Assembly (NCBI RefSeq): GCF_003719295.1
Contig: NZ_RFLW01000001.1
Span: 1,134,955-1,198,954, forward strand
DNA from: Haliea alexandrii
GTDB taxonomy: Bacteria > Pseudomonadota > Gammaproteobacteria > Pseudomonadales > Halieaceae
Direction: 5' to 3'
DNA length: 64,000 bases
Part shown: positions 1 through 64,000 of the stretch, one piece after another
How the letters are laid out: each line of letters starts with the position of its first letter
Numbering within the stretch: the first letter of the stretch is position 1
Program-made: the position numbers and the translations under genes
Notes under the pieces: generated by a model
The model's database searches: none
What the model was told of the DNA's origin: nothing
Seen by the model: only the letters and a program-made list of their open reading frames with translations

Positions 1-161
1 GACAGGGTGGCGACGGAAAGCGGCACGTCGAGCAGGCTTTGCTCGCGCTTCTGTGCCGTGACGATGATTTCTTCCAGCTGCGCCATGGCCGGGGCGGTTG
101 CGGTAGTGGCTGCGGCGATGGCGGCAGTGAGGGCCAACCGGGGTACGGTTATGCGCTTCAT
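1..161 (-). CDS. TonB-dependent receptor, N-terminus only (runs off window)
   Basis: Only the first 53 codons are present, read leftward from an ATG at 161 with a good AGGAGA ribosome site just upstream. They encode a signal peptide rich in Ala/Thr ending near AMAQ, directly followed by LEEIIVTAQKREQSLLDVP. That segment is the usual start of the plug domain in the large TonB-dependent receptor family of marine Proteobacteria and is nearly the same as the start of the complete receptor at 37867-40341. The product would be an outer membrane active importer energised by TonB-ExbBD. The substrate cannot be told from this piece. It is divergent from the amidohydrolase/purine gene group, so a nucleoside- or peptide-related ligand is possible but is only an inference. 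Confidence 0.85.
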   Translation of the reverse strand, partial: MKRITVPRLALTAAIAAATTATAPAMAQLEEIIVTAQKREQSLLDVPLSVATL

Positions 162-419
162 GAGTAAGTCTCCTGAATGATCGGGATGGATGCTGAGAGT
201 TGCAGTCTTGCAGAGCGCAAAATGGGGTCTGGTGCCCGCGGATGGCCTTGACGGCTCATAGCGTGAAATTTACGCTGTTGAGCCAAGGTGCGCAGCCCCG
301 CATGGGAAAAATACCACTATTTGACCATGTTGAAATCAATGCCAAGCTGGGCATTAGCGCTGGAAACCCGGAATCTGTCCGTTGCCCCATACCCCCATAC
401 CCCGGGGAGGAGGAGAAGT

Positions 420-1838
420 GTGTTGAAGGCTTTTTTACCGTGTTTCCTGACTGCTGTGCTGGCCAGCCCCTTGGCCGTGTGGGCAACGTCCGCCCAGCAA
501 GCCGACCTCATTGTCTATGGCGACTACGTGCTCACCATGGACGAGGCGCAGCCGCAACTGCAGGACGGCGCCGTGGTGGTGCAAGGCGATAGGATTGTCG
601 ATGTGGGCCCTCGTGCGCGCATCGACGCCGGTTGGCGCGCAGTGTCGACGATTTCGGGAGCGGGGCGTGTGTTGATGCCGGGGTTGATAAACGGCCACAC
701 GCATTCGGCCATGACCCTGTTTCGTGGCATGGTTGACGACCTCGATCTCATGACCTGGCTCAACCAGTACGTTTTCCCTATGGAAGGCCGTTTCGTGACA
801 CCGGAGTTCGTGCGCGTGGGCGCACAGCTGGCCTGCTGGGAAATGATCCGCGGCGGCACCACGACATTTGTCGACATGTATTTTTATCCCGACGAGATCG
901 CCGCGGTCGTCGAGCGCTGTGGCCTGCGCGCCGTGGTCGGTGCACCGCATATTGACTACCCCAGCCCGGGGTTCAGTGGCTGGGACGATTCCTTTGCTGC
1001 CGCTGACGATTTCGTGCAGCGCTGGCAGGGGAAACACCCGCGGATCACGCCTGCATTTGCGCCGCATGCTCCCTACACGGTCTCCCCGGAACACCTGCAG
1101 GCAACGGTGGAAAAAGCTGCGGCGCGCGGGGCGCCCATCAGCATGCACCTGGCGGAGGCCCCAGCCGAGCGTGACTACGTGCTGGAACAGTTCGACACCA
1201 CCCCGGTGCAGCATGTCGCCGGGCTCGGCATGTTCAGCTCGCCACTGATTGCGGCGCACATGGTGCAACTGGATCCCGCCGATATCGCACGCACCGCGTC
1301 TGCCGGCGTGGGGGCTATTCACAACCCCACCTCCAACATGAAGCTGGGAGCGGGTGTTGCGCCGGTCAGTGCCATGCTCGCTGCCGGGGTCAACGTTGGC
1401 CTGGGAACTGATGGCGCCGCCTCCAACAATGATCTGGATCTGTGGGAGGAGGTGCGTATGGCGGCTCTGCTGCATAAAGTCATCAGCGGCGATCCCACGG
1501 CACTACCGGCGAGCCAGGCGCTGGCCATGGCCACTCGGCTGGGCGCTGCCGCGATCCACAAAAGCGGCGACATCGGCCAATTGAAGGCGGGGATGCAGGC
1601 CGACATGATTCAGTTGGACGTCAGCCAGACCCACCAGATGCCGCTCTATGATGTGCAATCGCATCTCGTTTATGTATTGGGCAGCGACGATGTGCAAACC
1701 ACGATAGTCGCCGGCGAGGTACTGATGCAGGACCGTAAAGTACTCACCATCGACGAGCAGGGTCTGCGCGCCAACGTCACCCGGATCAGCGGTCGTATCC
1801 GCGAGGCGTTGCAAGCCGGGCAGGAGGACACATTGTGA
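420..1838 (+). CDS. Exported amidohydrolase, MTA/SAH deaminase-like
   Basis: A 472-aa member of the metal-dependent amidohydrolase superfamily (TRZ/ATZ and MtaD group), which hydrolytically deaminates adenine-type compounds such as S-adenosylhomocysteine or methylthioadenosine. Metal and catalytic motifs are in order: GHTHS near residue 92, MHLAE near 242, AAHMV near 279 and GTDGA near 331. I chose GTG at 420 because a strong GGGGAGGAGGAG ribosome site precedes it; TTG at 423 is also possible. The N-terminus is a signal peptide (about residues 1-25, ending AVWA), unusual for this normally cytosolic family and suggesting periplasmic action. The last codons overlap the next gene by GTGA. The exact substrate is not settled; guanine or chlorotriazine-type hydrolases share the fold. 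Confidence 0.82.
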   Translation: MLKAFLPCFLTAVLASPLAVWATSAQQADLIVYGDYVLTMDEAQPQLQDGAVVVQGDRIVDVGPRARIDAGWRAVSTISGAGRVLMPGLINGHTHSAMTLFRGMVDDLDLMTWLNQYVFPMEGRFVTPEFVRVGAQLACWEMIRGGTTTFVDMYFYPDEIAAVVERCGLRAVVGAPHIDYPSPGFSGWDDSFAAADDFVQRWQGKHPRITPAFAPHAPYTVSPEHLQATVEKAAARGAPISMHLAEAPAERDYVLEQFDTTPVQHVAGLGMFSSPLIAAHMVQLDPADIARTASAGVGAIHNPTSNMKLGAGVAPVSAMLAAGVNVGLGTDGAASNNDLDLWEEVRMAALLHKVISGDPTALPASQALAMATRLGAAAIHKSGDIGQLKAGMQADMIQLDVSQTHQMPLYDVQSHLVYVLGSDDVQTTIVAGEVLMQDRKVLTIDEQGLRANVTRISGRIREALQAGQEDTL

Positions 1839-2404
1839 AATGGACTCGGGTGTTAATGGCCTGTGTGGCCGCGGTGGCCACCGGCGGGGCGTGTGCAGAC
1901 GATGCCGCCGAGGGTAGTGGCAAGGCGGCAATCATCGCTGCTCTGGGACTGCAGCCACATGTTGAGGGTGGCTATTTTGCCCGCACTTTCCAGCCCGATC
2001 ATCGGCCCAGAGTGGCCACGCCGGCGGGTCCACGCTACACCATGACGGCGATCCACTACCTGCTCACCGATGATTCACCTATCGGGCACCTGCACCGGAA
2101 TGAGTCCGATATCGTGCACTTCTATCATCTGGGGTCGCCTGTGAAGTATTACTTGCTGCATCCGGATGGCCGTCTGGAAACGGCCGTGCTGGGGCCGGAT
2201 CTGGCTGCGGGCCAGCGCCTGCAGCTCACAGTGCGGGGCGGTGTGTGGAAAGCTTCCCATCTGCCCTCGGGTGAATACGGGTTGATCAGTGAAGCGGTGG
2301 CCCCGGGGTTCGATTACGCCGATATGGCACTGGGCAAGCGCGCAGCGCTGCTCGAGGCATTTCCGCAGCACGCCGACATCGTGCGCGCCTTCACCCGCGA
2401 CTAG
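1835..2404 (+). CDS. Exported DUF985 (cupin_5) family protein
   Basis: A 189-aa protein starting at a GTG that overlaps the stop of the amidohydrolase (GTGA), so the two are translationally coupled. The first ~22 residues form a signal peptide (ends GGACADD). After it come GLQPHVEGGYFARTF and HRNESDIVHFYHLG, hallmarks of the DUF985 double-stranded beta-helix (cupin_5) family. The enzymatic role of this family is not well established; some related proteins have been linked to sugar or nucleotide-sugar isomerisation. The stop overlaps the stop of the convergent hpt gene by four bases. Pairing with an exported deaminase suggests a shared periplasmic task, which is inference only. Confidence 0.75.
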   Translation: MKWTRVLMACVAAVATGGACADDAAEGSGKAAIIAALGLQPHVEGGYFARTFQPDHRPRVATPAGPRYTMTAIHYLLTDDSPIGHLHRNESDIVHFYHLGSPVKYYLLHPDGRLETAVLGPDLAAGQRLQLTVRGGVWKASHLPSGEYGLISEAVAPGFDYADMALGKRAALLEAFPQHADIVRAFTRD

Positions 2405-2982
2405 CGGTTACCGGCGGTCTGCAGGTGTTGCTGCAGCTGCCCCATGATGCTGGCGAGTTCGGGTTTGTTGGCGCGAATCTCCTCCAGGGTCAAACCGTGC
2501 AATTCATGCGGGAACACCAGCCAGTCAGCGGTCTCATGAATGTAGTACTCCGGCACCCGCTCGGTCCGGTTGTTGCCGGGTTTGTAGTAGGGGGTGGCGA
2601 TGCGAATCTCGGGCGTATTTTTCTTGCAGGCACGGTGCAGGTCCAGTATCACCTGATCGATGGACAGCCCCGTGTCGTGTACGTCATCGACGATCAGCAG
2701 TGAATCCTCTGACTCAAGCTGGCGGATGATATAACTCAAACCGTGTACCTTCACATGGCGGTCACGCTGACCGATGCCGGTGTAGGACGACGTGCGGATA
2801 GCGATGTGGTCTGCGTTGACCCCCAGCACATCCAGCAGTTCCTGCACGGCGATACCGACCGGTGCGCCACCACGCCACACGCCGACGATGTAATTGGGAC
2901 GATAGCCACTCTCGTAGACCTGCCAGGCCAACTTGAAGGAATCTTCCAGCAACTGCTGGGCGCTGATGTAGTACTTGTGCAT
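2401..2982 (-). CDS. hpt: Hypoxanthine(-guanine) phosphoribosyltransferase
   Basis: A 193-aa type I phosphoribosyltransferase that would convert hypoxanthine (and perhaps guanine) plus PRPP to IMP/GMP in the cytosol. The PRPP-binding loop LLIVDDVHDTG lies at residues 95-105, and the VGVWRGGAPVG loop at 33-43 matches the pyrophosphate-binding region. Start chosen at the ATG at 2982 (MHKYYIS); a longer frame to 3033 has no family support. It is divergent from the purine permease at 3135, a layout that fits co-expression of uptake and salvage. The family is sometimes labelled simply phosphoribosyltransferase, so xanthine preference is a possible alternative. Confidence 0.85.
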   Translation of the reverse strand: MHKYYISAQQLLEDSFKLAWQVYESGYRPNYIVGVWRGGAPVGIAVQELLDVLGVNADHIAIRTSSYTGIGQRDRHVKVHGLSYIIRQLESEDSLLIVDDVHDTGLSIDQVILDLHRACKKNTPEIRIATPYYKPGNNRTERVPEYYIHETADWLVFPHELHGLTLEEIRANKPELASIMGQLQQHLQTAGNR

Positions 2983-3134
2983 CGGTTCTTTGTCCCTGTT
3001 GATCGTCGTGGCTACCGGCTGTGAGGCTACCATAGCTCGGGTTCGGCGACTGCACTATGGTGCCACTCGCGGCGATTGCGTACACTTTGGCTTCTAGCGC
3101 CGAGCGCCCATCCGCAGAGGAACCAGGCCATCCG

Positions 3135-4451
3135 ATGAACCAGGTTAACGTGGCCAACGGCCTTCTTGAACGCCTTTTCAAGCTCTCTGAGCACGGTACC
3201 TCGGTGCGTACCGAGGTCATTGCCGGGGCGACCACATTCGTCACCATGGCCTATATCATTTTCGTCAATCCGCAGTTGATGGCTGCGGCGGGCATGGATG
3301 CCTCCGCAGCTTTCGTCGCCACCTGCCTTGCCTCGGCGCTCGCCTGCTACTTCATGGGTCTGTACGCCAACTGGCCGGTCGGCCTGGCGCCGGGCATGGG
3401 TCTCAATGCGTTCTTCACCTACACGGTCGTCGCCGATATGGGCTATAGCTGGCAGGTAGCGCTGGGTGCGGTATTTCTCGCCGGTGTGCTGTTTGTGATC
3501 ATGAGTATTACCCGTTTGCGCCGCTGGATGCTGGATAGTATTCCGATGAATCTGCGTGTGGCGATGGGGGCCGGCGTGGGCTTGTTCGTGGGATTCATCG
3601 GCCTCAAGAGTGGCGGTGTGATTGTGGCCAGCGAAGCTACATTGCTCACCCTGGGTGACTTTACTCGCCCTGAGCCGTTCCTCGCCGCTCTGGGTTTTCT
3701 GCTGATTGCGGTGCTCTCTGTGCGTCAGGTTCGCGGCGCCATCATCGTCGGTATTCTTGTCACCACGGGGCTCGCGTTGCTGTTTGGGCTGGTGGAATAC
3801 CGTGGCCTGGTGGCGGCGCCACCGAGTATGGCGCCAGTCTTCATGCAGCTGGACATCATCGGGGCGCTCGACCTCGCGATGGTCAGCGTGGTCATTGCCT
3901 TCCTGTTCGTGAACCTGTTCGACACCGCAGGAACCCTGCTGGGGGTGGCGAGTCGCGCCGGTCTTGTCGATGCGCAGGGCAACATCAAGCACCTGGATCG
4001 CGCCCTGAAGGCTGATAGCACCTCCAGTGTGGTCGGCGCCTTCCTCGGCTGCGCTCCAGTGACCAGTTATGTGGAAAGTGCGACGGGCGTGGCGGCGGGT
4101 GGGCGCACCGGGCTGACCGCCGTTGTGGTTGGCACACTGTTCCTGGCGGCGATCTTTTTCGCGCCACTCGCCAGTATGGTGCCCGCTTTCGCAACGGCCG
4201 GGGCGCTGGTGTATGTGGCCATGCTCATGCTGAGCAGCTTGCAGGGCCTGCTCTGGGATGACCTGACCGAGCTTCTGCCGGCACTGGTCACCGTCGTGAT
4301 GATCCCGCTGTCCTTTTCCATCGCCAACGGCATTGCCGTGGGCTTTATCAGCTACGCGGTGATCAAGTTGTTCGCGGGCCGCTATCGCGACATTTCCCCG
4401 GGCGCGTGGTTTCTCGCCGGTATATTCATCGCCAAATTCGCGCTGATGTAA
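3135..4451 (+). CDS. NCS2/AzgA-type purine (hypoxanthine/adenine/guanine) permease
   Basis: A 438-aa inner membrane protein with about 12-13 hydrophobic segments, of the AzgA branch of the NCS2 nucleobase-cation symporters. Typical signatures are TSVRTEVIAGATTFVTMAY near residue 20, GLAPGMGLNAFFTY near 85 and FVNLFDTAGTLLGV near 260, with TSYVESATG near 315. It imports purine bases with protons. ATG at 3135 follows a GAGGAACC ribosome site; the in-frame extension to 3057 lacks support. It faces hpt across 152 bp, giving a coherent uptake/salvage pair, and is followed 30 bp downstream by the dipeptidase. Confidence 0.88.
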   Translation: MNQVNVANGLLERLFKLSEHGTSVRTEVIAGATTFVTMAYIIFVNPQLMAAAGMDASAAFVATCLASALACYFMGLYANWPVGLAPGMGLNAFFTYTVVADMGYSWQVALGAVFLAGVLFVIMSITRLRRWMLDSIPMNLRVAMGAGVGLFVGFIGLKSGGVIVASEATLLTLGDFTRPEPFLAALGFLLIAVLSVRQVRGAIIVGILVTTGLALLFGLVEYRGLVAAPPSMAPVFMQLDIIGALDLAMVSVVIAFLFVNLFDTAGTLLGVASRAGLVDAQGNIKHLDRALKADSTSSVVGAFLGCAPVTSYVESATGVAAGGRTGLTAVVVGTLFLAAIFFAPLASMVPAFATAGALVYVAMLMLSSLQGLLWDDLTELLPALVTVVMIPLSFSIANGIAVGFISYAVIKLFAGRYRDISPGAWFLAGIFIAKFALM

Positions 4452-4481
4452 GCGCAGCATACGTTGCGGGAGGAGCACGTC

Positions 4482-5924
4482 ATGAAACCGCGGGATTTTC
4501 CGGTTGATCCGGAACATATCTGGGAGCATTTCTACCAGCTGACCCGTATTCCCAGGCCCTCCAAAGCGGAGGCGGCGGTGCGCGACTACGTGATCGGGCA
4601 GGCCGAGGCCCACGACTGCCGCTGGCAGCTGGATGCTACCGGCAACCTGGTGGTGTATGTGTTGGCATCCGCCGGGCGCGAGGGACACGCTACCGTGATC
4701 ATCCAGAATCACCTGGATATGGTGACGGTAAAAACGCTCGACAAGCAGCACGACTTCTATCGCGATCCCCTGCAGCTGAAAGTGGAGGATGGCTGGCTGC
4801 TGGCGGACCGGACCACACTGGGTGCGGACAACGGGCTGGGCTGCGCGGCGGCGCTGGCCCTGCTCACGGACCCGGACGTGCAGCACCCGCCCCTGGAGCT
4901 TCTGTTTACCGTGGATGAGGAGACCGGCCTCGGCGGTGCGCTGGGCCTGGATGCCTCCCTGCTCAGCGGGCGTGTCATGCTGAACCTGGATACCGAGGAC
5001 TGGCACGAGCTGTACGTGGGCTGTGCCGGTGGTGCCGGCTGGGTGTTTTCGCGGGATTATGCCGTGCAGTCCCCCGCGGCTGAGTTCGGCTGCTGGACGC
5101 TGGAGTTGAAGGGGCTGGCCGGTGGCCATTCAGGCATCGAGATTCACCTGCAATTGGGCAATGCGCTGAAGCTGCTGGTGGAGGCGCTCGATCCTGTTGG
5201 CTCGCTGCAGCTGGCTGCGGCCAGTGTGGGTGTGGCGCACAATGTCATTCCGCGCGAGGGCAACATCAGCTTTGCCTGCAGCAGCGCCGATGCGGAGGCC
5301 CTGCAGCGGCGTCTGGATGAATTGCAACAGCGTTGGCGGGGTTACTTGCCCGCGGCGGATCACAGCCTCGAATTGCTGCTTTACCCGGCAGAACCTGCCC
5401 AGGTGATGAGCAGCGCCGACAGCCGGGACCTGTTGCGGGTGCTCGCTGCGTTACCGCACGGGGCACAGGCCTACAGCCTTGAGCAGCCGGCAGACCTGGT
5501 CGACGTGAGTGTCAACCTGGCGCGCCTGCAGCTGGCCGCGGGCAAGCTGGAGCTGGAAAGCAGCTTGCGTTTCTTCAATCCGGAACAGGCTATCAGCCTG
5601 CGCATGGCGGTCGAGGGACTGGCGCAGCTGGCGGGGCTGCACATACAGCGTATTGCCGGGTACCCCGGGTGGCAGCCGGACTTTGCCAGCCCGCTGTTGG
5701 CACGGGGCAAAGCACTGCACGAGCGCCTGTTTGATAGCGTGCCTGCGGTCAAGGCGATTCACGCCGGCCTCGAGTGCGGTATATTGAAAAGCAAACTTCC
5801 CGGCGCCGACATCCTGTCCTTCGGCCCCACAATTCGCGGCGCACACTCGCCCACGGAGCGCTTGTGCATCGCGACTGTGGCGCCGTTCTGGCATTACCTG
5901 ACCGCTTTGCTGGCGGAACTTTGA
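4482..5924 (+). CDS. pepD: Aminoacyl-histidine dipeptidase (M20, PepD-like)
   Basis: A 480-aa M20-family metallopeptidase of the PepD/cytosol non-specific dipeptidase type, which cleaves Xaa-His and other dipeptides in the cytosol. Zinc-binding residues can be placed: His77 and Asp79 in NHLDMV, bridging Asp116 in GADNGLG, catalytic Glu146-Glu147 in VDEETGLGG, Asp170 in NLDTED and a C-terminal His in GAHSPTERL. The length matches the family (~480-490 aa). The ATG at 4482 sits seven bases after GGGAGGAG, better than the ATG at 4464. It shares direction with the permease before it and the aminotransferase after it. Confidence 0.88.
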   Translation: MKPRDFPVDPEHIWEHFYQLTRIPRPSKAEAAVRDYVIGQAEAHDCRWQLDATGNLVVYVLASAGREGHATVIIQNHLDMVTVKTLDKQHDFYRDPLQLKVEDGWLLADRTTLGADNGLGCAAALALLTDPDVQHPPLELLFTVDEETGLGGALGLDASLLSGRVMLNLDTEDWHELYVGCAGGAGWVFSRDYAVQSPAAEFGCWTLELKGLAGGHSGIEIHLQLGNALKLLVEALDPVGSLQLAAASVGVAHNVIPREGNISFACSSADAEALQRRLDELQQRWRGYLPAADHSLELLLYPAEPAQVMSSADSRDLLRVLAALPHGAQAYSLEQPADLVDVSVNLARLQLAAGKLELESSLRFFNPEQAISLRMAVEGLAQLAGLHIQRIAGYPGWQPDFASPLLARGKALHERLFDSVPAVKAIHAGLECGILKSKLPGADILSFGPTIRGAHSPTERLCIATVAPFWHYLTALLAEL

Positions 5925-5941
5925 CCCAGGAGAATTTCCTC

Positions 5942-7138
5942 ATGCTCGAATGCTTGCCCCAGGTTCCCGAGGATTCCATCCTCGGGCTAGCCGCCGCCTG
6001 TCGTGCTGACCCCAACCCGCGCAAGGTCGATCTGACGCTCGGCGTGTACATGAACGAGGAAGGCCTGTGCCCGGTGTTTGATGCCATTCGCCTGGCGCAG
6101 GACGCCCTGGTACAGGCCGAGCGCACCAAAGTCTATATGCCGCCTGCCGGGGACCCTGATTTCAACAGCGGCATGCAGCAGCTGGTACTCGGGCTGGGTA
6201 GCCCGGCTTTGCTGGACGGGCGTGTCAGCAGCATCCAGACGCCGGGTGGTTGCGGTGCCTTGCGCATTGGCGCCGAGATTATCAACGCGGCTGCGCCCGG
6301 TGCCAGAGTGTGGGTGTCCGACCCCACGTGGCCGGTGCACATACCGCTACTGGGCAGCGTAGGCCTGCAGTTTGCAACCTACCGCTACTATGATCCCGCG
6401 AGCCACGGCGTCAATTTCGATGCCCTGGTCGAGGACCTCAGGGCTGCGCGGCACGGTGATGTGGTGTTGTTGCACGGTTGCTGCCATAACCCTTGCGGCG
6501 CCGACCTCAGCCTGGAGCAATGGGCAGAGATCGCCGACATGGCGGAAAGCCAGGGGTTTCTGCCGTTTGTCGATATCGCCTACCAGGGTCTGGGTGATGG
6601 CCTGGATGCGGATGCAGCCGGGTTGCGCCTGCTGGTTGAGCGTCTCCCGGAAGTTCTGATTGCCGCGTCGTGCTCCAAGAATATGGGGCTGTATCGGGAG
6701 CGCACCGGCGCGACGTTATTCGTAAGTGCCAACCCCGCCAGTGCCGCGGCACTGCGCACGCAAGCCCAGGTGGCCGCGCGGCGTATTTACTCCATGCCGC
6801 CAGCCCACGGCGCATTGCTCGCTGCGCGCGTGCTGCAGGATGACGAGTTGAATGCAAACTGGCGGAACGAGCTGGAGGCCATGTGCTGGCGCATCAACGG
6901 TTTGCGCACCAGCCTGGTGAGCAAGCTGGAGCAGTGTACCGGGCGTGACTTCGGTTTCATCGAGCGAGAGAAGGGCATGTTTTCTTTTCTCGGGCTGAGT
7001 GCCGCTCAGGCGCTCGCGCTGCGCGAACAGTACAGCGTGTACATGCTGGATTCGTCGCGTATCAATGTTGCGGGTATCAATGGGGCCAACATCGACTACC
7101 TGGCGGAGTCGGTGGGCAAGGTCCTGCAGGCGGGCTGA
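5942..7138 (+). CDS. Aspartate/aromatic amino acid aminotransferase
   Basis: A 398-aa fold-type I PLP enzyme of the AspC/TyrB group that transfers amino groups between aspartate or aromatic amino acids and 2-oxoglutarate. The PLP-binding lysine is at residue 246 in SCSKNMGLYRERTG, the same number as in E. coli AspC. HGCCHNPCGADLS (around 182) and the final SRINVAGIN are also typical. Start at the ATG at 5942 after CCAGGAGAA; the open frame extends further upstream but overlaps pepD. It lies 17 bp after pepD, so likely one transcript. Aspartate versus aromatic preference cannot be decided by eye. Confidence 0.87.
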   Translation: MLECLPQVPEDSILGLAAACRADPNPRKVDLTLGVYMNEEGLCPVFDAIRLAQDALVQAERTKVYMPPAGDPDFNSGMQQLVLGLGSPALLDGRVSSIQTPGGCGALRIGAEIINAAAPGARVWVSDPTWPVHIPLLGSVGLQFATYRYYDPASHGVNFDALVEDLRAARHGDVVLLHGCCHNPCGADLSLEQWAEIADMAESQGFLPFVDIAYQGLGDGLDADAAGLRLLVERLPEVLIAASCSKNMGLYRERTGATLFVSANPASAAALRTQAQVAARRIYSMPPAHGALLAARVLQDDELNANWRNELEAMCWRINGLRTSLVSKLEQCTGRDFGFIEREKGMFSFLGLSAAQALALREQYSVYMLDSSRINVAGINGANIDYLAESVGKVLQAG

Positions 7139-7141
7139 GGG

Positions 7142-7159
7142 GGCTGCGGTTGCGCAGCC
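7142..7159. terminator. Hairpin between convergent genes
   Basis: GGCTGCG, a four-base loop and CGCAGCC form a perfect 7-bp stem in the 28 bp between the convergent aminotransferase and uup stops. There is no T run, so a terminator role is plausible from position but weak. Confidence 0.35.
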
Positions 7160-7166
7160 GCAGCAC

Positions 7167-9059
7167 TCAGGCTTCCAGCTCGGCCCACCGTTCGATGGCC
7201 GTATCCAGTGCCGCCTGCAACTCACTGAGCTCGGCGAGCACGGCATCCACGGATTCGCGGCTCTGTTGGTAGAACGCCGGGTCGGCAGTGCGTGCTTCCA
7301 GCGCAGCCTGCTTCTGCTCCAGTTCCTCGATCCGCGCGGGCAGGGTGTCCAGTTCGCGCTGTTCCTTGTAGGACAGTTTCCGGCGCGCGGTTGATGCGGG
7401 GCTGGCCGCCACAGGGGCGGGCGTTTCGGGCTTGCTTGCCGGCATTTGCTGGCCCCGGGTTTCCGGCTCCACCAGCCGGCCACCGCGCGCTTCCCAGTCG
7501 CTGTAGCCACCCGCCTGCTCCTCCACCGTGCCGTCTCCACGCAGGATCAACAGCTGGGTCACCACATGGTCCATGAAGTCGCGGTCGTGGCTGACCAGGA
7601 TGACCGTGCCGTCGAAGGACAGCAGGATGTCCTCCAGCAGTTCCAGGGTTTCAATGTCGAGGTCGTTGGTGGGTTCGTCCAGTACCAGCAGGTTGGCGGG
7701 CTTGCTGAACAGGCGTGCCAGAATGGCGCGGTTCTGCTCGCCCCCGGACAGTGCTTTTACCGGTGTGCGCACCCGCTCCGGGCTGAACAGAAAGTCACCG
7801 AGGTAGGAAATGGCATGGCGCCGCTTGCCGTTCAGCTCGATGAACTCCTGGCCGCCGCAGACATTGTCGATAAGATTCTGCTCCGGCTCCAGTTTGCCGC
7901 GCAGCTGGTCGGAGTAGGCAATTTCCAGTTTCGTGCCCAGCTTCACACTGCCTTCATCCGGCTGCAGCTGGCCCAGGATCAGCTTGACCAGGGTCGACTT
8001 GCCGGCACCGTTGGCGCCCACAATACCCACCCGGTCACCGCGCTGGATGATGCTGGAAAAGTTGCGAATGACGGTCTTGTCGTCGAAGTGCTTGCTGACG
8101 TTTTCCAGCTCTGCCACCACCTTGCCGGAGCGACTCGCCTCCTCCACGACGAAGTTGGCACTTCCCACTTTCTCGCGGCGTTGCTGGCGTTCGCTGCGCA
8201 TCTTTTCCAGTGCCCGCACGCGGCCCTCGTTGCGGGTGCGCCGCGCCTTGATGCCCTGGCGAATCCACACCTCTTCCTGCGCCAGTTTCTTGTCGAACAG
8301 CGCATTGGCGCGCTCTTCCGCTTCCAGCGCCTGGTCGCGGTGGGCGAGGAAGCCCTGGTAGCTACCCTCCCAACTGGTGAGATGGCCGCGGTCCAGTTCC
8401 GCAATGCGCGTGGCAACGCTCTGCAGAAAGCGCCGGTCGTGGGTAATCAGCACAATCGCGCCGCGGTATTGCTGCAGCTGTGTTTCCAGCCACTGGATGG
8501 CGGGGATGTCGAGGTGGTTGGTGGGTTCGTCCAGCAGCAGGATGTCGGGGTCCGCCACCAGCGCGCGCGCCAGGGCGACACGCCTGCGCCAGCCGCCGGA
8601 CAGTTCGCCCATCCTGGCGTCTTGTGGCAGCTGTAGCTGGGTGATAGTGGTTTCCACACGCTGCTGCAGGGTCCAGCCATCGGCGGCTTCCAGCGCCTGT
8701 TGTACCGCACTGAGACGGTCAAAATCGATGTCATCGCCGTCGTGCAACAGGCGGTGGTATTCCGCCAGCAGCTTGCCAGCCTCCGCCAGTCCTTCGGCGA
8801 CCACGTCGTAGACGGTGCTGCTGTCGGCGTCGGGCAGTGTCTGTTGCAAGCGCGCGATGCGCACCCCGGGTCGCAGCCAGCGATCACCGGAATCGGTCTG
8901 CAGTTCACCTGCCAGTACTCGCAGCAGTGTGGTCTTGCCTGCGCCATTGCGCCCCAGCAAGCCCCAGCGTTCACCGCGGCGGATGGTCAGGTCGACATCA
9001 TCAAGGAGTACCTGAGTGCCGTAGTGAAGTTGCAGGGATTCGAGTTTGAGAAGTGGCAT
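7167..9059 (-). CDS. uup: ABC-F ATPase Uup
   Basis: A 630-aa soluble protein with two ABC ATPase domains: Walker A GRNGAGKTT (about 36) and GANGAGKST (about 350), signatures LSGGWRRR and LSGGEQNR, and Walker B segments LLLDEPTNHLD and LVLDEPTNDLD. There are no membrane segments. After about residue 540 comes a basic linker and a helical coiled coil starting RKLSYKEQRELD, the C-terminal domain that marks Uup among ABC-F proteins. Uup acts on ribosomes and/or DNA intermediates; loss increases precise transposon excision in E. coli. Start at the ATG at 9059 (MPLLKLES); the upstream extension is unsupported. Convergent with the aminotransferase. Confidence 0.9.
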   Translation of the reverse strand: MPLLKLESLQLHYGTQVLLDDVDLTIRRGERWGLLGRNGAGKTTLLRVLAGELQTDSGDRWLRPGVRIARLQQTLPDADSSTVYDVVAEGLAEAGKLLAEYHRLLHDGDDIDFDRLSAVQQALEAADGWTLQQRVETTITQLQLPQDARMGELSGGWRRRVALARALVADPDILLLDEPTNHLDIPAIQWLETQLQQYRGAIVLITHDRRFLQSVATRIAELDRGHLTSWEGSYQGFLAHRDQALEAEERANALFDKKLAQEEVWIRQGIKARRTRNEGRVRALEKMRSERQQRREKVGSANFVVEEASRSGKVVAELENVSKHFDDKTVIRNFSSIIQRGDRVGIVGANGAGKSTLVKLILGQLQPDEGSVKLGTKLEIAYSDQLRGKLEPEQNLIDNVCGGQEFIELNGKRRHAISYLGDFLFSPERVRTPVKALSGGEQNRAILARLFSKPANLLVLDEPTNDLDIETLELLEDILLSFDGTVILVSHDRDFMDHVVTQLLILRGDGTVEEQAGGYSDWEARGGRLVEPETRGQQMPASKPETPAPVAASPASTARRKLSYKEQRELDTLPARIEELEQKQAALEARTADPAFYQQSRESVDAVLAELSELQAALDTAIERWAELEA

Positions 9060-9155
9060 GAAACGTTTGTCAGTGAGCAGGGGCCTGCATTCTACGGGCT
9101 GCGTGCAGCGGGGGCCAGCCACGAGAGCAGGGCATACTCACATAAGGCGAAACGC

Positions 9156-9182
9156 GGGGCTCCGGCCCTGTGCCAGAGCCCC
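9156..9182 (-). terminator. Hairpin downstream of dps
   Basis: GGGGCTC and GAGCCCC flank an inner GGC/GCC pair with one internal mismatch, giving a 10-bp stem 37 bases after the dps stop. No T run follows on the minus strand, so termination there is uncertain. Confidence 0.4.
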
Positions 9183-9218
9183 CACAGCCTCGCGACGGCT
9201 ATAAATGCCTGTCAGGCG

Positions 9219-9764
9219 TTAGGAGGCCTTTTTGGCGGCGCCGCGCTCGGTCGTTACACCTTTGGTGGGGAGCTCGCCACTGCCGGATTCCAGGTGCGCT
9301 CGAATGAACCACTGGAACAGCTCGAGGTCCTTGGCATGGCCGGTCAGCAGGTCTTCTGACACCGGGTCCAGCTCTGCGAGTTCGGCAATTGCCTTACGCT
9401 GGTCAGCAACAATACCGTTGTAGACAATATCCAGCGCTGCCAGATGTTCGTTGGCGAGGGCCCGTTGCAGCGAGTAGTCATCCCAGTCGCGGCGCTTCAC
9501 CAGCGCGGCGGGCGTGCCGACCGGGACGCCACCCAGGGTGGCAATGCGCTCGGCGATGGCATCTACCATTTCGCGCGTGGCCGCAACCTGTGGGTCAAGC
9601 ATTTCATGCACCGCGATGAAGTTGGGTCCTACAACGTTCCAGTGCACGTGCTTCAGGGTCAGGCCCAAGTCAATCAGCGCCACCATACGCTCATCCAGCA
9701 GCGTGATCACTTTCGCAGCTTCCTTTTGTTGCATGCCTGGTACGGTAAAATTGGTGCCTGTCAT
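9219..9764 (-). CDS. dps: Dps-family ferritin-like DNA-protection protein
   Basis: A 181-aa ferritin-like four-helix protein. LTLKHVHWNVVGPNF near residue 38 and HEMLDPQVAATREMVDAIAERI near 58 carry the His, Asp and Glu of the Dps inter-subunit ferroxidase site. Dps forms dodecamers that store iron, consume peroxide and can bind DNA under stress. The Lys/Arg-rich tail (TTERGAAKKAS) could contact DNA. ATG at 9764 is preceded by AAAGGAGAA at good spacing, which decides the start over 9782. It stands alone, with 580 bp of non-coding sequence upstream. Confidence 0.9.
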   Translation of the reverse strand: MTGTNFTVPGMQQKEAAKVITLLDERMVALIDLGLTLKHVHWNVVGPNFIAVHEMLDPQVAATREMVDAIAERIATLGGVPVGTPAALVKRRDWDDYSLQRALANEHLAALDIVYNGIVADQRKAIAELAELDPVSEDLLTGHAKDLELFQWFIRAHLESGSGELPTKGVTTERGAAKKAS

Positions 9765-10344
9765 TCTGTTCTCCTTTCTCACGTTGGCGTTGCCATCAGC
9801 CTCGCTGTGGCACGTGTGCTTGAGGCGCTGTCACGACTTACTCCGGGTTACTGAGTGGACCGCTCGACCGCGCACTCCTCGCGGCGCCGTGCCGCGTTGG
9901 TGGACGTGTTGCAAATACCGTTCCAGAATGCCTGATGACCCTGTTTGCGCGCGCCAAAATCGTTAACGTCGTGCGGCGTGTGGAGAGGCGATTCTCACCG
10001 CATGGCCAGCGCTGACGCGGCCTTGCGGCTGTCAGGCGAGTGCGGGCTGCGATGGATTCGGGCTGTAAATCAATGGCTTGGGGAGGTCGGGCGGGGCGCT
10101 GGACACATGCCGCCACAGGCCTCTTTTGTCCGTAACGGTTTGTGGTTTTTACAAGCGACATTGTAAAACCTGCAGCCAGCAAGCCAACGGTGCCGATTGC
10201 AGGATGCCTATGATGGAATCCGCCACGGAGACCTCTGTCAGCGGCAGCGCCGCCTCCTTTGGGCGGTCCCGTGCGTGTCGCAATGATTGAATTCCGCGAC
10301 ACCCCCCGGCATGCTGTCCGGCGGCCTTGCGAGAGAATACCGGT
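9765..10344. other. Intergenic region between divergent dps and acetoacetyl-CoA synthetase
   Basis: About 580 bp without a supported gene. Open frames here lack ribosome sites and recognisable protein features. It must hold the promoters for dps (leftward) and for the rightward synthetase. One clear structure is the inverted repeat at 10147-10168, listed separately. No transposon ends or RNA gene were recognised. Confidence 0.6.
10147..10168. promoter_or_regulatory. Inverted repeat, possible operator
   Basis: TTTTACAA - six bases (gcgaca) - TTGTAAAA, perfect 8-bp arms with GG/CC just outside (one extra T on the left). It sits 176 bp before the acetoacetyl-CoA synthetase start in otherwise G+C-rich sequence. 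The form fits a TetR-like or fatty acid regulator operator, but no regulator is encoded next to it. Confidence 0.45.
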
Positions 10345-12297
10345 ATGTCTGAAGAGCCGCTTTGGAACCCTTCCCCCGAACGTTGCGCGAGCGCGCAATT
10401 CACCCGTTTCGCCGCGGGGCTTGCCGCGCGCGGGTATCTGCCTGAGGGTGCAGATTATTTTGCCGTGCACGATTGGGCCGTGGCGGAGCCGGTCTTGTTC
10501 TGGCGTGAAGTGTGGGACTTTACCGGTGTGGTCGGAGAGCCCGGGGCGCAGGTGCTCGAAGTCCCCGATCAGTTCCCCGGTGCCCGCTGGTTTCCCGAGG
10601 CCCGGCTCAACTTCGCGGAAAATCTGCTGCAGCGCAGGGATGATCACCCCGCTTTGGTGGGGTTGCTGGAAACAGGGGCGCGGCGTGAGTTGACCTACGC
10701 CGACCTCTACCGGCAGGTGGCCGGGCTGGCCGCCGGGTTGCGCGCGCTCGGCGTCGGCCCTGGAGACCGGGTGGCGGGTCTGCTGCCCAATGTGCCCGAA
10801 GCGGTGATCGCCATGCTGGCCACGGCGAGTCTGGGCGCCACGTGGACCTCATGCTCCCCGGATTTTGGCGTCAATGGCATTATCGATCGCTTTGGGCAGG
10901 TTGCGCCCAAGGTGCTGTTCTGTGCCGATGGCTACTACTACAACGGCAAGCCCTGTGCTGTTCTGGACCGGCTGGACGCCATCCTGCCAGCCGTTGACAG
11001 CGTAGAGCAGGTGGTCGTTGTGCCGCTGCTTGCGGCACAGCCCGCGCTGCCGCAAGGCGTGCCCGCGGCCTTGTTTGCGGGGTTTGTCGACCCCGCCGCG
11101 ACTGTTGTCGCGTTTGCCCGTTTGCCCTTCAACCACCCGCTGTACGTGATGTACTCGTCCGGCACGACGGGTGCGCCCAAGTGTATTCTGCACGGCGCCG
11201 GTGGCACCTTGCTCCAGCACCGCAAAGAGCACAGCCTGATGTGCGACATCGGTCCGCAGGATGTGTTTTTCTACTACACCACCTGTGGCTGGATGATGTG
11301 GAACTGGCTGGCAAGTGGGCTCGCCAGTGGCGCTACGCTGGTACTCTATGATGGTTCTCCCTTTGCGGGCGAAGGCAGGTTGTTACTGGATGCCATAGAT
11401 GCGGAAGGCATCACGGTATTCGGTACCAGTGCCAAGTACATTGGGGCGCTGGAGAAGGCCGGTGAGCGGCCCGCACACAGCCACGATCTGCGCAGCCTGA
11501 AAACGATACTGTCCACCGGTTCGCCCCTGCTGCATGAAAATTACGAGTTTGTGTATCGCGACTTCAAACGGGACGTCTGCCTGTCCAGCATCTCCGGCGG
11601 CACCGACATTCTCTCCTGTTTTGTGGGCGGCTCGCCGACCCTGCCGGTACACGCGGGTGAAATACAGGCGCCCGGGCTGGGCATGGCGGTCGCGATATGG
11701 AATGACCAGGGCTGCCCCGTGCAGGAGCAGAAGGGCGAGCTGGTGTGCACGGCGCCATTCCCCTCGTGCCCCTTGGGTTTCTGGAATGACCCCGATGGCA
11801 GCCGCTTCCACGCGGCCTACTTCGCGCGTTTCGATGGGGTCTGGGCGCAGGGTGATTATGGCGAGGTGACCGCCAATCGGGGGTTCATCATCCACGGGCG
11901 ATCCGATGCGGTATTGAATCCGGGGGGCGTGCGTATCGGTACCGCGGAGATCTACCGGCAGGTCGAACGGTGCGATGCCGTGCTGGAAAGCGTGGTGATT
12001 GGTCAGCAGTGGCAGGGCGACGTGCGTGTGGTGCTCTTCGTGGTGCTGCGTGCAGGTCGCACGCTGGACGCAGCGCTGGAGGCGGAGATCCGCGGTTTGA
12101 TACGTGGCAACACAACGCCGCGTCACGTGCCTGCGCGCATCGTTCAGGTGGCGGATATTCCGCGCACCCTGAGCGGCAAGACCGTCGAGTTGGCAGTGCG
12201 CAATGTGGTGCATGGCGAGCCGGTGAAGAACACCGACGCCCTCGCCAATCCCGACGCGCTGCGGCTGTTCCGCGATTTGCCCAGCTTACAAAGCTGA
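10345..12297 (+). CDS. Acetoacetyl-CoA synthetase (acetoacetate-CoA ligase)
   Basis: A 650-aa ANL-superfamily adenylate-forming enzyme; the length matches acetoacetyl-CoA synthetases. It activates acetoacetate with ATP and CoA, feeding ketone bodies or polymer breakdown products into central metabolism. The AMP-binding core [12 protein letters not shown] is near residue 272, with CGWMMWNW near 313, [11 protein letters not shown] near 389 and the C-terminal lysine region [12 protein letters not shown] near 610. The N-terminal [18 protein letters not shown] element is typical of this subgroup and of acetyl-CoA synthetases. ATG at 10345 chosen over a TTG at 10327. A possible operator lies upstream and a hairpin follows the gene. 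Confidence 0.88.
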
Positions 12298-12308
12298 CAT
12301 AGGCCAAA

Positions 12309-12333
12309 GACTGCGGCGCTTATCGCCGTAGTC
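12309..12333 (+). terminator. Hairpin after acetoacetyl-CoA synthetase
   Basis: GACTGCGGCG - CTTAT - CGCCGTAGTC: a 10-bp stem with one G-T pair and a 5-base loop, 12 bases after the synthetase stop and before ctaA. It lacks a T run, so it may be a weak terminator or a transcript-stabilising structure. Confidence 0.45.
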
Positions 12334-12392
12334 GGCCGAAATTCGGTTATCATTGCGCTCCCTGATTAAGGCAGGCAGGCCGAGGTAGCGCG

Positions 12393-13436
12393 ATGGTACT
12401 TTCCCGACAGACACACTACGACCGACAGATCGCCGCCTGGCTCATTCTCTGCGCCGCGGTGATCTTTGGCATGATATTGCTGGGTGGCGTGACACGGCTG
12501 ACCAACTCCGGCCTCTCCATGGTCGAGTGGCGCCCGATCATGGGTATCGTCCCGCCCCTTACGGAAGTGGCCTGGCAAGAGGTGTTCGACAAGTACCGGC
12601 AGTCGCCCGAGTACCTGAAGATCAACCGCGGCATGTCGCTGGATGCCTTCAAGACCATCTTCATGTTCGAGTACCTGCACCGGGTGCTGGGGCGTTTGAT
12701 TGGTGTGCTGTTTTTCTTCCCCATGCTGTTCTTTGCCTTCACTGGACGCGTGCGCGCCGGCTTGATGCCGCGGCTGTGGTTGCTGTTCGTGCTCGGCGGC
12801 TGCCAGGGGCTGCTCGGCTGGTACATGGTGAAAAGTGGGTTGGTCGACAATCCGCACGTTAGCCAATACCGGCTCACCGCGCACCTGGGCCTGGCGTTTG
12901 TCATCTACGCCGCGATGCTGTGGGTGATACTCGATGTGCTTGCGGGCCGCAGGCCCGGCAATCGGCAACCGCACGCACTCGCGCCCTGGGGCGTGGGCCT
13001 GGTGGGGCTGGTTTTTCTGATGATTCTGTCAGGCGGTCTGGTAGCCGGCACCAAAGCGGGCTTCGCCTACAGTACGTGGCCCCTCATGGGAACCTCCTTT
13101 GTGCCGCCGGGCCTGTATGCGGGTGATCCGGCCTGGCTGGACGCGTTCGAGGATATCACCACAATCCAGTTCAACCACCGCATATTTGCGTATCTGCTGT
13201 TTGTGCTGATCCACCTGTTTGCATGGCGTCTGTGGCGCACAGGCCTTGGGGGGCGCGAGCGGCTGGCTAGCGTGTTCTTGCTTGCTGCCTTGTGGTTGCA
13301 GGTGATTCTGGGTATCAGCACTTTGCTGTTGCATGTGCCGATCAGCCTGGCGGCGGCGCACCAGGGGGGCGCCGTGGTGCTGCTCTCGGCGACCATCTAT
13401 GCCGCGCATCTGTTACGTCGGGGCCGTCTGGCCTAG
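12393..13436 (+). CDS. ctaA: Heme A synthase (COX15/CtaA family)
   Basis: A 347-aa inner membrane protein with about eight transmembrane helices in two repeated halves. It oxidises the C8 methyl group of heme O to make heme A for aa3-type cytochrome oxidases. The family pattern GGVTRLTNSGLSMVEW is near residue 31. The four expected histidines are visible in EYLHRVLGR, TAHLGLAF, QFNHRIFAY and AAHQGGA. The length suits the alpha/gammaproteobacterial COX15 type rather than the shorter Bacillus form. No ctaB or oxidase gene is adjacent. A 95-bp gap with a hairpin separates it from the synthetase gene. Confidence 0.9.
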   Translation: MVLSRQTHYDRQIAAWLILCAAVIFGMILLGGVTRLTNSGLSMVEWRPIMGIVPPLTEVAWQEVFDKYRQSPEYLKINRGMSLDAFKTIFMFEYLHRVLGRLIGVLFFFPMLFFAFTGRVRAGLMPRLWLLFVLGGCQGLLGWYMVKSGLVDNPHVSQYRLTAHLGLAFVIYAAMLWVILDVLAGRRPGNRQPHALAPWGVGLVGLVFLMILSGGLVAGTKAGFAYSTWPLMGTSFVPPGLYAGDPAWLDAFEDITTIQFNHRIFAYLLFVLIHLFAWRLWRTGLGGRERLASVFLLAALWLQVILGISTLLLHVPISLAAAHQGGAVVLLSATIYAAHLLRRGRLA

Positions 13437-13447
13437 GGCGCTGCGGC

Positions 13448-13666
13448 CTACCAGAAACGCAGGGCGGCGTCGTCAGCTCGGCGCCCCGGCAGGAGTCGAC
13501 GATCCTCGCTGTGCGCATCAAAGCGCACCGTCGTGCGGCGGTCGGCGTTACTGCGGCGGTCCAGACGGCGCCGATCGGGGCCGGCGTATTTTCGCTTGCC
13601 CTGGCGGTCGGCACAGAACGCGGGTGAAAGATCTCGCGCTTCGAACAATGGGGGTTTGTCGGGCAT
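13448..13666 (-). CDS. Small DRR-rich conserved hypothetical protein
   Basis: A 72-aa basic and acidic protein of unknown function. The ribosome site GAGGAGG seven bases before the ATG at 13666 is among the strongest in the window, which argues for a real gene. The sequence repeats Asp-Arg-Arg: GPDRRRLDRR, NADRRTTVRF, EDRRLLPGRRADD, and ends LRFW. It has no signal peptide or membrane segment. Similar short DRR-repeat proteins occur in marine gammaproteobacteria to my memory, without an assigned role. It is convergent with ctaA (11-bp gap) and divergent from the type I secretion operon. Confidence 0.7.
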   Translation of the reverse strand: MPDKPPLFEARDLSPAFCADRQGKRKYAGPDRRRLDRRSNADRRTTVRFDAHSEDRRLLPGRRADDAALRFW

Positions 13667-13777
13667 GTAAAAGCCTCCTCGCTTAAGGGCGGACGCTTTG
13701 TTCTACACGATCGCCGCCTGCATTGTGGACCCACGCAGTATAGTCTGCACGTTTGTGAATGGTTTTTTCTGCCGTCT

Positions 13778-13793
13778 TGTGACCTGCGTCACA
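13778..13793. promoter_or_regulatory. CRP/Vfr-like site upstream of T1SS operon
   Basis: TGTGA-cctgcg-TCACA, a full match to the CRP consensus palindrome, 120 bp before the start of the type I secretion ATPase. A TATTCT at 13817-13822 could be the -10, which would put the site near -43. The same palindrome recurs before the adhesin gene (25762) and the TolC-OmpA gene (33468). Confidence 0.7.
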
Positions 13794-13859
13794 TAGCAAT
13801 TCGGCGGTAACTGGCTTATTCTCCGTGTTCCTTAATTACTAAAATTTTCAGTGGGTTAG

Positions 13860-13881
13860 AGAGTGTTGGTGAAAATACTCT
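13860..13881. repeat. Inverted repeat in the T1SS operon leader
   Basis: AGAGTGTT - ggtgaa - AATACTCT: 8-bp arms with one G-T mismatch, 33 bp before the secretion ATPase start. It could be an operator or a leader RNA hairpin. Confidence 0.4.
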
Positions 13882-13913
13882 GAAGACCGCGCAGAAAAGG
13901 GCACCCCATACCG

Positions 13914-16040
13914 ATGACCGCGAGCGCTGACGACCCCTTGCTGCAGAGCCTGCTGGCGCTGTGTCGCTATCACGGCAGTGCGTCCACCGCCGAAGCACTG
14001 GTGGGTGGGTTGCCGCTTGAAGAAGGGCGCTTGACGCCTTCGCTGGTGCAGCGTGCTGCCAGTCGGGCCGGGCTCGCCAGCCGCATTGTCGAGCGCAGTG
14101 CCCGTGCCGTGGAGCCCGCCTTGCTGCCGGCGATCGTACTGCTGCGGGATGAACGTGCCTGCGTGCTGGTGGGCTGGAGTGCCGACGGCAGTGAAGCCAC
14201 GGTGATCTACCCGGAGCTGAACGAGGCGGCGGTTGCCGTGCCGGCGGCAGAGCTGCTGGCGGATGAGACCGGCAGCGTCATTGTGTGCCGGCCGCGGTTT
14301 CGCTTTGACCAGCGCACGCCGCGCACCGGCACCTCCGAGCGCGGTCACTGGTTCTGGGATGCGATTCGCGCCAACATGCCCGTCTACCGCGACGTGCTGC
14401 TTGCAGCCTTTTTCATCAATGTATTCGCTCTGGCGCTGCCTATTTTCACCATGAACGTCTACGACCGCGTAGTACCGAACCACGCGGTAGAGACCCTCTG
14501 GATGCTGGCCATCGGCGTGGTGGCCATCATGCTCGCGGATATTGTGCTGCGCACCATGCGCGGCTATTTCCTCGATCTTGCCAGTCGCCGTGTGGATGTC
14601 GAGCTGTCCGGCAAGATCATGGAACGGGTACTGGGCTCGCGGCTGGAAAACCGGGCACTGTCGGTGGGCTCCTATGCCGTGAACCTGCGCTCCTTCGAAA
14701 CCGTGCGCGATTTCATCACCTCCGCTTCGGTAACGACGCTGATTGATGTGCCCTTCGCGTTGATTTTTGTTGCGGTCATCGGCTGGATCGCCTGGCCGGT
14801 GCTGATTCCGTTGGCGCTGGGTTTGCTGGTGGTGCTCGGCTATGCCCTGGCTACCCAGGGCAAACTGCGGGCGCTCTCGGAAACCACCTATCGCGCGGGC
14901 GCGCAGCGCAATGCCACGTTAATCGAAAGCCTGGTGGGGCTGGATACCATCAAGGCCATGGGCGCCGAGTCGCGCATGCAGCGCAAGTGGGAGGAAAGCA
15001 CTGCCTTCCTGGCACACGTGGGCTTGCAGTTGCGGCTGGTGTCCAATTCCACCATCAACGTGACGCTCTGGGGCAATCAGATGGTCACGCTGTTCGTGAT
15101 TATCACCGGGGTCTATCTGATCACCGCGGGGCAGTTGAGCATGGGTGGCCTGATTGCCTGCAGCATGCTGAGCGGACGGGTCATGGCGCCGTTTGGCCAA
15201 GTGGCCGGCCTGATCACCTCGTGGCACAACGCCGAGATCTCGCTGAAGTCGCTGGACGAGGTCATGGCGAAGCCCATGGAGCGCGCCGAGGGTGCCCAGT
15301 TCCTGTCGCGGGAAATGTTCCAGGGTGATATCGAGTTTCGCAATGTGTCCTTTGCCTACCCGGGCGCGGAAATGGAGTCGCTGAGCAATGTCTCCTTCCG
15401 TATCCGGCCCGGAGAGCATGTCGCCATTCTCGGGCGCGTGGGTTCGGGCAAGTCCACACTGCAGAAACTCGCCATGGGCCTGTATCAGCCGACGGAAGGC
15501 GCGGTGATGGTCGATGGTATTGATCTTCGTCAGCTGGACCCCAGCGAGCTGCGCTCGCGTGTCGGGTATGTGCCGCAGGACGTCACACTGTTCTTTGGCA
15601 GCCTGCGCGACAATATCGCCCTGTCGCACGCCAATGTCAGCGATGCCGCTTTGGTGCGTGCTGCCGAAATTGCCAATCTGTCCGACTATATCAACCGCCA
15701 TCCCAAGGGCTTTGACATGCAGGTCAGCGAGCGTGGTGACTCCCTGTCAGGTGGTCAGCGCAAGTGCGTGGCATTGGCGCGCGCCATGGTGCACGAGCCG
15801 CCCATCCTGTTGATGGATGAGCCCACCGGGTCCATGGATCACTCAACGGAAGTGGCGGTGAAGCAGCAACTGACGGGCTGCCTCAAGGGGCGCACCTGGC
15901 TGGTGGTTACCCACCGCAACTCGCTGCTGGAGATGGTCGACCGCATTCTGGTTATCGACAATGGCAAGCTGGTGGCGGACGGGCCGCGCGATAGCGTTAT
16001 TCAGGCGCTGCAGCAGGGCAAGATAGGGGCGGCGCGATGA
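13914..16040 (+). CDS. lapB: Type I secretion ABC permease/ATPase (LapB-like)
   Basis: A 708-aa type I secretion transporter for adhesin export across the inner membrane. Order: a C39-like but non-peptidase domain (about residues 5-130; no catalytic Cys near LLALCRYHG), membrane segments from about 160 to 420, then an ABC ATPase with Walker A GRVGSGKST (about 506), signature LSGGQRKCVALARA (about 612) and Walker B ILLMDEPTGSMD. A degenerate C39 domain is typical of LapB-class exporters that do not cut leader peptides. It overlaps the adaptor gene by ATGA, so the two are coupled. The probable cargo is the adhesin encoded at 25891. A CRP-like site lies upstream. Confidence 0.88.
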   Translation: MTASADDPLLQSLLALCRYHGSASTAEALVGGLPLEEGRLTPSLVQRAASRAGLASRIVERSARAVEPALLPAIVLLRDERACVLVGWSADGSEATVIYPELNEAAVAVPAAELLADETGSVIVCRPRFRFDQRTPRTGTSERGHWFWDAIRANMPVYRDVLLAAFFINVFALALPIFTMNVYDRVVPNHAVETLWMLAIGVVAIMLADIVLRTMRGYFLDLASRRVDVELSGKIMERVLGSRLENRALSVGSYAVNLRSFETVRDFITSASVTTLIDVPFALIFVAVIGWIAWPVLIPLALGLLVVLGYALATQGKLRALSETTYRAGAQRNATLIESLVGLDTIKAMGAESRMQRKWEESTAFLAHVGLQLRLVSNSTINVTLWGNQMVTLFVIITGVYLITAGQLSMGGLIACSMLSGRVMAPFGQVAGLITSWHNAEISLKSLDEVMAKPMERAEGAQFLSREMFQGDIEFRNVSFAYPGAEMESLSNVSFRIRPGEHVAILGRVGSGKSTLQKLAMGLYQPTEGAVMVDGIDLRQLDPSELRSRVGYVPQDVTLFFGSLRDNIALSHANVSDAALVRAAEIANLSDYINRHPKGFDMQVSERGDSLSGGQRKCVALARAMVHEPPILLMDEPTGSMDHSTEVAVKQQLTGCLKGRTWLVVTHRNSLLEMVDRILVIDNGKLVADGPRDSVIQALQQGKIGAAR

Positions 16041-17437
16041 ACGAGGAAAAAGAAGCAGCGCCAGCGGAAACTGCCCCCGAGCGGCCGCGCCGTTTTCTGG
16101 CAGATTTCATTTTTGCGCCTTGGTTGCGCAAAACTGATGATACACCCGCCGGTTGGGAGCAGGATGCCCATCGTGCCTACCTGCAGCAGCAGCCGCTGCG
16201 CGCCCGGGGCCTGCTCTACGTGGTGGCCCTCATTGTGCTCGCCCTGGTGGTGTGGGCGGCATTTGCCGAGGTGGACGAGGTCACCCGTGGCGAGGGCAAG
16301 GTGATTCCCTCGCAGCAGATTCAGGTCATGCAGTCCCAGGACGGCGGGGTCGTCACCGAAATCCACGCGCGTGCGGGTGACGTCGTCGAGGCCGGCCAGC
16401 TGCTGGTGCGGCTCGACCAGACCCGCTCCGCCTCCAACCTGCGGGAAAACCAGGCGGAGTTCCGCGCGTTGTCAGTGCGTGCGGCGCGCCTGACGGCCAA
16501 CCTGGCGGGCACAGCATTTACGCCGGAGCCGGAATGGTCCCTGCAGGCGCCGGGTATTGTCGAGCAGGAGCAGGCGCTCTACGCATCACTGCAAGCGCAG
16601 CTCACCCTGCAGCGCCAGATTGCCGCCGAACAGCTGGAGCAGCGGCAACAGGAGCTGGCGGAGGTGACTGCGCGCTCCCGGCAACTGGCCCGCTCACTGG
16701 AGTTGAGCCGGCAGGAGCTGAGCGTGACGCGGCCCATGGTTGCCTCCGGTGCGGTGTCCCAGGTGGAAATTCTGCGGCTGGAGCGCGAGGTGAACCAGCT
16801 CAGCGGCGAGTACGATCAATCCCGCGCCCAGCTCAAGCGCATCGATTCCGCCATTGCCGAGGCCCAGCGGCGGCTGTCGGAAGTGGAAGTGGAGTTCGAG
16901 AATACAGTGCGCCAGGAGTTGACCGATACCATCGCGCGTATCAACGGTCTGCGCGAGGCGGGCGAGGGACTCAGTGATCGCGTGCGTCAAACGGAAGTGC
17001 GCTCCCCCGTGAAGGGTACGGTCAACCGTCTTTACTTCAATACCATCGGTGGTGTGGTACTGCCGGGCAAAGAAGTCATTGAAATTGTGCCGCTGGACGA
17101 CAGCCTGCTGGTGGAAGTGCGTATTCGGCCTAAGGACATTGCATTCCTGGTGCCGGGGCAGGAAGCGCTGGTGAAGCTGACGGCCTACGATTTTGTGGTG
17201 TACGGCGGCCTCGAGGGCGTGGTTGAACACATTGGTGCAGACACCATTATGGATGAGGAGGGCAACCCGTTTTATGAGGTGCATGTACGTACCCGCGAGT
17301 CGGGTTTTGGTGTGGACATGCCGATCATGCCGGGTATGACGGTGCAGGTGGATGTGCTCACTGGCAAGAAAACCATCCTTGCCTACTTGATGAAACCGGT
17401 GCTGCGCGCGAAACAGTACGCGCTGACGGAGCGTTAA
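16037..17437 (+). CDS. lapC: Type I secretion periplasmic adaptor (HlyD/LapC-like)
   Basis: A 466-aa membrane fusion protein linking the LapB-like ATPase to an outer membrane TolC protein. One transmembrane helix (LLYVVALIVLALVVWAAFAEV, about residues 55-75) follows a cytosolic N-terminus. Then a biotinyl-lipoyl-like half domain (GKVIPSQQIQVMQSQDGG), a long helical hairpin rich in Gln/Glu (about 130-310), and the second lipoyl half plus beta-barrel VRSPVKGTVNRLYFNTIGGV. The final LTGKKTILAYLMKPVLRA is a common C-terminal signature of HlyD-type adaptors. It starts inside the lapB stop and ends overlapping the next start (TAATG). Confidence 0.9.
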   Translation: MNEEKEAAPAETAPERPRRFLADFIFAPWLRKTDDTPAGWEQDAHRAYLQQQPLRARGLLYVVALIVLALVVWAAFAEVDEVTRGEGKVIPSQQIQVMQSQDGGVVTEIHARAGDVVEAGQLLVRLDQTRSASNLRENQAEFRALSVRAARLTANLAGTAFTPEPEWSLQAPGIVEQEQALYASLQAQLTLQRQIAAEQLEQRQQELAEVTARSRQLARSLELSRQELSVTRPMVASGAVSQVEILRLEREVNQLSGEYDQSRAQLKRIDSAIAEAQRRLSEVEVEFENTVRQELTDTIARINGLREAGEGLSDRVRQTEVRSPVKGTVNRLYFNTIGGVVLPGKEVIEIVPLDDSLLVEVRIRPKDIAFLVPGQEALVKLTAYDFVVYGGLEGVVEHIGADTIMDEEGNPFYEVHVRTRESGFGVDMPIMPGMTVQVDVLTGKKTILAYLMKPVLRAKQYALTER

Positions 17438-18048
17438 TGAAACATGTTTTTGTGACACCGGGTGGCGCCCTGCGTAACCGCTGGCGGGAAGCCTTTCCCG
17501 AGGCGCTGGTGGTAACCTCGGTGGAGGCGCTTGCGCTGGAAGCGCCCGCGGCGGAAGTGGCGTGGCTGGATGCCAGCCAGATGGACGACCCGGTGCGCCG
17601 GGCCAGCCTGGCGACCGCTATCGCGGCGGGTTACCGCGTTGTCGTCATGAGTGCGATGCCCGGGGAAGCGGATGCATTTCAGGCGCTCAATGCCGGTGCT
17701 GTTGGCTACTGTCACCTGGAATCGGCGCCAGAGCAGCTGCGCGAGATCGGCCTGGTCGTGGCCCATGGCGGCCTGTGGATGCCGCCGGAGCTGGTGCAGC
17801 GGCTTTTGGCGCTGTCAGTGCGTACGCAGCCCACAAGTGAGGCGGCTCGCGCCGATCTCAAGCTACTTACACCACGCGAGCACGATGTGGCGCGCCATAT
17901 CGCGCAGGGTGCGAGCAACCGTGAAATCGCCGTTGCGCTGGACATCACGGAGCGAACGGTGAAGGCGCATTTGTCCGCCGTGTTTGAGAAACTCGCTGTG
18001 CGCGATCGGGTGCAACTGGCCCTGGTGATGCGCCAGATAGCGGGCTGA
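17437..18048 (+). CDS. LuxR-family regulator with pseudo-receiver domain
   Basis: A 203-aa protein whose start overlaps the adaptor stop (TAATG), making it the third gene of the secretion operon. The C-terminal ~65 residues are a LuxR/GerE helix-turn-helix: LTPREHDVARHIAQGASNRE and ITERTVKAHLSAVFEKL. The N-terminal ~120 residues resemble a response-regulator receiver in length and layout but lack the acidic pair after strand 1 (VFVTPGG) and have His in place of the conserved Lys (GYCHLE), so phosphorylation is doubtful. It probably controls adhesin or biofilm genes; the targets are unknown. Confidence 0.8.
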   Translation: MKHVFVTPGGALRNRWREAFPEALVVTSVEALALEAPAAEVAWLDASQMDDPVRRASLATAIAAGYRVVVMSAMPGEADAFQALNAGAVGYCHLESAPEQLREIGLVVAHGGLWMPPELVQRLLALSVRTQPTSEAARADLKLLTPREHDVARHIAQGASNREIAVALDITERTVKAHLSAVFEKLAVRDRVQLALVMRQIAG

Positions 18049-18169
18049 GCCACCGCTAGCGCGCCATCCGTCACGGTTTCTTGCCGCTGGTCAGCGCCCG
18101 CTGGTATTGCCCCGGCCGCTGGCGATACTGGAAGCTGATGGTATTGCAAGCAGTTGGAGCGGGTAGAGC

Positions 18170-18754
18170 GTGAGCAGAGTCACCACAGTTTGCCGGCGCG
18201 GTTCAGGCGGGTTCAGCCTCATCGAGATGATGGTGGTGCTGGTCATCCTGGCGATTGCCCTGTTGTTGGGTGGCCCCGCATTTACTGACCTCATTCGTGA
18301 CAATCGCCTCGTGTCCAGCGTCTACGGGGTGCGTGCCACACTGAATCTTGCGCGCTCCGAGGCGTTGGCGCGCCGCGACCGGGTGGTCGTGTGCCCGAGC
18401 AACGCCGCGGGTTCCGCTTGCCTCGACAGCACCAACTGGAGTGGTGGTTACCTCGCCCTGATGGGGGTTGATGTCAGCGCTACCGTAGACGCAGCAAATC
18501 CCGGACGCAGCCGCATTCACTGGGAAAGCGAAACCAACCCGGCGGTTAGCGTCAGTTTTACCCCGAAACTTGTGGTTTTCGATACGATCGGTTCCGCGCT
18601 TGGGAGTGCGGGAACCTTTGTATTTTGCGACGAGCGCGGTGCGAGCAAGGCCCGCGGTCTGATTCTGACCAACGCTGGTACCGTTGCGGCCAGTGTCGAC
18701 GGTGATGCCAACGGTGTGGTTGAAGACGGAGCAGGCAATGATGTTTCTTGCTAG
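18170..18754 (+). CDS. fimT: Type IV pilus minor pilin FimT/GspH family
   Basis: A 194-aa pseudopilin starting at GTG 18170. The prepilin peptidase site is GFSLIEMMVVLVILAIALL: cleavage after Gly, with Glu at mature position 5 and a hydrophobic N-terminal helix. The body follows the GspH/FimT pattern, with LNLARSEALARRDRVVVCPS typical of the family. Minor pilins of this type prime assembly of the pilus fibre in the inner membrane. It is the first gene of a compact operon of overlapping or near-overlapping genes (fimT-pilV-pilW-pilX-pilY1-pilE). Confidence 0.87.
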   Translation: MSRVTTVCRRGSGGFSLIEMMVVLVILAIALLLGGPAFTDLIRDNRLVSSVYGVRATLNLARSEALARRDRVVVCPSNAAGSACLDSTNWSGGYLALMGVDVSATVDAANPGRSRIHWESETNPAVSVSFTPKLVVFDTIGSALGSAGTFVFCDERGASKARGLILTNAGTVAASVDGDANGVVEDGAGNDVSC

Positions 18755-19382
18755 AAAACAGCATTCGGTTAGCAGAACCCGGCGGCAGGCCGGCGTCACG
18801 CTGATTGAAGCGCTGGTCACCTTTGTCATTCTGTCGGTTGGGCTGCTGGGTATTGTGAGCCTGCAGGCCGTGTCCAAGGGTGCCCAGCACCAGGGCATCC
18901 AGCGCAGCAAAGCGGTGATGCTGGCCAACGATCTGGTTGAGCGCATTCGTATCAATCCCGCGGGTCTGGCGACCTACACCGCCGGTGGTCTGACGACGCC
19001 TTTTGGTGGCGGCACGTTGAGCGCCCCCGCGACCGATTGTGCCGCAGTGAGCTGCACCCCCGCCCAGCTTGCGGCTTACGATCTTTGGCTCTGGGAGCGC
19101 GGTATTGACGGCGCGACGGTTACCGCCACCGGTTCTGACGCAGTGGTCAGGAATGCCGCGGGCTTGATTGCACCGCAGGCCTGTGTGCGGTTCACCGCGG
19201 ATGCCGGCATGACACGGACCGGTCTGGTAGATGTGATTATCCAGTGGCGTGGCCTGGGTGAAACGCAGGATGCGGTGGCAGCGGTCGGTGGTGAAGCCTG
19301 TGGTGGTGCCGCCGCGGGTGCAGACGATTTTCGCCGGCAGCTGGTGGTGAGCACGTTTGTCATTGACGAGGCCGAGCTATGA
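18738..19382 (+). CDS. pilV: Type IV pilus minor pilin PilV
   Basis: A 214-aa minor pilin overlapping the end of fimT by 17 bp. The leader ends RRQAG and the mature protein begins VTLIEALVTFVILSVGLLG, the PilV pattern, with Glu at mature position 5. MLANDLVERIRINPAG near residue 60 is also characteristic of PilV. It helps form the pilus tip complex with PilW, PilX and PilY1. Two ATGs in a row (18738, 18741) make the start ambiguous by one codon. The stop overlaps the pilW start by four bases. Confidence 0.87.
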   Translation: MMFLARKQHSVSRTRRQAGVTLIEALVTFVILSVGLLGIVSLQAVSKGAQHQGIQRSKAVMLANDLVERIRINPAGLATYTAGGLTTPFGGGTLSAPATDCAAVSCTPAQLAAYDLWLWERGIDGATVTATGSDAVVRNAAGLIAPQACVRFTADAGMTRTGLVDVIIQWRGLGETQDAVAAVGGEACGGAAAGADDFRRQLVVSTFVIDEAEL

Positions 19383-20422
19383 CGCTGGGTGTGATGCGCA
19401 AGGCAAGCCAGGGCGGGTTCTCCCTGGTGGAATTCATGGTCGCCATGACGCTGGGCTTGATATTAATAGCCGGTGCTGTATCGGTTTACCTGGCCACCAA
19501 GCGTTCCTATACCGAAGTCGAGCAGGTGGCAAGCCTGGCTGAAAGCAGCCGTTTCGCCGTGCAGGTGTTGAACGACTCCCTGCGCCACGCCGGCTTTTTC
19601 GGTGGCGCACATCCGCGCGATATTGTGGAGGATACCGCTCTGGGTGCGGTGGCGGGAGACTGTACGGGTGATGCCTCTGCCTTCAGCGTCGGTGATTACT
19701 TGCTCGCCGGGGTGCCCTCGGCAGCCGGCGAGGCTTTTGGTTGCATTACTGATGCCCTGCCGCCGGTGGTGGGTGGACCGCCGCGCGAGGTGCTGGTGGT
19801 CAAGCGGGTGCTGCCACGTCCACTTTATGACCGCGACCCGGATGACGCCTCGGCAGCGGTCGATGGCGTGATCAGCTTTCCCTCGGCGATGAGTGCCCAG
19901 GAGGTCTATGTTGTTGCCAACAGTGAGCGTGGCATCTTGCTGGATGGCGCGGACACCGCGCCGGATGTGCTCGCGGGAAATCCCTTTGCCCTGGCAGCTG
20001 CCTGGCCGTATCGCCTGCAGGTCTATTACATTCGAAACTTGCCAACCCCGACCCTGAGTCGCCGTGTGCTGGCGTGGGACGCCGGTACTGGTGCCATGGC
20101 GATGACCACGGAAGATCTGGTGCCTGGCGTGGAGTCACTCCGGTTCCGCTTTGGCGTCGATACCACGGGCAACGGCGAGGTTGACCGCTTCATGACGGTA
20201 GCGGAAATGACGCTAACCCCGGCTTGGGAAGCAGTCGAGGCACTGGAGTTGTCCCTGTTATTGCGCGCACCGGCAGAGGATGGCGCCTATGTGGATGGTC
20301 GCAGCTACAACATCGGCGGGTTTGTGTGGCAGCCGGCCGCCAGCGACAACTGGCGCCGTCAACTGGTGCAGGGAAGTGTGTCGCTGCGTAACCCCAAATT
20401 GATGATTCGCGGAGGTTTGTGA
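19379..20422 (+). CDS. pilW: Type IV pilus minor pilin PilW
   Basis: A 347-aa minor pilin. The prepilin site is QGGFSLVEFMVAMTLGLILI at about residues 11-30. AESSRFAVQVLNDSLRHAGFFG, about residues 55-76, is the conserved PilW region. A long beta-rich C-terminal part follows and contains DTTGNGEVDRF, an acidic loop that might bind a metal. It is coupled to pilV (ATGA) and to pilX (TGATG). The length is normal for PilW. Confidence 0.87.
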   Translation: MTLGVMRKASQGGFSLVEFMVAMTLGLILIAGAVSVYLATKRSYTEVEQVASLAESSRFAVQVLNDSLRHAGFFGGAHPRDIVEDTALGAVAGDCTGDASAFSVGDYLLAGVPSAAGEAFGCITDALPPVVGGPPREVLVVKRVLPRPLYDRDPDDASAAVDGVISFPSAMSAQEVYVVANSERGILLDGADTAPDVLAGNPFALAAAWPYRLQVYYIRNLPTPTLSRRVLAWDAGTGAMAMTTEDLVPGVESLRFRFGVDTTGNGEVDRFMTVAEMTLTPAWEAVEALELSLLLRAPAEDGAYVDGRSYNIGGFVWQPAASDNWRRQLVQGSVSLRNPKLMIRGGL

Positions 20423-20913
20423 TGACTCGGCAGCATTCCGAGCGTGGTGTGGCCCTTGCGGTGTCACTGTTATTCCTGCTGGTGGTGACCATCGTCAGTA
20501 TTACGGCGGCGACCAACAGCTCTATCGGGCTGCGCATGGCGGGCAACCTGCAGGACAATTACGAATCCTTTCAGGCGGCTGAAGCGGGCATCTACGGTGC
20601 ATTGGCATTGGCCGGTACGGCGGAAGACCCTTTCCTGCGGGTTGACGACGATACGCCGTTTGCTGGCCTGGATGCGTCCACTGAGCATCCGCTGCGTCGC
20701 TTGCGCGACGGTGTGGGCGCCGTGGATGTGCGTGTGGCGGTCGTCGGGGTGGCGCGGGAGTGCCCGCGCCCGCCAGGCGAGACGGGCGGCAGCAGTATTG
20801 GCGTATTCGACTGTGATTTTTACCGGGTCACCTCGGAGCATGACGTGGCTGGGAAGGCGCGCTCGCGCGTGGAATTGGGTGTGGTCAAGACGGTGGTAGG
20901 TGAAGCCGGTTAG
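20422..20913 (+). CDS. pilX: Type IV pilus minor pilin PilX
   Basis: A 163-aa PilX-type protein. GGAGG six bases upstream favours ATG 20422 over the overlapping GTG at 20419. The N-terminus RGVALAVSLLFLLVVTIV lacks Glu at position 5, as is usual for PilX, and is followed by LQDNYESFQAAEAGI, the standard PilX motif. It belongs to the priming complex with PilV, PilW and PilY1. Two cysteines (ECPRP, FDCDF) could form a disulfide in the C-terminal domain. Confidence 0.85.
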   Translation: MTRQHSERGVALAVSLLFLLVVTIVSITAATNSSIGLRMAGNLQDNYESFQAAEAGIYGALALAGTAEDPFLRVDDDTPFAGLDASTEHPLRRLRDGVGAVDVRVAVVGVARECPRPPGETGGSSIGVFDCDFYRVTSEHDVAGKARSRVELGVVKTVVGEAG

Positions 20914-20949
20914 GCATCGATTGAGCCTGTGTGAACAGGGGGCGGAAAA

Positions 20950-23900
20950 ATGAAAATGGCAATGGATACGTGGAAGACATTTCGGGCGACGGCGGCGGCG
21001 TCTTTGCTGCTGGTGGCGGGAACGTTCCCCGCAGGGGCTGATGACACGGAAATCTACAAGGCGGAGTTCAGTGCCAGTACCGGCTCCAGGCCCAAGGTGC
21101 TGGTGGTGTTCGACGACTCCGGCAGTATGGCGAGCATGGTGGACCAGCAGCGGCCACCCTATGACCCAGAGGATACGACCTATCAGTACTCGTTTAGCTC
21201 GGGTGGCCGGCCCAGCGACTGGTCTGACCGCATTTACTGGTCCACCGATGGCGACGTGCCGCCCAAGAGAATCGGCGGTCAAGCCAACCCGAACTGGTTT
21301 CTGAAAAGCAAGAATCGGTGTGCAACGTCTTACGACAGCCTGGCCTTGGACGGTCGCTTCACGGCGGACCGCGCGCGGCGCTGGGTGGATTCGCGCCTCG
21401 TGGAAACGGCGGGCTATTTTCGCTGTGATAACGATGATGAGACCGTGCAGGGCAATGGTTGCTTCAAGTTTGTGGATGTAGAAGTAACTACCGAGGTTTG
21501 CCCTGACCCCGTGGTTGTTGAGGTTACGCAGGCGGAGTGGGAAGCCTGGACGGGCCCAAAGACACGGGATTGCCCTGAAAAGCGTGAATCGAGATGTGTT
21601 GATAATCCGGCTCTTTGGGATTATTTCATTACCAGGCAGGACCCCTGCACGACCGAGACCGTGACGGAATCCACCTGGACGCGTATGCGTGACGCGGTGT
21701 GGGTGCCGCCATCCACATCCCTGAGCATCGAGAGCTGGCAGCCACTCACAGGCGGCGTGACCGAGCCGCCACATGTGGAGTGCCTGAACGACGTGGCCTC
21801 CGGGATCACCAACAACGGTTCCGGTACGGGCCCGGGTTATCCACAGGATGATGTGCAAACCGGCAGCGAATATGGTCCCAATCCGGACCCGTCCATGAAT
21901 TGGGGTACCGGCGCCTACACGTTCTATACCGGTCACTATCTGGACTGGTATTACGATGACTCTCTGGAGGAGCCGCGTAGCCGCATCGATATCGCGCAGG
22001 ACGTTGTATCTACCATTATGCGCAGCAACCCTGGTGTGGATTTCGGCTTGATGGAGTTCAACAGTAACCAGAGTAGCAGCAACAACGGCGGACGCGTGGT
22101 CAGTCGCATCATTCAGAACATGAGCGATACACAGCGCACCAACGTCATCGACATGGTCAACTCCATGTCGGCAGACGGCGCTACGCCCCTCTGTGAATCC
22201 ATGTACGAAGCCTACCGCTACCTGTCTGGCGGGCAGGTGCTGTGGGGTGATGATCGCCGCACGGGAGATAGCTGGCCGCCGGATGATGCGCTGCCCCAGG
22301 ATTCACTCGCCTCCAGTGGCGGCACCTATGTCTCGCCCAGCACGGATTGTGCCTATACCTATGTCATCTTGATGACCGATGGGCGGCCGACCAATGATGA
22401 AGGCGCAAATACCTTTATCGAGTCGTTGACTGGAAAAACCTGTAGCAATTATCAGTACGACAGCGGTCAGGGTATGCGCAAGAATTGTATGCCTGAACTT
22501 GCCGAGTATATGGCCAATACGGATCTGGATGACGATACGACCAACGGCAACCAGTTTGGGATCACCTACACCATCGGTTTCACTACCGATCAGGATCTGT
22601 TGGCTGATACCGCAGAAAAAGGCAAAGGCGAATACTACACCGCGAATAATGCGCAGGAACTGGCGGCGGCCTTCCAGGGCGCCATTGTCAGCATCCTGGC
22701 TACGGATACCACGTTCACATCACCCGCTGTGGCTGTGGACACCTTTACCCGTACGCAGAGCCGTGACGAAATCTTCTATGCCATGTTCAAGCCCGGTGAA
22801 ACGGTCGACTGGCAGGGTAACATCAAGAAGTTGAAACTGCGTATCGACGACGGCGACGCTGTACTGGTGGACGGTAATGGCACCCCGGCCATTGACGCCG
22901 CGACCGGATTTATCAAGGACAGCGCGGTGACCTTCTGGGGCGCTACCGCAGATGGCGGTGGCGTGGAGAAAGGCGGTGTAGGCGCGTTGCTTGTTGCCAG
23001 GAACGCGGGTTCGCGCGCGATCTATACCAATACCGGGTCGGGTGGTGCATTACAAACGCTGGAGTCCGATAACATCACCGCAAGCACAATGGGTGTTGCC
23101 GATGATGCCGAGCTGCACAACCTGTTCGGCGTAACCTCCGATGTGGCCCTGACGCGCCTGATCAACTGGGCGCGTGGTTTCGACGCCTATGACAGGGACG
23201 GTGATGGCGACAGCACGGATACCCGCAGTTGGGTCATGGGGGATGTTCTCCACAGCCAGCCGCTGGTACTGAACTACGGTGCGCGCAGTGGTTATACCCA
23301 GGCGGCGCCGGACATTCGGCTGTTGGTGGGTACCAACGCCGGCTTTGTCCATATGTTCGGTAACGACAACGGGCAGGAAGACTGGGCGTTTTTCCCCAAG
23401 GAGCTGGCAACGATCCTGCGTGCTCGCAGCCAGAATGCGCGTTCATCGCAGAACATCTACGGCATGGACCTCACGCCGGTAGCCTATACCCTGGACGTCA
23501 ACGGTGACGGTACGCTGAATTCCGGCGCCGGCGACAAGGTGTGGGCGTATTTCGGTATGCGTCGTGGCGGTAACGGCTATTACGCACTGGACATCTCCGA
23601 TCCAGAGAATCCGTCGTTCCTGTGGCATATCAACGCCTCGACGACCGGCTTCACCGAGTTGGGCCAGACCTGGTCTGAACCCGTGGTGACGCGTATCCCG
23701 GGGTACACCGACGGCAGTGGTGTGGCGAAACCTGTACTGATATTCGGCGCAGGCTACGATACCAACAAGGACAGTTCTGGTTTGGCGACGCCGGATGCGC
23801 GCGGCCGCGGTATCTTCATCGTCGATGCCCAGACAGGCGCGTTGGTGTGGAGCGTAACGCCGGCTGCCAACAGTGCGAAAAACCTGCGGGAGTCGGGGCT

Positions 23901-24807
23901 GCAGCACTCGGTGGCGGCACCGGTCACGGTGCTGGACGGCAACGGTGACAAGCTGACCGATCGCATCTACTTTGCGGATACCGGGGGTAATATCTGGCGC
24001 GTCGACCTGCCGGGCAACGTACTGCCAACCGCAAGTCAGGATACGTGGCAGATCAATCAGCTGGCCAGCCTGGGTGGTGGGAACACGGCCAATGACCGGC
24101 GCTTCTTCAGTGCGCCAGATGTGGTGAGGATTCGCTTCGATGGTAACCCCATTGATGCCATTCTTATCGGCTCGGGCGATCGCACCAACCCGAATGCCAC
24201 GGATGTGAACAACCGCTTCTACATGATCCGTGACCTGGCGATCGGGGCCTATACCACCCCCAGGCCCAGTACGGCGGATTGTGCCGATGAAGATATTGTC
24301 GACTTCCGCTGTTTCCTGCCGATCAATAACAGCAGTCTGTACAACATTACCAACAACCGCCTGGTAACCGGCACAGAGGAGCAACGGGCAACCGCGCTGG
24401 CGGCACTGAAGGCGGCGCTCGGTTGGCGCCTGAACCTGACGGGTGACGGTGAGAAGTCCCTGTCCAAGTCGATTACGCTGAGTGGCAAGGTGTTTTTCAC
24501 CACGTTCACACCGAGCAGTGTGCTGGACGACATCAATGTGTGCGAACCGGTATCGGGGGCCGGTCGTCTCTATGTCGTGGATCTCTACAACGGGGACCGC
24601 AACGTGGTCGCGCTGGGTGCCATCATCCCGGATACGCCTTCGGTGCACTTCGGCGAAGACGGCCAGATACGCCTCCTGTTGCCCCCGGGTACGCCGCAGG
24701 GTGATACCGATGGCGATGGGGAGGAGAATTGCGAAGCGGGTGTGTGTGACATCGGTACGCCCCTGCGGGCGCCCTATGGTGATCACTGGTTCGAGGAGGG
24801 CTACTGA
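20950..24807 (+). CDS. pilY1: Type IV pilus tip adhesin/assembly factor PilY1
   Basis: A 1285-aa exported protein with a signal peptide (about residues 1-31). A von Willebrand A-like region opens with VLVVFDDSGSMASM (MIDAS-type DxSxS) near residue 50 and continues through VILMTDGRPTNDEG near 470. The C-terminal half is the PilY1 beta-propeller. Three Asp-rich loops look like calcium sites: DRDGDGDSTD near residue 748, DVNGDGTLNSGAGD near 848 and DTDGDGEEN near 1253; the first two match known PilY1 calcium loops in style. PilY1 promotes pilus extension, surface sensing and adhesion. It lies between pilX and pilE, the usual place. Confidence 0.92.
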   Translation: MKMAMDTWKTFRATAAASLLLVAGTFPAGADDTEIYKAEFSASTGSRPKVLVVFDDSGSMASMVDQQRPPYDPEDTTYQYSFSSGGRPSDWSDRIYWSTDGDVPPKRIGGQANPNWFLKSKNRCATSYDSLALDGRFTADRARRWVDSRLVETAGYFRCDNDDETVQGNGCFKFVDVEVTTEVCPDPVVVEVTQAEWEAWTGPKTRDCPEKRESRCVDNPALWDYFITRQDPCTTETVTESTWTRMRDAVWVPPSTSLSIESWQPLTGGVTEPPHVECLNDVASGITNNGSGTGPGYPQDDVQTGSEYGPNPDPSMNWGTGAYTFYTGHYLDWYYDDSLEEPRSRIDIAQDVVSTIMRSNPGVDFGLMEFNSNQSSSNNGGRVVSRIIQNMSDTQRTNVIDMVNSMSADGATPLCESMYEAYRYLSGGQVLWGDDRRTGDSWPPDDALPQDSLASSGGTYVSPSTDCAYTYVILMTDGRPTNDEGANTFIESLTGKTCSNYQYDSGQGMRKNCMPELAEYMANTDLDDDTTNGNQFGITYTIGFTTDQDLLADTAEKGKGEYYTANNAQELAAAFQGAIVSILATDTTFTSPAVAVDTFTRTQSRDEIFYAMFKPGETVDWQGNIKKLKLRIDDGDAVLVDGNGTPAIDAATGFIKDSAVTFWGATADGGGVEKGGVGALLVARNAGSRAIYTNTGSGGALQTLESDNITASTMGVADDAELHNLFGVTSDVALTRLINWARGFDAYDRDGDGDSTDTRSWVMGDVLHSQPLVLNYGARSGYTQAAPDIRLLVGTNAGFVHMFGNDNGQEDWAFFPKELATILRARSQNARSSQNIYGMDLTPVAYTLDVNGDGTLNSGAGDKVWAYFGMRRGGNGYYALDISDPENPSFLWHINASTTGFTELGQTWSEPVVTRIPGYTDGSGVAKPVLIFGAGYDTNKDSSGLATPDARGRGIFIVDAQTGALVWSVTPAANSAKNLRESGLQHSVAAPVTVLDGNGDKLTDRIYFADTGGNIWRVDLPGNVLPTASQDTWQINQLASLGGGNTANDRRFFSAPDVVRIRFDGNPIDAILIGSGDRTNPNATDVNNRFYMIRDLAIGAYTTPRPSTADCADEDIVDFRCFLPINNSSLYNITNNRLVTGTEEQRATALAALKAALGWRLNLTGDGEKSLSKSITLSGKVFFTTFTPSSVLDDINVCEPVSGAGRLYVVDLYNGDRNVVALGAIIPDTPSVHFGEDGQIRLLLPPGTPQGDTDGDGEENCEAGVCDIGTPLRAPYGDHWFEEGY

Positions 24808-25277
24808 TGCCGGGTACCGCGGTGAGCATCGCGCAACGCCGGGGAATGGCGGGGCGCAGTGCGACCGCCGGCTTCACCCTGATGGAGGTCATGATTGTGG
24901 TGGTCATTGTCGGCATTCTGATGGCGATCGCCTTGCCCTCCTATCAAGGCAGCTTGCAGAAAGGCCGGCGTAGTGATGCGATGTCGGCACTGCTCGACGC
25001 GTCCAACCGCCAGCAGCAATTCATGCTCGACCAGGGGCGCTACACCACGGACATGCAAGAGCTGGGTTATGCCGCCAGCCCCAGGATTTCCGAGGAGGGA
25101 CACTACAGCGTCAGTGCGGCAGCCTGTGATGGGGGAGTGATAGCGAACTGCTACGAACTCACCGCCACCCCGGTCAGCGGTTCGCCGCAAAGCAGTGACA
25201 CGCGCTGTACCACTTTTGTACTGGATTCATTCGGCACCCGCTCTGCGACGGGTACAACAGCCACCGAGTGCTGGTAA
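24807..25277 (+). CDS. pilE: Type IV pilus minor pilin PilE
   Basis: A 156-aa pilin-like protein overlapping the pilY1 stop (TGATG). A rather long leader (22 residues) ends TAG and the mature protein begins FTLMEVMIVVVIVGILMAIA, with Glu at position 5. SYQGSLQKGRRSDAMSALLDASNRQQQFML is the PilE family body (shown in part), and a Cys pair near the C-terminus (CTTF...TECW) may form the D-loop disulfide. It is the last pilin gene of the operon, followed 25 bp later by a small exported protein gene. Confidence 0.86.
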   Translation: MPGTAVSIAQRRGMAGRSATAGFTLMEVMIVVVIVGILMAIALPSYQGSLQKGRRSDAMSALLDASNRQQQFMLDQGRYTTDMQELGYAASPRISEEGHYSVSAAACDGGVIANCYELTATPVSGSPQSSDTRCTTFVLDSFGTRSATGTTATECW

Positions 25278-25302
25278 TGCGGAAACGCGTAGGAGAGAAA
25301 TC

Positions 25303-25608
25303 ATGAAAGTAGCAGGTCGTTTGAGCGCGCTGGCAGTTTTCTGCGCCTTGTCTGTGTCTACCGGCGTTGTATTTGCACAGGCAAAAATGCCGCAGGGCGA
25401 GTTCGTCTGCCAGGTAAAAGATGCCGACGGCGAAACGCGTTTTGTCGGTATACAGGCGTCCGACATGGACAGGGCCCGAGAGATTGCCCAGGGCAAATCA
25501 AAGTGGGCGGTACCGGCGGGTCGTGAATTGGTCGAGTGCATCAATCCGAATACGCAGACATTCAAGAGCCGGTCGGCACAAAAGCAATACCGGGAAGACG
25601 TCCGGTAG
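25303..25608 (+). CDS. Small exported hypothetical protein
   Basis: A 101-aa protein with a good ribosome site (AGGAGAG) and a clear signal peptide ending VFAQ near residue 26. The mature ~75 residues contain two Cys (EFVCQVKD and LVECINP), which could pair. FVGIQASDMDRAREIAQG suggests a small alpha/beta fold. I do not recognise the family. It follows pilE by 25 bp, so it may be the last gene of the pilus operon, perhaps a periplasmic accessory, but nothing in the sequence shows a function. Confidence 0.65.
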   Translation: MKVAGRLSALAVFCALSVSTGVVFAQAKMPQGEFVCQVKDADGETRFVGIQASDMDRAREIAQGKSKWAVPAGRELVECINPNTQTFKSRSAQKQYREDVR

Positions 25609-25628
25609 TCGCGCTGGTCCCAGTCCTG

Positions 25629-25658
25629 CCCCGGAGCACGCGTCCGCCAGCGCCGGGG
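25629..25658 (+). terminator. Possible weak terminator after the pilus operon
   Basis: CCCCGG and CCGGGG pair across an 18-base loop, followed by TTT, 20 bases after the small exported gene. The position fits the end of the pilus operon; the short T run makes it weak. Confidence 0.35.
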
Positions 25659-25761
25659 TTTCATCCAGCGATATCGCCCAACCCCCCGCTCTACCAGCCC
25701 GACACCTCGCGCATCCCATGCCGCGCTGATTCTTGTTGTAGCCGCTGCTTGTTTGCGGATC

Positions 25762-25777
25762 TGTGAACGAGGTCACT
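25762..25777. promoter_or_regulatory. CRP/Vfr-like site upstream of adhesin gene
   Basis: TGTGA-acgagg-TCACT: 9 of 10 consensus positions, 113 bp before the adhesin start. A possible -10, TACAAT, lies at 25804-25809 in the string GTACAATGCC, which is repeated before the TolC-OmpA gene at 33523. Confidence 0.6.
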
Positions 25778-25890
25778 TTTCCAGAGCACGCCTTGTCCTT
25801 TCGTACAATGCCAGCCGCCGCCGGTCCCTCTACTATCACGCTATTGCTAATGGCGCGTAAACCGCGCACATGTTTCCAGGAGAACACCAC

Positions 25891-28800
25891 ATGGCAGATC
25901 AGGCGATTGCAACAGTAGTTTCGGTCTCGGGCACGGCGTACGCCCGTGGGCCGAACGGTGAGCTGCGTGAACTTCAGCCGGGCGATGTATTGCTTGAGGG
26001 CGAAACCGTTGTGACGCCGAATGGTGGCTCAGTCGAGTTGGCTCTCGAGGATGGCAGCCCTTTGATGGTAGTCGATGTGCCCGAATTGCTGCTCACACGC
26101 GATATCGTGGCGGAACGCGCAGCGAGCGCAGAAGAGAGTGCCGTTGAGGACGAAACGGTTGAAACCCTGTTGGCCAATTTGGAAGGGGGTGGCGACATTC
26201 TCGATGGGTTGGAGGCGCCGGCCGCTGGGGCCGAGGGGGGTGGCGTCAGCGAAGGGCACGGCTTTGTGCGCTTGACGCGGATTGTGGAGAACACGGACGA
26301 GTTCCAATCGGTCGCCCGTTTCACCCCTGCCGAAACCGAGTTGCGGGTAGAAGAATCGGCACTCCTGACAGTTGATGCCATTGATGATGCTGAAACGACG
26401 GAGGAGGGCGTCCCGGTTGTTGTAGCGGTCAAGGACAATGATGTCTTTGTCGAGGGGTCGGTCATCACCGGCACCAGTCAGCCCGCCAATGGCAGTGTCG
26501 TCATCAATGATGACGGCACAGTGACCTATGCCCCCAACGACGGTTTCACGGGAACGGACACGTTCACCTACACGGCAACCACGCCGGATGGCAACAATGC
26601 AGACACGGCAACGGTTACCGTGGTGGTGACGGGTGGGGAACCGATTACACCCCCTGCGCCGCCGGTGGTGAGCGTTGGCGACGCCACCGTGGTCGAAGGC
26701 GATGTGGCGGAAGTGGTGGTGAGTCTTTCCAAGGTCAGCGACGACCCCGTTACGGTGCGCTTTCAGAGTGAGGATGGCACGGCGACCGTGGTTGGGGGAG
26801 ATTACGATCCGGCCTCGGGCACCATCACATTTGCGCCGGGGACGACCAGCGTCACGATTCAGTTCCAGACCAATGCCGATGAACTACAAGAAGGGACCGA
26901 GCAGTTCACAGTCAACCTGAGCGACGCGGCGGGCGCGGTCATTGGTGATGGAGAGGGCGTTGTCACGATCCTCGACGGGTTTACGCCGGTGATCAGCATA
27001 AACGATGTCACCGTGACCGAGGGCCAGACGGCGCAGGTGACGCTGAGCCTCTCCGGGTCGAGTGATCAGCCCATCAGCGTGCAGTTTGCCACCGTGGATG
27101 ACAGTGCCACGGTAATCGGTGGTGATTACGACCCGGCGTCGGGCACGGTCACCTTTGCGCCTGGCACGACCACTGCGACAGTGCTTGTCCAGACCAACGA
27201 AGATGCGACTGAAGAGCCGACTGAGCGCTTGCTGGTGAACCTGAGCAACGCTTCGGGCGCGACCATTGGCGATCCGCAGGGCGTGGTGACAATTGTTGAC
27301 GGTACGGAGATCTCACCGCCACCGCCACCGCCACCGCCACCGCCGCCACCGCCACCGCCGCCACCACCGCCGCCACCGCCACCGCCTGTGGATACAGAGC
27401 CCACCGCCAGCAATGGCGCGGCGACCACGGCAGACGCCACCCTGGGCACAGACAGCGGCACGCTGTCCTTCGACCTGGGTGACGACACCCCGGTGACCTT
27501 CGGAGCGGTGTACGACGGCGGCCTGGGTGCGGCGACGCAATCCAGCACCGGCGGCGTCACTACGCTGGCAGCGAACGACGGCAGCTGGACGCTGACCGTG
27601 AATGAAAGCACGGGCGCCTACGCGTTCACGCAGAACAGTGCCTACAGCCACGCCGTGGGCGCGGACAGCGACAGCGCGCTGGTGACGATTACCCTGACCG
27701 ACAGCGACGGCAGTGTAGCCACGCCCCAGCTGACGCTGACCATCAACGACGACGGCCCGACGGCCGTCGCGGATGCGGCGAGTGCGACGGAGAGCGGCCC
27801 GGCGGTTGAGGGCAACGTACTGGGCAACGACCAGGCGGGCGCGGACGGTGGCATCACCGTGACCGGCCTCACCGGCGGCACGGTGGGCACGGCCCTGGCC
27901 GGCGCCCACGGCAGCCTGACGCTGGCGGATACCGGCGCGTGGACCTACACGCCCAACGCCAGTGTGCCGGCGGGCTCCACCGACGTCTTTACCTATGAGA
28001 TCACGGATGCAGACGGTGATACGTCCAGCACCACGCTGACCCTGACCTTTGCCGGCGATTCGGTTCCTGTTGTCACGGTATCCAACGATGCCATGGTCGA
28101 TGAAGACGATCTGCCCCTCGGCGCCGGTGATCAGGCGCCCGGTGACGATGCCGCAGTACCGACAGGCCAGATACAGTATGACCTGGGCGGTGACAGCTTT
28201 GCCTCTATCGCCCTGTCCACGGTAGGCAGCACAACGCCCCTGTTCACCAACGATGGTCTGGGGGTAGATACTTTCTGGGATGCGTCTACCAGTACGCTCA
28301 TTGGTTACGTCAGTGGTGAAAACCCCATGGTTGCTGGCAGCCAGGTCTTCACAGTGGCGCTGAGCGGCATCGACAGCAGCTCGGCTGACTACGCCGTCAC
28401 GCTGCTGCAGCCGGTACGCCACGCGCCGTCCGCGGAGGAAGATAATGTCGCCTTCTCGGTAGATGTTGCCGTGACTGATAGCGATGGCAGTGTGGGCACC
28501 AGCGCATTCACCGTTAGTATTGATGACGACAGTCCTCACGGTACTGACACCACATCCGCGACACTGGTCGTGCCATTGAGCGAGCTCGCTGTGGGTTCAC
28601 TCAGCGCGGGTTGGCAGAATGTGACCTCGACCAGCGGCAGTGGCAGCATTGCGTCCAGTACAGACAGCGGTGGTATTGGCCTGCAGTGGGGGGGTAGTAA
28701 TGGCTCGGGCTATGATTTCGATTACGCGCCGTCGCTTGTCGGCAATGTACCTGTGCAGGCAGACAGCATGTTCTCGGTTGGCAGCCTGACCCACAATAAC

Positions 28801-30288
28801 TTCCCCATTTCGGCCAGTGCCAAGGTGCTGCAGACGGTCGATTTGAAAGTCAGCTTTACACTGGCGATTGACGGCGTTCCGACTCAGGTCACAAGCACTG
28901 TGGGGCTCAGCCACACAGAGACGCCTAACGATGCATCTCCCTCGTCCAACCCGGCTAACGACGATTTCCTGAGCATCTCCAACCCGAATCAGGTGCAAGT
29001 CATTACTGTGGGCGGACGTGAGTTCGAACTGGAAATTCTCGGCTTCCGCGATGCCCAGGGTAATCTCGTCAGCTCCGTGCGCACGGTTGAAGGCCAATCC
29101 ACGTCGTACGAGTTGTTTGCGGAAGTACGGTCCATGGACGACCTGCCCGAACTGCAGGGCACGGTGCCCGGCAATTGGGGGGCGGACGGCCCCGGAACGA
29201 CCGGTTCACTGGTCTGGACCGGCGAGAGCGGCGGGCAGGTACAGGGGAGCTTCGGCGTGCTCGCGGTCGATGGCCAGGGTGGTTATACCTACACCCTCTC
29301 CGCCGCAGCGCGGGATGCCATGAGCGTTGGCGAAATACGTCAGGAGACCTTCACTTACACGCTGCTCGACGACGACGGAGACAGCCAGCAATACACGCTC
29401 ACGCTGAATCTCGACGGTGTTGCCAATGCCAGTATTGTCGATGGCGTCGTCGAGGGTATGAGCTACGAAACCTCCTCGGGCCTCACCGGCATCACCGATG
29501 AGGACGGCGGGTTCAACTACCGGCCGGGTGATACAGTCACGTTGCGCGTCGGTGGCGTGGTGCTCGGGTCTTTCCTGGCGGAAGAGGCGATTGCCGATGG
29601 CAAGGTCTTCCTGCAGGAGATTGCCGGCGTCGGCTTGCATGACCTCAACGATGACCATGTCGAGAAGATGGCGGTGTTCCTGCAGTCCATCGATAACGAC
29701 CCCGATCCCTATAATGGCATTGTGATCACAGACGCCGTGCGGACGGCGCTTGCTGATGACGCGTTTGATCTTGACGCCGTCAGCAAGGATGCATTGCAGG
29801 CATTGCTGCTGGAGAACGGCTATGCGCCCGTCGATGAAGATGGCGCCATGCAGCACGTCAAGGACATGATTGTGGAGCATACCGGCCTGACCGAGTTCGA
29901 TGCGCGCGCCGCGGATAGTGGTGCTTTGCTGGCGAGCCCGGGCGATGACGTCTTCGCCTTCTCGCTCGCAGCTGCCGACGCGGTCGCGCCCGAGGTCAGC
30001 ATTCTCGGGTTCGGGGAGGCGGGCAACGATGCCCTTGATATGCGTGACCTGCTGCAGGGCGAAGAGTCAGCGGCGGACCTCACCAGCTACCTGAACGTCA
30101 GCTATGACGGGAGCAACACGGTGATAGAGGTCAGCGCCACGGGCGCGTTCACCGGCGGTGCCGATGATGCCGGTGCTGTCAGCCAGACAATCCATCTTGA
30201 GGGTGTTGATCTGGTAAGCGGCCACGACGATCTGGCCTCGGTGATCCAGAACATGCTGGACAGCGGCAGGCTGACTGTCGACCAGTAG
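25891..30288 (+). CDS. Lap-type type I-secreted surface adhesin with LapG cleavage site
   Basis: A 1465-aa secreted adhesin, no N-terminal signal peptide. Residues 1-115 form a LapA-like retention module ending in PAAG at 110-113, the motif cut by LapG proteases, at almost the same place as in Pseudomonas LapA. Then an Ig/cadherin-like repeat (about 150-250), two Calx-beta domains (about 255-470; VVEGDVAEV, VTEGQTAQV, each with GGDYDPASGT), a run of 24 prolines (27316-27387), VCBS/T1SS-type repeats (about 505-1180), a GLTGITDEDGGFNYRPGDTV module (about 1192) and a C-terminal T1SS signal domain (DDVFAFSL, NDALDMRDLL). Canonical GGxGxD RTX repeats are absent. The start follows CAGGAGAA; the ATG at 25870 is less likely. 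It is much shorter than classical LapA. Confidence 0.88.
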   Translation: MADQAIATVVSVSGTAYARGPNGELRELQPGDVLLEGETVVTPNGGSVELALEDGSPLMVVDVPELLLTRDIVAERAASAEESAVEDETVETLLANLEGGGDILDGLEAPAAGAEGGGVSEGHGFVRLTRIVENTDEFQSVARFTPAETELRVEESALLTVDAIDDAETTEEGVPVVVAVKDNDVFVEGSVITGTSQPANGSVVINDDGTVTYAPNDGFTGTDTFTYTATTPDGNNADTATVTVVVTGGEPITPPAPPVVSVGDATVVEGDVAEVVVSLSKVSDDPVTVRFQSEDGTATVVGGDYDPASGTITFAPGTTSVTIQFQTNADELQEGTEQFTVNLSDAAGAVIGDGEGVVTILDGFTPVISINDVTVTEGQTAQVTLSLSGSSDQPISVQFATVDDSATVIGGDYDPASGTVTFAPGTTTATVLVQTNEDATEEPTERLLVNLSNASGATIGDPQGVVTIVDGTEISPPPPPPPPPPPPPPPPPPPPPPPPVDTEPTASNGAATTADATLGTDSGTLSFDLGDDTPVTFGAVYDGGLGAATQSSTGGVTTLAANDGSWTLTVNESTGAYAFTQNSAYSHAVGADSDSALVTITLTDSDGSVATPQLTLTINDDGPTAVADAASATESGPAVEGNVLGNDQAGADGGITVTGLTGGTVGTALAGAHGSLTLADTGAWTYTPNASVPAGSTDVFTYEITDADGDTSSTTLTLTFAGDSVPVVTVSNDAMVDEDDLPLGAGDQAPGDDAAVPTGQIQYDLGGDSFASIALSTVGSTTPLFTNDGLGVDTFWDASTSTLIGYVSGENPMVAGSQVFTVALSGIDSSSADYAVTLLQPVRHAPSAEEDNVAFSVDVAVTDSDGSVGTSAFTVSIDDDSPHGTDTTSATLVVPLSELAVGSLSAGWQNVTSTSGSGSIASSTDSGGIGLQWGGSNGSGYDFDYAPSLVGNVPVQADSMFSVGSLTHNNFPISASAKVLQTVDLKVSFTLAIDGVPTQVTSTVGLSHTETPNDASPSSNPANDDFLSISNPNQVQVITVGGREFELEILGFRDAQGNLVSSVRTVEGQSTSYELFAEVRSMDDLPELQGTVPGNWGADGPGTTGSLVWTGESGGQVQGSFGVLAVDGQGGYTYTLSAAARDAMSVGEIRQETFTYTLLDDDGDSQQYTLTLNLDGVANASIVDGVVEGMSYETSSGLTGITDEDGGFNYRPGDTVTLRVGGVVLGSFLAEEAIADGKVFLQEIAGVGLHDLNDDHVEKMAVFLQSIDNDPDPYNGIVITDAVRTALADDAFDLDAVSKDALQALLLENGYAPVDEDGAMQHVKDMIVEHTGLTEFDARAADSGALLASPGDDVFAFSLAAADAVAPEVSILGFGEAGNDALDMRDLLQGEESAADLTSYLNVSYDGSNTVIEVSATGAFTGGADDAGAVSQTIHLEGVDLVSGHDDLASVIQNMLDSGRLTVDQ

Positions 30289-30306
30289 GGTTCTGGGCTA
30301 TCATGA

Positions 30307-30339
30307 CCCCGGCGACCAGAGGGTTGCCGGGGTTTTTTT
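30307..30339 (+). terminator. Rho-independent terminator of the adhesin gene
   Basis: An 11-bp stem, CCCCGGCGACC / GGTTGCCGGGG, with loop AGAG and a run of seven T at 30333-30339. It starts 19 bases after the adhesin stop and is the strongest terminator of its unit. Confidence 0.9.
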
Positions 30340-30355
30340 ATGGAGTATAGGCGCG

Positions 30356-30670
30356 ATGCCCTTTGTACAACGCGATTCCGCTCACCGCATTGTCGCGGTC
30401 AGTCAGCTGCCCCAGGATGGAATGGAGCCGATAGCGGCAGACGACAGCGAACTGGCCGACTTTCTCGCGACGCTAAATGACGAAGCGAGCCGCATCAGCG
30501 CAACCGACCAGGATTTCGTGCGGGTGCTGGAAGACGTTGTGGAGCTGTTGGTCAGCCGTGGCGTTATCCTGTTTACCGATTTGCCCGACTCCGCCCAGCA
30601 GAAGATGATTTACCGACAACGCCTGCGCAGTGCCCTGCCAGGCAGCCTTGATCTGCTGGGTGACGATTAG
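30356..30670 (+). CDS. Conserved 104-aa protein between adhesin and lapD
   Basis: A 104-aa acidic, soluble protein (PFVQRDSAHRIVAVSQLP at the start; LEDVVELLVSRGVILFTDLP near residue 61). Short proteins of this pattern are found in gammaproteobacteria and are sometimes labelled 'tryptophan synthase subunit beta-like' in databases without evidence; this is from memory. It has no signal peptide or membrane helix. It lies just after the adhesin terminator in the same direction, with its 3' end meeting the convergent lapD stop within a few bases. A link to the Lap system is suggested only by position. Confidence 0.7.
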   Translation: MPFVQRDSAHRIVAVSQLPQDGMEPIAADDSELADFLATLNDEASRISATDQDFVRVLEDVVELLVSRGVILFTDLPDSAQQKMIYRQRLRSALPGSLDLLGDD

Positions 30671-32604
30671 CGCGCTGAGCTGTCATCGGCGAGAGCGGAA
30701 ATCGCCGGCCCGGTCGCACCGTCGAAACCCAGTTCCCGCAATTGCTGCCACTCCGCTGTGCTGCGCACACCTTCGGCGATGACCGTCACACCGATGGAGT
30801 GCCCGACAGTACAGAGGGTCCTGAGCAGTGTCTGATTGCCCGCGTTGCTGTCGATATCGCGGATAAAGGCCGCGTCCACTTTGAAGTAATCGAGTCCGAT
30901 CTCGTGCAACTGACCGATGTCCGCCAGCTGGTGGCCACCGTGTTCAATGCCCACCTGACAGCCGTAACGGCTGGCGTGGCGGGTCAGAAGCTTGAATGCG
31001 TCAAAGTGGCGGAACGCCATGGCTTCAGGCACTTCCAGCCAAAGCTTGCCGGCGGCTTTGCCGGCAGTTGACAGGGCTTGATCGAGCCAGTGCAGGAAAG
31101 CGGGCTCGACCAGCGCGCCCACAGAGAGGTTTACAGCCAGTGGGGCAGCCGCGTCCTCTGCTGCCGTCAGCGCCATTTCGATCACCCGTTGGTCCAGATC
31201 GCCGGACATTTCCAGCCGGTTAATCCACGGTAGAAAGGTTGCGGCCGCGAGTTGCTGGTTGTCTTCCAAGAGGCGCACCGGGGCTTCCACATGCAGTAGC
31301 TGACCCCCGCTGTCCAGCACGGGAAAGCTGGCAAGGCTGAAGCGATCCTCAAGAAAGGCTTTCTGCAACACGCCCTTCCAGTGGGCCATCTGCTCGCGCA
31401 CAGGCTGCATCTGGATGTCGCCCGCAAAGGTGATATTGATGTCCGAGCTGCCGGCCTGGGCAGCTGGCACCAGCGTGCTGTCGAGTCGGGTGAGCAGGGT
31501 GCTTGGTGTGTCTTCGTGGGTGAACAGTGTGGCCACAGCCGGCAGCGCCGTATCCGTATGCATGCTGTGCGCTGCCAGCACCTCCAGCATCAGTGACTGC
31601 ATTTCTTCCACGAGTTCGCGTGGATCTGTCGCGCGCGGTGCCATCAGCGCAAAATCGGAGCCGTTCAGCCGCGCTGCGGCCCAGCGGCTGTGCCGGCTGA
31701 CGATGGTGTTCAGCGCGGCGCCAATGTCTGCCAGCACGCCGTCGGTGGCCTTGCGGCCGTAGGTCTGATTCAGGCGTGTGAGGCTGGCAACGCGCACCAG
31801 TGCAAAGCTGCCGGCTGCGTTGATATCGTCGCTATCCAGCGCCGCATCGAGAGTGCGCATGAAGGGCTCGCGGCTGAGCAGGCCGGTCAGACTGTCGGTG
31901 TGCGTGTCTTTTTGCCACTGGTTCAGGCGGCTGGCTTCCTGTTGCAGGGCACTGCGTATACGCTTTGAAAGCGCGTTCATGGCGCTGACGAGGCGTTTGA
32001 ATTCCAGTGTGCCCGGCTCCGGCAAGGTGACAAACCGCCTTTGACCAATCGCTTCGGCCTGTTCCACCACCTCGTTGAGCGGTCTGATGATGCGGCGTAA
32101 CAGATAGCTGCCCAGCAGGCCACCGCCGATCATGGTCATCAGGAACATAAGCGCCAGCAAGCGGGTGCTGTCCCACAGCGCCCGATAGGCGAAACGCGAG
32201 TGGCTGCGCACGGTTAGTGTACCCAGTTGCTGCCAGCCTTGCTGCACCTGTGCCACACCGGGCTCGACCTCCAGCGGCAGTACCCCGGGTAGCCAGCTGG
32301 GGGCGTCGGCAAGCGGCTGGCGGTCCTCACGTCGAATCAGTACTGTGCCGTCGGGGGATACCAGCTCAATGAGCTCGTAGTGCCCTGTGTCGAACTGCGC
32401 CGCCAGTGTCAATTCAAGCAACACGTCGTCTACGCCCTGTTGGCCCAGTGATAGGGCTAACGCCGCCGCGTTGTCCACGTTCTTCAGGTACAACTGCTGC
32501 TGCAGGTAACGCTGTGCCGCCAGGCTGCTGACGATAAGGCTACTGCCGAAGGCGAGTGCCAGCAGCAAAATGATGGCGAGCCAGAGTTGTTTGAAAAGTG
32601 ACAT
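30667..32604 (-). CDS. lapD: LapD-like c-di-GMP receptor (degenerate GGDEF-EAL)
   Basis: A 645-aa inner membrane receptor. Transmembrane helix 1 (about 8-28), periplasmic LapD/MoxY-type domain (about 30-150), helix 2 (LLALMFLMTMIGGGLLG, about 150-170), a HAMP segment with RRIIRPLNEVVEQAEAIG, then GGDEF-like (about 235-400) and EAL-like (about 405-640) domains. Both catalytic motifs are altered: NGSDF in place of GGDEF, HVEAPVRLL in place of the EAL core and GIEHGGHQ in place of the DDFGTG loop. This is the known LapD state: it binds c-di-GMP but does not make or break it, and holds LapG in the periplasm when occupied. It lies 25 bp after lapG in the same direction. Confidence 0.9.
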   Translation of the reverse strand: MSLFKQLWLAIILLLALAFGSSLIVSSLAAQRYLQQQLYLKNVDNAAALALSLGQQGVDDVLLELTLAAQFDTGHYELIELVSPDGTVLIRREDRQPLADAPSWLPGVLPLEVEPGVAQVQQGWQQLGTLTVRSHSRFAYRALWDSTRLLALMFLMTMIGGGLLGSYLLRRIIRPLNEVVEQAEAIGQRRFVTLPEPGTLEFKRLVSAMNALSKRIRSALQQEASRLNQWQKDTHTDSLTGLLSREPFMRTLDAALDSDDINAAGSFALVRVASLTRLNQTYGRKATDGVLADIGAALNTIVSRHSRWAAARLNGSDFALMAPRATDPRELVEEMQSLMLEVLAAHSMHTDTALPAVATLFTHEDTPSTLLTRLDSTLVPAAQAGSSDINITFAGDIQMQPVREQMAHWKGVLQKAFLEDRFSLASFPVLDSGGQLLHVEAPVRLLEDNQQLAAATFLPWINRLEMSGDLDQRVIEMALTAAEDAAAPLAVNLSVGALVEPAFLHWLDQALSTAGKAAGKLWLEVPEAMAFRHFDAFKLLTRHASRYGCQVGIEHGGHQLADIGQLHEIGLDYFKVDAAFIRDIDSNAGNQTLLRTLCTVGHSIGVTVIAEGVRSTAEWQQLRELGFDGATGPAISALADDSSAR

Positions 32605-32629
32605 GCCCTTATCCCTCAGTTATTCCACA

Positions 32630-33319
32630 TCAGCCCAGCCCATCAGCTGTCATGCGTCGCAGTAGATCGCGCCAGCGTGAGAGCCTTGCGGCTGGGTTGT
32701 TGATGGCCGGTGCACTGCCGCCGCTGACCCAGAGTCCCTCGCTGTTGAAGCCGAAAACCGGATTCAGGTCTTCGCGCTGCGAGGCGGGTCGCACCTCGGA
32801 GATCATATTGTCGAGAATCAGTGGATCCGCGTTCGGTGTGGGGTAGTAGGCGAGCACCATGTGCGCCTGGGTTACGTTGCCGTAATTGCCTCCGAGGCGT
32901 GCCTTCACATAAGTGATGCGCATTTTGTGCACATCAACGCCCGCCAGCAACAGCGTCATGTACTTCGCGATGCTGAAGTCCTCACAATCTCCCTCTCGCT
33001 TGGCCATCAGCTCCAGTGGTGTCGCCCAGTAGTCGTGCTGCTGCCAGATATCGATATCCTGTCGCCAGCGGGCGAGCTGGTTGAAGTAGCCGTTCACTCG
33101 TTCGATTTTCTGCCTCTCATCAAGCGCTGCCAGCTCTTTGAGCATGTCTCGCCAGCGTCCGACAATCAGGGCCGTTTCCGGGCCGTGACGGCTCAGCGCT
33201 ATACGTTCCATGCGATCGAGGTCTGCCTTGGCCAGAAGTATCACGGCACACAACATCAATACAACGACCAGGGCCAGAAGCCCGGGTATACGCTGTAGAG
33301 GATGACTCATTGGGAGCAT
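32630..33319 (-). CDS. lapG: LapG-like periplasmic cysteine protease
   Basis: A 229-aa bacterial transglutaminase-like cysteine protease (BTLCP/DUF920). One N-terminal hydrophobic segment (IPGLLALVVVLMLCAVILL, signal or anchor) precedes the protease domain. The catalytic triad is visible: Cys in REGDCEDFSIAKY, His in VTQAHMVLAYY and Asp in PLILDNMISEV. The DCE context also supplies the calcium ligands described for LapG. It cleaves the adhesin retention module when LapD releases it. ATG at 33319 follows GGAAG at nine bases; ATG at 33310 is an alternative. First gene of the leftward lapG-lapD unit. Confidence 0.9.
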   Translation of the reverse strand: MLPMSHPLQRIPGLLALVVVLMLCAVILLAKADLDRMERIALSRHGPETALIVGRWRDMLKELAALDERQKIERVNGYFNQLARWRQDIDIWQQHDYWATPLELMAKREGDCEDFSIAKYMTLLLAGVDVHKMRITYVKARLGGNYGNVTQAHMVLAYYPTPNADPLILDNMISEVRPASQREDLNPVFGFNSEGLWVSGGSAPAINNPAARLSRWRDLLRRMTADGLG

Positions 33320-33467
33320 TGCGTTCTTCCAGTGCCGGTTGGCATCTTGGCGCTGCCAGTTGCGCGCCGGGTAGCGCCTGAAACGATTTGTGCACAGTGC
33401 CGAGTCTACGGGAGTTTCAGGCAAGTCCGGACAATTTCTCGCTGTAGTCGGGCCCGGCGGGGCTGTT

Positions 33468-33483
33468 TGTGATAGACGTCATA
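33468..33483. promoter_or_regulatory. CRP/Vfr-like site upstream of TolC-OmpA gene
   Basis: TGTGA-tagacg-TCATA: 9 of 10 consensus positions, 120 bp before the gene start. TACAAT at 33524-33529 is a good -10; with it the site centre falls near -61, a class I activator position. The region between divergent lapG and this gene could serve both directions. Confidence 0.6.
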
Positions 33484-33603
33484 CTTTTACCACGCAGAGT
33501 GTCTGCAGAGCCACTGTTTACCGTACAATGCCGGCGTTTCTGCTGATTAGAAACCTCGCCTGCACGTGTGGGCTGACAGTGGCCAATTGAAGGAAAGGGT
33601 TCC

Positions 33604-35439
33604 ATGAAGAAGCAACTCTGTTTAGCGGTCGCCATGGTGGCGGCAGGTCTGCTGCAGTCTCAGGGCGTGGGAGCACAAACGCAGCCGGTCGCCGACTTTC
33701 GGGAGGCGGTTACCCAGGCCGTACTTACCAATCCACGCGTCAATGCGGCGTGGTACAACTTTGAGGCCACTCGTGAAGCGCAGCGTGCGGCAGAGGGCGG
33801 TTATTTCCCCAGTGTTGATCTGAGCTCTGAAATTGGTCGTGAGGAGCGTGAAACCCCGCTCGTGGACCTCGGCAGCTACACCCGCGACGCGACGCGGTTC
33901 ACTATCACGCAAATGCTGTTTGATGGCTTCGCCACCCGCGAAGACGTGCGCGCCCTCGGCTTTTCCAAGCTGAACCAATACTACGAGCTGCAGCGTGCCT
34001 CAGAAGAGATTGCGTTGGAGGCCGCCCAGGCCTATCTGGACACGGTGCGCTATCAGCAACTGGTGCGCTTTGCCGAAGACAACTACGTGTACCACCGGGA
34101 AGTGTATGACAAGATTGCTGAACGCACCCGTGGTGGCGTGAGCCAGGGTGTTGACCTGGAGCAGGCCGCGGCGCGAGTCGCGCTGGCCGAGTCGAACCTG
34201 CTCACGGAAATGACCAACCTGCATGACGTACAGACGCGCTTCCAGCGCATTGTCGGCAATGTGCCCGCGGATAGCCTGAGCATGCCGGAAATTCCATCAG
34301 CACGCATTCCTGAGCTGCGTGAAACGGCGCTCAATGTCGCCTACGAGAAAAGCCCGGAAATTAACGCCGCTATCGAAAACCTGCGTGCCGCCCAATCCAA
34401 CCTGAACCGTACCAACGCGCCTTTCATGCCGCGGGTGGATTTTCGCTACCGCAACGAAATCGAGCACGATACGGATGGCCTGGATGGCCGCTATGACGAA
34501 GAGGCCGTAGAACTGGTGCTCAACTACAACCTGTTCCGGGGCGGTGCCGATAGCGCGCGCAAGCGGGAGTTTTACAATCGTTACAACTCGGCGCTGGAAG
34601 AGCGCAAGCAGGCCTGCCTGAATGTGCGCCAGAACACCATGATTGCCTTCAATGACATTCAGGCGCTGGAGCAGCAGGTGGTGTTCCTCGGCCGCAACCG
34701 GGTGTCACAGGACAAGACGCGCCGTGCCTACCAGGACCAGTTTGATCTGGGTCAGCGCAGCCTGCTCGACCTGCTGGATTCACAAAACGAGTACTTCGAG
34801 ACTGAGCGTGCCTACGTAAGCGCCCAGGCAGCGCTGCGAGCGGCGCAAACGCGCACGCTGTCGAATATGGGGCTGTTGCGTGCCGCCATGGATGTCGACG
34901 GGCTCAATGCGGAGCAGATTGCCGAGTACAATCTTGAGCTCGCCCGCGGTGACGACCCCAATGGCCAGGCGCTGTGCCCACTGGAAGCGCCACCGGCAGT
35001 GAAAGTCGACAAAGAGGCCCTGTTGGCGCGCCTGGCGAATGCCAGTAGTAGTCAGGATGTCAGCCGCTATCGCATCGTTGACGATAATCGGGTTGCCGCG
35101 TCACTGAACGTGCAGTTTGCGGTCAACTCCTCACTCATCACCAGTGCCTTCGACGAGGAAATCGGCAGGGCGGCTGCATTTTTGCAAGCCAACCCTGACA
35201 TTGTGGCCATTGTGGAAGGCCACACCGACATAAGCGGCACGGCGCCCTACAACCAGTGGCTTTCCGAGCGTCGTGCCAACGCCGTGCGTAACCTGTTGGT
35301 GGAAAAGTACGCGGTACGCGACACGCAAATCACTGCCGTCGGCCACGGCCAGAGCCGCCCGATTGCGGACAACGCCACTGCCGAGGGACGGGCGCTTAAT
35401 CGGCGAGTGGATTTGGTGTTGGACAGCAGCGGGTCCTGA
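33604..35439 (+). CDS. Outer membrane TolC-family channel fused to OmpA peptidoglycan-binding domain
   Basis: A 611-aa protein with a signal peptide (ends VGAQTQ, about residue 24). Residues ~30-450 are a TolC-type outer membrane efflux protein with two long helical repeats: AVTQAVLTNPRVNAAWYNFE, TQMLFDGFATREDV and QFDLGQRSLLDLLDSQNEYF are typical of LapE/AggA adhesin exporters. Residues ~500-611 are an OmpA C-terminal domain: VQFAVNSSLI, GHTDISGTAPYN (about 539), LSERRANAVRNLL and GHGQSRPIADN, with the Asp and Arg that bind diaminopimelate. It would be the outer membrane exit for the adhesin, anchored to peptidoglycan in cis. A TolC-OmpA fusion is unusual; the two parts are normally separate genes. 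Confidence 0.88.
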   Translation: MKKQLCLAVAMVAAGLLQSQGVGAQTQPVADFREAVTQAVLTNPRVNAAWYNFEATREAQRAAEGGYFPSVDLSSEIGREERETPLVDLGSYTRDATRFTITQMLFDGFATREDVRALGFSKLNQYYELQRASEEIALEAAQAYLDTVRYQQLVRFAEDNYVYHREVYDKIAERTRGGVSQGVDLEQAAARVALAESNLLTEMTNLHDVQTRFQRIVGNVPADSLSMPEIPSARIPELRETALNVAYEKSPEINAAIENLRAAQSNLNRTNAPFMPRVDFRYRNEIEHDTDGLDGRYDEEAVELVLNYNLFRGGADSARKREFYNRYNSALEERKQACLNVRQNTMIAFNDIQALEQQVVFLGRNRVSQDKTRRAYQDQFDLGQRSLLDLLDSQNEYFETERAYVSAQAALRAAQTRTLSNMGLLRAAMDVDGLNAEQIAEYNLELARGDDPNGQALCPLEAPPAVKVDKEALLARLANASSSQDVSRYRIVDDNRVAASLNVQFAVNSSLITSAFDEEIGRAAAFLQANPDIVAIVEGHTDISGTAPYNQWLSERRANAVRNLLVEKYAVRDTQITAVGHGQSRPIADNATAEGRALNRRVDLVLDSSGS

Positions 35440-35491
35440 TTTCTGGCGCCTGCTGAAAGTGTCTGTAAGCTAATACTGCATCGAAGGCATA

Positions 35492-35522
35492 AGCGAAGCT
35501 GGAGCCTCTCTTGCTTCGCTTG
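35492..35522. terminator. Hairpin between convergent TolC-OmpA and DUF2202 genes
   Basis: AAGCGAAGC and GCTTCGCTT pair perfectly over 9 bp around a 13-base loop. It lies in the 146-bp gap between two convergent stops. No strong T run on either side. Confidence 0.5.
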
Positions 35523-35585
35523 TGTCTGTCATCAACGATGCATTGCTTGCGGACATCAAAAGACCTTTTGTGCTCAATCGCGTGG

Positions 35586-36050
35586 TCAAGGTAGTTTTCC
35601 TCGCCCTCGCCCTCGCCCTCGCCCTCTGAAGTCATTGTCTCCGGCCAAGCGGCGAGCGCAGCGCTGAAACGCAGGCAGGTGCCGCTGTTGTGAGGCTTCC
35701 TGCAGGTTGCGCAGGACTGCAATGATGTCCTCGCGCCGGGTTACGGTAAGCAGACGTTCATACATGTCACCATTGGCAATCTCAGCGGCGACACCCGCTT
35801 CACAGGCGGCTTGCAGGCTGTCGTAGCGCGTTACTTTACCTGGCCACTGGTTTTCCGGTATTGAAAGCTGGTAGCGCGCGAATAATGCTAGCAATGCATC
35901 GATATGGCGCGCCTCGGCATCGCGAATATTGGTGAATGGGCGTTCTTCGCCAAAATCCATAATTACCTGATCATAGGTAGCCCATGCGAGGTACTCGTCT
36001 TCGAGGGCTTCGTGAAGCACTTCAACTTCAACCTTGGTAAGCGCAAGCAT
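35586..36050 (-). CDS. DUF2202 ferritin-like protein
   Basis: A 154-aa helical protein of the DUF2202/ferritin-like group: LHEALEDEYLAWATYDQVI near residue 12 and IRDAEARHIDALLALFARY near 42 carry the Glu, Glu and His of a possible di-iron centre (ExxY... ExxH). Function in the family is not proven; iron or oxidative stress roles are assumed. The C-terminus is unusual: the tail FRGRGRGRGRGKLP is encoded by a TCGCCC hexamer repeat and probably varies in length. Four bp separate it from the upstream ZIP transporter gene, so they form one leftward operon. Confidence 0.75.
   Translation of the reverse strand: MLALTKVEVEVLHEALEDEYLAWATYDQVIMDFGEERPFTNIRDAEARHIDALLALFARYQLSIPENQWPGKVTRYDSLQAACEAGVAAEIANGDMYERLLTVTRREDIIAVLRNLQEASQQRHLPAFQRCARRLAGDNDFRGRGRGRGRGKLP
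35601..35626. repeat. TCGCCC hexamer tandem repeat
   Basis: Four copies of TCGCCC plus a partial unit at the 3' end of the DUF2202 gene, coding for Arg-Gly repeats on the minus strand. Such repeats can change length by slippage without breaking the frame. Confidence 0.8.
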
Positions 36051-36053
36051 GAT

Positions 36054-36791
36054 TCATCCTCCGTGATGAAATATTGCGATGGTCCCTATTCCAGCCAACA
36101 GCAGTACTAGCTGACGTAGAGATTCCGCTGGAAACACCTGTCGGTGCAGGCCGGGAATCAAGTCTGCAGTGGAGATATAAAGAAAACTGGCAGCGGAGAT
36201 CGCCAGAATATAGGGCACCGCTACCGTTGTCTCTGCCAGCCAGAAGTAGGCAAAGATTGCACCGGGCAGGGTGGTAGCTGCGGACAGTGTGTTGAGTAAC
36301 AGCGCTTTGGTCCGGGCATAGCCGCTGTCGAGAAGAATTGCAAAATCCCCGACTTCCTGCGGTACCTCGTGCGCAATCACGGCGAGTGAAGCTATGACGC
36401 CAAGCTCGATCGAGTGGAGAAACGCAGCAGCTATCACAACACCGTCGACGAAGTTATGAAAGGCATCTCCAATGAGAATCAGTGGGGCTGCGCGCGCGTG
36501 CACTTCGCACCCCGCATCGTGGCAGTGACGCCATAGCACCAGCTTTTCCAGCACGAAGAACATTACCATCCCGCCCAATACGGTTGCCATGACTCCACGC
36601 GCGGGCGCCGAGGCCAGTGCCGCCGGCAGCATGCCTAGAAACGCGGCGCCAAGCAGCGTGCCGGCAGAATAGCTGATGAGGCACGGCACCAAAGTCTTGC
36701 GTGTGCTTTCCGAAAACAGCAGGAATAACGCGGCTCCAGCGATAGCACCTATGCTGCCTAAAATGCTGAAGCCAATGATCCACAGGAGCAT
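36054..36791 (-). CDS. ZIP-family metal transporter
   Basis: A 245-aa inner membrane protein with about eight helices. The metal-site helices show DAFHNFVDGVVIAAAF (about 109) and AVIAHEVPQEVGDFAILL (about 137), the HNxxDG and HExPxE pattern of ZIP importers for zinc or other divalent metals. A His/Cys-rich loop (LWRHCHDAGCEVHARA) between helices 3 and 4 could bind metal. It sits between DUF2202 and DUF1269 genes and may feed iron or zinc to a stress response. Base composition is a little lower in G+C than the neighbours. Confidence 0.88.
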   Translation of the reverse strand: MLLWIIGFSILGSIGAIAGAALFLLFSESTRKTLVPCLISYSAGTLLGAAFLGMLPAALASAPARGVMATVLGGMVMFFVLEKLVLWRHCHDAGCEVHARAAPLILIGDAFHNFVDGVVIAAAFLHSIELGVIASLAVIAHEVPQEVGDFAILLDSGYARTKALLLNTLSAATTLPGAIFAYFWLAETTVAVPYILAISAASFLYISTADLIPGLHRQVFPAESLRQLVLLLAGIGTIAIFHHGG

Positions 36792-36849
36792 TGGGTACGC
36801 CTCAATCCTTTTTCATGCCGACTTGAGAAAATCGGGAATCGCTACATGA

Positions 36850-37356
36850 TCAGGGGATAAGTGGAGCGGCCGGCTCTATTCCTTCAACCTCCACTTCGGG
36901 GTCGAGCTTTTTGATAATCCGCTCGAATCGCTCAACATCGTTTTTCGGAACATCGGCCATGATCAGCAGCTTGCCTTCATCAATGGCGGCCTCAAACGAC
37001 TGTAGCTTGGAATTAGAGAATGAGCCGCCGACAATGCCGGTAAGCACCCCGCCAACTCCCGCTCCCCATAATCCAACCAACAGCACCAGACCGCCGCCGA
37101 CCACAATGCCGGACGGCGGAAAAGCCAGGGCCGCCAAGCCAACCAGAAGGCCTGCGGTACCTCCCAGTTCCAGTCCGCGCTTGTACGCCGGCATAAAATC
37201 ATCGAAGTCCGGGCCGGCATCAGGCAGGCCCTCAACATCCACGTCATGCTTCGCGAGCACATAAATATGTTTATCCGTAACGCCTGCAACTTTCAGGTCG
37301 TTGACGACCTGACGCGCATGGTTCAGGTCAGGAGATAAAAAGCACAGTCTCTCCAT
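36850..37356 (-). CDS. DUF1269-type membrane stress protein
   Basis: A 168-aa protein. The N-terminal part (MERLCFLSPDLNHARQVVND) is a small alpha/beta domain, followed by Gly-rich hydrophobic helices (ELGGTAGLLVGLAALAF, GGLVLLVGLWGAGVGGVLTG) and a C-terminal domain with GKLLIMADVPKNDVERFE. This layout fits the DUF1269 family of unknown function, often near stress or low-temperature genes. ATG at 37356 is preceded by GAGG; a TTG at 37362 is less likely. Confidence 0.75.
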   Translation of the reverse strand: MERLCFLSPDLNHARQVVNDLKVAGVTDKHIYVLAKHDVDVEGLPDAGPDFDDFMPAYKRGLELGGTAGLLVGLAALAFPPSGIVVGGGLVLLVGLWGAGVGGVLTGIVGGSFSNSKLQSFEAAIDEGKLLIMADVPKNDVERFERIIKKLDPEVEVEGIEPAAPLIP

Positions 37357-37374
37357 CTTCAAATCCTCATTCCG

Positions 37375-37476
37375 CTAGACTACATATTTCACAATCAGGA
37401 AAGAAACGACTGCCAAACCCACGATTGTGCTCCCGAGAACCAACAGATTCCGCAAAGCAGCATTGTCTTTTCTCAT
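37375..37476 (-). CDS. 33-aa single-helix membrane peptide (small ORF)
   Basis: A very short gene with a good ribosome site (GAGGTGAAAGAC then ATG at 37476). The peptide starts MRKDNAALRNLLV and continues as a hydrophobic helix (LGSTIVGLAVVSFLIVKYVV), with positive charges at the N-terminus, like many regulatory or stress small membrane proteins. It ends 18 bp before the DUF1269 start in the same direction, so it likely leads that operon. No homologue is recognised; translation is supported only by the ribosome site and composition. Confidence 0.55.
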   Translation of the reverse strand: MRKDNAALRNLLVLGSTIVGLAVVSFLIVKYVV

Positions 37477-37866
37477 GTCTTTCACCTCAACGAAATGAAG
37501 GGCCGTTAGCGTGAAGCGAGCTTGCGGTTAGCTGCGTCTGGTGCGCTGCTCCTATTTCAGGCGCCTCACAGTCCCATACGGTCCATTTCATGTTTAACGC
37601 AATAGCCATGGTCTTTTCAAGTCCTTTGTGTTTTCCAGGTCATACGGGCGGGCGGGCCCCAGGGCTGAAATGCCTCTTTGAGTGAGCGTCGACGAATTGT
37701 TATTGAGGTCGGCAATGACAGCGCTACAGGTGAAGTTTTTTCCACCTGGCTGTCGTTCGACAGGTTTGCTGGCTACACGGTGGAATACACGATAAATCTT
37801 GCAGAACGGGACCAAAAAAAGCCCGGCTCTTGCGAGCCGGGCTTTTTCATAGTTGCAGAATCGGCC
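37477..37866. other. Gene-free, lower-G+C intergenic region
   Basis: About 390 bp. It should contain the promoter for the leftward small-peptide/DUF1269/ZIP/DUF2202 unit and ends in the terminator at 37814-37847. Short open frames here have no ribosome site or recognisable features. A block GGGCGGGCGGGCCCC near 37647 is a G-rich patch. Confidence 0.5.
37814..37847 (-). terminator. Bidirectional Rho-independent terminator
   Basis: Seven A, then GCCCGGCTC - TTGC - GAGCCGGGC, then five T: a perfect 9-bp stem with A and T tracts on both sides. It lies 20 bases past the TonB receptor stop on the minus strand. Confidence 0.92.
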
Positions 37867-40341
37867 CTAGAACGAGTACTTGGCCCTGACGCCGAGAATA
37901 CGGCCTTCATCAACGAACTGGCTGTGGGTGCCGGCCAGCACCGGTGTGTCAAAGCTCTGCACCAGCACTTCTTCATCGAAGATGTTGCGGCCGTACGCCA
38001 TGATTTCCCAGTTCTCGCCGCGCAACCCGGTGCGCAGGTTCACCTTGCTGTAGGAGTCGATACGGTCGATGGGGTCGTTGTCGCCGCCAGGCTCAAAGCT
38101 ATCCCGGTAGGTCGCTTCGCCCGAGAGGAACAATTCCAGACCATTACTCATCGGGTAGTCGTAGTCAAACGTGAATGTACCCGTGTACTCGGGTGCGAAG
38201 GTTGTCGTAGCGCCGGACAGGTCGTTGTTGGTAAAGCCGCCTGGCGTGCCACAGAGTGGGTCTACGTCAAGTTGTATGGCGGTACACGGTGCGTCCACGA
38301 AGGAATCGTACGTGGCGTCCAGATAGGCACCGCTCAGGCCCAGACGCAAATGGTCAGTCGCCTGCCACAGCATATCGACTTCCAGGCCCTTGATCTCCGA
38401 CTTGGCGGCATTGGTAACCCCGAAACCGAGACCTTTGAAGATTGAGGTCTGCAGGTTGTCGTACTGGGTATAGAAGGCCGCCCAGTTGAGTGTCATGCCA
38501 CCGTTCAGCAGTGTGTGCTTGCCGCCGACTTCGAAGGCATCCACCTCTTCATCATCAAACTCGAAATCCTCGTTCGGGTTGGTGGGATCGTAACAGGCCT
38601 CAACCGGCTGGCCGGGAACGCAGGGGAAGGCGCCGGGTGTCAGGTCACCGGGTTCGCCGTCGTCGGCATCGGTGAAGCCGCCGCTCTTGAAGCCCTGGGA
38701 GAAGCTCGCGTAGAGCATGCTGTTCTCGGTGGCGTCCCACTGCACGTTGACTGATGGCAACCACTTGTCGGTGCTGCGTTCCTGTTCGTAGTCGTAAATA
38801 TAGGCGTTGAAGCTGGTCGCCTGAATGAAGCGCAGGAAGAAGTCCTCCGAGGGATTATCCATTCCCGTGATGCTGTCACTGAGGAACTGGTTGGTGTCCA
38901 CTTCCTTGTTTTCTTCCGTGTAGCGAAGGCCCACCGTAACCCGCACGCGGTCGCTGAGGTTGAATGTGCCCTGGCCAAACACGGCGAAGGAGTCGGCGTC
39001 CTGGTCGTAAAGGTGGTTGCGGCCAATCTGTTCAGCCGAGTAAGCGCCGCCGCTGACCAGTGCAAACAGGCTGTTGACACCCAACAAGCCCGGCACCAGG
39101 CCGTTCATGTTCGCATCCAGGGTCACGCGGCGGTCAAACTTGAGGGTACTTTGTTCGTAATATACGCCTGCCACGTAGTCGAAAAATTCACCCCCGGGTG
39201 AAGCAAAGCGGAACTCCTGGCTGAACTGTTCGAACTCCTGGTTATCGTCCCGATGGATAAACTGCAGCGGTAACCAGTCGACGTCTACGCCGTCGATATA
39301 CTGGTACTCCGACCACCCCGTGGTTGAGGTCAGGGTGCCACCGGGGAGCTCGTAGTCGATGTTCAGGGCGAAGTTGTCGAAGTCTTCGTCACTGCCGTCG
39401 GGGTTCTTGCCAAGGCCCAGGCTGCCGCTGCCGACGCCGTTATCCTTGAAGGCAACAAACTCCCGCTGCCCAATCTCGTCAAAGTCAGGGAAATAGCTGT
39501 CGGTCAGCAAGTAGGCGATGGTGGCAAAGGCCGAGCGGTTGGGAAACAATTCGTCGCGGCTTGCCGGGTCCAGGTAGCGCTTCGTGGTGGAAGGCGAACC
39601 AATGCGCTCGTACTCGGTGTTGCTGTATTTGAAGTTTACGCTCAGCTCGTCACTGGGTTGCCAGACTGTTGTCAGGCGGAAGGCAGTTTCATCGATCTCA
39701 CCCTCGGAGCGATTGAGGAATTCGTTGTCCATGTAGCCATCAGTCATGCGCGTTTTGAATGCGAGGCGTGCCGCGAAGGTGTCGGTCAGCGACCCCTGTA
39801 CGAAGCCTTCCAGCAATTGCCCATCGTGTGATTCGAAGCTGGCGGCGATCTCACCGCTGAAGCCCTCGCCCGGGTCCGGTGATGCGCTGATGATATTCAC
39901 GGCCCCGGCAACGGTGTTCTTGCCGAACAGGGTGCCCTGTGGCCCGCGCAAAACCTCTACCCGTTCCAGGTCGAGAAAGCCTGAGCGATACTGGCGGCCG
40001 CGGCCCATGTAGATGCCGTCGATATACATGCCCACCGATTGCTCGAACCCCTGGTTGTTGCCTGAGCCGACCCCGCGCAGGTAAATGTTGGTGTTGACCG
40101 ATGCGGCCGCGACGTACAGGTTCGGAACGTAGTCTGACAGGGCCTGCATGTTGGGAATGCCCGCGCTCTGCAGTTGTTCGCCCTGTATGGCAGAAACAGA
40201 GATAGGTACATCCTGCAGACTTTCTGCGCGCTTCTGCGCGGTAACAATAACCTCTTCGAGTTGCTGGCTGTAAGCCAGTGGGGCTGCGGTCAGCACGGTA
40301 AGTGCTGCAACGAGCGGAGCCTTGCGAAAATGGAAAGCCAT
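37867..40341 (-). CDS. TonB-dependent outer membrane receptor
   Basis: An 824-aa receptor: signal peptide (ends PLAYSQ), TonB-box/plug start LEEVIVTAQKRAESLQDVP, plug domain with NIYLRGVGSGNNQGFE and RVEVLRGPQGTLFGKNTVAG (about 130), and a ~22-strand barrel ending GVRAKYSF, where the final Phe is the usual BAM signal. It imports a scarce substrate using TonB energy; the ligand cannot be read from sequence. This subfamily is abundant in marine gammaproteobacteria that use diverse organic compounds. It is transcribed alone, divergent from fumC, with a strong terminator downstream. Confidence 0.92.
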   Translation of the reverse strand: MAFHFRKAPLVAALTVLTAAPLAYSQQLEEVIVTAQKRAESLQDVPISVSAIQGEQLQSAGIPNMQALSDYVPNLYVAAASVNTNIYLRGVGSGNNQGFEQSVGMYIDGIYMGRGRQYRSGFLDLERVEVLRGPQGTLFGKNTVAGAVNIISASPDPGEGFSGEIAASFESHDGQLLEGFVQGSLTDTFAARLAFKTRMTDGYMDNEFLNRSEGEIDETAFRLTTVWQPSDELSVNFKYSNTEYERIGSPSTTKRYLDPASRDELFPNRSAFATIAYLLTDSYFPDFDEIGQREFVAFKDNGVGSGSLGLGKNPDGSDEDFDNFALNIDYELPGGTLTSTTGWSEYQYIDGVDVDWLPLQFIHRDDNQEFEQFSQEFRFASPGGEFFDYVAGVYYEQSTLKFDRRVTLDANMNGLVPGLLGVNSLFALVSGGAYSAEQIGRNHLYDQDADSFAVFGQGTFNLSDRVRVTVGLRYTEENKEVDTNQFLSDSITGMDNPSEDFFLRFIQATSFNAYIYDYEQERSTDKWLPSVNVQWDATENSMLYASFSQGFKSGGFTDADDGEPGDLTPGAFPCVPGQPVEACYDPTNPNEDFEFDDEEVDAFEVGGKHTLLNGGMTLNWAAFYTQYDNLQTSIFKGLGFGVTNAAKSEIKGLEVDMLWQATDHLRLGLSGAYLDATYDSFVDAPCTAIQLDVDPLCGTPGGFTNNDLSGATTTFAPEYTGTFTFDYDYPMSNGLELFLSGEATYRDSFEPGGDNDPIDRIDSYSKVNLRTGLRGENWEIMAYGRNIFDEEVLVQSFDTPVLAGTHSQFVDEGRILGVRAKYSF

Positions 40342-40530
40342 GGGTTAACCCTTTTTTGTCAGCTGTTATAAGAATTATGTCTGGCCCTCTGCGGGGCCAG
40401 TGACGCACGATCAATACTAGGTGATTACCTCCCGCCGACACAATACCCCCGCACGGCTTGCTGTTGCGCCCTTGCCACAGCAGTCTGTTACGCTGATCGC
40501 TCGCTGACGCGTTCATGAAGGGAGGGTGCA

Positions 40531-41910
40531 ATGACAACCCGTACAGAGACAGACAGCCTTGGCGACGTGCAGGTGCCCCGCAGCGCACTGTATGGCGCGC
40601 AGACCCAGCGCGCGCTCAATCACGCCCAAATCGCTCCCCGGCGCACCATGCCGCTGCCTTTTTTGCACGCAATGGCCCTGCTGAAGTCCGCGGCCGCACA
40701 GGCCAACGCGCAAGTAGACGCGCTGAGCCCGGCGCTGGCAGCGGCGATTGTCGAGGCGGCGGAGGCGGTGGCGAGCGGGCACCACGACGATGCCTTTCCG
40801 GTACCGGTGTTCCAGACCGGGTCCGGCACCAGCAGTAATATGAACATGAATGAAGTGGTGGCGAGCCTGGCCAGTCGTGCCCTGGGTGAGCGTGTGCACC
40901 CCAACGATCATGTCAACTGCAGCCAGAGTAGCAACGACGTTGTGCCTTCTGCCACGGCCCTCGCAGCAGCCCGGGAGATCCGCGCGCGTTTGCTGCCCGC
41001 GCTCGGGCAATTGGAGGACGTGCTGTGCCAGCGGGGTAATGAGCTCGAGGCTGTGGTGAAGACCGGCCGCACGCACCTCATGGATGCCATGCCGGTCACG
41101 CTAGGTTTCGAGCTGCGTACCTGGGCAGCACAGTTGCAGGACTGCCGCCAGCGGCTGACCGATCTGCAGCCGCGGTTGTGTGCGCTGGCGATTGGCGGCT
41201 CCGCAGTCGGTACCGGCGTCAATGTGCCTCCGGGCTATGTGGAAGCATTGCTGCAGCGCTTGAGCGAGCGCGTGGGGTTCAGCCTGACCGCGGCTGCAAT
41301 GCCCTCGACGCGGATGGCCGCTCAGGAGACTGCTGTGGAGTGTTCAGCCGGCTTGCGCAGCATCGCGCTGGTCCTTATCAAGATGGGCAACGACCTGCGC
41401 TGGATGAACTCGGGGCCGCTCGCGGGCCTGGGCGAACTGCAGCTCGAGGCGCTGCAGCCGGGCTCGTCCATCATGCCGGGCAAAGTGAATCCGGTGATTC
41501 CGGAAGCGGTGTTGATGGCCGCTACCGAGGCGCTGGGCAACGATGCGACGGTCGTGCTGGCGGCGCAGTCGGGGAACTTCCAGCTTAACGTCATGCTGCC
41601 GCTCATTGCAGACAAGCTGCTGGACAGCATCGCGCTTCTCGCGGGGAGTTGTGCATCAATGACGGACTGTCTGGCGGGGCTGCAACCGCTTGCCGACCAC
41701 GCCGCGGCAACGCTCGCGCGCAACCCGGTACTGGTTACCGCCCTGAATCCCGAAATTGGCTACGAGGCCGCGGCGGCCATTGCCAAGCGGGCGGTCGCGG
41801 AGGGGCGGCCGGTACTCGATGTGGCCGAGGAGGACACTGGCATGTCACGTGACGCTCTCGCCCGCTTGCTCGACCCCGGACCTCTCGCGCGCGGAAACCA
41901 CGGGGAGTAG
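40531..41910 (+). CDS. fumC: Class II fumarate hydratase
   Basis: A 459-aa member of the fumarase/aspartase superfamily. FQTGSGTSSNMNMNEV near residue 95, VKTGRTHLMDAMPVTLG near 178 and the signature GSSIMPGKVNPVIPE near 311 define class II fumarase, which interconverts fumarate and malate in the TCA cycle without an iron-sulfur cluster. The length matches E. coli FumC. ATG at 40531 follows GGAGGGTGC. The gene is divergent from the TonB receptor, and 103 bp separate it from the barrel protein downstream. Confidence 0.92.
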   Translation: MTTRTETDSLGDVQVPRSALYGAQTQRALNHAQIAPRRTMPLPFLHAMALLKSAAAQANAQVDALSPALAAAIVEAAEAVASGHHDDAFPVPVFQTGSGTSSNMNMNEVVASLASRALGERVHPNDHVNCSQSSNDVVPSATALAAAREIRARLLPALGQLEDVLCQRGNELEAVVKTGRTHLMDAMPVTLGFELRTWAAQLQDCRQRLTDLQPRLCALAIGGSAVGTGVNVPPGYVEALLQRLSERVGFSLTAAAMPSTRMAAQETAVECSAGLRSIALVLIKMGNDLRWMNSGPLAGLGELQLEALQPGSSIMPGKVNPVIPEAVLMAATEALGNDATVVLAAQSGNFQLNVMLPLIADKLLDSIALLAGSCASMTDCLAGLQPLADHAAATLARNPVLVTALNPEIGYEAAAAIAKRAVAEGRPVLDVAEEDTGMSRDALARLLDPGPLARGNHGE

Positions 41911-42013
41911 GGTGCAATTGATGAGAATCGACCGGGTTTGACGTACCCCTGAGTCGCGCAATCGGCGATGCTGACAGCCACTTGAGAAAACGTGTGCTGT
42001 AAAGGAGTCGCCG

Positions 42014-42871
42014 ATGTCGCTGCAAACAAGTCAACGTGTGCTGTCCGGTGTGCTCTTCATGCTACTTCTCCTGCCTTTGTCGGCAGCCGCCCAGTTGCCC
42101 CTCAATATTGAAGAATTGCTGGTAACCGGCAGCACACTCAAGCTGCAGACCTTGCTCGGCTATAGCAGCACGGATCGTGTCCTCTCCGGCGGTATGCCGG
42201 TCATCCCGGGTACCTCGCCACTTCCGCTCGTCGATCACCAAACCCGTTCCGCAACGGCGGTTACGCGGCTGCGTTACGGTCTCAGTCGTACTGTCGAGAT
42301 CAACGCCAGTGTGCGGCGAACCCGCGTCGACTGGCAGCGCCCGGGAGCGTCCGGTGGCGGCGACGAATACGCGCTGGGGCTGGGAGCCAACTGGTTGGTG
42401 TCACCGGATACGAAAACCCCGGCGCTGTTGCTCACGGCCGGCCTCGATGCGGTGGAAACCAGTTGGCTGGCACCGGATGAACGTTACTTCGGCAAGTCGC
42501 TGCGCGCCGGGGCGCACGTCTACCGTGCGCTTGATCCAGTGGTACTTTCCCTGGCGGTTCTCTGCGAGTGGCGCGGCGCGCGCAGCATCGGTCCAAGTCG
42601 TTACTACCCGGGCGACACCCTGCGCCTGCAGCCACAAGTCAATTTTGCGGTGAACCCTCGGGTAACACTGATCGGCGGGCTCTCCTGGCAATATGCGGAA
42701 GCCGACCGTGTCGATGCGGTGCGCCCTGCGGGCAGCCTTTACCAGACCGATCTCTCTTTCGGCCTGGGCCTGCAAGCAGGCCGCGACTCAATCATTTTCG
42801 TTGACACGCGTGTCGCCACCAGTGGTGGTCGTGGTGCCAGCGTGGGTGTCGACTGGCACTACCAATTCTAG
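42014..42871 (+). CDS. Exported outer membrane beta-barrel protein (possible FapF-like pore)
   Basis: A 285-aa protein after a strong AAAGGAG site. Signal peptide about 1-27 (ends AAAQ). A short stretch (LPLNIEELLVTGSTLKL) precedes a row of alternating beta strands such as ATAVTRLRYGLSRTVEINAS and VTLIGGLSWQYAEADRVD, ending VDWHYQF with the final Phe expected for BAM-inserted barrels. About 12 strands could be fitted. Resemblance to phenol-pathway 'transporter' barrels or to FapF is by architecture only. It heads a group with a small exported protein, a small membrane protein and a C39-like protease, so it may be their export pore. Confidence 0.72.
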   Translation: MSLQTSQRVLSGVLFMLLLLPLSAAAQLPLNIEELLVTGSTLKLQTLLGYSSTDRVLSGGMPVIPGTSPLPLVDHQTRSATAVTRLRYGLSRTVEINASVRRTRVDWQRPGASGGGDEYALGLGANWLVSPDTKTPALLLTAGLDAVETSWLAPDERYFGKSLRAGAHVYRALDPVVLSLAVLCEWRGARSIGPSRYYPGDTLRLQPQVNFAVNPRVTLIGGLSWQYAEADRVDAVRPAGSLYQTDLSFGLGLQAGRDSIIFVDTRVATSGGRGASVGVDWHYQF

Positions 42872-42944
42872 CGTGGGAGTGGGGATGGGCCTGCCATGAG
42901 GGCAGGGTCCACAGCAGGATAACCTGTGTACAAGGAGACGTACC

Positions 42945-43274
42945 ATGAAAACACTAACGGCAATGAGCAGCAGCCTGGCGCTGGCTGCATTGATCTTCAA
43001 CCCACTGGCGGCGAGCGCGGCGCCCACGCAGGACACACCCTGGGTGGCCAGTGCGTTCGGCAGCGCGGGCACGGTACCGGAAGGCGCCACGCTGCTCGCC
43101 GCGCCGGAGCTGGCATCCAGTACCGGGCGACTGGCACCGCTGGCGGTTGCTCTCGGTATTGCGGGTGTGGACATCGCGCTGATGTCGTTTTATTGGGGGA
43201 TCTATGTTCCCCAGTACGGCGGCGGTGGTGGTTCCTGCGCGGTGTGTAACAACTCGAAATTCAATTCCCACTGA
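42945..43274 (+). CDS. Small exported protein with Gly-run and CxxC tail (candidate secreted/amyloid subunit)
   Basis: A 109-aa protein with an ideal AAGGAG ribosome site and a signal peptide ending ASAAP near residue 27. The middle is Ala/Gly/Ser/Thr-rich, then a hydrophobic segment (LAVALGIAGVDIALMSFYWG) leads to YGGGGGSCAVCNNSKFNSH at the very end. C39 proteases cut after Gly-Gly, so a 13-residue CxxC peptide could be released; alternatively the CxxC tail recalls the one reported for FapB/FapC amyloid proteins. Family not recognised. A terminator-like hairpin follows directly, which would make this the most abundant product of the unit. Confidence 0.7.
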   Translation: MKTLTAMSSSLALAALIFNPLAASAAPTQDTPWVASAFGSAGTVPEGATLLAAPELASSTGRLAPLAVALGIAGVDIALMSFYWGIYVPQYGGGGGSCAVCNNSKFNSH

Positions 43275-43284
43275 GTAGGCCGGG

Positions 43285-43331
43285 CAGCGCCCCATCGATG
43301 GGCTATGCTGTTGTCGTGGGGCGCTGTTTTT
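43285..43331 (+). terminator. Terminator/attenuator inside the C39-barrel locus
   Basis: CAGCGCCCCA and TGGGGCGCTG pair perfectly over 10 bp across a 22-base loop, followed by five T. It lies between the small exported protein gene and the two downstream genes, and may allow partial read-through. Confidence 0.7.
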
Positions 43332-43363
43332 CTGTCAATCGTGTAGACGTCTAGGAGGCCTGG

Positions 43364-43660
43364 ATGCGTGACCCTGCCCTGGAAAAAAAGCTCAGGGATT
43401 ATCGCTTTGAGCAACTTGAATTGCGCCACTCAATCCGCCTGCTGTTTCAGGGCAGTGTGGTGCTGGTGAGCCTTGTCGCCCTGCTGGTGGCCCTGTTCCA
43501 TGAGCACTGGCCCATGGCGGTGTTTCTGGCCCTGGCGGCGGCTGGTTTGGCCCTGGTTAGCGGGATATCGGCGCTGTTCAGTCGTCGTTGTGCACTGGCG
43601 GACCTGCAGCGGGAGTTGTCCCCCGGCGAGACCTATGAGCCGCCTCGTAGCGTCCTTTAG
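43364..43660 (+). CDS. Small two-helix inner membrane protein
   Basis: A 98-aa protein with a strong AGGAGG site. A charged N-terminus (MRDPALEKKLRDYRFEQLEL) precedes two hydrophobic helices (about 30-50, VVLVSLVALLVALF, and 55-70, AVFLALAAAGLALVSGI), then a polar tail (ADLQRELSPGETYEPP). The family is not recognised. It overlaps the start of the C39 protease gene by 26 bp, so the two are likely made together, and the helices may hold the protease or exporter at the inner membrane. Confidence 0.65.
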   Translation: MRDPALEKKLRDYRFEQLELRHSIRLLFQGSVVLVSLVALLVALFHEHWPMAVFLALAAAGLALVSGISALFSRRCALADLQRELSPGETYEPPRSVL

Positions 43661-44312
43661 GCAAGTCGCCCTGCGTGGCTGGGTAGTCCAGTTTGTACTG
43701 TGCCTTGGGAGTGTCCTGGCAGCGCCGTCGCTTCATGCCGGCGAAGCCGTGGCCTTTCGTTCCTGGCTTGAGCTGCGCGATGCCGGGGTGGTCAAACAGC
43801 AGCGTGATTTCTCCTGTGGTGTGGCGGCACTGGCCACCTACCTCAGTTTGTACCTCAATACATCGGTGTCCGAGGCCGAGCTGCTGCAGTTATTGCAGTT
43901 GCGCGGTGACGACTGGGGATTGCCCCAGGACTGGCGCGAGCAAGGCGTTTCCTATGCCATCCTTATGGCCCTCGCGGCACATCACGGTGTGCAGGGAGCG
44001 GGCCTTGCGGTGACACCCGAGCGCCTCATGTCACTGCGTGTACCGGCGATCGTGCGTCTGCAGGTGGACGGGGGTGCGCATTTCAGCGTGTTACGGGGCA
44101 TTGATCGCGCCGGGCGACTGCACCTGGCTGACCCGAGTTGGGGTAATCGCCAGCTGAGTTCGGACCGCTTCCTCGCCATGTGGCTGGACCCGGCGCAGAA
44201 CGCGCAGGTGGGGACTCTGCTGCTATTGCGTAGCGACAGAAGCAAAGTGCAGCCGCTTGACGGGCCCGACACACTGCAGCCGCGGCGGCCCCTGGTGCGT
44301 GCGCCCGGCTAG
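43635..44312 (+). CDS. Exported C39-like cysteine protease (FapD-like)
   Basis: A 225-aa protein that begins inside the previous gene. N-terminal signal/anchor (about 14-35: WVVQFVLCLGSVLAAPSLHAG), then one C39 domain: KQQRDFSCGVAALATYL carries the catalytic Cys near residue 58, GAHFSVLRGID the His and ADPSWGNRQLS the Asp. There is no ABC or membrane-transport domain, so it is a stand-alone protease, as in FapD of the Pseudomonas functional amyloid system, which is also about 225 aa. Its likely target is the Gly-rich tail protein encoded just upstream. Confidence 0.8.
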   Translation: MSRLVASFRQVALRGWVVQFVLCLGSVLAAPSLHAGEAVAFRSWLELRDAGVVKQQRDFSCGVAALATYLSLYLNTSVSEAELLQLLQLRGDDWGLPQDWREQGVSYAILMALAAHHGVQGAGLAVTPERLMSLRVPAIVRLQVDGGAHFSVLRGIDRAGRLHLADPSWGNRQLSSDRFLAMWLDPAQNAQVGTLLLLRSDRSKVQPLDGPDTLQPRRPLVRAPG

Positions 44313-44389
44313 TGCCTGCGGCGGCGTGTCGTTGGCAGCGTTGACAATCCCCTGTGGCTGGCTAAGGATGCGGCTTTCGCGTGGGTGGA

Positions 44390-46174
44390 ATGATGGAGTG
44401 TCTTGCGGCTATGAGGTATGCGTGCAGTGCCCTGTTGAGCGGGTTGGTTTTGCTGGTATCAGTGTCAGGGCTGGAGGCGCATGCCGCTTCCGCGGATGAA
44501 CAGCTGCGGGCCTTGTACGAAGCCGAATACAGCTGGCGACAGGCCCAGTGGGGGCAGGTCCGTGATGCCCAGGGCGGCTGGCGAGATGGCCCTGCGCTGC
44601 CACACGTCGATGCCGCCACCCAGCGGGACAGGTTGACGTACTGGGACAACAGCCTGGCACAGCTGGCGGCAATACCCCGCGGCGCGTTGAGCGCCGAGGG
44701 CAAGATCAATGCCGCTGTTTTTGAGCAAATCGTCACCGCGCTGGCGGACGAGGTGCGCTTCGCAACGTACGAAGCACCGCTCAACTCCGACACCTTTTTC
44801 TGGAGTGGCCTGTACCCGCGTATGGGTGGCTTCCAGACGGAGCCGGCTTACCGTGACTACTTGCAGCGGCTGGCCCAGTTGCCGCGCTTCTTCGCCCAGC
44901 ATCAGGCCAATATGCGCATGGGATTGGCGCGGGGTTACAGCGTGCCATTCGTCTCTTTGCAAGGGCGGGAGCGTTCCCTCGAAGCCTACCTCGCTGCGGG
45001 CGAGGACAATCCCTTCTGGTCTCCCATGGCGGCTATGCCCGCGCAGTGGCCGCAGGCGCTGAAGGTCGAACTGCAGGCAGAGGCGCGCACAGTCATCAAT
45101 GCCGCCGTGGTGCCCGCCTACACCGAGCTCTTGCAATTCATGCGTGAGGAGTACCTGCCGCAGACGCGCAGGTCGCTGGCGGCGCGCGATCTGCCCAACG
45201 GCGACGCGTTCTACCAGGCCCAGATCCGCAACTTCACCACGCTCGCCCTGAATGCCGAGGAGATCCACCAAATAGGCCTTGCAGAGGTCGCCCGTATCCG
45301 CGCCGAGATGGATGCTGTGCGGGCCTCCACCGGGTTTGATGGCGATATGCAGGCGTTCCTGCAGTTCCTGCGGTCCGACCCCCGCTTTTATGCGCAAACG
45401 CCCCACGAATTGCTGGCTTTCACCGCCTGGGTGGCCAAGCGAGTGGATGGTCAGCTAGCTGCCAATCTGGGGTTTCTCCCCCGCAGGCGCTACACCATAT
45501 TGCCAGTGCCGGATGCCATCGCGCCGTTCTATACCGGGGGGCGGGGCGGTCTGGAAAGCTGCCTGTTCAATACCTACGACTTGCCCTCGCGCCCTTTATA
45601 TACGCTCACTGCCCTGACCTTGCATGAGTGCGCGCCGGGGCATTCCCTACAGGCGGCCATTGCCCGCGAGGCGCCGGGCGACATTCCGGAGTTTCGCGCC
45701 AACAACTACTTCTCCGGTTACGGGGAAGGGTGGGGCTTGTATACCGAGTGGTTGGGCATCGAAATGGGGGTGTACGATACGCCCTACGAACACTTCGGCC
45801 GCCTCTCGTACGAAATGTGGCGTGCGGCACGTCTGGTGATCGACACCGGCTTGCATCACTACGGCTGGAGCCGCGAGCGCGCCCAAGCCTATTTGCGCGA
45901 CAACACCGCGCTGTCCGAGCACGAGCTGACCACCGAGATTGATCGCTACATTTCCTGGCCGGCACAGGCCCTATCCTACAAGTTGGGTGAGATGCTGATT
46001 CGGCGCAAACGCGGCGAAGCCGAGGCGGCGCTGGGAGCGTCATTCGACAAACGCTATTTCCACGACACCATTCTCGGTCTGCGCTCTGTGCCGCTGACGG
46101 TGCTGGAGCAGGCGCTGGATCAATGGGTCGCAGCCGGGGGCCCCGATCCCTACGCCAATGCCGCGGTTCAGTGA
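44390..46174 (+). CDS. Exported DUF885 family protein (putative metallo-hydrolase)
   Basis: A 594-aa protein with a signal peptide ([20 protein letters not shown] region). The DUF885 signature is [19 protein letters not shown] near residue 408, an HExxxGH-like motif that suggests zinc, followed by [16 protein letters not shown]. Family members are large periplasmic or membrane-linked proteins of poorly defined peptidase-like activity. Start uncertain: ATG 44390, 44393 and 44411 are all possible, and none has a perfect ribosome site. The stop overlaps the convergent FisR-like gene by 7 bp. No clear link to the C39 locus beyond direction. Confidence 0.8.
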
Positions 46175-47487
46175 TCGGTGAGCGTCTGTCCGAGTTTGCG
46201 GTAGAGGCTGCGTACACTGATCCCGGCAATGCTGGCGGCGCGCGCCTTGTCGCCTTCACAGTGTGCCAGCAGGCTCTCCAGATATTGTGTTTCCTGTGTT
46301 CGCAGATCGGTCCAGGCACTGGCTGGCGGCGCCGGTGGTGTCAGCGTCTGGCCGATGCAGCGTTCCAGAATGCGGTGGTCGATGATATCGCCCTGGGCAA
46401 ACACCAGCGCCCGTTCCAGTACGTTGCGTAGCTCGCGGATGTTGCCCGGGAACGGTTCCTGTTGCAGGCGTTGCACGGCAGACTCGGTCAGGCGAATGGG
46501 GCGCCCGTCTCGCAGTTTTCCCAGGATGGAGTTGGCGAGCAAGGCCAGGTCCTCGCGGCGCTCGCGCAGGGCGGGCAGGTGAATGGGGAAGGCGTTAATG
46601 CGGTAGAAAAGATCGCGGCGAAAGCTGCCCTCGTCAACCATGGCCGCCAGGTTCTTGTGGGTGGCGCAGATAAGGCGAAAGTCGGCATGGCGCAGCGTTG
46701 TGCTGCCCACCGGGCGCCAGGTGCCTGTCTCCAGCAGGCGCAGCAGCTTGACCTGCATGCCCAGGGGGACATCGCCAATCTCATCCAGAAACAGTGTGCC
46801 GCCCTGTGCCGATTCCAGTAACCCGGGTTTGTCCTGCGTGGCGCCGGTAAACGCGCCCCGGACGTGCCCGAACAGTTCGCTCTCGAACAGAGTTTCGGTC
46901 AAACCGGCGCATTCAACTGCCACCAGTGGGCGCTCCCGGCGCGCGCTCGCCTGATGAATCGCGCTCGCTGCCAGCTCCTTGCCGGTACCGGACTCGCCCA
47001 ATAGCAGGATGGAGGTTTCGTGGGGCGCCACCAGATTAACCAGGTGCACCAGGGCGTTGAACGCGGCGCTGCGGCCCACCATCTGCCGCGTACTCAGCTC
47101 GGCGCTGGCGACCGTGACCGGTGTCAGCAGTTCAACGAAATAGAGCAGCTCGCCAGCATCATCGTGAATGGGCAGCATCGCCACGTCCACGTGTTGGCGC
47201 CCCTCGGGTGAAAGGTGCACGTGTAGTACCCGCTCTTTCTTGCCACTCGCCCGGGCCGCGGCCAGTGGGCAGCTTTCTCCTGCCTGGTCGCAGGGTACCT
47301 GGTAGCCGTGTGAGACCTCAAAACAGTGGGCCGGGGTTGCGGCGTCGAGCTCGCCGAAGCTTTCCCGGTAGGCGCTGTTGGTCGCCAGAATACGGTATTC
47401 CGGGGTTACCAGGATGGCGGGGCAATCGTAGCCCTCCAGCATGCGGGCCAGTGCGCGGTCGGTATCGGTGGCGATCAGTTCGCTCAT
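46168..47487 (-). CDS. FisR-like sigma54 activator responding to sulfane sulfur
   Basis: A 439-aa sigma54-dependent activator. Residues ~15-125 are a PAS-like sensor with three cysteines, Cys55, Cys66 and Cys73 (C-x10-C-x6-C), the spacing described for FisR, which senses polysulfide. An AAA+ domain follows with Walker A GESGTGKE (about 164), GAFTGATQ for sigma54 contact (about 209) and Walker [12 protein letters not shown]. The C-terminus is a Fis-type helix-turn-helix ([21 protein letters not shown]). It is divergent from a persulfide dioxygenase/SQR operon that has a sigma54 promoter, so activation of that operon is the clear expectation. Confidence 0.88.
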
Positions 47488-47489
47488 GT

Positions 47490-47519
47490 CAATATTGGCA
47501 AGCTATTTTGCCAATATTG
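47490..47519. promoter_or_regulatory. Inverted repeat, likely FisR-like activator binding site
   Basis: CAATATTGGCAA - gctatt - TTGCCAATATTG: perfect 12-bp arms with a 6-base spacer, the longest perfect inverted repeat noticed here. It begins 2 bp before the activator start and ~112 bp upstream of the sigma54 promoter -24 element, the normal enhancer distance. It may also autoregulate the activator. Confidence 0.8.
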
Positions 47520-47630
47520 GCAGATTTGGGTTGGCCAAGGCCAGTCGTTTTTTCGGCCCGGCCAGCATTTTGTGATTAATAACACTAATAAACAATAGGT
47601 TACAGAATTCCGGATGACTGCCTCGTAGCT

Positions 47631-47646
47631 TGGCACGAGCATTGCT
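47631..47646 (+). promoter_or_regulatory. Sigma54 (-24/-12) promoter
   Basis: TGGCACG-agca-TTGCT fits the sigma54 consensus exactly, with GG at 47632-47633 and GC at 47644-47645. It drives the persulfide dioxygenase operon that starts at 47693. Confidence 0.88.
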
Positions 47647-47692
47647 GTAGTACCTCACAAGCCCTATACCCGTAATCAGTGAGGTGGATGTC

Positions 47693-48589
47693 ATGCAAGC
47701 AACGGTCAATTTTCAGGTGGATCTGCAATGCCGGCCGGAAGTCGTGCCTTTTTTCGATGCCGACACCCATACGTTTTCCTATGTGGTGCGCGATCCGGCG
47801 AGTACCGCCTGCGCGGTGGTCGACTCGGTGCTGGATATAGACTACGCAGCCGGCCGCATCAGCACCACCAGTGCGGATCGCATTCTCGACTACATCCGCC
47901 AGCACGGCCTGGCACTGGAGTGGATCATCGAGACCCATGTGCACGCGGATCACCTGTCCGCGGCGCCGTATTTGCAGGATGCCCTCGGCGGCAAGATCGG
48001 CATAGGCGAGCACATCGTGACGGTACAGGAGACCTTTGGCAGCGTCTTCAATGCAGGCGCTGACTTCGCGCGCGACGGTTCGCAATTCGACCGTCTTTTC
48101 ACGGACGGTGACCGCTATCAGGTGGGCAGTATGACGTGCCATGCCATGCACACGCCCGGCCATACGCCAGCCTGCATGGTGCATGTGATGGGTGACGCCG
48201 CGTTTGTCGGTGACACCCTGTTCATGCCGGATGGCGGCACCGCGCGCGCCGACTTCCCCGGAGGCGATGCGCGTACACTGTATCGCTCTATCCAGCGCGT
48301 GTTGTCGCTGCCCGGCGAGACGCGCCTGTTCATGTGTCATGACTACATGCCCAATGGCCGCGAGCTCGAATATGAGACCAGCGTGGCGGCGGAGCTGGCC
48401 GACAACATTCATGTGCACACCGGTATCAGTGAGGACGACTTCGTGCGCATGCGCGAAGCCCGGGATGCAACACTGGATATGCCGCGCCTGATTCTGCCTT
48501 CACTGCAGGTGAATATGCGTGCCGGCCACCTGCCCGCGGCGGAAGACAATGCAACGGTTTACCTGAAGCTGCCCATCAACGCGCTCTGA
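47693..48589 (+). CDS. MBL-fold persulfide dioxygenase (ETHE1/PDO-like)
   Basis: A 298-aa metallo-beta-lactamase-fold protein. Iron-binding motifs: THVHADHLSAAPYL (about 82), MHTPGHTPACMV (about 153), GDTLFMPDGGTARADFPGGD (about 176) and MCHDYMPNGREL. The last two match bacterial persulfide dioxygenases, which oxidise glutathione persulfide to sulfite. ATG 47693 lies after GAGGTGGA; a GTG at 47684 is an alternative. First gene of the sulfide operon, directly behind the sigma54 promoter; the next gene encodes the quinone reductase that makes the persulfide. Confidence 0.88.
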   Translation: MQATVNFQVDLQCRPEVVPFFDADTHTFSYVVRDPASTACAVVDSVLDIDYAAGRISTTSADRILDYIRQHGLALEWIIETHVHADHLSAAPYLQDALGGKIGIGEHIVTVQETFGSVFNAGADFARDGSQFDRLFTDGDRYQVGSMTCHAMHTPGHTPACMVHVMGDAAFVGDTLFMPDGGTARADFPGGDARTLYRSIQRVLSLPGETRLFMCHDYMPNGRELEYETSVAAELADNIHVHTGISEDDFVRMREARDATLDMPRLILPSLQVNMRAGHLPAAEDNATVYLKLPINAL

Positions 48590-48612
48590 TCACTGTTCTC
48601 GAGGAAAGCCCC

Positions 48613-50286
48613 ATGGATATTCGTACTCTGGACGACCGCCTCAGCGTGTCTGCGCAGGTAACGCCCGATGAACTCGCCGACCTGGCGGCACGCGGCGTGC
48701 AGCATATTATCTGCAACCGCCCTGACGGCGAGGGTGCTGACCAGCCCGCCTATGCCGAGGTGCAGCGCGCTGCGGAGGCGGCGGGGATACAGGCACACTA
48801 CCTGCCCGTGGTGGCGGGCAAGGTGTCCGATGCCGAGGCACGCGAGTTCGGCCAGCTGCTGGATGCGACTGAGGGGCCGGTGCACGCCTACTGCCGCACC
48901 GGCATGCGCTCTACGACACTGTGGGCCCTCTCGCGGGCGCGCAGCGGGCTTTCCCCGGCCGACATCGTGCGACGGGGTCGAGAAGCCGGTTATGACATGA
49001 GCAGCGTTGTGGCCCGGGTGGCCGGTGATGGCGAGGGGCATGGGGGCCTTGTGCTCGCCGAGTATGACGTGGTGATCGTGGGGGCAGGGGCAGGGGGCAT
49101 TGCCTGCGCGTCCAGTTTGTTGAGCCGCGACAAGACGCTGTCGGTGGCGATCATTGACCCGGCAGATATCCATTATTACCAGCCCGGCTGGACCTTTGTT
49201 GGAGCAGGCATCTTTCAGCCGGCGACCACCGCGCGCACCATGGCATCGTTGATTCCCCGTGGCGCTGACTGGATCAAGGCGGCGGTGGCGGCCTTCGACC
49301 CGCTGCATAATGCGGTGGTGCTGGAGGGGTGTCGTGTCATACGTTATCGGCGGCTGGTGGTGGCGGCGGGCATCAAGCTGGACTGGGACGCGATTCCAGG
49401 GCTGGCAGAAAGCCTGGGGCGCAACGGGGTCACCTCCAACTACCGCTTTGACCTGGCCCCCTACACCTGGCAGCTGGTACAAAAACTCAAAGGCGGGCGG
49501 GCCCTGTTCACGCAACCGCCTATGCCGATAAAGTGCGCCGGAGCGCCACAGAAGGCGATGTACCTGTCGGCGGACTACTGGTTGCGCCAGAAGTGCCTGC
49601 AGGACATCGAGGTGGAGTTCTACAACGCCGGTGCAGTCCTCTTCGGTGTCCCCGACTATGTGCCCGCGCTTATGGACTACGTAAAGCGCTACGATGCGCG
49701 CCTCAACTTCAGTCATCGCCTGCTGCGTATTGACGGCGATGCGCGCCGCGCCGTATTCGAGGCGACAGACAGCGATGGCGCCAAGCGTGAAGTGGAGCGC
49801 GAATTTGACATGATTCACGTGGTGCCCCCGCAGACGGCGCCGGATTTCATTCGTGCCAGCGCACTGGTGGATGAAGCGGGGTGGGTGGATGTGGATCAAA
49901 CCACGCTGCGACACAAGCGCTTCGACAACATCTGGGCGCTGGGCGATGTGATGAACGCACCCAACGCCAAAACCGCGGCGGCGGCGCGTATGCAGGCCCC
50001 CATCGTCGCCAATAACCTGCTGGTAGACAGCGGGCGGGTTACGGGGGTGGCACACTACAATGGATACGGCTCTTGCCCGCTCACCGTGGAACGAGGCAAG
50101 ATCGTGCTGGCGGAGTTCGGTTACGGCGGCAAACTGCTGCCGAGTATGCCGGCGTGGCTGCTGGATGGCCGCAAGCCCAGTCGCGCCGCCTGGTTCCTGA
50201 AGGAGCGCCTGTTGCCGCCGATCTACTGGAAAGCAATGCTGCGTGGCAGGGAGTGGCTGGCTAAGCCGGTGATCGGCGAGGGATAA
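48613..50286 (+). CDS. DUF442 phosphatase/sulfurtransferase-like domain fused to sulfide:quinone reductase
   Basis: A 557-aa two-domain protein. Residues ~1-110 are a DUF442 (TIGR01244) domain with a Cys loop AYCRTGMRSTT at about 96, related to tyrosine phosphatases and often proposed to move sulfur. From about 150 the protein is an FAD-dependent reductase: VVIVGAGAGGIACASSLL (dinucleotide fold), YYQPGWTFVGAG, and two cysteines in PIKCAGAPQKAMY and NGYGSCPLTV that match the active-site pair of type II (SQOR-like) sulfide:quinone reductases. It would oxidise sulfide at the membrane and hand sulfane sulfur to its own DUF442 domain or to glutathione. Confidence 0.88.
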   Translation: MDIRTLDDRLSVSAQVTPDELADLAARGVQHIICNRPDGEGADQPAYAEVQRAAEAAGIQAHYLPVVAGKVSDAEAREFGQLLDATEGPVHAYCRTGMRSTTLWALSRARSGLSPADIVRRGREAGYDMSSVVARVAGDGEGHGGLVLAEYDVVIVGAGAGGIACASSLLSRDKTLSVAIIDPADIHYYQPGWTFVGAGIFQPATTARTMASLIPRGADWIKAAVAAFDPLHNAVVLEGCRVIRYRRLVVAAGIKLDWDAIPGLAESLGRNGVTSNYRFDLAPYTWQLVQKLKGGRALFTQPPMPIKCAGAPQKAMYLSADYWLRQKCLQDIEVEFYNAGAVLFGVPDYVPALMDYVKRYDARLNFSHRLLRIDGDARRAVFEATDSDGAKREVEREFDMIHVVPPQTAPDFIRASALVDEAGWVDVDQTTLRHKRFDNIWALGDVMNAPNAKTAAAARMQAPIVANNLLVDSGRVTGVAHYNGYGSCPLTVERGKIVLAEFGYGGKLLPSMPAWLLDGRKPSRAAWFLKERLLPPIYWKAMLRGREWLAKPVIGEG

Positions 50287-50290
50287 CACA

Positions 50291-52045
50291 TTGCATGAAT
50301 TAAAGCGCTATCTGCCGCTGCTGGATTGGGGGCGACGCTACAACAGCGAGAGTTTTGCCAGCGACGGCCTGGCGGCGGTGATCGTGACCGTCATGCTGAT
50401 TCCGCAGTCCCTGGCCTACGCCATGCTGGCGGGCCTGCCCGCCGAAATGGGCCTGTATGCGAGTATGCTGCCGCTCATTGCCTATGGGTTGTTCGGCACC
50501 AGTACCACCTTGTCGGTGGGGCCTGTGGCAGTGGTGTCGTTGATGACCGCAACGGCAGTCAGCCAGGTCGCCGAGGCCGGGAGCCTGGCCTATATCGACG
50601 CCGCAATCCTGCTGGCGTTGATGTCCGGTGCGATGCTGCTGCTGTTCGGCCTGCTGCGCATGGGCTTTCTGGCGAGCTTTCTGTCCCACCCGGTGATCGC
50701 CGGTTTTATCACCGCATCGGGTGTGATTATCGCCGTCAGTCAGCTGGGCCATGTGCTGGGCATTCGGGGGCGGGGTGAGAACCTGCCACAGCTGGCGCAG
50801 CAACTCTGGGAGCAGCTGACCCTGGTACATCTGCCGACCGTGCTGGTGGGCGGGTGTACCCTGCTGTTCCTGTTCTGGGTGCGCAGCGGGCTGAAGCCCT
50901 TGTTGCAAAAAGCGGGGATGCCCGACTACTGGGCCGGCATGCTGACGCGCACCGGGCCGGTCTTTGCCGTGATTGGCACCAGCATGGTGGCCTGGGGGTT
51001 CGACCTGGAGGCGCAGGGGGTTGCCCTGGTAGGTCACGTACCGGCGGGGTTGCCGGGCCTCGACCTGCCAATGCTCTCGCATCCTGCCTGGCGGGAGCTG
51101 GCGGTATCGGCGCTGCTCATTTCCATTATCGGGTTTGTCGAGTCGGTTTCGGTGGGGCACACGCTGGCCGCGCGCCGTCGACAGCGCATTGTGCCCGACC
51201 AGGAACTGATCGGGCTCGGGGCATCGAATATCGCTGCAGCGGTGTCTGGTGGTTATCCGGTCACCGGCGGTTTTGCGCGCTCCATTGTCAATTTTGATGC
51301 GGGTGCCGCAACGCCGGCCGCCGGCATGCTGACCGCGCTGGGTATTGGCCTCACGGCAGTGTTTTTCACCCCCTATCTCGCCTACCTGCCCAAGGCGACA
51401 CTGGCGGCCACCATTATCGTGGCGGTACTGTCGCTGGTGGACTTCTCCATTCTGCGCCGCACCTGGGATTACGGCATCTCCGACTTCGCGGCTGTGGCGA
51501 TCACGTTGTTTGTCACCCTCGCGGTGGGCGTGGAAACCGGTGTCGCCTGCGGTGTGCTGGCCTCGCTGGCGCTGCACCTTTACAAGACGTCGCGGCCGCA
51601 CATGGCGGTGGTGGGTGAGGTGCCCGGCACCGAGCACTACCGCAATGTGGATCGGCACGAGGTTATCACCCGCGGTGACATACTCTCCCTGCGCATCGAT
51701 GAGAGCCTGTATTTCGCCAATGCCAGTTTTGTCGAGTCGCGCATTTACGCGCTGCTCGAACCCCGTCCGGAGGTTCGCCACGTGATCCTCATGTGCACGG
51801 CGGTGAATGAAATCGACCTCAGTGCACTGGAGGCCCTGGAGTCCATCAACCGGCAGCTCGCGGAGCGCGATATCGTGCTGCATCTCTCCGAGGTCAAGGG
51901 GCCGGTCATGGACGTATTGCGGCACACCCACTTCCTGCACGACCTCACGGGTAAAGTCTTTCTCTCCCAGCACCACGCGGTGCAGCATGTGATGGCAGAG
52001 GAAGATGCTGCCCGCGGCGACCGCCCCCACGACTGGGTGATCTAG
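50291..52045 (+). CDS. SulP-family anion transporter with STAS domain
   Basis: A 584-aa inner membrane protein starting at TTG 50291, with GAGGGA upstream overlapping the reductase stop. About 12 helices span residues 25-430 (AVIVTVMLIPQSLAYAMLAG and GLYASMLPLIAYGLFGTS are the SulP signature), then a cytosolic STAS domain (about 440-560; EIDLSALEALESINRQL). SulP proteins carry sulfate, bicarbonate or related anions. In this operon the likely role is removal of sulfite or sulfate from sulfide oxidation, or its import; direction is not shown. Confidence 0.9.
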   Translation: MHELKRYLPLLDWGRRYNSESFASDGLAAVIVTVMLIPQSLAYAMLAGLPAEMGLYASMLPLIAYGLFGTSTTLSVGPVAVVSLMTATAVSQVAEAGSLAYIDAAILLALMSGAMLLLFGLLRMGFLASFLSHPVIAGFITASGVIIAVSQLGHVLGIRGRGENLPQLAQQLWEQLTLVHLPTVLVGGCTLLFLFWVRSGLKPLLQKAGMPDYWAGMLTRTGPVFAVIGTSMVAWGFDLEAQGVALVGHVPAGLPGLDLPMLSHPAWRELAVSALLISIIGFVESVSVGHTLAARRRQRIVPDQELIGLGASNIAAAVSGGYPVTGGFARSIVNFDAGAATPAAGMLTALGIGLTAVFFTPYLAYLPKATLAATIIVAVLSLVDFSILRRTWDYGISDFAAVAITLFVTLAVGVETGVACGVLASLALHLYKTSRPHMAVVGEVPGTEHYRNVDRHEVITRGDILSLRIDESLYFANASFVESRIYALLEPRPEVRHVILMCTAVNEIDLSALEALESINRQLAERDIVLHLSEVKGPVMDVLRHTHFLHDLTGKVFLSQHHAVQHVMAEEDAARGDRPHDWVI

Positions 52046-52127
52046 CGCCGCGGCGTTGTGCAGTGCGGTGACACGGGCGCGCTTTCTCAGTACTGTATCG
52101 ACATAACGATAGAGTAGGGAGAGCGGC

Positions 52128-54188
52128 ATGAACTATTTCGTTACCGGTGGCACGGGTTTTATCGGTCGTTTTCTGGTGCCGCGGCTACTGGATCGTGGCG
52201 GGCGTGTTTACCTCCTGGTGCGGCCCGGCTCGCTGGCCAAGGTGGACGGGCTGCGTGAGCTTTGGGGCGCAAACCGGCGCCAGGTGGTGGCGGTTGAGGG
52301 TGACTTGAGTGAACCGCGGCTGGGCGTGAAAGCGGCATGGGTGCGCCAGCATGCAGGCAAGATGGATCATTTTTTTCACCTCGCGGCCATCTACGACATG
52401 CAGGCCAGTGCGGAGAGCCAGCGCAAGAGCAATGTCGAGGGCACACGCCAGGCACTGGTGTTGGCGAAGGCGCTGAAAACCGGCTGTTTTCACCAGGTCA
52501 GCTCCATCGCTGCGGCCGGGCTTTATGAAGGCACCTTTACGGAAGACATGTTCGAGGAGGCGGGGGCGCTGGATCACCCCTACTTCCAGACCAAGCACGA
52601 GTCTGAAGGAATTGTGCGCGCCGAGAAGCGGCTGAAATGGCGTATCTACCGCCCTGGTATGGTGGTGGGGCACTCGGTAACCGGGGAGATGGACAAGGTC
52701 GATGGCCCCTATTACTTTTTCGAGACGCTCCGCAGCCTGAGCAAAGTCGTGCCCGAGGGCCTGCCACTGTTGATGAACAAGGCGGGGTTGCTGAATATCG
52801 TGCCGGTCGATTACGTGGTGGCGGCCATGGATCATCTCGCCCACCTGCCCGGTCATGATCGTGAATGCTTCTTTCTCACCGACCCCGATGGCATTCGCGT
52901 GGGCGACCTGCTGAAAACACTCATGCGGGTGTCGCACGGGCCGAAGCTGCGTGCGGTCGATGCTTCCCTGCTGGACTCCGCCACCCGGCTGGCAGGCAAG
53001 GGTCTCGGCCATCTGGGGCCTGTGCGCAAGCTGGGCGAGCGCCTGATAGCCCAGATGGGCATTCCGCCGCAGGTGGTGGCCTACATCAATTACCCCACCC
53101 ACTTCGACTCCACGCGGACACGGGCACTGCTTGAACCCGCTGCCATACAGTGCCCGCCCTTCGAAGAGTATGCCCCGGTTATCTGGGATTACTGGCTGCA
53201 CTTTCTGCGCAAGGATGCCGGTGCTCTGGAGAAGGACGTGGACACGCTGTTCGATCGTCTGGTGGGCCGCCCGACACTGGCGGCGCTGCGCAAGCGGGTC
53301 AAGGGCAAGGTGGTGGTGGTCACCGGGGCGACCTCCGGTATCGGGCGCGAGTGTGCACTGCGCTTGGCGCGAGCCGATGCCCGCGTGGTGCTGGTGGCGC
53401 GCACGGTGGAAAAGCTGGAGGAGACCATCGCCGCGATAGAGGAACAGGGCGGTGTCGCTCACGCCTACGCCTGTGATGTGGCGGATCTGAATGCCTGTGA
53501 CAAGCTGGTGGCAGACGTGATCGCTGACGTCGGCGGGGCAGATATTCTGATCAACAATGCGGGCCGCTCCATTCGCCGCTCCGTGCGCTACAGCTATGAT
53601 CGTTTCCACGACTTCGAGCGCACCATGCAACTGAATTACTTTGGTGCCCTGCGCTTGATCATGGGCTTCCTGCCCGGCATGGAGCAGCGCGAGCAAGGCC
53701 AGGTCATCAATATTTCATCCATTGGCGTGCTCACCAGCCCGCCGCGCTTTTCAGCCTATGTGGCCTCAAAAGCCGCGCTGGACGCATTCAGCCTGTGCGC
53801 GGCACCCGAGTTCACGCGCTGCAATATCGAGTTCACCACCATTCACATGCCACTGGTGCGTACCCCCATGATTGCGCCCACGGGGCTGTACAAGGCCTTC
53901 CCCACACTCTCGCCCGAGCAGGCCCGGGACCTGGTCATGAAAGCCATTGTGTCGCGACCGAAGAAGGTCTCCACCAGTCTTGGTGTTGCCGGTGCGGTGG
54001 CGCAGGCCACGATGCCGAGCTTTACCGAGGCGTTTCTCAGTCAGGCCTATGACCTGTTTCCGGATTCACCGGCGGCCCGGGGCCTGAGTGCAGAGGAAGC
54101 GGCAGCGGAGCTGGCTGAACTGCCCTCCTCAAGACTGGCGCTGGCGCGGCGGCTGTTTTCGCAGGTCATGCGGGGCGTGCACTGGTAG
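52128..54188 (+). CDS. Two-domain SDR protein, fatty acyl-CoA/ACP reductase-like
   Basis: A 686-aa protein with two Rossmann domains. N-terminal extended SDR/male-sterility type: YFVTGGTGFIGRFLV (about 3), VSSIAAAGLYEG and PYFQTKHESEG with catalytic Tyr/Lys. C-terminal classical SDR from about 387: VVVVTGATSGIGRECAL, NNAGRSIRRS, ISSIGVLTSPPRFSAYVASKAA. This arrangement matches long bacterial fatty acyl-CoA reductases such as the Marinobacter type, which make fatty alcohols for wax esters; the C-terminal half resembles Acr1. No wax synthase is visible in the window. ATG at 52128 follows GAGAGCGGC. Confidence 0.78.
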   Translation: MNYFVTGGTGFIGRFLVPRLLDRGGRVYLLVRPGSLAKVDGLRELWGANRRQVVAVEGDLSEPRLGVKAAWVRQHAGKMDHFFHLAAIYDMQASAESQRKSNVEGTRQALVLAKALKTGCFHQVSSIAAAGLYEGTFTEDMFEEAGALDHPYFQTKHESEGIVRAEKRLKWRIYRPGMVVGHSVTGEMDKVDGPYYFFETLRSLSKVVPEGLPLLMNKAGLLNIVPVDYVVAAMDHLAHLPGHDRECFFLTDPDGIRVGDLLKTLMRVSHGPKLRAVDASLLDSATRLAGKGLGHLGPVRKLGERLIAQMGIPPQVVAYINYPTHFDSTRTRALLEPAAIQCPPFEEYAPVIWDYWLHFLRKDAGALEKDVDTLFDRLVGRPTLAALRKRVKGKVVVVTGATSGIGRECALRLARADARVVLVARTVEKLEETIAAIEEQGGVAHAYACDVADLNACDKLVADVIADVGGADILINNAGRSIRRSVRYSYDRFHDFERTMQLNYFGALRLIMGFLPGMEQREQGQVINISSIGVLTSPPRFSAYVASKAALDAFSLCAAPEFTRCNIEFTTIHMPLVRTPMIAPTGLYKAFPTLSPEQARDLVMKAIVSRPKKVSTSLGVAGAVAQATMPSFTEAFLSQAYDLFPDSPAARGLSAEEAAAELAELPSSRLALARRLFSQVMRGVHW

Positions 54189-54193
54189 GAACA

Positions 54194-55399
54194 ATGCGTA
54201 TGCCGCTCGGCCTTGTGCTGCTCATGGTGCTGGTAGCACTCAATTTGCGTCCGGCGCTGGCTTCGCTCGCGCCCCTGTTGAGCCGTGTGCAGGCGGACAC
54301 CGGTTTGAGCGCCGCGGCTATCGGTGCCCTGACTACGCTGCCGGTGCTGTGTCTGGGCCTCTTTGCCCCGCTGGCACCCTGGCTGTCGAGGCGTATTGGC
54401 ATTGAGCGAACACTCTCACTGGCTTTGTTGTTGTTGACGCTGGCGCTGTGGCTGCGCGCCGATGAGAGCAGTCTGCGCCTGTTCCTGGGCACTGCGCTCG
54501 CCGGTGCTGGCATCGGTATCGGCGGTACCGTGCTGCCGGTGCTGGTGAAGCGTGACCTGCCGCGCGGGGCCGACCTGATGACGGGTGTGTACACCATGGC
54601 GCTTTGCCTGGGTGGGGCGCTGGGTGCCGGCCTGAGCATTCCACTGGCTGACACGCTGGGCAGCTGGCAGCTCAGTCTGGCAAGCTGGTCAGCTCTCGCG
54701 GCCCTGGCCTTGTTTTGTTGGCGCGTGTTCGCGCCTCATCCCTGGCCGCAGGCCACTGCGGGCCCCCGCGCCCCGGTCGGCGCGGGTTTATTGCGTTCGC
54801 CCCTGGCGTGGCAGATTACCCTGCTCATGGCATCCCAGTCTGCTCTGGCCTATATCGTGTTCGGTTGGCTACCCGTGCTACTGCAGCGGCGCGGGCTGGG
54901 TGAGGCGGAGGCGGGGTTGCTGCTTGGCGCATCGGTGTTTGTGCAGCTGTTCGCCGCGCTGGCAGCCCCCTGGCTGGCGCGCCTGGGGCGCGACCAACGC
55001 CCGGCCCTGGTCTGTGCCCTGACGCTGGTGGCGGTCGGATTCTATTGCCTGTTGCAGGGCCCCGCTGTGCTGCGCTGGCCGGGTGTTGTGGCGCTGGGCC
55101 TGGGGCAGGGGGCGAGCTTCAGTCTCGCCTTGGCGTTACTGGTGCTGCGCAGTGCCAATCCGGCTGTCGCTGGCGAACTGTCGGGCATGACTCAGGGCCT
55201 TGGTTATTGTCTCGCCGCCCTGGGACCACTGGCGGTTGGCCTGTTGTTGCAGTTCGAGATGTCATTGACGGGCATCTGGCTGGTGCTCACCGCGGTGGTG
55301 TTACTGGCAATTTTTCTCGCCATGCTGGCCGGTCGCCAGCGCGTTCTCGATGTGGATACCGCCGGGCGCTTTGTCACCCACGACCGTGGGTCGCGCTAG
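54194..55399 (+). CDS. MFS transporter, CynX/NimT-like
   Basis: A 401-aa membrane protein of about 12 helices. The opening LVALNLRPALASLAPLLSRV with ALTTLPVLCLGLFAPLAPWL is typical of the CynX/NimT branch of the major facilitator superfamily (cyanate, nitroimidazole, small organic molecules). It starts 5 bp after the reductase-like gene and shares its direction, so they may form a unit. The substrate is unknown. Confidence 0.82.
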   Translation: MRMPLGLVLLMVLVALNLRPALASLAPLLSRVQADTGLSAAAIGALTTLPVLCLGLFAPLAPWLSRRIGIERTLSLALLLLTLALWLRADESSLRLFLGTALAGAGIGIGGTVLPVLVKRDLPRGADLMTGVYTMALCLGGALGAGLSIPLADTLGSWQLSLASWSALAALALFCWRVFAPHPWPQATAGPRAPVGAGLLRSPLAWQITLLMASQSALAYIVFGWLPVLLQRRGLGEAEAGLLLGASVFVQLFAALAAPWLARLGRDQRPALVCALTLVAVGFYCLLQGPAVLRWPGVVALGLGQGASFSLALALLVLRSANPAVAGELSGMTQGLGYCLAALGPLAVGLLLQFEMSLTGIWLVLTAVVLLAIFLAMLAGRQRVLDVDTAGRFVTHDRGSR

Positions 55400-55407
55400 C
55401 TGCCGAC

Positions 55408-57165
<1,758 letters not shown>

Positions 57166-57382
57166 AACGGCGTCCTGAAAGGCGAAAAATGTGTAGCCAG
57201 TCTAGCAGACTTGACTCTGGCAGCGGGCGTAAATACGTCGGCGAGTTGCCACCGCTATCGCTCGTCGTGCTACTGCGCGCTTGTGTTTCCTCTCCGGCGG
57301 TGCGAAATTGGAGCGTCGGCGCGCAACAGGCAACATCGAATCCTGCAGCCGGTGTGTATGGACACTCAATGGGGAAGCCACA

Positions 57383-57838
57383 ATGCTAAAAGAATTCAAA
57401 GAATTTGCCATGCGTGGGAACGTCATCGACATGGCGGTGGGTATTATTATCGGCGGTGCTTTCGGCACCATTGTCAAAAGCCTGGTGAACGACGTGATCA
57501 TGCCGCCCATCGGGTTGTTGCTGGGGGGGGTGGATTTTGCCGACTTGTTTATCACGCTCAAGCAGGGCGAGGTTGCGGGGCCCTACCTGACGCTGGCCAG
57601 TGCGCAGGAAGCCGGCGCGGTGACCATCAGCTACGGCCTGTTCATCAACGCCGTGATCAGTTTTATCATCGTCGCCTTTGCCGTATTCCTGTTGATTCGC
57701 AGCATCAATCGTCTGAAGCGTGAGGAAGAGGCACCCGCCGCCGAGCCCACGGAGAGAGAATGCCCCTTTTGCCTTTCCAGTGTTCCCCTGAAGGCTACGC
57801 GCTGCAGTCATTGTACGTCGGCGCTTGAGCCTGCCTGA
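57383..57838 (+). CDS. mscL: Large-conductance mechanosensitive channel with zinc-ribbon tail
   Basis: A 151-aa MscL. The N-terminus [20 protein letters not shown] and helix 1 [20 protein letters not shown] are canonical, as is helix 2 ([20 protein letters not shown]). It opens under osmotic downshift to release solutes. Unlike E. coli MscL, the C-terminus continues into [20 protein letters not shown], two CxxC pairs that look like a small zinc ribbon. Start at ATG 57383 after GGGAAG. A diguanylate cyclase gene begins 3 bp after the stop. Confidence 0.92.
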
Positions 57839-57841
57839 CAC

Positions 57842-58624
57842 GTGATACCAGGCGAACGAAGCGCCCCGGCACGTTCACACGGTTTGCGGGGCCCAGGGCG
57901 GAGGTGGCAGGCCTTGTTACTGCCGCTAGTGGCGGTGTCGCTATCGCCGCCGCTTTCGGCTCAGGAGTTGCTGGGTGCCTCAATTACCGAGGTGACCCTG
58001 ACCTCGCTGCTGGTGGCGATGGCATTCACTCTGGGAGTCGTGCTGGTCCTGTATCGCAATCAGCGACGCCTGACGGCGTTGCTGCTGGCGGAGTCGCGCA
58101 CCGACCACCTCACACAGATTCCCAATCGGCGCTATTTTCTCGCGGTTCTGGAGAGCAATATCGCGCGCTCATCGCGTTACCAGCAGCCACTTTGCCTGCT
58201 GATGATTGACGTCGACCTGTTCAAGTCCGTTAATGACCGCTATGGCCACGGGGGTGGCGACGTTGTGCTGAAAACCATCGCCGATGCGCTACAGGAACAG
58301 CTGCGTCGCTCTGATGACGTAGGGCGCCTCGGTGGTGAGGAGTTCGGCGTGCAATTGCCGATGACCGATGGTGCAGCGGGGTTGGCGATTGCGGAGCGTC
58401 TGCGCCGCCGCGTTGCCGCGCTCGAGTTCACGGGTCCGTTTAGCGGGCTGTCAGTGAGTTGCAGTGTGGGCGTCGCCGAGTTCAGTGCGGATATGTCGGC
58501 CGAGGCGCTTTTCGCCGCGGCGGATGCCGCCCTTTACCGTGCCAAGAATGCCGGGCGCAACCGGGTGGTGGCGGCCGAACACGAAGCCACGGGGCTGCCA
58601 CTGGACGACAGCGTGCCGGCCTAG
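57842..58624 (+). CDS. Membrane-linked diguanylate cyclase
   Basis: A 260-aa protein. The N-terminus has a signal-like stretch (LLLPLVAVSLSPPLSAQELL), then a transmembrane helix (LTSLLVAMAFTLGVVLVLY, about 53-71), then a GGDEF domain: RTDHLTQIPNRRYFL (about 86), DVDLFKSVNDRYGHGGGD and the active motif GGEEF near 161. An RxxD inhibitory site is not obvious. It should make c-di-GMP and could in principle feed the LapD receptor. GTG start at 57842, 3 bp after mscL, suggests coupling; it converges with the hemerythrin gene. Confidence 0.87.
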   Translation: MIPGERSAPARSHGLRGPGRRWQALLLPLVAVSLSPPLSAQELLGASITEVTLTSLLVAMAFTLGVVLVLYRNQRRLTALLLAESRTDHLTQIPNRRYFLAVLESNIARSSRYQQPLCLLMIDVDLFKSVNDRYGHGGGDVVLKTIADALQEQLRRSDDVGRLGGEEFGVQLPMTDGAAGLAIAERLRRRVAALEFTGPFSGLSVSCSVGVAEFSADMSAEALFAAADAALYRAKNAGRNRVVAAEHEATGLPLDDSVPA

Positions 58625-58627
58625 TGC

Positions 58628-59509
58628 CTAAACCGTATCCAGCGTATCCAGTTGCCGGCGCATTTCGCGCCGTATGCGGGCGAGGTCGTCCACGGTGTCG
58701 CCGGCGATGGTTGCGAGGGCGCCCAGCCAGCGGCCGCTGAGGCGAGCATTGTTCATTGCGCAGCGCGGCGCCGCGGTCAGCGGCGTGTCGCGTACGATCT
58801 GCAGTGACTCCTGCAGTGCACAACGCAGAGTATCACCGGTTGTCTCCAGCGCCATGCGATTGGCGTTGCCGAGAATCTCCAGCGACTCCAGCGCCGACTC
58901 CAGCCCCGCCCACTCAGCCATCACCCCGCGCTCAATGGTACGCCGGGCGCTGCGTCGCAGCTTGCGGGCGAGGTTCCTGAATTCGCGGTCGATGCGTGGG
59001 CCGAATACCGGATCGCGCGCCGCCTGCAGGCGGTCGTCCAGTTCCAGCTCCTGCCAGTCGGCAGGGCCCAGCACTGCCTCGATACGCGGGAACACCAGTT
59101 GCTCCTCGCTCTGCATGTGGCGGTCGCTGTTGGCCACGTAGTCGCGCCCGGCACGCACCACGTCTTCATCTGCAGCCTTGCCTGCTCGCCAGCGGCCGAT
59201 AAGCTTCTGCAACGCAAGGGCATTGCTGGCCATGGCGTCGTGTTGCCGCTGCAGGCTGTCAACGTCATCGGCGAGCTGCGCATCGAGTTCCGCGGCACGC
59301 CCGTAGATCAGGTCCTCGCGGGGATGGTGATAGCGGTCGGCCCAATCGACCATATAGCTCATGATTTCGTAGAGGATGTGGCTGTCGACGGCGGCGCCAC
59401 GGTCAATAGCATCCAGCTGCTCCGTCATCAGGGTGGAGATGCGCGCCAGGTGCACATGTTCCGCGCGCAGCGTGGCGATCAGCGGTGGCGTTGCGGGACG
59501 GTTGGGCAT
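58628..59509 (-). CDS. Hemerythrin-domain protein
   Basis: A 293-aa soluble protein. The N-terminal ~180 residues form a hemerythrin/HHE four-helix domain: LRAEHVHLARISTLM (about 12), YHHPREDLIYGRA (about 56), LQRQHDAMASNAL and SDRHMQSEEQLVFPRIE (about 130) supply the His and Glu di-iron ligands. The remaining ~110 residues are helical and unrecognised (RRTIERGVMAEWAGLESALE). Such proteins bind O2 or NO or aid iron-sulfur repair. Start at ATG 59509 after TTGGAG. It follows nsrR in the same direction (116-bp gap), close to the NO genes. Confidence 0.8.
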   Translation of the reverse strand: MPNRPATPPLIATLRAEHVHLARISTLMTEQLDAIDRGAAVDSHILYEIMSYMVDWADRYHHPREDLIYGRAAELDAQLADDVDSLQRQHDAMASNALALQKLIGRWRAGKAADEDVVRAGRDYVANSDRHMQSEEQLVFPRIEAVLGPADWQELELDDRLQAARDPVFGPRIDREFRNLARKLRRSARRTIERGVMAEWAGLESALESLEILGNANRMALETTGDTLRCALQESLQIVRDTPLTAAPRCAMNNARLSGRWLGALATIAGDTVDDLARIRREMRRQLDTLDTV

Positions 59510-59625
59510 GTCGACGCTCCAATGTGGTCGAAAGGTCGCTGTGTGCAGGTTAACGCAGGCGGCAAGGGATGTGTATTGATCTGGCGCATGGCGGCGAAGA
59601 CCTTTTGCCGCAGCGGTGTTGTGTC

Positions 59626-60072
59626 TCAGAGTGTAAGGGCGGGAATGCCCAGGACGTGTCGCAAGCGGTCTTCCCGGTCGTCGAGCAGGTCGGCCAGGGT
59701 GTGCTCGTCGAGTGCAGCAATGAAGGCATTGAAGGCTTCGCGCAACACCCGCGCCAGCTTGCAATGGCCCTGAATGGCACACTGTCCGTCTCTATCAAAA
59801 CACTCGACCAGCGCCGTGGATGGCTCCATGCGTCGTACCACGTCGCCCACCACGATATCGCCTGCAGGGCGGGCCAAAGCAATGCCGCCGCCCTTGCCGC
59901 GCGTGGCCGCCACAAAGCCATGCCGGTGCAGGTGCTGTACAACCTTGGTGAGGTGATGACGGGAGATGTCATAGGCCTCGGCGATATCGCGAATGGTGTG
60001 GCGTCCGCCCTGACTGACGCCGAGGTAAATGAGGGTCCGCAGGGCGTAGTCAGTATATTGTGTCAGTCGCAT
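59626..60072 (-). CDS. nsrR: Rrf2-family nitric oxide-sensing repressor NsrR
   Basis: A 148-aa Rrf2 regulator. Winged helix-turn-helix at the N-terminus (MRLTQYTDYALRTLIYLGVS, IAEAYDISRHHLTKVVQHL), then the iron-sulfur cysteines in LVECFDRDGQCAIQGHCKLAR, the NsrR pattern (three Cys). NO damages the cluster and lifts repression of NO-detoxifying genes. The ATG at 60072 overlaps the nnrS stop (ATGA), so nnrS and nsrR are coupled. An NsrR-like palindrome lies before norC at 61357. Confidence 0.88.
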   Translation of the reverse strand: MRLTQYTDYALRTLIYLGVSQGGRHTIRDIAEAYDISRHHLTKVVQHLHRHGFVAATRGKGGGIALARPAGDIVVGDVVRRMEPSTALVECFDRDGQCAIQGHCKLARVLREAFNAFIAALDEHTLADLLDDREDRLRHVLGIPALTL

Positions 60073-61235
60073 CAACCGGGCTTCCCATCGATTCGGGGTC
60101 TGGTGAGTATCGGGAAATAGCGCCAGATGAAGAGCGCAAAGGCCACCGTCCAGCACAGTGTTGCTGCGTGGATTCCGAAGGCCCAGGGCAGCCAGCCAAG
60201 CCCTGCGATGACGCGCAACAGACCGGCAAGGAATATTAGCCCGAATGCCCACGCGATACCACTCGGTAGCGCCAATGGTCTGCCGGTGTGTCCCAGGGCG
60301 ACCCGCGCCATGACCCCCAGGATCATGCTGCCCATGGCGCCGGCACCCAACGCATGCAGCCAGACAGCATCGGTCACCATCCCGAAGCCGGCCAGACTCC
60401 TGAGTAAAAAGCCTGCCGCAACCCAGAGCAGGCCGATATGCAGGATAGCGAGCAGGGGCTCCCTGCGCACCCGCCAGCCGCGCCAGAGTAGCGTACGCAA
60501 CGCCGCCGAGAGGCCGGCAACCAGTGCAACCAGCGCCACCAGCCCGGCCGGCAGTTGACCACTGGCTTCCGCCAGGACGAGCAGCAAGGTACTCGCGAGA
60601 GTCAGTATGTCCAGCCAGCGCCAGGTGCTGATGTCGGCCGTGGGCTGCCCCTGCTGAAGCAGCCAGTTGCGCGAGAACGCGGGCGTAATACGCCCCCCGA
60701 CCACCAGAATCAGGCCGCCGGTCAGCAACATCGCGGCGCGCAGCCATTGCGTGTCGCCGGAGAGGTGATAGCCGAGGTCACAGAGCCACAGCAGGGTCAG
60801 CACGGCCAGTAGAGGCAATTGACGCCACTGCCGTTTGGCGATGATGGGGCGCGCGGCCAGCAGGGCCACGGCAGGCAGGAAGGCCAGGTCAACCACCATC
60901 GCAAGCCAGGGGTGGCTGCCGAACAGCATGGCGGCGCGCCCCGCCAGCCACAGCAACCAGAGCGTGGCCAGGGGCCAGCCCGCGACGGGTCGGGTGCCGG
61001 TCCAGGCACAGACAGCGGTCAGGAGGAAACCGGCAATGGCGCTGTTGACGAAGGCGCCGAGCATCTCGTGCTGATGCCAATGCAATGCAGGCAGGGCCGG
61101 CTGCAGTGTGCCGCCACCGAGCAGGAAAAACAGCCACAGCGGAATCAGCAGTAGCGCGCTGATAGCGGTCGACAGGAAAAATATCCGAAAGGGGTAACGA
61201 AACGGGGCGGGGAGGGTCGTTGTTGCACTGTGCAT
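60072..61235 (-). CDS. nnrS: NnrS family heme/copper membrane protein
   Basis: A 387-aa integral membrane protein with about 12 helices. FRYPFRIFFLSTAISALLLI at the start, HWHQHEMLGAFVNSAIAGFL near 53 and LHALGAGAMGSMILGVMARV near 290 are NnrS family hallmarks. NnrS proteins protect against nitrosative stress and accompany NO reductase genes. It is divergent from norC across 193 bp and coupled to nsrR, a compact NO-response group. Confidence 0.9.
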   Translation of the reverse strand: MHSATTTLPAPFRYPFRIFFLSTAISALLLIPLWLFFLLGGGTLQPALPALHWHQHEMLGAFVNSAIAGFLLTAVCAWTGTRPVAGWPLATLWLLWLAGRAAMLFGSHPWLAMVVDLAFLPAVALLAARPIIAKRQWRQLPLLAVLTLLWLCDLGYHLSGDTQWLRAAMLLTGGLILVVGGRITPAFSRNWLLQQGQPTADISTWRWLDILTLASTLLLVLAEASGQLPAGLVALVALVAGLSAALRTLLWRGWRVRREPLLAILHIGLLWVAAGFLLRSLAGFGMVTDAVWLHALGAGAMGSMILGVMARVALGHTGRPLALPSGIAWAFGLIFLAGLLRVIAGLGWLPWAFGIHAATLCWTVAFALFIWRYFPILTRPRIDGKPG

Positions 61236-61246
61236 GGCGTACCTGC

Positions 61247-61260
61247 TTGATCTGCATCAG
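61247..61260. promoter_or_regulatory. Possible FNR/Dnr-type site
   Basis: TTGAT-ctgc-ATCAG matches 9 of 10 positions of the FNR/Dnr box. It is only 12 bp from the nnrS start, so its use is uncertain. Confidence 0.35.
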
Positions 61261-61356
61261 GTTTCTGTCAATAGGAGGTGTTTCCACCCTCGTGGGCCGC
61301 TCAAAGTCGGGGTTTCGCTGGTTGACGGCCCCGCTCGGCAGTGTGAGAATCAAAAC

Positions 61357-61373
61357 ATGCATAGTATATGCAT
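61357..61373. promoter_or_regulatory. NsrR-like operator before norC
   Basis: ATGCATA-gta-TATGCAT, a perfect 7-bp-arm palindrome; extended to 11-1-11 it matches the E. coli NsrR consensus at about 17 of 22 positions. It abuts a TATAAT -10 at 61376-61381, so bound NsrR would block RNA polymerase. Confidence 0.72.
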
Positions 61374-61428
61374 TTTATAATGCGCGTGTCTGCGGGCTTG
61401 TCGCAGAATACGCAAGGGGGCAGCAATC

Positions 61429-61881
61429 ATGATGGAATCACTCTCTCGTTCAGCGGCGCGCAATATCTTCTTTGGCGGCTCGCTGTTCTTTTTTCTCGCC
61501 TTTGCAGGGCTCACCGCACACAGCCACTGGTACATGGTGAATGTGTCGACAGACAAAGAGGGCCTGACCGAAAGCGTTGCGGCGGGCAAACACGTCTGGG
61601 AGAAGCACAGCTGTATCAACTGCCACAGCCTGATCGGCGAGGGCGCGTACTTTGCGCCCGAACTGGGGAATGTGTGGACACGCTACGGCGGCCGCGAGAA
61701 CCCGGATGCGGCGCGCGCCGGCATCAAGGGCTGGATCAAGGCGCAACCGTTGAATATCCCGGGTCGCCGGCAGATGCCCAAGTTTGACCTCAGTGAAGAA
61801 GAGCTGGACAACCTGGTGGATTTCTTCCGCTGGGCCGACTCCATCAACACCCAGGGCTGGCCACCGCACCCGGTCGGTTGA
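61429..61881 (+). CDS. norC: Nitric oxide reductase subunit C (cytochrome c)
   Basis: A 150-aa membrane-anchored c-type cytochrome. One N-terminal helix (IFFGGSLFFFLAFAGLTAH), then the heme-binding SCINCHSLIGEGAYFAPEL near residue 62, with a Met ligand in RRQMPKF. It passes electrons to NorB in NO reduction to N2O. ATG 61429 or 61432. The gene is directly downstream of the NsrR-like box. Confidence 0.93.
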   Translation: MMESLSRSAARNIFFGGSLFFFLAFAGLTAHSHWYMVNVSTDKEGLTESVAAGKHVWEKHSCINCHSLIGEGAYFAPELGNVWTRYGGRENPDAARAGIKGWIKAQPLNIPGRRQMPKFDLSEEELDNLVDFFRWADSINTQGWPPHPVG

Positions 61882-61929
61882 ACCCTTTTGCAGAATTGAG
61901 TCCAGCGCACACGCAGGCAGGAGAACGCA

Positions 61930-63273
61930 ATGAAATACGAAACTCAACGGGTCGCACTGCCCTTTTTCGCAGTCGCCATGGCGCTTTTCGCGCTACAGGT
62001 CATCTTCGGCATTCTGGCCGCCACCGTGTATGTCCTGCCGGAATTCATGGTGGACCTGGTGCCGTTCCATATCATGCGCATGAGCCACACCAACCTGCTG
62101 ATTGTGTGGCTGTTGATCGGGTTCATGGGCTGTACCTACTTCCTCATGCCGGAAGAGGCAGAAACCGAGATTCACAGCCCGCTTATTGCCTACATTCAGC
62201 TCGCCATTTTCGCGGTGGCTGGTGCCGGCGCGCTGGTCAGTTACCAATTCGGCATTCACGAGGGGCGCGAGTTTCTCGAACAACCGCTGTGGTCGAAGAT
62301 CCTTATCACGATCTCCTTTCTGCTGTTCCTCTACAACACCAGCATGACGCTGCTGCGTGGGCGCAAGACGGCGATCAACTCCATCCTCATGCTGGGTTTG
62401 TGGCTGGCCGCAATCTTCTGGTTTTTCGCCTTCTATAACCCGTCCAACCTGGCACTGGACAAGTTGTACTGGTGGTGGATTGTCCACGTTTGGGTTGAGG
62501 GTGTGTGGGAGCTGATCATGGCATCGCTGCTTGCCTACCTGCTGATCAAGCTGACGGGTGTGGATCGTGAAATCATCGAGAAGTGGCTGTACGTGATTAT
62601 CGGCCTGGCGCTGTTCTCCGGTCTGCTCGGTACCGGTCACCACTACTACTGGATTGGCGCACCGGGATACTGGCAGCCCATCGGCAGCTTCTTCTCCACC
62701 CTGGAAGTGGCGCCGTTTTTCGCCATGGTGATGTTCGCCTTCTATATGTTCTGGAAAGGGCGCCGCAATCACCCTAACAAGGCTGCCATGCTCTGGACAC
62801 TGGGCAGTGCAACCGTGGCCTTCTTCGGTGCGGGCGTCTGGGGCTTCATGCACACCCTGCATTGGGTCAACTACTACACGCACGGCACTCAGGTCACGGC
62901 GGCGCACGGGCACCTCGCCTTCTACGGCGCCTACGTGATGATGGTGCTGGCGGTGGTCACCTATGCCATGCCGCAGCTGCGTCGCATACAGCCGTTCAAC
63001 CAGATCATCAATATGTGGAGCTTCTGGCTGATGACGGCGTCCATGTGCTTCATGACCTTTACACTGACTTTTGCCGGTGTGGTGCAGACCCACCTGCAGC
63101 GTGTCATGGGCATCAATTATATGGAGGTACAGGAGCAGCTGAGCCTGTTCTACATGATGCGTCTGGGCGCTGGTTGTGTGGTTGCTGTGGCGGCGGTCGT
63201 GTTTCTCTGGGCGGTATTCGGCCCGGCGCGTGAAGAGCTGCCCGCCGGTGAAACAGGCGTGGCCAACGCGTGA
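61930..63273 (+). CDS. norB: Nitric oxide reductase subunit B
   Basis: A 447-aa, 12-helix heme-copper oxidase superfamily protein, the catalytic subunit of cNOR. Visible: [20 protein letters not shown] (low-spin heme His), [19 protein letters not shown] (His ligand of the FeB site and the NOR-specific Glu), [15 protein letters not shown] (His pair for FeB) and [19 protein letters not shown] (heme b3 and b His). ATG at 61930 follows CAGGAGAA. It is 48 bp after norC. Confidence 0.95.
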
Positions 63274-63275
63274 AC

Positions 63276-64000
63276 ATGCCTGAGCCGAAGCCGGTCCCGC
63301 GCGAGGAGGTTCCCTATTACGAACCGGTGGGAGATGAGTGTGAGCTGTTCGAGCAGGCCTGGCAGCACGGCCTGCCCCTGCTGCTGAAAGGGCCCACCGG
63401 CTGTGGCAAAACGCGCTTCGTTGCGCACATGGCCGCGCGTCTGGGGCGGCCGTTGTTTACCGTCTCCTGCCACGATGACCTGACCGCTGCAGACCTGACT
63501 GGCCGCTTTCTGTTGCTCGAAGGCGAGACGCGCTGGGTCGATGGGCCGCTGACGCGGGCGGTGCGCGAAGGCGGCATTTGCTATCTCGACGAAGTGGTGG
63601 AGGCGCGCAAGGACGTGACGGTCATTCTTCACCCATTGACCGACGACCGGCGGCTGTTGCCGCTGGAGCGCACCGGTGAGTTGTTGCAGGCGCCGCCGGA
63701 GTTCATGCTGGTGGTATCTTACAACCCCGGATACCAGAATGTGCTCAAGGCACTGAAACCCAGCACCCGGCAACGGTTTGTCTCCAGCACCTTCGACTTC
63801 CCACCGGCCAACCAGGAAGTCAGCATTGTTTCCCGCGAGAGCGGCCTTGCGCCGGAGCGTTGCCGCGCGCTGGTGACACTGGCGCAACGCTTGCGTGCTA
63901 TGAAGGGGCAGGATCTGGAGGAAGGCGTTTCCACACGCCTGCTGATTTACTGTGCCACGCTGATCGCCTCGGGTATGCCCATCATGCAGGCGACCCGTGC
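63276..64000 (+). CDS. norQ: NorQ/CbbQ-type MoxR AAA+ ATPase (3' end beyond window)
   Basis: The first 241 codons are present. Walker [12 protein letters not shown] near residue 40 and Walker [14 protein letters not shown] near 103, with [15 protein letters not shown], mark the NorQ/CbbQ family. NorQ works with NorD to insert iron into NorB. ATG at 63276 lies 2 bp after norB; a GTG at 63270 that overlaps the norB stop is possible. The gene runs off the right edge; norD would be expected next. Confidence 0.9.

Follow-up and report, generated by a model that had tools for sequence, protein, structure and literature searches.

Among the described systems closest to the locus analysed here is Fap (fapABCDEF, Pseudomonas), in which amyloid secretion requires FapD as an active protease, the substrate of which is called undetermined in the available text of PMC5557850 (2017) and PMC6173800 (2018). 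Co-localized fapD and fapF homologues were already recorded in five further phyla (PMC6173800, in the sections available), and for FapE no peptides from the first ~70 residues were present in mass spectra (PMC5557850, likewise in part). C39 leaders of the class II bacteriocin/PCAT type follow the consensus L(-12)xxxE(-8)L(-7)xxxxG(-2) (excerpts of PMC6959990; consensus also in PMC6363468), and those that have been studied terminate in Gly-Gly, Gly-Ala or Gly-Ser (PMC6363468, in part). Further points of comparison are the Fil putative pilus system of Acinetobacter and the COG4313 channels, which are uptake channels for which the available part of PMC6173800 reports no C39 partners. The accessible portion of a 2012 paper on polymorphic toxins mentions C39 as a toxin domain only (PMC3482391).

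The present locus lies within a 64000-nucleotide stretch of the genome of the marine bacterium Haliea alexandrii (contig NZ_RFLW01000001.1, positions 1134955–1198954), referred to throughout as the window. It resembles Fap in having an exported C39 protease, a 12-strand FapF-type barrel and a signal-bearing cargo whose C-terminal CxxC recalls that of certain Pseudomonas FapC proteins (PMC3684753, in part), and a double-glycine-type site is common to the window cargo and the genes in FapE position, although this 12-residue site is all that is shared with FapE. It differs from Fap in comprising four genes, with an additional two-helix protein, in having as its cargo a predicted 47-aa hydrophobic peptide rather than the repeat-bearing amyloid subunits FapB and FapC, and in a barrel that leaves no room for the coiled coil ascribed to all FapF homologues in the available text of PMC6173795. 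Its site fits the PCAT consensus and the mature part of its cargo is small and hydrophobic, as in class II bacteriocins, but the leader sits behind a Sec-type signal and has Arg at -1, the C39 protease is stand-alone and exported rather than fused to an ABC transporter, and a barrel is present where the type I channel would be. The likeness to Fil comes from NCBIfam models: the window protease matches the C39 model FilB with 54.8 bits (cut-off 475) and a FapF homologue, L095, matches the FilC model with 65 bits, although all of these matches lie beneath the curated cut-offs. The COG4313 channels (4rl8) share the barrel fold.

A preliminary description of this DNA had called the system Fap-like, a claim that holds for the FapD-like C39 (below its model cut-off) and the FapF-type barrel, whereas the amyloid-repeat subunits, FapE and the coiled coil are missing. 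It had also stated that FapA and FapE are absent and that no described system has exactly this set; indeed, none of the four window proteins matches the FapA, FapB, FapC or FapE models, and no such system was found in the literature searches made.

A four-gene unit conserved in Halieaceae

Inspection of the ORFs verified the four adjoining genes listed at the outset as an outer-membrane barrel, a small exported protein, a small membrane protein and a stand-alone exported C39 protease: all are intact and co-directional on the forward strand, in the order barrel (42014–42871), 109-aa precursor (42945–43274), two-helix protein (43364–43660) and C39 protease (43635–44312). The start of the C39 gene is best placed, by comparison with relatives, at the ATG at 43635, which gives a signal-peptide-like N-terminus and a 26-base overlap with the stop of the two-helix gene. 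Behind the cargo gene and ahead of the two-helix and C39 genes lies a strong hairpin with a trailing T run (43282–43331, forward strand), a candidate terminator or attenuator with a folding z of -3.26 in the window and of -1.23 to -4.63 across seven relatives; a simple terminator scan misses it owing to its loop limit, whereas folding detects it.

The 109-aa family is present in 19 of 97 genomes, counting the window's own, which is above chance, and in all eight genomes of the genus Haliea. We examined 58 wide loci (L021–L078, some species having been fetched twice), and the C39 gene was found by profile in 54 of these and by tblastn in L061, which the profile had missed; of the three without it, L066 and L072 stop shortly past the cargo gene and L040 is an unconvincing homologue, which was dropped. 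The pairing of the 109-aa gene with the C39 gene, on which the preliminary description had staked its reading, thus persists in relatives. The barrel gene is present in 30 of the 58 loci, and in 28 of these 30 a two-helix homologue adjoins the cargo. In L021–L028 (8/8) the flanking genes are FumC and DUF885, a neighbourhood seen only in these eight closest distinct loci. The four-gene set is a unit conserved in Halieaceae.

Counting identical proteins once reduced the 58 loci to 44 distinct ones, and with the window added and the weakly matching L040 removed the set of cargo homologues again numbers 44. The barrel is absent beside the cargo in 26 of these, and a genome search in three such genomes found it nowhere, so export through the barrel cannot be general; the C39 protease and the 109-aa protein nevertheless persist in these lineages. 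In the window's own genome, searches with C39 and barrel profiles gave only the window's copies, the single Peptidase_C39 match being the stand-alone protease, and the FapF model gave no match either there or in the controls.

The barrel, the protease and the two-helix protein

The 285-aa barrel protein has a signal peptide at approximately residues 1–26 (by eye), a short N-terminal helix at 30–33 and 12 main strands, and with the first strand starting at residue 42 there is no space for a coiled-coil domain. Its resemblance to FapF, proposed earlier, is borne out by structure, the top Foldseek match being the FapF crystal structures (TM 0.70), with the COG4313 outer-membrane channel 4rl8 at ranks 6–7, but not by family models, as no Pfam or NCBIfam family, FapF included, was matched at E≤1. 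When the barrel profile was run against PDB sequences alone, FapF stayed below threshold (E 0.49); among the 15 Fap loci the same profile detected the Fap-operon barrel at E<1e-3 in five and did not reach that level in the other ten.

The protease (225 aa) matches Pfam Peptidase_C39 with 52.2 bits (cut-off 22) and, as its earlier comparison with FapD implied, the NCBIfam FapD model, with 63.1 bits, under the cut-off of 330. Gln55, Cys61 (codon 43815–43817), His149 and Asp166 are invariant among 16 aligned C39 proteins, on which ground we rejected the possibility that this protein is an inactive chaperone. Alignment A2 leaves out L033 and L038, and the C39 tree lacks L039 and L061; L022 and L045, in which a stretch of unknown bases interrupts the C39 ORF, were left out of both.

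The 98-aa protein, with the N-terminus MRDPALEKKLRDYRFEQL, has two hydrophobic stretches taken by eye as membrane helices and no signal peptide.

A double-glycine-type site within the precursor

The 109-aa precursor has no match in Pfam or in NCBIfam at E≤1. It begins with a Sec signal peptide of approximately 26 residues (42945–43022, by eye; predicted helix 3–17) and ends, as first described, in the tail YGGGGGSCAVCNNSKFNSH, in which Cys98 and Cys101 form a CxxC (43236–43247). Between the two lies the sequence LAAPELASSTGR (residues 51–62, 43095–43130), which we identified from conservation and the literature consensus as a double-glycine-type C39 site: it reads L(-12)AAPE(-8)L(-7)ASSTG(-2)R(-1), with Leu51, Glu55, Leu56, Gly61 and Arg62 at -12, -8, -7, -2 and -1, and residues 51–61 satisfy the leader consensus exactly. 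Only 0.155% of 20000 shuffles of the post-signal part of the precursor match L...EL....G, and the predicted helix 53–60 corresponds to the helix, spanning -10 to -4, with which a PCAT substrate is docked (PMC6959990, in part).

The glycine at -2 is kept in all 44 homologues. Position -12 is Leu, Val, Met, Phe or Ile in 43, position -7 is Leu or Met in 30 and Ala in 11, Glu is found at -8 in 21, and the strict L...EL....G occurs in eight. At -1 the residues are Arg (18), Gly (13), Lys (6), Glu (5), Ala (1) and Gln (1), and the Luminiphilus/HTCC2080 lineage has a literal Gly-Gly (...MESTRGG) at the same site. Cutting is predicted after Arg62 or after Gly61; the exact bond is uncertain given Arg at -1, where studied C39 leaders have Gly, Ala or Ser. 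The predicted mature peptide would comprise residues 63–109 (47 aa, 43131–43271), so that the mature length of ~80 aa given previously applies after removal of the signal peptide (83 aa) and not after the predicted C39 cut. A structure model built from 37 of the 39 available precursor rows, although weak (pLDDT 61.5), gives this peptide a hydrophobic helix at 64–84 followed by a Gly-rich tail, and the peptide is better conserved than its pro-segment. All structure predictions were made on proteins of the window and of the related loci.

A pair of cysteines is found in the tail of 17 of the 18 homologues with an adjacent barrel (16 CxxC, and CxxxC in L066) and in none of the 26 without. As a C39 tree of 39 rows explains the barrel label by a single change, this correlation represents one event and is not independent evidence. 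The lone barrel-adjacent homologue without the pair is L030, which is on the same contig as L056.

We then built a site profile from Halieaceae only and applied it, at a score of at least 10, to 55 other FapD-like C39 loci in Gammaproteobacteria. The FapD search covered 369 genomes and gave 64 match rows, from which six in 705–1052 aa frames (ABC-type size), the window's own and G696:C6:538411 were left out. The profile matched 43 of 313 exported same-strand ORFs within 1.8 kb of a FapD-like C39 gene, compared with 4 of 656 exported ORFs farther off and 0.85% of shuffles. A neighbour reaching this score was present at 37 of the 55 loci and absent at 18, and these loci include mutual relatives (15 Fap loci, and seven C39 copies from one genome). 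One of the four distant matches sits within a Fap operon. At 14 extra C39 loci from relatives, taken with no export filter and with the 109-aa family beside none of the C39 genes, eight had a neighbour scoring at least 10 and four had none even at 8 or above.

Two further sets of genes bear on this site. Genome G480 encodes four precursors with 49–55 of 65 leader residues in common and at most 15 of the 53 aligned residues immediately behind the site, so that, judged from these sequences, the site marks the leader/cargo boundary; two of these cargos, unlike behind the site, have a similar C-terminal part. In addition, all 15 FapE-position genes contain [LIVM]x4[LM]x4G[RK]. The one such gene that was scanned scores 80.5 bits with the NCBIfam FapE model, below the cut-off of 250, and FapE gave no match in plasmid records.

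Discussion

The best explanation of the four-gene set is a Fap-type hybrid secretion system, for which we infer both cutting and export. It probably forms a compact dedicated secretion line, in which the precursor is exported by Sec, cut near Gly61-Arg62 by the periplasmic C39 protease and released as a ~47-aa CxxC peptide that leaves via the barrel. Sec would carry the 109-aa precursor over the inner membrane with removal of approximately residues 1–26, as its N-terminus suggests. The protease would then dock the helix ending at Gly61 through Leu51, Glu55 and Leu56 and cut after Gly61-Arg62 or at the preceding bond, so that a pro-segment of ~36 residues would be removed; the motif, the conserved catalytic residues and the gene linkage all point to this step. 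The freed hydrophobic peptide with its Gly-CxxC tail may pass through the barrel or be inserted by it, as the fold and linkage of the latter suggest, and the two-helix protein of the inner membrane might, at a guess, help, for example by keeping hold of the protease or of the hydrophobic cargo. The peptide most likely has a constant function at the cell surface or in the envelope, given that it is better conserved than the pro-segment and that the position of the locus is maintained within Haliea.

Two alternative functions are compatible with the same cut. The first, possible although unlikely, is a Gram-negative bacteriocin-like peptide, membrane-active and freed by Sec and the periplasmic C39, with the two-helix protein conferring immunity. 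The double-glycine-type leader, the regular company of a two-helix gene beside the cargo in barrel-bearing loci, the several copies of variable cargo in G480 and the Gly-rich cargo of a related locus, which matches a class IIb bacteriocin model with 16.8 bits (cut-off 21.5), would all suit it. Within Haliea, however, the cargo and the two-helix protein are conserved rather than hypervariable, and the cargo's occurrence throughout the genus and the retained FumC/DUF885 flanks also speak against it. The second, rather improbable, is a minimal functional-amyloid (Fap) system in which the 109-aa protein would be a small subunit of fibres that C39 licenses and the barrel exports; the FapD-like C39, the FapF fold and the FapC-like CxxC would fit, but the 109-aa protein has neither repeats nor a Q/N-rich stretch visible by eye and belongs to no family searched, its mature part is modelled (weakly) as one hydrophobic helix plus tail, and the barrel has no room for a coiled coil.

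The remaining alternatives dispute the cut itself. It is distinctly unlikely that the 109-aa protein remains whole in the envelope, with the motif serving as a structural helix: the residue at -1 is other than Gly in 31 of 44 homologues, yet the motif is common to different cargo beside C39 genes, marks the G480 boundary and accompanies a protease with invariant catalytic residues. It is very unlikely that C39 instead removes an N-terminal plug from the barrel, a possibility raised for FapD and FapF in the available part of PMC5557850. Some related barrels do have GG directly after the N-terminal helix, but no Gly is conserved there among 17 aligned barrels, on which ground we rejected the barrel as the target, and the protease and 109-aa protein persist without it. 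The cut first proposed, behind the C-terminal Gly-Gly and with release of a CxxC peptide of ~13 residues, is most improbable despite the cysteine pair of the window and its barrel-bearing relatives, since among the 44 homologues the pair is missing from 27 and the tail Gly-Gly from 28 while the C39 gene and the mid-protein Gly61 are retained, and the C39 consensus sits at residues 51–62.

Returning to the dedicated secretion line with a cut at the mid-protein site, the same rule predicts that FapD would cut FapE at its L/V/I-x4-L/M-x4-G-R/K site. We regard as evenly balanced the broader proposal of a general Gram-negative route, in which a double-glycine-type leader behind a Sec signal would be read by a periplasmic stand-alone C39, often with a FapF-type barrel, and the cargo would be interchangeable (FapE, the hydrophobic CxxC peptides of Halieaceae, Gly-rich bacteriocin-like peptides and long variable multi-copy cargo); Fap would be one specialized branch of this route and FapE a direct substrate of FapD.

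The Halieaceae system presents protease and barrel in isolation with a single short cargo, and comparison brings out a cutting signal that the FapE-position genes carry as well. If this reading is true, the FapD substrate question can be put as an assay of one enzyme on one peptide, and leaders could be used to locate the cargo of C39 loci that lack annotation.

A barrel, an exported cargo and a C39 protease encoded together

Four adjacent genes share one strand of the window. First come those for a barrel (42014-42871) and for an exported 109-aa protein, here called the cargo (42945-43274). A two-helix protein of 98 aa (43364-43660) and then a C39 protease, also exported (43635-44312), follow. 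The signal peptides and the membrane helices were identified by eye. The C39 protein matches Pfam Peptidase_C39 at 52.2 bits, is the only such match in the genome and, by sequence comparison, has intact catalytic residues. It scored 63.1 bits against NCBIfam FapD (cut-off 330), the C39 protease of the functional amyloid (Fap) system, and 54.8 bits against FilB (cut-off 475). Neither the barrel nor the cargo had a match in Pfam or NCBIfam at E≤1. A hairpin with a T run, folding 3.26 S.D. better than shuffled sequences in the window and with z values of −1.23 to −4.63 in the seven relatives folded, separates the cargo gene from the last two genes, and the cargo may for this reason be made in excess of the protease. 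The sigma-54-type regulator (46168-47487, minus strand) and the divergent metallo-beta-lactamase-fold gene (47684-48589, plus strand) downstream, both named by eye, are probably unrelated to the four genes.

The structure model of the barrel (pLDDT 84, 15 sequences) contains 12 main strands, plus a short helix at the N-terminus, and its predicted fold is of the FapF type, FapF being the Fap barrel. Its top Foldseek matches were FapF structures (E 4.5e-13, TM 0.70), with a COG4313 channel at ranks 6-7. FapF has a coiled coil, for which the modelled barrel leaves no room.

Conservation and gene linkage

Of 97 genomes searched, 19, counting the window's own, have a member of the 109-aa family; all 19 belong to the window's own taxonomic family, with its genus represented by eight of eight genomes. 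A search of 390 genomes of the order yielded one more genome of the window's family (G041) and one doubtful match outside it (G249), which was later dropped. Scanning named genomes gave 38 cargo loci, most of them under titles naming Halieaceae or one of its genera, among them Haliea salexigens (96% identical), Kineobactrum, Luminiphilus, Chromatocurvus, Pseudohaliea and HTCC2080.

Sequence comparison across the 58 wide cargo loci (L021-L078) establishes the linkage of the genes. Beside the cargo, a C39 gene is present in 54 of them by profile and in L061 by tblastn, and a barrel gene in 30. Of these 30, 28 also have the two-helix protein, which at the threshold used was seen in none of the remaining loci. 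The barrel profile had no match anywhere in three barrel-less genomes. In a C39 tree of 39 rows, the 16 barrel-bearing loci form one group (99/98), which indicates that the barrel was gained or lost once among these loci. All eight loci L021-L028 have FumC and a DUF885 peptidase on the flanks of the set, and seven of them also a TonB receptor gene; of the three, only the TonB gene was found at L029, and none was found around the set in more distant loci.

A C39-leader-like motif in the middle of the cargo

Across 44 distinct cargo homologues the invariant residue is a glycine, which falls between residues 52 and 67 (at 61 in the window). The positions before it are mostly L/V/M (−12), S/D (−11), E/A (−8) and L/M/A (−7), and position −1 behind it is R in 18, G in 13, K in six, E in five, and A and Q in one each. 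Except for this last residue, the site follows the C39 leader consensus L(−12)xxxE(−8)L(−7)xxxxG(−2)G(−1), as set out in PMC6959990 and PMC6363468. The window reads LAAPELASSTG-R at residues 51-62, and the strict core of the site appeared in 0.155% of shuffles of its 109-aa protein; the lineage containing Luminiphilus and HTCC2080 has MESTRGG at the equivalent place. The arginine at −1 is unusual. A helix predicted by the structure model at residues 53-60 (positions −10 to −3) corresponds to the stretch that docks as a helix in a solved PCAT complex.

Comparison among homologues shows that the site is conserved. Fifteen of the 43 homologues were compared with the window on either side of the site. 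In 14 of them the stretch behind it is more conserved than the one separating it from the signal peptide (in L032, for example, 25/42 behind versus 3/19 before), and in the fifteenth, L021, the two are equal.

A further short box, seen by eye as AF with G, D or A nearby, precedes the site by some residues in cargo from barrel-bearing loci (L118 7632-8018, L115 622-867, L140 6272-6667; window cargo residues 36-39), and may be read by the barrel or the protease.

The site beside other C39 genes

A site profile trained on Halieaceae only was applied to 55 loci, not all independent, with FapD-like C39 genes from other genomes of the class. Among exported ORFs within 1.8 kb and on the same strand, 43 of 313 scored at least 10, against 4 of 656 of those lying more than 2.5 kb away and 0.85% of shuffles; the export filter was a crude pattern. 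Of the 55 loci, 37 had at least one such near ORF and 18 had none. A second sample consisted of 14 further C39 loci from relatives, at none of which the C39 adjoined the 109-aa family, and no export filter was applied here. Eight had a neighbour scoring at least 10 and four had none even at score 8. By eye, three of the eight (L152-L154) seem to encode a longer protein distantly homologous to the window's cargo. At the sequence level, these counts show the site to be enriched beside C39 genes.

A variant site ending TGQ or SGQ lies directly behind the signal peptide in a further set of exported proteins encoded near C39 genes (L110 6860-7750 and 9012-11191; L156 4861-6998; L137 386-1759); they may form a second large class of substrates for periplasmic C39 proteases.

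Seven FapD-like C39 matches lie in genome G480, and barrels of the P0001 type adjoin the C39 genes. Seven G480 precursors were compared. Four of them have 49-55 of 65 leader residues in common but at most 15 of 53 aligned residues directly behind the site; the remaining three are further removed (21-42 of 55-64 leader residues). Against a simple leader/cargo picture, two of the four (L116 and L117) have a similar C-terminal part further on. Across L115, L116, L117, L145, L146 and L147 of this genome, a common leader precedes cargo that differs greatly and measures 27 to about 290 residues behind the site, an arrangement that resembles a family of secreted, mutually interchangeable proteins.

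At L118 the set comprises a barrel, a 129-aa precursor, a small membrane protein, an extra exported protein and a C39 gene. Over the site, the precursor (LSDQEMKNTEGA and then a Gly-rich part) gave a sub-threshold class IIb bacteriocin match. Three related loci (L118 6250-7197; L140 5061-5891; L141 3884-4798) have in addition a protein of 277-316 aa that looks alike among them and that the window's set lacks.

Relation to FapE and the Fap system

Fifteen loci have the best FapD scores (196.9 to 284 bits), and in all of them the gene after FapD carries [LIVM]x4[LM]x4G[RK]. The single protein from the FapE position that was scanned scored 80.5 bits against NCBIfam FapE, below the cut-off of 250, with the match beginning at residue 45 and the site at 49-60; the barrel of another of these loci scored 412.6 bits against FapF (cut-off 700). 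Our barrel profile matched the barrel in five of the 15 (E 4e-7 to 6e-4, in a small set), and in the other ten gave E≥1e-3 or was silent. Published mass spectra (PMC5557850) contain no FapE peptides from the first ~70 residues, and the FapD target is left open there and in PMC6173800. No FapD match reached the FapD cut-off, so the proposed link to the strains studied is through homology only.

In some Fap loci, genes at the FapB position have a similar-shaped site ending G-A near the N-terminus, for example VEGDALAGVNGA (L095 7510-8199; L096 7144-7779; L100 5510-6166).

A proposed export route

The fapD-fapF pair itself is already known, since PMC6173800 notes co-localized fapD and fapF homologues in five further phyla. 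Among the matches listed by a full-text search covering few subscription papers, no title or abstract opening mentions a FapE cut site or a leader motif read by periplasmic C39 proteases. In the route that we propose, the cargo would cross by Sec export, the C39 protease would cut it at the mid-protein site and the resulting 47-aa peptide would leave through the barrel, with the two-helix protein presumably also playing a role in the system.
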